Assembly (NCBI RefSeq): GCF_048128805.1
Contig: NC_136016.1
Coordinates: 20,015,176 to 20,079,175 of the forward strand
Direction: 5' to 3'
DNA length: 64,000 nt
From: Centroberyx gerrardi
Lineage: Eukaryota; Chordata; Actinopteri; Beryciformes; Berycidae
Within the stretch, counting starts at the first letter, position 1. Every line of letters begins with the position of its first letter. The notes below the pieces were generated by a model, which saw nothing but the letters and a program-made list of their open reading frames with translations, ran no database searches and was not told the origin of the DNA. Position numbers and translations under genes: made by a program. This document shows, one piece after another, positions 1-64,000 of the stretch.

Positions 1-229
1 CTGATCCTGATGTAAAATTCCATGACTTTCCATAACTAACTCGGAGCTCTTCCATGACCTAAAAATTTTATTATTTCCTGGATTGTTAGTTGTTGTCTAA
101 AGGGGTAAACAGTCTGGTTTCAACTACAGTTGGGCTGAAAACCACCATCTAATGCAATAAATGTGTGAAACAAGTTAGAAAATACTTTCTGGTATATTCC
201 TGTGAAGTGAACCATTTGTAAAACTAAAC

Positions 230-760
230 TACTGCTGCTACTACTAATAATAATAGTAGTAATAAACTTTATTTATACAGCAAATTCATAAAAATAATTT
301 ACAAAGTGCTTTACAGCCAAACAGAACAATAATAAAAAACAGCAGGTAAAGGAGAACAATGGAAACAACATAAGAACAGGTAAGGTAAGAACTATAAAAT
401 AATATCTAAAAAATAATAATAATAATAATAAAAAAAAGTTTATAAAAAGAAGTCTTTAAAAGAGACGTATAAGATGATCCAGACTTGGCAAACTTTATAT
501 CAAGTCATTCCAGAGTTTAGGGACTCTGACTGCAGTATGTGGACGTATTTGCTCGGAAATGTAGGGTGGGGCTAAACCACGTACTGCTTTGTAAGTGATC
601 AATAAGAACTTAAAATCAATTCTACATTTTATAATGCAAGGAAGCTAAAATCAGAGTAATGTGGTCTATTCTCCTAATGCCTGTTAAGAGCCTGGCAGCT
701 GCGTTCTGAACCAACTGCAGACATGAGAGAGAGTGTTATGACTGATACCAGACAGTCCAA
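230..760. repeat. Retroelement-derived interspersed repeat in ARHGAP17 intron
   Basis: The stretch starts with an AT-rich trinucleotide run and the phrase 'aaactttatttatacag', followed by 'caaagtgctttacag' and 'ggtggggctaaaccacgtac'. These are hallmark phrases of a LINE/SINE-derived repeat common in fish genomes. No intact reading frame is present. The rest of 1-1224 shows no gene; it is the intron after the exon ending at 1225. Confidence 0.5.
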
Positions 761-1224
761 TCAAGAGGAAATAAAAGCAGAAATTACCATTTCTAGATGT
801 ATAATAGATAAAAATGATTACAAATAAATATATAAAAATGACAAAAATAATTTTAGAGATATTTCCCAATTGGAAAAACATAACTGTACACTATGCTCTG
901 GACATTTCTATCTGTACACTAGCACATGTGAATAGGTAACAATGCACACTTGTACATCCATTCAATCCTACAAATATGTCAATGAAGACACTACATCTTT
1001 ATTTATTTGTGGTATTATTTTACTATGTTTGGTTGTTGTAATTACTTGTGTTATCTTCAGCACTCTCAGTTCATCTTATTCCGCTATCCTCTGCTGCTGC
1101 AATAACCCAATTTCCCCACAGGGATCATTATAGTTTTATCGAATCTAATGAATAATAGCAGCAAACACAGTGATAATGCTGGTTTTCAGTTGGGAACGGG
1201 ATATTAACTTGCAGACTCTCTCAC

Positions 1225-27882
<26,658 letters not shown>

Positions 27883-28440
27883 CTTCAGTCCCTTGCCAGT
27901 CGAGTCTTCCTACGATTCAAAGCCGGACACTTTGGTTTGTCATGAAGTTCAGACGGCCTTTCCCCGTTTATATTTTCCTATCTGTCGTTATGACAGGGAA
28001 AAACAAGCGAGAGCCATTGAACCCAAAACCAATTAAAAATAGTTTGTTAGCTTAGCTAGCTCCTAAGCTAGCCTTTTCCAGGTGGAAATTTTAGAAAAAA
28101 GTTCCCTTTCGGGGTGACGGCATGATCCGCGAACCTCCTTTTAAATATGTTTCCATACATTAAACTCCCCAAGTAAGCCGTTAACTAACTTTCACTGGCT
28201 CCAGCTGCTTTTCATAGCTCGTCTCGCTTGCTGTCTGACGTTAGCCGACTAGCTAACGTTAACGTTATCAAGCTGGATAATCCGTCGGCCGCTTTTCCCA
28301 GAGCGGGGAGCCGACTGAACAGCAGCTCACCTCTGCCAGCACACAGCAGCGAGCAGCAGGAAGTAGACGGCATCATCTGCCATCCAGCACCACCTCCCCC
28401 TGGCCGCCCCGTCCGGGACCACGGCCGGGGGGAATGTAAC
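27883..28440 (-). promoter_or_regulatory. Putative ARHGAP17 5' UTR and promoter region
   Basis: This stretch lies directly upstream of the ARHGAP17 ATG on the minus strand. It is GC- and CpG-rich at 28,240-28,440 compared with its surroundings and has no TATA box that I can recognise, as expected of a broadly expressed gene. The transcription start is inferred to lie here but cannot be fixed from sequence. It ends abruptly at a transposable-element-like repeat at about 28,436. Confidence 0.45.
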
Positions 28441-29150
28441 GAGGTACTTTACTGCGTTACTTCCATTTAAAAGTAACTAGTTATGTTACAACGTTTCTTT
28501 ATTAACGGTAACTATTTAGGGTATTTTTTCGTTACCCACTGTAAATACATGGCGGTAGCTATTGCTTGTGATGCCAAGTGTTATTTCACGTCATCACTCC
28601 CCTTTCAAGATAACTAGTTACATTACAAAGTTACTCTTTAACAGTAACTAGTTAGGGTGCTTTTACGTAACCCACTTCAAAGACATGCCGTAGCAATGTC
28701 TTGAACTGTCAAGTGTTACTTTACTTCGTTACTTCCTTATAAAAGTAATTAGACTGTTACTCTTTATTAACAGTAACTACTTACGGTACTTTTACGTTAC
28801 CCACTTCATAAACAAGTGTGCTATCGGCCATTGTTTTAAAATGTAAAGCAAGCTATTGCTGTTTTCATAAGCCAATCAAATTTTTATCAAGCGTTTTTTC
28901 CCCCGATTAGCAGCATGTTGTCTGCACGAGATGCTGAGATGATTTTCATTTTTTCTACTTATTTTAATTTGCGTTGAAATAAATGAAACAATTAGAAAAA
29001 GAAAAGCAACGATATTCTAATTTTAAAGTGGAAATAATTATGGTATACAAAAAATGAAAAACTAAAGCGTTAAGTCACTAATTTAATTACCACAACAAAG
29101 TAATCTGAGTAGGCTACTCTAGCGCATTACAAAGTAACGCGTTACATTCG
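28436..29150 (-). repeat. GTTAC-rich interspersed repeat with three internal ~140-bp tandem units
   Basis: Words such as 'taactagtta' and 'taacgcgttac' recur throughout. Three units start near 28,435, 28,577 and 28,711, each with a GTTACTT start, a TAACTA core and 'gttacccact'. The whole is homologous, in opposite orientation, to 55,876-56,357 in alpha-globin intron 1 (shared 'tttgtaacgcg', 'gaagtgggtaacg'). It begins right where the GC-rich ARHGAP17 upstream region ends. Confidence 0.6.
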
Positions 29151-29461
29151 ACGCTGCTGTGTGTGTGTGAGAGAGAGATAAAGACAAAGAGAGATGCAGG
29201 TTAAAGGTTAAATCAAGTTTAATATTTAGCGGCTTAAATATGTAACACTTCTGATTATTCAAATAGGCCACTAGTTTCTGGTCAGTCAATAAAAAATAAA
29301 ATGTAAACAATCACATACAGAAATAAGACATTAAAGAAACTTGATCTTTTACACTGCAGCAGCAATCTCATTGCTGATCCAATATAATAAGTGTCTAAAG
29401 GGAGTGACGCTGCTTCAACATTGCCAGGGGTTTCCATGTTGTAAAGTGAGCAACATATTCA

Positions 29462-29760
29462 TTCATTTTCTTTACCGCGGGTCACTAGGGGCTGCCTATC
29501 CCAGCATGCAATGGGTGTAAGGCAGGGAAAAACCCTAATATAATACTTCCATGGGAAACACCCTGGACAGAACACAGGAACACAGATACATGATCAGTCA
29601 CACTGACCATTATACCTAAGGACAATTTAGAGTCTCCAATCCACCTGACTTGCATATCTGTGGGTTGTGGGAGGAAACCCACATAAAACAAGGGAGGCAC
29701 AGCAGGGCTGGGAAGTGAGCCCAAGTCCTTCTTGCTGTGAGGAAATAAGGCTGTGAAATG
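29462..29760. repeat. Vertebrate interspersed repeat copy
   Basis: It contains 'gggtcactaggggctgcc', 'gacaatttagagtctccaat' and 'ttcttgctgtgagg', and is related to 3,586-3,795. Another 'ttcttgctgtgaggcaat' fragment lies at about 29,950. It is inserted in the 3' flank of the first zinc-finger gene and absent from the equivalent place in the duplicated copy, apart from a short fragment near 34,250. Confidence 0.55.
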
Positions 29761-30284
29761 TTTTTTAAAACATTATTTGCAAAGCCAGCAATAGAAAAAC
29801 GATCCAAAAAACTTTGAAATGATGCCGTTTTTTTTCTTGCTTGGTGTGAAATCAAGGCAAAGACACACAATCAAGGCAAAGAAACACATTATTTAAGAGA
29901 ACTAATTTTGGCACATCATCATTCAGTACTGGGATTTGAACCCATGTCCTTCTTGCTGTGAGGCAATAAGGCTAAACACTGACCGAGAGAGTGAGAGACA
30001 CCCATTTAAAATGAAAATTACAGATTTTTCTCATTAGTCCTTTGAAGAGTCAAATGTGTTATGTTTCTGAGAGACCAGCTACAGTGAGGAAGAGTGAGAC
30101 AATAAGCTTTTCAATTTCACAGCTCAAAGTAGCAAGTCACATCCAAACTTCAATACAGATTTCATAACAGATTTTTCTAACTTGAAAAAGTGGCTGTAGA
30201 GATCCATCTGCATTTCGGCTGGTGGCCTGTGCCAATTTCCCCATCCTGGTATTGATATCACTTTGAATATGCAGTACATACAGT

Positions 30285-30735
30285 TAGGGCTGGGCAATAA
30301 TATCAATTATAATATCATTTCAATACTATCGAGTATCGTCTTTCAGTTGAATCATATCGTGATGATATGACGATACTGTGATACACAATATCGAGTTTTG
30401 TTTGACATCACAAATAACATTACAGTGCAGTTCAATGGGATGAACAATTTGATACTTTTGATATTGTGATACACAATTCTGTTGTCTCAATTGATAACAA
30501 GCAAATTTAAGAAATTGCCAAAATGAGGTATGAAACATTTTAAGGAATCTCATTTGGAGATTTATTAGGTTTATTTGACATCACACTTAACATTACCATG
30601 CAGTTCAGTAGGATGAACATCAATTTGATTATTTAACACGATTTTGCAAATATAAGCCATATCAAGATATATATCTATCACAAAAATTCCTTATGATTAT
30701 AATAATATTGATTTCAATCATATCGCCCAGCCCTA
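30285..30735. mobile_element. Intact 451-bp hAT-type MITE with 8-bp target duplication
   Basis: The terminal inverted repeats are TAGGGCTGGGCAATAATATC at the left and, reversed, TAGGGCTGGGCGATATGATT at the right. Perfect 8-bp target duplications CATACAGT flank it at 30,277-30,284 and 30,736-30,743. The right end lies only 14 bases beyond the zinc-finger stop codon, so the MITE forms most of that gene's proximal 3' UTR. The paralogous site near 34,525 lacks it. Confidence 0.88.
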
Positions 30736-30749
30736 CATACAGTAAGTTC

Positions 30750-32555
30750 CTATGAATTCTCTTTGTGAAACCTCATGTGCATTTTACAGTTTGTCTGGCT
30801 GATAAATCTTTTAGGGCAAATATCGCACTTATATCGCTTCACCCCTGTGTGGATTTTCATGTGAGTGTTCAAATTTTCACTGCTGATGAATCCTTTGTTG
30901 CAAATATGGCAAATATGTGGTTTCTGGCCAGAATGAGCTTTCATATGTTGCTGAAGACCCTTCTGCTGAGAGAAGCCCCTGCCACACAGATCACAGACAT
31001 ATGAAGAATCCTGCGTGTGGACTTTCTTGTGAATGTCCAGGTTTCCAACAAATTTGAATTCTTTCCCGCAAAACTCGCAGCTGTACGGTTTCTTCCCCCT
31101 GTGAGCTTCCATGTGCGAGTTCAGATTTCTCTGGTCGCTAAATTCTTTTCCACAATCTCTGCAGCTGTACATCTTGTCCGTGTGAACCGACATGATGTGT
31201 CTGATGCAGGTTGTCCTGTGGGTGAATTTCGCTAAGCACATTTTACACTTGTACGGCTTCTCGCCCGTGTGGATCCTCATGTGGCCGTTCAGAGCCGAGG
31301 ACTTACGGAACTTCCTGCCGCAATCTTTACAGCTGTATGGCTTTTCACCGGTGTGGACTCTCAGGTGGACTTTTAATAAAGCTTCTGTAGTAAAGTTTTT
31401 CCCACACGTAGCACAAGTCCTTCTTTCTTTTACGTGACTCTCTAAGTGGTGAGTCAAATTCTCGGAGGAATGCAGACACTCTCCACAAATGCCGCAAACG
31501 AATTCGTCGTTATCTGCGTGACAGGAGACGTGCTTGAGCAGATTGGCCTTATAGCAGAAGGTTTTCCCACACAGTTTACAATGACAAGGATCAGAGTGGC
31601 TTTGCCTTTGCGGTTTCACGCGGGACTTTGTGGATCTCTTGTCACTGTTTGTTGCTACGGCATCGTTCAATTCTGAAGTCTCAAAATCAGACTCTGAATC
31701 TTCACCTTCCACATACGTTGTAATGGATCTCTTACGCTTTTTCGCAATCTCTGACTCTTTTGATTCCAGACTCTCAAAATCTAACTCCAATCCTTCCATT
31801 TCCTGATAGGACTTTGTAGGTTTCCTGCGCCTTTTTAATAGTTTCCCCCCATCCAAATCTTTTTGCAACGCCCCAAAATCTGACTGTGATCCCTCACCAC
31901 TTTCACTCTGGAAATCCTCACTCTCATCTTCAGAAAAGTCAGAGGAGAGGGGCTGGCAATCAGCTGATGGCTGTGTTGCTTCACATGTCTCTACTCCCAG
32001 TTCTACTTCCATTACTTCAGTGGATTTCCCAGTATTCAGATGAAGCAGGGTCGCTTTACCTCTATTTTCCATATTATGGATTTGGTTAAGACTTGAAGTA
32101 GTGATGAGGTCCAGGTCATGTTCACTTTTCACACTCGGAGAAGGAGAAACTGCAAAAATAACAATATCATCGGCTGACTCTTCTGCTCTTTGACTAGTTG
32201 GGATTTGCTCCTCTTCCACTTTAACCTGTGGAGGCACTGGCTTCTCCCGTCCTGCATTCACAGTGAGGGAAACAAATAAGATAAATCATTCAACTGGAGT
32301 AAAGTTATAGCCATTCAGAAACCACTGCAATATGAAGAAAGTCTGTATGTAAAAAATACAAAAAATACGCTACAAACCTTCTATTAGTACTTTCATGTCG
32401 GGTTTAATAACTATATTTAGCATTTCTCGTTGCTCCTGCTCCCTCGAGGACTCCTCATACTCTTCTATTGTTTTTTCTACCGCACCGCAGATCTCTTCGG
32501 CTGCCGCTTTTAATCGCTCGTTGACAAAAGCTCTCAGCAATTCCATTTTAGACAT
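30750..32555 (-). CDS. C2H2 zinc-finger protein with ten fingers (tandem copy A)
   Basis: Two exons: 32555-32378 (start ATG at 32555) and 32251-30750, joined as [12 protein letters not shown], giving 559 residues. Exon 1 encodes an alpha-helical N-terminal module, [20 protein letters not shown], typical of fish zinc-finger genes and possibly for dimerisation. A long acidic/serine-rich linker follows ([20 protein letters not shown]), with several basic KRRRK/KKRKR patches that could act as nuclear localisation signals. Ten C2H2 fingers close the protein (from [19 protein letters not shown] to the last CKMHMRFH), most joined by TGEKPY-like linkers. It is a probable sequence-specific nuclear DNA-binding regulator; its targets are unknown. 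No KRAB, BTB or SCAN domain is seen. It is closely related to the gene at 34,542-36,144. Confidence 0.92.
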
Positions 32556-32711
32556 TTTAGAAGAGAAAAGTCCCCTTTACACCAACTAATGTTAAGCTAA
32601 TGTCTCAGCTCTTGTCGAAAGATGGTGCTCAGTGTAAACATAAAAGGTGCATGCCGGGATAGCGCTGGTATTTCCGCCAGAAGCGGAAGAGGCGTAATCA
32701 CAGCTGCAAGC

Positions 32712-33644
32712 CCGAGGGACTTTTATTCCCTCAGTAAAGTCTGTCAGGCAGCCGGCTCCTACGTGGCTGCCTGTCAACACGCCTTTCTGCACTGAGCCAA
32801 CCACAAGTGCTGAGCAAACTGCACAACATGCCAAAGAAAAGGCTGCAATCTATATACTTTGCTTATGAAATCTAAAAAAAAACTCCCAAGAACCTCTCCA
32901 AACTTGCCTTACATGATTTCTGATAGCCACAAATCACGCCTTTTAGTGTGGTATTAGAAACCTCATATGACTTGATAAATATAGCTAAACTAGACTTGAT
33001 TTAAAGGCAAGTCATCTGCAGTTAGCTGACTAGCTAGCTAGTAGCTAGTGCCAATAATTTATATGATTTCTCCTTAAAAACAGTCATTGTTGTATCACTA
33101 TATGTTTACACACACACTTCAGTGGTATTCTCACTTCTAAAAGTAGCACCGGACTGCCAGACTGAATTGATTCCTGAAAGGCAGCAGGTACAAAGTGATA
33201 CTAGCTACATGCTGTTGAACAGTCTTTTAGCATAATGACACCTTAAGCCTCTCAGGAAGCTAATAACAAGTTGGCCACTGCCAGACAGTCTGAATAATGT
33301 CAGATGAAGCTAGATGCCTGACAGGAAGCAAACTAATCAATTGTAAAATGCAGTCTGGCAGGCCAATACTACTTTTTAGAAGTCTCCCCCAAGTTGTGAC
33401 AGAATATCATCGACTTGTGTGTTCTCATGTAACATGATGCAACAATAACTATTTTTAGGAAGAAATCATAATAGCACTTGTCCACAATTTTAGCTACTAG
33501 GTCAGCCACCTATTAAGCTAACAGGATTATCATGTTGTGCAGTTTGCCCAAAAAGAGGCGTGGCAGCCTTGGGAATTGGCTCCTCACCATGGATGTATTA
33601 AACTGCTCCTGACAGGCCGTCCTGAGGGAATACTAGTCCCTCGG
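32712..33644. mobile_element. Large imperfect foldback (inverted-repeat) element
   Basis: The ends mirror each other: left 'ccgagggacttttattccct', right (reversed) 'ccgagggactagtattccct'. Further inside, 'caaactgcacaacatg' (near 32,815) is matched in reverse near 33,535, and 'acttctaaaagtag' with 'gactgccagactg' is matched by 'ctactttttagaagt' with 'cagtctggcagg'. The two ~450-bp halves therefore form an old palindrome. It has no reading frame. It lies just upstream of zinc-finger gene A, at the point where homology with the upstream region of copy B stops. Confidence 0.6.
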
Positions 33645-33725
33645 ACCAGCCTGAATACCGGCTGCGCTTGTTTTTAACGCCGGGGCGCTTGGACTTGACG
33701 TAGGCGGAGTTAGCTGATAAATGTT

Positions 33726-33948
33726 ACATGCGCCACAACAACCAGAGGACTATGTCAAAAATCATTAATAATCATGTCTAAACATTTTTATTAAATAAAA
33801 TATATCAGAAACAATAAAGAAACTCAAAGAGAGAGAGAGAGAGTTTCCTTATTGTTTCTGATATTCTAATATTATTAATATATTTAATAAAAATGACATT
33901 GTTTATTAATGATTTTTGACCTACTCCTCTGGTTGTTGTGGAGCATGT
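33726..33948. repeat. 223-bp palindrome (hairpin-forming inverted repeat)
   Basis: The left arm begins 'acatgcgccacaacaaccag' and the right arm, read in reverse complement, begins 'acatgctccacaacaaccag'. Matching continues through 'gtcaaaaatcattaataa', 'atttttattaaata' and 'atcagaaacaataa' to a central GA-rich turn near 33,830, with a few mismatches and small gaps. It looks like a foldback MITE. Confidence 0.8.
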
Positions 33949-34541
33949 GATGCACCACCAAACCTGTAGAAATACAGATTTAAACCAATTTATTTGTATT
34001 GTCACACCCAGTAAGTGAGAACTAATTAAAATGTATACCTTCACATATCGTGTCTTGGAGAATCTTTATGTCTTTTATTGAAAAGAATTATATAAAAAAA
34101 TAAGCCATGTGTTTCTGAAAAGTTTTTGGTCAGTATAAAATGTAAACAAACAAGTGTGTATACAAAGTAGGAATTGCAGCAGAAAATTGATCTTTTAAAC
34201 TGCAGCAGTAACAACAGTAGCACAACACCAGTGCTGGCAATTGATTCCAAGTCCTTCTTGCTGTGAGGCAATGAGGAAATGATAGTTTTTTCCCCATTCG
34301 ATTCCGTTGAACAGCCAAATATGTTATGCCTCTGTGAGACCAGCTACAATAAGGAAGAGTGAGAATCTAAGATGAGGTTGAGGAGACAATAAGCTTTCCA
34401 ATTTTAACGCTCAAAGTAACCTGCAGAAGTGGCTGCAGTAGAGAGATCCATCTGTATTTCGGCTGGTGGCCTGTGCCAATTTCACCACCCTGGCATAGAT
34501 ATCACTTTGAATATGCAGTACATAATAGTATACTTAAGTTC

Positions 34542-36144
34542 CTATGGATTCTCTCTGTGAAACCTCATGTGCATTTTACAGTTTTTCTGGCTAATAAATC
34601 TTTTAGGGCAAAAGTCACACTTATATGGTTTCTCCTCTGTGTGGATTCTCATGTGTGTATCCAAGTTTTCACTGCTAATGAATCCTTTGTTGCAAATGGT
34701 GCAAATATGTGGCTTCTGGCCAGAGTGAGCTTTCCTGTGTCTTTGAAAAGCCTTCTGCTGAGAGAAACCCCTGCCACACACATCACAGTTATATATAATG
34801 TCCTCTGTGTGGACTTTCTTGTGAATGTCCAGATTTCCAGCATATTTGAATTCTTTACCACAAAAGTCGCAGCTGTACGGTTTCTTCCCTTTGTGCGCTG
34901 CCATGTGTGCGTTCAAATTACTTTGGTCGCTAAATTCTTTTCCGCAGTCTCTGCAGCTGTACATCTTGTCTTTGTGAATCGTCTTGATGTGTCTAATGCA
35001 GGTTGCTCTGTACGTAAATTTTCTAAAGCACATATTACACTTGTACGGCTTCTCGCCTGTGTGGATCCTCATGTGGCTGTGTAGACATGAGATCTTGCGA
35101 AATCTTCTGCCGCAATCTTTGCAGCTGTACGGCATTTCTCCCGTGTGAACTCTCATGTGGATTCTTAATAAAGCTTCTGTGCTACAGTCTTTTCCACAAG
35201 TAGGACAAGTCTTTCTTTCTTTTACGTGACTCTCTAAGTGGTGCATCAAATTCTCTGAGGAATCCAGACGTGCGCCACAAATGCCGCAAAAGAATTCTTG
35301 ATTATCTGCGTGACAGGAGGCGTGCTTGAGGAGATTGGCCTTATAGCGGAAGGATTTCCCACACAGTTTACAATGACAAGGATCACAGCGGCTTTGGCTG
35401 TCTGATTTCTCATGGGACTTTGTGGATCCCTTGTCACTGTGCCCCAAATCTAACTGTGATCCCTCACCATTCTCTATTTCACCCACACAATCCCCTCTGT
35501 CTTCATTCTTAACTTCAGGAAAGTCAGAGGAGAGGGACTGGCAATCAATTGATGGTTCTGTTGCTTCACTGGTCTCTACTCCAGCTTCCACTTTAATTGT
35601 TTCAGTGGATTTCCTAGTATTTAGCTGAAACAGGATCGTTCTACCTCCATTTCCCATATTCTGGATTTGGTTAAGACTTGAAGTGAGGTCCAGGTCATGT
35701 TCACTTTTAACGCTTGGGAAAGGAGAAACTGCAAAAGTAACAATATCATCGGCTGACTCTTCTATTCTTTGACTAGTTGGGATCTGCTCCTCTTCCTCTT
35801 TAACCTGTGGAGGCTCTGGCTTCTTACCTCCATTCACCACGAGATAATCTATGAAGTAAGGAGTAAATAAACACAATAAATCATTCAACTGGAGTAAAGT
35901 TGTAGCCATTCAGAAATAACGGTGATATGAAGAAAGTCTCTATGTATAAGATATGCTACAAACCTTCTGTTAATATTTTAATGTCGGGTTTAATGACAAT
36001 ATTTAGCATTTCTCGTTGCTCCTGCTCTCTCGAGATCGACTCCTCATACTCTTCTATTGTTTTTTCTACCGCACCGCAGATCTCTTCGGCTGCCGCTTTT
36101 AATCGCTCGTTGACAAAAGCTCTCAGCAATTCCATTTTAGACAT
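34542..36144 (-). CDS. C2H2 zinc-finger protein with ten fingers (tandem copy B)
   Basis: Two exons: 36144-35964 and 35848-34542, joined as LTE-D-YLVVNGGKKPEPPQ, giving 495 residues. Exon 1 is almost identical to that of copy A apart from one extra Ile (YEES-I-SREQEQ) and three substitutions. The linker is acidic and shorter than in A because the SDF-rich repeats and basic patches are missing. The fingers align one-to-one with copy A: contact positions of fingers 1, 2 and 9 are the same, while those of 4, 5, 6, 8 and 10 differ. Finger 3 has Cys in place of the core Phe (GKDCSTEALL) and finger 8 has Phe for the core Leu (QQKAFQRH). The product is a presumed nuclear DNA-binding factor. It is a neighbour of LCMT1, divergently oriented. 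Confidence 0.92.
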
Positions 36145-36579
36145 TTTAAACGGGAAAAGTCTGGTTTACACCAACTAATAACTAACGTGCCAGCTCTCGT
36201 CGAGAGATGCTGCTGCACAATGTAACACAAAAGTTGCATGCCGGGATAGCACTAGCACTTCCGGCAGCAGCGGAAGAGGCGGGGTCGCAGCTGCTAGCGT
36301 CGTGCAAGTTGTCATTAGCAAAGCATAATTCATTCGTTAGATATTGCATAAGTTCATGCGACTCCTATTTTGTTTGTTGCACAAAGATAATATAGTAACC
36401 CGACTGTGCTCACGGTTGAATTATTCCTGTCCCCTCTTAGTTTATACGCCCGCCTGTCAAGTTTAGCTAGCAAGGTTAGCTAGTAGCTAACCAGTGTAAT
36501 TACAGCAGGTGGACGGGATTCTGTAGCTGCTGCTTACAGTTTTAATGTTAACCAGCTAACGTTAGTACCAGGCTCATTG
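36145..36579. promoter_or_regulatory. Divergent promoter interval between zinc-finger copy B and LCMT1
   Basis: Only 435 bp separate the two start codons, which face apart. The interval holds ACTTCCGG (36,257-36,264), an ETS-type site typical of broadly active promoters, GC-rich words such as GGAAGAGGCGGGG, and no TATA box. Its left ~150 bp is homologous to the sequence upstream of copy A (shared 'gcatgccgggatagc'), so the zinc-finger promoter was duplicated with the gene. Confidence 0.55.
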
Positions 36580-44907
<8,328 letters not shown>

Positions 44908-45645
44908 GCGTGACATCGCGGCACCGTTGGACTGGCTTGGCGTTTGTGCGTGCCACGATAAACAACGGGAGAAGACCTGTGGAAGAGGAGATGCAGGGAA
45001 GAGGAAGCCCTTACTCCCCGTCAAGCCCTCGTCTGGAAGTAGTAAAAGTGTGAAAACTCTCAGCATCAGCAGAATGTTTTTATTTAATGAGTTTTCTTTG
45101 CGTCCCTTGTGTGATCGCAGCGGTGCGTGTTCGAGATGAGGGGTTATTAGGTCGAGAGGAGACGGGGTGTGACACTAGACTGGCACTGAACCACGTCATG
45201 CCCATTTTACTCATTTGCTCACAGCCTTATTTTGTGTGTGACTACACAATCACTCACACTTCCCAAAATGTCATTTCGAAATATCTACATTTTACTCTTG
45301 TTTTTTGAGGATTAAAGAATGTATGACGTTTTAAGGATTTCAGATGTCTTACAGTTGTCCTTGTCGGGTTTTTATGTGCCATTTTATGTTTATTTATTGA
45401 TCAGCTGTACTTCCCAGACATATTTTCTTATGATAATAGAAATTGGGGATTCCAGTAACACACATGCATGTGTTGATTTTTAGTGTGGAACTGCTAGATA
45501 TGCATTACGCTACCACTGCTGGTTAATTTATATTTGCCTGTATCATGTTTTCTATTCCCGCAGCTAGTTTTCTTCAAGTAGTAAGAAGGACGTGCCAATT
45601 CAGTTTGGAATAGGTTATATTTGATGAATGCTGATAGTGCAGTTG

Positions 45646-45651
45646 AATAAA
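45646..45651 (+). terminator. LCMT1 polyadenylation signal
   Basis: AATAAA lies 739 bp after the stop codon and is followed by a T-rich and GT-containing stretch, consistent with the end of the LCMT1 3' UTR near 45,665. Confidence 0.6.
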
Positions 45652-45761
45652 GACATTTTTTTGTGTAAAAATCTGTTCCGCTCTTTATTTCTATACTTAA
45701 TTACAGATGACATTAAAATGAAATGTGATTTTTTTGTGTCTGTGTGTATTTAATTGTAGTA

Positions 45762-46765
45762 CTTTACCTGTCAAAAGTTGTCAAAAATGTACTAAGTTTT
45801 TCATTCTCTTAAAGCCATTTTGATCTAAAGGCTTATGCTTAAATGCTTGAAATTTGTTTCTTAGACAAATATAAATAGTGAAGTTGATCCTATGTATGAA
45901 TTTCTTTCCAAAGCCTTTGCCTTTCCATCAAGGCAAAGGGCGGCTACTTTAAAGAATCTAAAATATAAGATAGTTTTGAAACCCTCATCCTACCGACTGG
46001 GGTACCCGCAGACCCCAGAGGTATACTTTTTGTCATATCTCACAGGTGCTTTATTCTATCATTCCAGTTTTTCATGACTTTGTCAATCGATTTGTTCCTA
46101 ATGACTTCATATCATTGTTTTCTGTTTCTGTTTTAATTAGTGCTTTTTAAAAATACCAATGTATTGGGGTCCTGGGGGACCCCAGTCAAAAGCACCCAAT
46201 TCCGCCTATGCAGTTTTAATAGATGGAACTATTTATTGAGTTCATGTTTGCCACGGGTCCTAATTTAAAGTATCACACACTATCAGGGGGGGTAGGGGCA
46301 CTCTGTCAGTCATTTTGAAGGAGACAGACACAGATGCAGCAGACAGATTTCCTCATGCGCTCTGTCGACCCTAAATACTGCTCTTCCTAAGGTAAGACAA
46401 TGTTCAAAGTCAGAAATACAATACATCATTTAATTAACTGTAACTTTCCTAAAATAATAATAATCTGTTTTTTTTTCAGATGACATTAATTACATAACTA
46501 ATAATGTTTTGAGAAGAAATAAGTTAACATTTTGCTATGATGGTTGTTTCTTACAGTAGTTTATTCTTGGGGTCCCCAGGGACCCCAGTCGGTAGTTAAA
46601 TATGTTGGTAAGATGAGGGTTAACGCTTTTTTTGGTCACTGCATAATTCCATTTGTGTTATTTCATAGTTTTGATGTCTTTACTTTTATTTGAAAATGTG
46701 AAAAATAGTAAAAATAAAGGAACACTAATAAAGGAACATTGTGTCCAAACTTTTGACTGGTAGTG
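45762..46765. mobile_element. Tc1/mariner-type MITE interrupted by a TTAA-specific element
   Basis: The outer parts match 39,600-39,965 almost base for base ('taaatgcttgaaatttgttt', 'gcctttgcctttccatcaag', 'ttttggtcactgcataattc'). TA dinucleotides flank it. The copy is split by a 638-bp insertion at 45,982-46,619. The intergenic interval between LCMT1 and the first aquaporin holds no gene. Confidence 0.8.
45982..46619. mobile_element. piggyBac-type non-autonomous element nested in a Tc1-type MITE
   Basis: The ends are inverted: left CCCTCATCCTACCGACTGGG, right GATGAGGG with GACCCCAGTCGGTAG a little inside. The right junction is TTAA (46,620-46,623), continuous with the host MITE sequence. 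At the left junction about 7 bases of host sequence are missing. The host's uninterrupted relative at 39,8xx has TTAA at exactly this place. There is no transposase frame. Confidence 0.75.
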
Positions 46766-47433
46766 TATGTCCTAATGGATTGGAATGCATTGACCTATGA
46801 GAGGCTTGCATTTATATTACATAATTATATTTGATTTATCATTTTGATAAATTACCCAGTTTGACCTTGTACAGCCGTTTCATAAACCACTGTTAATGGC
46901 ATGTGGCCATGTGATGGCAGGCTAGACACAGATGTGAAATGTTCTTTAAGTGTACGCCTGACTTGAATTTGAGATTATGACAATTTTACATGCTTATATT
47001 TATATATCCTGAGGTATTTGTCATTGAAAGAATAATGTTTACTCACTGTTAAGGTGGGTATTAATATACTTACTCTTGATTTCACTGGTATTAATGAAAC
47101 AATAGAAGCCTTGCTGTTCTCATCTTTATCTGTCCATCAATGTTCTCTGATAGTCAGCAACACCAGTTGCTAATCATTTTTATGAGCTCATAGTCTTTTC
47201 GTGGGTTAGTGCCAATAAGTATGAGAGCATAAACAATTGCAGGAAGGTGGGGCATCAGGAAAAAAATGGGGATGTGCGTATGTCCTTTATGCATTAGAAA
47301 AACTCCCACAACTCATCCTAAGACTACCTAAATGTGCATACATAACATTCCACTTGACCAGAGCACCTAGAGCAGGCAGTGGCTGACCGGTGATCCTGAC
47401 ACTCAGCACATACAGCTGCTTTTCCAAGTCAAG

Positions 47434-50242
47434 ATGTCAGTGACAGAATCCAAGTCTGAGGTCTTCACCATAGCCGGTGCTGATACAGGAGAGACGACAA
47501 CAGAGAAAGGCAAAAACAACCCGAAGCAGAAGATTTGCACCATCTATGAGCAGTATGTCCAGCCGTGCCTCGCTGAGCTGTTTGGGACTACGCTGTTTGT
47601 GTTTGTGGGGTGCGCATCGGTCATCGGGAACGTGGGGGTGCAGGGCTCCATCCAGCCTGCAGTGGCTCATGGACTGGCGCTGGGAGTGCTGATCATGGTG
47701 CTGGGGCAAATCAGGTAAACACTAATGAAATTTTGTGTTCACTAATGTTTGATATTTGATCTGTAAGGCTGATCAATTCTCATTTCCATAATATTGGAAA
47801 GGCCTACATCATATAATCTTAAGATTTGTCTTATGAAATTCCTCCACAAATCTTCTGTATAGAATAGAATGAAATGTATAGCATTTGGTGGACTCTTTAA
47901 TCCAAAAGAAGTAAATCTTAGTGTTTGCTTTAACCTCTTTGGAGTACCAGGTGGGTGGAGTTTACTGCATTTCTAATAATGTCAGGTAAATTGTGACAGC
48001 AGACAATACTTTCAAATGCTTTCCTGCATCTATTTAACCTCCATAGTTTTGTCCTGTGTGAGACCCATATCTGGTACTCCAAGAAGGTTAAAACAAATAC
48101 AAACAATCATTTGCAAATGCTGTTTTAACCCAGGTCTTATGCATACGTGTCATTATCATTATCACTTTTTATTACCATTCACATGACATGCATTTACGTA
48201 TCTGCTTGTGAGGGACATAACAGTAAAGTTTATCATGTTGTTTTTAGTGGAGGGCACTTTAACCCCGCGGTGTCTCTGAGCGTCTACCTGTGTGGAGGGA
48301 TGGAGCTGACCCTGCTGGGGCCCTACGTCCTCGCTCAGCTGTCTGGGGGGATGATCGGCGCTGGTTTGGCTAAGGTAAGAAGAAACAGACTGTACACTAT
48401 GCATTGCATAATAGTCCGCATTGCATTTTTCAATAATCTGGCAATTAACCACTGCAGAATAGATCATTTTTGAGTATCTCACAAACAACTGGTATTACAA
48501 TTCTTCATTCCTGACACAAGGTAATGTGAAGCTGTGATATAAGTGATATTCTTTTTTTTAATATATATATACAGTATATATATATATACTTTATTGTGTT
48601 ATTCAAAAGTCAATTACATTACTAGGTTTAACAATTCTTACTGTTCAGACACATTTTTCATTTATTCATTTTTATGCTGTAGGATAAAGAAAGAAGTGAA
48701 GTGGGAAAGGCAAAGAAAGAGAAAAAATGATATGTGATATTCACTGATTACATTATCTCAGCCAAACCCATTTCAAACATTACTCCTATAGAATGGGAAT
48801 AAATGGAAAAGAGAGATGTCATATTGATCTAATTCTAATGTTCTTTTCGTTCTGCTTCCAGGCTATTTACCCCTCCCCGATGTTCATGGTTTCCTCTGGA
48901 GGAGCCTTCAACGTGGTGAAAACCACCGGCGCTCTGGGCGGAGCCACGGTGGCAGAGATGATGATGACTCTGTTCCTGACCACGGTGGTGTGCATGGGGG
49001 CCGTCAACAGCCGAACACGTTCACAGTCGGCTCCTTTCTGCATCGGCCTCACGGTGACAGCCAGCATACTGGCTGGGTAAGGACTTCAGCAGAACCAGGG
49101 GTGTAGCTAGGAATTATGGGTCCCTATGCTCAGAAAGTTGACTCTGGGCCCCCCTCCTCTTGTCGCCACACCACCATTATTCCAGCTAGGAAAAACATCT
49201 ATATGTCTACCCATCCACAGCTCAAATAGACAATAGACATAGACAATTATCAGACGCATCCCTAATTGAAATGAATGGGTTTTGGGCGTTACCCTGATCG
49301 AGCTCATCAGCTGTCATCATAACCAAACTTTCACCAGTATTCCTCTGTTCATTGCTGTGTGTTGTCTGTTGTTTCAGAGGGTCGGTGTCTGGAGCCTGTA
49401 TGAACCCGGCCCGAGCGCTCGGCCCGGCAGTGGTGGCCAACTACTGGGACCATCACTGGATCTACTGGGTGGGACCCACCTGTGGCGCACTGCTCACTGT
49501 CAGCTTCATTCGGTAGGTATACAGTGGGAGCATTCAGGGCAGAAATTGTTTGAAGGCCACTTTTACTATTTTAAAGGCAGACTAAATTTTTGGAACAGAA
49601 TAAAACCTCTAAATGATGGTTGGTTACTTGCCAAAGGGACTAACAAAACTTACCATCTATAGCCAAAATTTACCAGCATTTGGTAAAGCCTAGTGACTTT
49701 TAAGATTAGAACATATGTCTGAAATTGCCATCTGCTATTGGCAAAGATCAGCCAATAGCAGATGGCAATTTCAGTAGCATGCTTTTCACCATTAGATGTC
49801 AGGCTTTACACAGATTTGGGTTTGTGGTTTAGTTACTCTTTAAACCTCAGTGGGCGGGGCCAAAGAGCAACAGTTTTTCAGAACAGAAGTTAGCTAACTA
49901 GCAACTTCCTCTCTCTTGCCTCTTTCGCTGGGTTTCAATCTGATGTTACTTAACCAGAATTAATTTTTAATTCTTTGACTCAATATACACAAAATGACAC
50001 AATATACCGATGACTGAGGTATAGGTATATCACAGTATTTGTATTGGTAATGTTTACTTGGCTATATTAGTTGAATCAAGCTATTATTGATGATGGAATG
50101 TGATTTATTAACATGGCTGTGAATCATATATAGCATGTATGGCAATGATCCAACTTCACTGTGATCTATTCACTAATTTAAAGTATTTCTCTCATGCAGG
50201 TTGCTGTTTGGTGACCAGAAGACTCGAGTCATGTTGAAGTGA
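47434..50242 (+). CDS. aqp8a.1: Aquaporin-8 paralogue 1 (water/ammonia/peroxide channel)
   Basis: Five exons: 47434-47714, 48248-48374, 48862-49076, 49378-49512, 50200-50242, giving 266 residues. Six membrane spans and two pore half-helices are recognisable. The first NPA lies in [18 protein letters not shown] (Asn99-Ala101) and the second in [16 protein letters not shown] (Asn217-Ala219). The constriction residues His79 (QPAVAHG) and Arg220, plus Cys215 two before NPA, are the AQP8 signature; Cys at this place is the mercury-sensitive site in AQP8. A 46-residue polar N-terminus precedes membrane helix 1 and the C-tail is very short ([10 protein letters not shown]). Family role: passes water, ammonia and hydrogen peroxide across plasma or inner mitochondrial membranes. 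It is tandem with the gene at 52,458. The choice between paralogue names is made on gene order. Confidence 0.94.
49719..49774. repeat. Perfect 24-bp hairpin in aquaporin intron 4
   Basis: The left arm (49,719-49,742) and right arm (49,751-49,774) are perfect reverse complements of 24 bases separated by an 8-base loop AAAGATCA; the arm begins CTGAAATTGCCATCTGC. No target duplication is evident. Confidence 0.85.
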
Positions 50243-50466
50243 ATGTCTAATTTATTAAAAAGGGGGTACCTCCCAACTTGTTCGATGACAGCTTTTCCGT
50301 TTGGATGTTATATAAAAGGTTTATGCATTACACAGAGAATTGGATTGTAGCCTATTACTTAAATTTGTGTGTAAACATATTTTGAGTGCCTTTGGATCGG
50401 CTCCCTTTGCATTCTGAAATGTTAGCTTTTTTAAATGAAAATTTTGAATTATATATTTCATGTTGC

Positions 50467-50472
50467 AATAAA
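50467..50472 (+). terminator. Polyadenylation signal of first aquaporin-8 gene
   Basis: AATAAA lies 225 bp after the stop codon and is followed by GTGTTTTATGG and TGTG-rich sequence. Confidence 0.65.
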
Positions 50473-50852
50473 GTGTTTTATGGTATGGTTGTGATCCACT
50501 GTGATACTATTTATGTGGACTTTATATGAGTTTGGCAAAGGCAAGAACAGTTTGAATGGAATTTTGATAATAAATTATATACCTTGAACAAATGATCACA
50601 CTTTTCTGTTATCTATTTACAGACTTTTTATAATCATTGTTTGGTTCAAAGTCCTTGAATGGAAAACCATGCTTTGATAGTTTTATTACTTAAAAGATGG
50701 TGCAAGGACAGGGCATTGTACTACACAATAAAGCTAGATTAGAATCATAAAGCAATGCCCTTGGATGAAACATGGCACTGTTTCATTACTTACAATGAAT
50801 ACTGAAAACATTTACATTCCAAAACTATGCATATGCATCCTGATAAATGGAC

Positions 50853-50907
50853 GAGGATGATGATGATGATGATGAGGATGATGATGATGATGATGAGGAT
50901 AAGGATG

Positions 50908-50945
<38 letters not shown>
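50853..50945. repeat. (GAT)n-rich trinucleotide repeat
   Basis: It consists of GAT units with GAG and AAG interruptions. It sits within a block where a longer motif ('atgcatatgcatcctgataaa') recurs at 50,827, 51,013 and, diverged, 51,247, each followed by GATGATG words. Poly-Asp and poly-Ser open frames here are not genes. Confidence 0.85.
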
Positions 50946-51459
50946 AATTTGCACATAGCAATGTCCACCTCCTTCATTAAAATTAATAATGAAAAGATAT
51001 GCTTTCCAAAACTATGCATATGCATCCTGATAAATTGATCATACTGACAGTAATGATGACGATGATGATAATAATGAAGAAGATGGATCAGCACCATTGC
51101 TGCAGTCCTTTTAAACCGACGTCACCTCATTGCATCTATGTAACATTGTGAGAGTATATAGACACATACACACATAGGACATAGGACATTGCATAACACT
51201 TTTTGTAGCTCCTTAATTACATTGAATAACGATTTGTGACAAAATGTATGCATGTGCATCCTGACAAAGTGATGATGATGAGGATGATGACTGATCAGAC
51301 TCAGACTCAGAGTCTAGTATTATAATCCCTGTAGGGCAATTGGTGTGCAGCAATTTACAATACAAAACACACACACCCATACATGAACATAATACAAAGG
51401 GTCACAATTGCATGTGGTAAAGTGCTTAGTGCCTATGCTGCTGTAGGACTTCAAGGTCA

Positions 51460-51800
51460 AGTTTGTTTATTTATAAAGCCCTTTATCACATGCATGTCTC
51501 AAAGGACTTTACAGAGAATGAGGCTAACTAGATCTAACTGATCAAACATCAGGAAGTGCAGAAGACACACAAAAACAGATTATAGCAAGACAAAACAGCC
51601 TAGCTATTCTACATAGCCTAACCTGCCCGGCTCCACCAGCCTTAGACCCTCAGTGCATGCAAGGAAAAACTTCCAAGAAAAATGGAAGAAAGCTTGGACA
51701 GACCGAGTCACAGAGCGATCCTCTACCGGGACGGCTGAGCATGCAATAGGTGCCGGGACAAACAGTAACAATAACGTGGGCGATAATGACAAGAGAAAAA
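51460..51800. repeat. Retroelement-derived interspersed repeat between the aquaporins
   Basis: It contains 'tttatttataaagcccttta', 'tcaaaggactttacaga', 'ccagccttagaccctcagtg' and 'gatcctctaccgggac', hallmark phrases of a widespread fish repeat. It has no frame. The rest of 50,500-52,457 shows no gene. Confidence 0.55.
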
Positions 51801-52457
51801 CAGAAAAACTTCTCCTTCTCCTTATGTACTGTTTAGTAAATTGATGGCTGAGGGAACGAAGCTATGTTTGTATTTATTGGTCCTAATCTTAGGCAGTTGC
51901 TATTGGACACCTGAGGACAGAGAGAGAAATTCAGGATGAATCTAGGGCAGCGCTTGGATCCCTCTAATTCTGATCTGACCTGATCTGCACCCATTGACTG
52001 TGGGACGGCCTTGAGCAGCTCGGTTTAAACATTATCAACCCTACGTCTTAAAAAAAGGTCACCTTGATGATTTCTTGGAGAGCTGTCAGATTTGTCTCGA
52101 CTCCATCTAAAGACAAGCTCAGGTAGGCGGAAAAGAGTTGAAGATCAGAATCAGTCTGAGGTCAAGGTACTGGCTGGGGGAACGCATTGATATAAGAAAC
52201 CTTCCAATATCTTTCGCCTTTGATGTTTTATGATCTGTGATGCAATACCAATCCAGCCTCCCAACTGTTGGCTGTGATTATAAATGATCACAACACCTTC
52301 CTGTGCCCTTCACTTAGTCTGCAGGCTGAGTCGAGGAGGTACTGGAGGTGCACAGGCAGGCGAAGAGCTATCTTTCTTAACGAGATCATCTGTGAGAGCT
52401 TTCCTAGAACCCAAGTAGAGTCTCTCAGGAGTAAAACAAAACCTGAGAACAGCCACG

Positions 52458-54211
52458 ATGGGAGTCGAGAAAATGGAAATGGAGGACACAGACTCTACTC
52501 TGATGGAGAAGGGCAAGAGGTCGCCCATTCCCAGAGCTCCCAACAAGTACGAGAAGCTGTTCCAGCCCTGCCTGGCCGAGATCGTGGGGACCATGTTCTT
52601 CGTCTTCATCGGCTGCGTGTCTGTCATCGAGAACGTCCCGGCAGCTGGCAGGGTGCAGCCGGCGCTGGTGCACGGCCTGGCAGTGGCAATAATGGTGGCA
52701 GTCATGGATAACATCAGGTAAAGCTTGTTTTTGTTGTTCAGAATCATATGCTCTGTGAAAATGGCATTGCATTTACAGTTTGTCTTCTCAACCACAGAAT
52801 GAAGGAATGAAGGAATGCTGCTTTATGTTTGTGTGCAGTCACTGAATACGTGTTGAGTCTTATCTTATCTTTGTAGCATTATCATTAACCCCACACACAA
52901 GTAATACATATATGCATAGTTTGAGTAAAATGGATCTCCTGCAGTTTGCATTGTCTCTGCCTTTTAAAGCCACAGTCTTCCACTTGCTCTCAGCCTTTTC
53001 TCTGTTGCTTCTCTCTTTTCCCAGCGGTTCCCATTTCAACCCGCCCTTCACCATTGCCATCTACCTGTGTGGAGGCATGGAGTTGATGATGGTGGGTCCG
53101 TACCTCGTCAGCCAGCTGATTGGAGGAGTGCTGGGGGCTGGAATGGCAAAGGTCAGTTGGAAGCCGATTTGAAAGGAAGCACAGAGATAAAGCCGTTCAT
53201 TATCCGTAGTGAAATTGCACAACAGTATGATTCTTGCAGGATGTGATAAGATGCATGTTTGGACACTTTTGCACACACAGCTGCATGACTTTAACTATGA
53301 AGTTGACTGTGAATTCCTTGGGGAAGACAAATGCATATTTCTCACCCCGATCTTTCACAGATAATGGTGCCTGCAGACCGCTACTTCAACGCCACAGGAG
53401 CGGCGTTTGATATCCTCAAGTCAGAAAACCAGCTGCCCGGTGCCGTCTTTGGAGAGGTTGCCATGACCTGCTTGGTCACCATGGTGGTGCTGCTGGTGGC
53501 CGTCAACAGCAAGACCAAAACACCCTTGGCTCCTTTCCTGGTGGGCTGCACCGTCATCATCAACATCCTGGCTGGGTGAGATAAGAGAGCTTCTGGGAAA
53601 GGGCTGAGACCTGAGTTACTGTTGTATCCCCCATAGAATGTGTTATATGTGTGCTAGACATGTCACATCATTGTTATCTACGTCTGTGTTACATATTATT
53701 ACACTGAACTTGATTAAAATTGAAAGACTCCCCACACTCCCCAAAAAACAGCTACTATTTCTATATCCAACTATCCTTTAATTGGGTCAATGACAAATAA
53801 GTTTTTCAAAATGGAAAAAAAAAGCTGACCAGAAAAAAAAAGACCAAAAATGGATTTCAAATGCAATTTGAAGTCCTTGACCCAGTTGCTGGACTAATTC
53901 TGCTGTTTCCTGGTGCAGGGGCGATGTGTCAGGAACTTGTCTGAACCCTGCCAGGGCTTTTGGCCCGGCTGTGATGGCCAACTACTGGACCTACCACTGG
54001 GTTTACTGGGTGGGACCAATAGGAGGAGGCCTGGTGGCTGCTGCATTGCTCAGGTAAGAGAAGGCAGAATGGATTGGATTTTGTCTCTTCATCATGGGCT
54101 AATCCTCAAATAAATCAAATGACAAGAGAGATAACACCAAAATCGAAATGTCTCTCCTCTCTTTGCAGGCTCGTTCTTGGTGACGAGAAGATACGAGTCG
54201 TTATGAAATGA
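52458..54211 (+). CDS. aqp8a.2: Aquaporin-8 paralogue 2 with NPP in the first pore motif
   Basis: Five exons with the same phases and nearly the same sizes as the upstream paralogue: 52458-52717, 53025-53151, 53361-53575, 53919-54053, 54169-54211, giving 259 residues. The pore signatures are His72 (QPALVHG), [18 protein letters not shown] with NPP instead of NPA (residues 92-94), [16 protein letters not shown] (NPA 210-212), Cys208 and Arg213. These numbers coincide with human AQP8. Six membrane spans are visible. A polar 35-residue N-terminus precedes helix 1. It is an expected plasma-membrane channel for water and small solutes. Two AQP8 genes in tandem are normal in teleosts. The 2.2-kb spacer and shared intron phases indicate tandem duplication. 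Confidence 0.94.
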
Positions 54212-54427
54212 TCGCACCTCTTTTGTATGATAATTAGCTCCATTCTTACTCTGAAGACAATGAAGCTGGAGACTTTGTGTGTTTGAAACTCGGCACACCA
54301 GCAGATGTCAGTAGATACTTGTCCATGTCATGTCATGCCTTAACGCCCTGTAGCCTTTCTGTTGTTAATAGTTTTCTTATTTCGCTGATGCCAGACTGCC
54401 TGCTCTGTAGATCATGTTCCGGAATGA

Positions 54428-54433
54428 AATAAA
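54428..54433 (+). terminator. Polyadenylation signal of second aquaporin-8 gene
   Basis: AATAAA lies 217 bp after the stop codon. It faces the convergent alpha-globin gene, whose own signal is at 54,631-54,636 on the other strand, so the two 3' ends lie only about 200 bp apart. Confidence 0.65.
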
Positions 54434-54630
54434 GACATATAGACAAAACATGGGTGATCTCCTCATTTGTTTCCCCGCCTACAAAGACCATAAAGAAAGG
54501 CTGTAAAATACTTTGGATCAGACCGTTGAATGATATTATTGTTTGAGGCTGGCGCAGGTATAAAGTCATAAAAGCACTAGAGGCCAGATATAAATGACAG
54601 ACAACCTTATCAGTTATGTTTATTATGCAA

Positions 54631-54636
54631 TTTATT
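54631..54636 (-). terminator. Alpha-globin polyadenylation signal
   Basis: TTTATT on the plus strand reads AATAAA on the minus strand, 77 bp beyond the stop codon, the usual short globin 3' UTR. Confidence 0.75.
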
Positions 54637-54712
54637 CTTTAATTTTTCACCAAGAGTTACAAGGCCATGTAAGGTATTTCCAGCTGGAGCAGGAATCCCT
54701 CCTGGCTGCGGC

Positions 54713-56629
54713 TCAGCGGTATTTCTCAGACAGAGCCAGAGCCACATTGGCCAGGAACTTGTCAAAGGCGACGTGGACCTCCGGGGTGAAGTCATTAGGG
54801 AACATGATGGCGAGCACCACGAGGATGTTGTGGTTCAGGATCTGTGGATGAGAGAGGAACCAATTTATAGCAAAACAAAGCCATCTTTACCAGTCCTTTA
54901 GTGGAGTTTGAAGTCTTAAAAATCCAATTTTTCTTAAAACAAGCGAAGAAATGTGCTAATGGGGTGAGGCAATGTCACTTCTTTACAATGTAAATTAATT
55001 TGTTTCAACAATTTTCTTGAATCAAGTCAGATTAGATTCATACTAGTGGAGGGATCTGCCTTGTTCCAAGATAGGATCGTTTTAAGAAAATCTGACTGAA
55101 TTGGAAACACGTGAAATTATCTCGCTCAGCTGGCAGATTATTTCGTTTGTTTAAGAAAAATACGTTTTTGAGAATGAAAGCTTGACTTTATGACTTGTTA
55201 AGGTGGAGATTTCTGCAGCGCTCCTGGGTAATTTACGCGCAAAGTACCCGTGTGTAAAAGCCAGTTAGTTTTGTGCGTTTCGATGAGACCGAATCTGAAC
55301 TGTAATTATGAATTTAAAGTCAATCTCAGTACAAGACAGTCTACCTTTGCCGGTGTGTTTGAGTCCTGTCTCACCTTGAAGTTGGCCGGGTCCACCCGCA
55401 GCGTGAAGGCGTGCAGCTCGCTGAGCTCCAGCAGGCCGCCACACAGGTCGTCAATCTTGGCCACCGCGTCGGCGACTCCCCCCATCACCACCTTTCCGTG
55501 GTTCTTCACCGGGGCGGACTTGGGGCCCAGGTCTGACCAGTGGGAGAAGTAGGTTTTGGTTTGCGGATAGACGGCGATCATCCTGCCGGGGTGGAGATGA
55601 TGAAGCTGAAATCAGTTACAAGTGGTCGACATTTGGAGGGCTAGTCTGATTTCGAATGAGCAAACTAGATCTACGACATATGTATTTAAATGTATGGGCT
55701 CCAGTGGCGCAATCGGTCAGCGCGCGGTACTTATAAGACAGTATCCTGCAGAGTAATGCCGAGGTTGTGAGTTCGAGCCTCACCTGGAGCAACGAACTGC
55801 TTTTGGTTAATAATTCACAGACTAAATTGGAAAGAGACGCAGCACCAGGAATACAAGTTTACGTTTATTTGTAAGCAGTATTGGGGGTAACTTGTTACTT
55901 TGTAACGCGTAATAGTATTCAGATTACTTATTTGTGGTAACTAGAAACTTAATGCGCTATTTTCAATTGGTGTAGCCTACTTGGTTATTAATTACTTTTT
56001 AAAATTAGAACTTCGGTACTTTTATTTTCCTTTCATACCTATTGTTGCATTTTTGTGGCATCACGTGCCAACAAGCTGCTAATTTAAAGGCAGTCTAGTC
56101 TGCTTAGTATAAATGAGATTGTCTTATACTGTTATAAAATCCCAAGACCAAAGCTTTTGCTCTGATTAAATAATGACACAATTGACAGCACGAGCCATAT
56201 TGCAACGGCGTGTTTTTGAAGTGGGTAACGCAAAGTAGCCTACTGTAATGAGTTACTGTTAATAGAGTAGCCTAACTTTGTAACTTAACCAGTTCATGTC
56301 TAAGATGTAACGAATTAAAGTAACGAATTATTTTTAAAAGTAACTTTCTCCAACAACGTTTAAGAGACAGTTGGCGGCAGACGCAGCAGGCATCACGATC
56401 ACCTTCTGTCACCTTCTACCAGGTGAACCACTCCTTAGCTGCATAGACACATGGTATTATACAGCATGTCATAAAAACAAACATTCTGATATTAATTTCC
56501 TTTCATTAAACCCTGGGTGAAGCGTCATGGTTACCTGGCCAGAGCGGCAGCACCGATCTGATCCGCTCTCTTGGAGATCTTGGCCCACACGGCTTTGACG
56601 GTCGCCTTGTCTTTGTCAGTCAGACTCAT
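54713..56629 (-). CDS. hba: Alpha-globin (haemoglobin alpha subunit)
   Basis: Three exons: 56629-56535, 55582-55375, 54841-54713, giving 143 residues, the usual fish length. It begins [20 protein letters not shown] and ends ALSEKYR. It binds haem and oxygen in red cells as part of the alpha2-beta2 tetramer. The distal His is in PVKNHGKVV (His60 counting Met), the proximal His in [13 protein letters not shown] (His89), and [11 protein letters not shown] is the conserved C-CD region. Splice points match the universal globin pattern. Intron 1 is 952 bp, enlarged by a tRNA-Ile gene (55,698-55,791) and an interspersed repeat. It lies head to head with beta-globin at 59,110. A member of the LA globin cluster by neighbourhood. 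Confidence 0.97.
55698..55791 (+). tRNA. tRNA-Ile (anticodon UAU) with a 20-nt intron
   Basis: The acceptor strands GCTCCAG (55,698-55,704) and CTGGAGC (55,784-55,790) pair perfectly, with discriminator A at 55,791. The D arm, a 5-bp anticodon stem (CGGTA/TGCCG), anticodon TAT at 55,732-55,734 and a canonical TTCGAGC T-loop are all present. A 20-nt intron (55,736-55,755) follows position 37, as expected for eukaryotic tRNA-Ile(UAU), leaving a 74-nt tRNA. Internal A and B boxes are intact and a TTTT terminator follows at 55,801. It reads minor AUA codons. The gene is nested, in opposite orientation, in alpha-globin intron 1. Confidence 0.95.
55876..56357 (+). repeat. GTTAC-rich interspersed repeat in alpha-globin intron 1
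   Basis: It starts CAGTATTGGGGGTAACTTG and ends GTAACTTTCTCCAACAACG, an imperfect inverted pair resembling a DNA-transposon terminus. The interior matches the reverse complement of 28,436-29,150. It has no frame. Together with the tRNA it accounts for the unusual length of this globin intron. Confidence 0.65.
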
Positions 56630-56721
56630 GTTTGGTCTCTCTGCTTCTCTTCCCTGAATCAGATGATGATGCCGTTGGGTTTGTTTTGACGGTACTAGCT
56701 GCCAAAACAGCAGGCCATCTG

Positions 56722-56751
56722 CTTAAATTCAGTTGGCTGGGGGTCCCACCC
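56722..56751 (-). promoter_or_regulatory. Alpha-globin proximal promoter motifs
   Basis: Reading toward the gene on the minus strand there is GGTGGGACCC (56,751-56,742), CCAGCCAACT, a CCAAT-like word (56,740-56,731), then GAATTTAAG, a TATA-like word (56,730-56,722), about 95 bp before the ATG. The order and spacing suit a globin promoter, but the words are not perfect matches. Confidence 0.45.
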
Positions 56752-58739
56752 ATGACTGGATGCCAAGTCGCATCTCCTGCCGGTCGGCCGCCCTGTCCGG
56801 CTGATAGAAGCCTCCGTGGCGCGGAGCCAACAAGGTGAAGCGATATCAGCTGCTGCTCACATCATGGGCGGACACCTGTCGCATCTTAATCTGAACGAGT
56901 CCATGCTTGATCGGGTGTTTTTTATCAGTATGATGGAGACTTGAGATCAAACAAAAGTTGGCAGAAATGTATTTGGAGGACACATTAAAAACAACAACAA
57001 CAACAACAGCAACAAAAACACATTACGGACAGCATTCAGGATCAATGTTCCGTCTGAGCTGATAGTTTGGTGACCTGCTGTTTGTCTAAGAATCTAGACA
57101 ATTTTTATTTTGTCAGTCATCAAAAATTGCCTAATTTGCCCAGTTGCCCGAGTTTAGTTAGTTTTGAAGTTAAACTCTGCCTTACCTTCTTGCCTATAGT
57201 GAATTGACGCTGCTGGTTGACTTCAATAAAACTGATACCAAATATCCCCAAAGTGGATCAAAATAGATGCTGCACTTGCACCACGCATTGCAATACCCGC
57301 CTGTAACACTACAGGTAAAATAATAATAATTAAAATTAAATAAAACAAAAACGCAATAGGTGGATACTGCATAGCCTGTTAAATGTGGTTATATGATGAA
57401 TCCACTGATTCCTTAATCAGCTGCACTGAAGGGCAAACACTTCAAATCGATTTTATATTTAAGTTTGTTTGCCTTTCAGTCAATATAAATCTTGAAATAA
57501 ACGCGCACTGTAACCTATCAACCCGTTTAATGTCAGTAACATAGAAATATGAGTCTTTTCAGAAGATAAAACCAACAGACTTGCTGTTTTGAAAAGTTGT
57601 TTTGGGTCGGTCTCCTTTTTGTCATCACGGACTTGAGTTCATGGTTGACCCAACTTTTATTTGAACACCGCATCACCTCAGTAAAGTGCTGTGGGGTTTA
57701 GTATGGCATTGTACCGTGTGAGAATACTTGATGTATTTGTACAAGAAATGAGCTTTCCATCCTTCCCAGCTGACTGCAGTTCGTTCTTGGTCTTAGATTT
57801 AATCAACAGGAGAGTTTGGCCTGCAAACTACAGATTTTTGGAGGATTTCTTTGATTTTCATGTAGTTTCATAGCTTCACTTTTATTGAATATAAGACTAC
57901 GATGTGTAATTTCAGGCTCCTGGTTTGTTAAAACTATATTATACTCTATTATAAAAAATCTGATTAATGCATCAGTAGATAGGCTACAGCAGATGCTGCG
58001 CTGAGTATTTTGTTGGAAGGGACTGGCAGAATTAGAATTAAACAAGTTAAATCAAATGTTGGCAGCCTGCAGCAGGATGCATGGTAATTATAGCCTACAA
58101 TATTTCCTAAAATAAAAATAGTAGACTGGTCTTATCATTCTGCAGCTGTGAGGACTGTACTAGATTCAACAGTGATTTAATTTTTAAATTTGTCATTTTT
58201 GGCTCAGGCCATAAATTATTGCTCTATCAAGGGAAGAAAATAACGCACATAACCTTTATCACCGGGGTCAAATGTTTTCTTAATCAAAACATGCATAACT
58301 TTGGCACTGGATGCCCGGGCGGAGGGCACGTGCTGCTGCAGATAACACGGGCATGGTTTTATAGATAACGCATTGGTGTGAAACACTGACGAATAGCCTA
58401 TGAGTAAATTCACTGACACCATTAAATCGCCCAACTGTACGAACAACCCCCTCATCTCTCTGCATTTCTGTCTGCCTGCTAAATATTAAATAAAACATGA
58501 ACCGTAAACGAAGGTCAGAGAGAAGAGGCAATGCACTGTGCAGGCGATCTCATTTGTGTTTTGCATATGCTCAAATAGTTTTGCTTGTATCGCTGCAATT
58601 TATTAACTCGGAATTCGGAATAATAAAATAATTAATTCGGAAAATGCCTAAAATTAAATAATAAAATGTATTGGAAGGGGCATTTTGTTAGGGGCAAGGG
58701 GCAGGTGCACCCAGAGCATTAATAAGCATTAACTAACCC
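56752..58739. other. Alpha-beta globin intergenic region, no gene seen
   Basis: This is the left part of the 2.48-kb head-to-head interval. It is AT-rich, with an ACAACAACA run near 56,990 and short open frames only. No third globin exon was found on either strand. Confidence 0.6.
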
Positions 58740-58928
58740 TTAATTAACAGTTAACTAATGTGTCTGGTAATCATTTACTAATGGTGTTCATGTTAACTAA
58801 GGTATTAATTTATACATTATTTAATAGTTTATAAAGATGACTATTAAATAATGTATAAATTAATACCTTAGTTAACATAAACACCATTAGTAAATGATTA
58901 CCAGACACATTAGTTAACTGTTAATTAA
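58740..58928. mobile_element. Near-perfect foldback MITE upstream of beta-globin
   Basis: Arms of 87-88 bp (58,740-58,826 and 58,841-58,928) are reverse complements with one mismatch, around a 14-base loop. The arm starts TTAATTAACAGTTAACTAAT, and the right flank 'cccttattgtaaagtgttacc' is a typical fish MITE end. It ends about 180 bp before the beta-globin ATG. Confidence 0.9.
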
Positions 58929-58986
58929 TGTACCCTTATTGTAAAGTGTTACCAGCACACTTTATCTGAGACTTTTCATCTGCAGC

Positions 58987-59037
58987 CTATCACAGCTGCT
59001 TTTCCCTTCCGGGCGGGAGGAGTCTGAGAAATTTAAA
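58987..59037 (+). promoter_or_regulatory. Beta-globin proximal promoter motifs
   Basis: CTATCA (58,987-58,992), a reverse GATA motif, adjoins CAGCTG (58,993-58,998), an E-box. A GC-rich CTTCCGGGCGGG follows, then the TATA-like ATTTAAA (59,031-59,037), 73 bp before the ATG. GATA plus E-box pairs are classic erythroid elements, although the spacing here is tighter than the usual composite site. Confidence 0.45.
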
Positions 59038-59109
59038 GAAGAGAGGAGGGAGGGGGAGTTGAGGATTCCCATTCTCGTCTGACCCTGAACTAACCCATTA
59101 AGAGTCACC

Positions 59110-59241
59110 ATGGTTGAATGGACAGAGAAAGAGCGCGCCATCATCAACGGCATCTTCGCCAACCTGGACTATGAAGATATCGGTCCCAAGGCTCTGACCA
59201 GGTAATGAATCTCTCCTGAAGCCTATAAGGCCAGTGATTTG

Positions 59242-59300
<59 letters not shown>

Positions 59301-60229
59301 TGGAAAATGCACTAAATCCTGGACAATGCTTCCACCTTCCAGCACGATTCCCATTTCCAAATCTCCAGTCCTGTTCCGCACCTGACTCGCAGCCAACCGG
59401 CCTGTTCGCTCTCTCCCCGCAGGTGTCTGATCGTTTACCCCTGGACTCTGCGCTATTTCGGCGCGGCCGGCAAACTGGACAGCGCCGAGGCCATCCTGAG
59501 TAACAAGTACGTCGCGGCGCACGGGATCAAGGTGCTGCACGGTCTGGACCGGGCCGTGAAGAACATGGACGACATCAGGAACACCTACGCCAGTCTGAGC
59601 GTCCTGCACTCCGAGAAGCTGCACGTCGACCCCGACAACTTCAGGGTAAAACACAACCTGCATGCACCTTTTTATTTTATTTTTTATGCAAGACCTTTCA
59701 CTTCCACGCCAGCCCTTGTGCAAAAAAATCCAAGTTCATCTACAACACAGAGTCTATTTCAAAACATAAGCAAATGTGAAAGAATAATATATCCTGGCAA
59801 ACTATTTCTCCTGGGACGAGCACATATATTTTAAAATATAAATACCCTATATTCATTGATTATAAGATCATATTAAAATAAATAAATAAATAAATAAAAT
59901 CTAATAATAATATATAGGAGTAGATATGTGAATATATTCCATGACAAAATTATTTCTGTACCATGTATGTACATAGTCTAAATGCGTGTAAAAATGATAT
60001 AAAGTGGACATTTTTGTAATATTGTATGCAAATATAGCCTATATTTTCGTATGAGATAATCTAAAGGTTATTGTTATTGTTTTCTTTTTTTATCCCGCAG
60101 CTGCTGGCTGACTGCCTCTCCATCGTCACCGCAGCCAAGCTGGGAAAAGCCTTCACCGCGGAGGTGCAGGCCGCCTGGCAGAAGTTCCTGTCGGTCGTGG
60201 TCTCGGCTCTGAGCCGGCAGTACCACTAG
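59110..60229 (+). CDS. hbb: Beta-globin (haemoglobin beta subunit)
   Basis: Three exons: 59110-59201, 59423-59645, 60101-60229, giving 147 residues. It begins [20 protein letters not shown] and ends ALSRQYH. The distal His is in [11 protein letters not shown] (His64 counting Met, helix position E7) and the proximal His in [17 protein letters not shown] (His93). Ser94 (F9) and the C-terminal His (HC3) are both kept, residues linked to the strong pH effect of many fish haemoglobins. Position EF6 is Arg (DDIRNTY), where Lys is usual. The CD region [13 protein letters not shown] is divergent. The partner is the alpha chain encoded head to head at 56,629. Splice sites are canonical. A long TG tract lies in intron 1. 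Confidence 0.97.
59243..59299. repeat. (TG)n microsatellite in beta-globin intron 1
   Basis: About 28 TG units start 41 bp after the exon 1 donor, in an intron only 221 bp long. Confidence 0.9.
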
Positions 60230-60281
60230 AGCCGCAGAGGACCGGAGCACATCCAGCTTCTGTCTTCTGTGTTTTCTCCTC

Positions 60282-60287
60282 AATAAA
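60282..60287 (+). terminator. Beta-globin polyadenylation signal
   Basis: AATAAA lies 53 bp after the stop codon, the usual short globin 3' UTR. Confidence 0.75.
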
Positions 60288-60299
60288 CAACTACAGAAT

Positions 60300-61760
60300 T
60301 TCACAGTGAAGTGAAATAAAAACAGCTATTTGTTTGTTGTCTTTTTTTTCCTTTTACGCGTAATTACGCACAGCCGTTATATTACGCAGAGCTTTGGTGC
60401 TTGGACTGAGAACAGTGCTGAAGTGAAATTAACTTCCCTAACGAGAAATCACTATAACATTCCTATAATATTCCTATAGGGACTCATATTGTGTCTATAT
60501 GGTACTCTATAGTGAGTTAATCGTATTTTTCATCTCCTAACCATTTTATTATTGTTATAATATTCCTATAATATTCCTAAAGCAACTATAATGAGTGTGT
60601 GCTGGAGTTCATCTCCTGTGGATTAGGATTTTCTGTGGTATAATTCTGACCTTTCTGCATGACAGTTTACTGTTTTGCTTGGATATTTGTATAGCAGCCT
60701 CTCGCCTACTATCATATCAAAAATTACGATTAGCGACTAGACCTATAGCCTATTGCTTTTGCTTAAGGGGTCGTCCTGTATTAAATACATATATGCAGAT
60801 TAAATAATTGCCAGTGAAGAGATTAGAGTGATTAGTGCACTGGTCACTTTTTGGGGAAATGTATCCAAGATCAAAATAGCACAACAGCGCATGAGTCACA
60901 AAACTGAAGGAATCACAACATTATGCTGCGAGATGTTTCCGGGGTCATTTAAGGACAACATGCATTGCAGTCATGTGAGGTCATGCAGGCTGCTGGAGAC
61001 TATTACCGTTTGACGCTTGAACTCAACACGCACTTCAACTATCTAAGACTTTCTACAAGAAAACAGCTTGAACCGTCACTTCAATATGACGATTGAAGCA
61101 CATCACAACACACATGCTGGCACTTAATAAACCACAGATGTTGTCGATGAAATGAGACAGCCAGCACTTTATTAATACTTTATTAATCAGAAACCACACA
61201 TTTAACACTAGTTCACACAACCACAGAAAACACTATAGCGACACAAACTGCAAATTACAAAAAGCACAATGCTCAATGAACAAAGACAAAATAAAATGAA
61301 ATAAAACTGTCATAGGTTTATATATAGGCTATTAAATTACAAACGGAGGATTAGCTACAATATTAAATTCTGATAATACAACCAGTGTATTACTGCCTAA
61401 GAATATCTCATTATGAATGCATGGCACCTGACTTTTCTGATGTTAAATGCTATATTTTGATGTGGACCATATTGCTAATTCAGCTATAGACTCGGCTGTA
61501 TAAACTGGATAATCCATAACAAAGTTCACCAGGCAAGATGTAAGTTTTCCACCATGGAAATTTTCAGAAACATGACATATGTATTTTATTAATTAAGTTA
61601 TTCACATCCGTTTTTCTGCATTGAAATTCGATTTTTATTCCTTTTATATTCTTTAACCACAGTACAGAGTAGCTGGCATAAAGTTGTTTGAATTCCTTTT
61701 TGTGCCTTTTGTGTTTTTATTCCAAATGACAGTAAACTCCTCAAGAGAACAGATGGAGTA
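60300..61760. other. Beta-globin downstream intergenic region, no gene seen
   Basis: It is AT-rich. The words 'attcctataatattcctat' recur near 60,460 and 60,565. No globin-like exon, RNA gene or long frame is recognised. A degraded repeat cannot be excluded. Confidence 0.55.
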
Positions 61761-61770
61761 CACGCAGAGT

Positions 61771-62038
61771 CCAGCAGATGGTGCAATAATTAAAATAGAG
61801 AACAGCTGAGATACACATACATGCCATGTCCAGCAGATGGTGCTGTTTTACCAGAACTGGTGGAGTGTACTACGTGGGCGGTGCTATGTATTGACCCCGC
61901 CCCCCCCACACACCTGGCCCCGCGCCGTTCTGTGGGGTCCTGGAACTATTTCTTCAACAGTTTATCACAAGAGAAGCTGATGCAGCAGCATCCTGGTGGA
62001 AGAGAGTGTGTTTGCTCATTAAATCCACCAGGTGGCAC
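61771..62038 (+). promoter_or_regulatory. Cluster of three CTCF-like motifs
   Basis: CCACCAGGTGGCAC at 62,025-62,038 fits the CTCF core consensus CCASYAGRKGGCRS at every position. CCAGCAGATGGTGC occurs at 61,771-61,784 and again at 61,830-61,843, each one base off the consensus. All three have the same orientation. They lie 1.5-1.8 kb downstream of beta-globin, between the globin pair and the SPRY remnant. Confidence 0.45.
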
Positions 62039-62372
62039 CACATGCACTTCTGATCTCAAAGTCCCTTCACTTCCCTTCATGTTTATATTGAAGCTTCAGC
62101 AGTTTTTACCACCTGACCTCTTACTGACTTTTATCCACAGGCAAATCCAAGCCACCGTGGTGACAGTCTGTTAGTCTTAAAACATGCTTTAACTGTGGCG
62201 AATGGAAGAACATTTCACTTTCTATTTTTTATACTTTAGAGTTAAGGGACAGAAAGGACACTAAAAGAGGGGGTTAAGAATTTCACATGGTCTATAGTGG
62301 TCTACAACTTAGAGTCTGACTTCAAGTGGAAGCCACTGAGTTTACAAGTTCACATATCCCTGTTGTCTAGAA

Positions 62373-62713
62373 CAGTGGTTCTCAACATGGGGTCCGGGGA
62401 CCACCAGGGGTCCTTGACAGAGTTCCAGGGGGTCCCCAGCAAATTGATGAATTGTTGAACTTCAGAATTATTTCATTTACAAGAAGTTAACACAATTAGA
62501 GAATGTAGAAGAATGACTGTTTTGATTATAGTTTCACTGTTATCTCTCTACCTGCAATACAGATAGTCATGGGATTCTGGACAAAATCATATCTGACAAT
62601 AAAAATATTCTCAGATTTTGGTCAGAGAGACAAAATCTCATCAAATGGGGGTCCGTGGCTCTAATGTGGTCTAAATTAGGGGTCCTTGATATGAAAAAGA
62701 TTGAGAATCACTG
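62373..62713. mobile_element. 341-bp hAT MITE, copy 2
   Basis: It has the same ends (CAGTGGTTCTCAAC / GAGAATCACTG) and exactly the same length as 44,294-44,634, with only scattered substitutions. The flanking 8-mers GTCTAGAA and AACTAGAA agree at six positions, as expected of a decayed target duplication. Confidence 0.85.
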
Positions 62714-63352
62714 AACTAGAACAGCCCTAATAGCAACTAATACAGTATGTGAACATGAACAACTTTGTGAAAAGCAGGAGGCAGAGAGCTGCGGCTGGAA
62801 GCTGATCAGTAACATGTGAAAGCTGCATGAACAAGAGGCTTTACATGCTGTAGCACACACTCATCTCCTCAGTTATACAACTATGGAACAAGATATTGGT
62901 TGATTTTAGGAAAATTATAATCACATGTTAAGTAAAAAACAATTTTGACAATAAAAAAAAAGTGTTTGAAACTGTGCTTGTTTGAAACCAATAAGATCAA
63001 CGTTAATTTTATCTTAAATTGTTGGAAACATGATAGATGCTTAGCTTGGTGTGACATTAATAAAGTACCAAACAAAACAATGGTCCAAAGGAAAGATATT
63101 TGAACCTGTCAATCATCAACAACAGACTCGCAGGTGAACAACAATAAATTGATTCTGTCTAGTTAAATATCTCATTCATTTCATTTTCCAAATAAAATAT
63201 CTGGTTTCTTGCACGTGATGCGATTACAAACATTAATATTCTCATTTTAAGGCATAGCTGTGTGTGTGTGTGTGTGTGTGATCCTGTACAGAGTGAATAT
63301 CATTTCAGCAGCTGTCTTTGGTCAGCAGTGTGAATGTTTCTCTCTCCCTCCT

Positions 63353-63887
63353 CTATCTGACAAGAGACACTGAGGAACCAAACCCAACCCAGAACCCAGG
63401 GTAGAGTGGTTCAGTGAATGTGGAGTGGAAGGTGTGGATGTGGATCAGTGTGTCAGAGGAGACTCTGTAGAAGGACAGCGAGCCAGCAGGCCAGTCCAGA
63501 TACACTGCTACTCTGTTAGAGTCAGAGGAGGAGATTCCTGTGGATACTAATGTCTTATTGCGACAGGCAGAGTAACCATAATGAGAGCAGACCAGACTCC
63601 AGGACTTTTCATTCCATCCAAGCCTGCAGTCAACACCCTCTCCTCTCCATCTGATTCCTCTGTAAGTCGCTCCTATATGAACCGCTTCTGTCCTCTCGAC
63701 CTCCCAGTAACAGCGACCAGTCAGACCATTTCTACACAGCAGCTGATACCAGAAGTCAAATCTCTCTGGGTGATCAGGATGTGGCTGCCTCCTTTCTCAC
63801 TACTGTCACCTTTCTGTTGTCTTCGGACAGGAAGAGCTTTCCGTGTGCTGTGTTTGGGTCCAGTGTGAGTTCACAGGCATTTTTATT
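63353..63887 (-). pseudogene. Frameshifted PRY/SPRY (B30.2) exon of an NLRC3-like or TRIM-like gene
   Basis: On the minus strand a likely acceptor (AG at 63,889-63,888) precedes NACELTLDPNTAHGKLFLSE, the start of a fish PRY domain. After about 30 residues the frame breaks: near 63,783-63,792 the sequence GGAGGCAGCC carries one base more than the expected pattern. In the next frame the domain continues as HPDHPERFDFWYQLLCRNG, GRCYWEVER, NRVAVYLDWPAGSLSFYRVS and ends PLYPGFWVGFGSSVSLVR at a TAG (63,355-63,353). The WEVE and LDWPAG motifs are classic SPRY landmarks. This domain binds proteins in TRIM and fish NLRC3-like immune sensors. Upstream exons lie beyond the window, so the parent family is inferred. 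Confidence 0.75.
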
Positions 63888-64000
63888 CTAATATCTTCAT
63901 TCACAGTAGGACTTGAATGAATAGATGTCACAAACTGCTGTGTAGAGGGACTTTCCATGTAAGCAGTTGAATGTTTGCTGCTTTGTTTTCCTGAATCAAA

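Follow-up and report, generated by a model that had tools for sequence, protein, structure and literature searches.

An intact, probably functional and redundant tRNA-Ile(UAU) gene nested antisense in an alpha-globin intron of Centroberyx gerrardi

The presence of a tRNA gene within an intron of an alpha-globin gene, on the opposite strand, raises the question of whether it is a genuine gene, how it came to lie there, and what bearing it has on the transcription of its host. The locus belongs to a stretch of 64,000 nucleotides from Centroberyx gerrardi (C20:20015176-20079175), here called the window; positions are counted within it unless a contig is named. The explanation we regard as best, with a probability of roughly 0.75, is that of an intact, probably functional but redundant tRNA-Ile(UAU) gene, which landed in intron 1 of an LA alpha-globin gene during local spread. 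If the gene is active, the intron would be a natural site of collision between Pol II and Pol III in a class of genes with very strong expression in red cells, and contig C7, the home of other alpha-globins, where no tRNA match was found, would serve as an inner control; if it is inactive or neutral, we are dealing with a nested tRNA gene of the ordinary kind. In addition, a tRNA gene family can here be seen spreading through one syntenic block, partly within introns. We found no report of a tRNA gene in a fish globin intron in the open PMC literature, from which subscription journals are mostly absent, so that such a case has possibly been reported. The accessible portions of the main text of PMC2975663, PMC9670116, and PMC7379720 do not mention tRNA, whereas those of PMC7307600 do so only in one line of the methods and one reference, and those of PMC4833346 give only a genome-wide count.

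Structure of the tRNA gene and of its host

ARAGORN and Rfam agree on a complete tRNA-Ile(UAU) gene at 55698..55791 on the forward strand, with a precursor of 94 nt and a mature form of 74 nt before CCA, and a check of the stems concurs; it is the sole tRNA that either program reports in the 64-kb window. The match to the Rfam family RF00005 reaches 55.2 bits (cut-off 29, E 3.6e-9), which is not the low score by which the first-pass annotation would have recognized a chance transposed copy. The anticodon is read by ARAGORN as TAT, and the 20-nt intron lies at 55736..55755, in the canonical position after nt 37, as a check of the sequence also indicates. The cloverleaf with UAU is complete, with all pairs formed in the acceptor (7/7), D (4/4), anticodon (5/5, one of them G-U), and T (5/5) stems. 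The A-I pair, regarded as diagnostic, is possible between C32 and the G at position -3 of the intron, counted from the 3' splice site. Pattern matching to the box consensus finds an A box (TGGCGCAATCGG) at 55705..55716, and the B box region (GTGAGTTCGAGC) at 55767..55778 is identical in its letters to that of a published tRNA-Ile. A candidate Pol III terminator, TTTT, follows at 55801..55804, 10 nt past the end of the gene. The first-pass annotation had called a complete gene with UAU anticodon, 20-nt intron, both boxes, and TTTT, and all of these are recovered here.

A chance match is rejected on the Rfam score and on the outcome of resampling: Among 100 first-order Markov resamples of the window, ARAGORN with introns allowed returned no tRNA-Ile with a short intron, and three tRNA-like hits in all (Lys, Gln, and Ser). 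A retroposed mature tRNA is rejected because the intron is present and the CCA is missing after the gene; a piece of the neighboring repeat is rejected as well, the repeat-like stretch starting at about 55887, outside the tRNA. Judged by its sequence, the element at 55698-55791 is a real nuclear gene for tRNA-Ile(UAU), intact in its structure.

For comparison, we considered the published tRNA-Ile used with the tRNA ligase complex Dr-tRNA-LC, in the name of which we take Dr to stand for Danio rerio. The mature form is identical to this tRNA-Ile, as given in the accessible part of PMC12135372, at 73 of 74 nt, with a single mismatch in the D loop. The same position accounts for the one difference from human IleTAT in the part of PMC4694795 available, where 23 of the first 24 nt are identical: At local position 21 of the D loop, the window copy carries C and the published tRNA-Ile sequences seen carry T. 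The precursor of 94 nt compares with 93 nt for a typical human IleTAT (PMC4694795), and the intron occupies the canonical site, as it does in vertebrate intron-containing tRNA-Ile-TAT genes.

The host gene is encoded on the reverse strand, with the coding part of exon 1 at 56535..56629, intron 1 at 55583..56534, exon 2, recognized as globin by Pfam, at 55375..55582, and the coding part of exon 3 at 54713..54841. Its frame is intact and encodes 143 aa, its introns of 952 and 533 nt are of the GT-AG type, and hemoglobin alpha chains make up many of the 60 entries listed out of 277 PDB sequence matches. A beta-globin gene, of which the third exon is present, starts at 59110 on the forward strand. 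The frames to the left of the globins we take to be arhgap17, lcmt1, and aqp8; Pfam assigns one left-hand frame to the aquaporin family and gives no match for the lcmt1-like frame. The globin cluster is of the teleost LA type, and with the exons and splice sites of the host mapped, the earlier placement of the tRNA gene antisense within alpha-globin intron 1 of such a cluster stands. Within the intron, 115 nt separate the tRNA gene from the 3' splice site and 743 nt from the 5' splice site, so that the gene should leave the branch point uncovered.

A local family of copies and the arrival in the globin intron

To place this copy within the genome, the tRNA was searched by BLAST against the 779-Mb assembly, with match counts to be read as lower bounds. 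At least 19 matches were found, ten of which score above 50 bits with Rfam: the window copy, C19:14911969, C20:9145360, C15:5897649, and six on C20 between 20091165 and 20153202. Seven of these ten thus fall within 82 kb (C20:20070873-20153202), from globin intron 1 to just beyond rhbdf1b. Among the other nine matches, four score 37.4 to 43.7 bits and five lie under the Rfam cut-off, and BLAST finds decayed short tRNA pieces in the local C20 stretch as well. Of the nine others above 50 bits, five have exons identical to those of the window copy, and the nearest copy over the whole gene is that on C19, whose one difference in 94 nt falls on the final base of the intron. The letters of the A-I pair, C32 and G(-3), are present in all ten copies above 50 bits. 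As the window copy is one of a local family, it may be a "transposed copy" and an "intact gene" at once.

At C20:20139944 and 20149348 there are frames with matches to the iRhom N-terminal and Rhomboid models, followed near 20151.4 kb by one that resembles a last exon; we take these, also on grounds of synteny, to be a single rhbdf1b gene on the forward strand. Between its frames lie five of the 19 matches (20143188, 20145187, 20146535, 20146891, and 20148468), all on the reverse strand and hence antisense, two of which score above 50 bits. Since some copies share flanks, those inside rhbdf1b are, on this comparison, not independent events. Local clusters of tRNA genes formed by duplication are a known phenomenon, and here too one tRNA occurs in several copies per block, with decayed members; unlike in such clusters, the members lie antisense in introns of the alpha-globin gene and, presumably, of rhbdf1b. 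Elsewhere in the genome, at C13:3030293-3088037, the matches listed show a tandem array with one tRNA gene every 1602 bases and with gaps of two or more units.

The D-loop C is common to the seven C20 cluster copies above 50 bits and C19:14911969, whereas C20:9145360 and C15:5897649 carry T. As these two copies agree with the published sequences available to us in carrying T, the cluster type looks derived.

The copies also differ in what follows the gene. The first T4 in the window copy stands at +10. Among the other nine that score above 50 bits, seven carry a T4 or T5 at +4 to +7; in the C19 copy the first T4 is at +66, and the copy at C20:20153109 has no T4 within 120 nt. From these last two, well-scoring copies would by their look not all be equally able to terminate.

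Among the ten copies above 50 bits, the mean identity over 45 pairs reaches 0.985 and 0.994 for the two exons, against 0.783 for the intron; in the flanks it drops to about 0.6 over the 10 nt just downstream, and to a background of about 0.26 upstream and beyond +15. For the window copy, we aligned 115 nt of upstream and 95 nt of downstream flank with the flanks of 16 of the 18 other matches (loci L026 and L027 were left out), and found no clear flank homology with these 16 copies in 32 alignments. The top score, upstream with C20:20148468, was 15.0 against 9.3 +/- 1.5 and was reached by one of 60 resamples; two downstream alignments were reached by four and five of 60. In view of the 32 tests we take these scores as chance, with a trace of homology to C20:20148468 possible. 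BLAST matches tell the same story, extending at most 3 nt upstream and 11 nt downstream for the C19 copy and a few nt upstream for other copies.

These comparisons point to a shared unit of gene plus short trailer. Copying of a pre-tRNA via RNA would give such a pattern, and so would old duplicates if their flanks had eroded while selection or gene conversion maintained the gene. No clear target-site duplication was seen by eye. Some cluster copies do have decayed flanks in common (181 nt at 83%, 258 nt at 76%, 215 nt at 75%, and 567 nt at 73%), which indicates that ordinary DNA duplication accounts for some of the spread, and both routes, RNA copying and DNA duplication, may have operated. 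Long common flanks were rejected for the window copy, none having been found. Co-duplication with an alpha-globin gene was likewise rejected: In 16 loci (L038-L053), which cover the C20 block incompletely, globin matches (E up to 0.01) occur only in L038, which has no tRNA copy.

A second globin cluster was found by alpha-globin search on C7 at 21.957-22.033 Mb, and is presumably the MN cluster; its exon-2 matches include nine at 54 to 74% identity, with weaker ones lower. None of the 19 BLAST matches to the tRNA lies on C7, a missing match being no proof of absence.

Probable function and effects on globin transcription

On our preferred reading of an intact, redundant gene, Pol III probably transcribes the tRNA, with the A and B boxes as internal promoter and the T4 run as terminator, and the spliced product would join a pool of tRNA-Ile(UAU) that is potentially also fed by the five exon-identical genes. 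The mature product could, given these copies, come from elsewhere, and loss of the window copy need not remove tRNA-Ile(UAU). The gene would have arrived in intron 1 during local spread over the LA globin-rhbdf1b block, as gene plus short trailer, as its flanks suggest. Its effect on globin transcription is probably small, since the host frame is intact and the splice sites are normal. Interference with globin transcription or a boundary role, both raised in the first-pass annotation, are possible readings that we do not favor.

Interference, which we think unlikely, would mean that Pol II is slowed or halted in alpha-globin intron 1 by the Pol III unit lying antisense to it, and that globin output is adjusted in this way, in the manner of the MIR element in Polr3e. 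The geometry fits, with an intact Pol III gene, predicted from its boxes to be a Pol III unit in vivo, placed antisense in a first intron, as is the MIR unit in the Pol II gene Polr3e (PMC5358760, here and below as far as its text was accessible); deletion of that MIR in mouse raised Polr3e expression, with protein up almost 1.5-fold (PMC5358760). The two cases differ in that the unit in Polr3e is a SINE of tRNA origin that mammals have conserved, for which both Pol III occupancy and a deletion phenotype have been shown, whereas the unit in the globin gene is a predicted one. Such cases are moreover "very few" according to the authors, with 22 of 984 inner Pol III peaks confirmed on remapping, 15 of them inside nine Pol II units (PMC5358760). 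Pol II build-up at the Pol III peaks, in either orientation, was seen in the five units clearly occupied by Pol II (PMC5358760), and by analogy build-up at the window tRNA is plausible if both polymerases are active there; several of the 984 peaks, however, showed no Pol II build-up (PMC5358760), and we see no sign that the window copy has been retained for such a purpose.

Equally doubtful is a dead copy, of which the structure is preserved through recency and which is not transcribed. That copies do die is evident from the decayed relatives in the genome, both the four at 37.4 to 43.7 bits and the five below the cut-off, and the T4 at +10 lies farther out than the +4 to +7 of most well-scoring copies. 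The perfect stems, A-I pair, promoter boxes, and T4 are nevertheless all retained, and the exons are without difference from those of five other copies, both of which speak against a dead copy.

Less probable still is that the tRNA, alone or with the other copies of the LA globin-rhbdf1b block, serves as a chromatin boundary or local organizer. Seven copies above 50 bits do lie in 82 kb next to the globins, and in mammalian cells depleted of Pol III the nucleosome occupancy of neighboring Pol II genes is altered (PMC9703767, in the part available); however, that source found no high enrichment of tRNA annotations around the genes affected, the window copy lies inside a transcribed gene and presumably not between domains, and local duplication accounts for the copies without any role. 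Just as remote is the idea that the family, with one member in alpha-globin intron 1 and several antisense in rhbdf1b, couples Pol III to the LA globin domain, such that Pol III output in developing red cells would set alpha-globin output or the limits of the domain.

Other features of the window and its surroundings

NF-E2/MARE sites of the form TGCTGASTCA are absent from both strands of the whole window. Apart from the tRNA gene, globin intron 1 contains a repeat-like stretch with inverted GTTACTTT-like motifs at 55887-56356, which by eye resembles an old hAT-type element; related stretches occur at 28445-29145 on the reverse strand, parts of which are 69 to 75% identical. A long hairpin at 49707-49784 (reverse strand) is mir-7131-like at 32.9 bits against a family cut-off of 74, and is perhaps a small transposon, and a weak match to the UnaL2 LINE 3' element (28 bits, cut-off 55) is found at 40187-40237 on the forward strand. 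Two similar long frames on the reverse strand, at 30750-32285 and 34542-35909, look C2H2 zinc-finger-like by eye, and a frame with a PRY-SPRY domain lies to the right of the beta-globin gene (63353-63796, reverse strand). To the right of the window, the locus L038 (C20:20079000-20088999) contains two more alpha-like globin stretches, at 20081214-20081388 and 20084185-20086104, which comprise pieces of 72 to 77% identity as well as diverged, exon-like matches near 40%.
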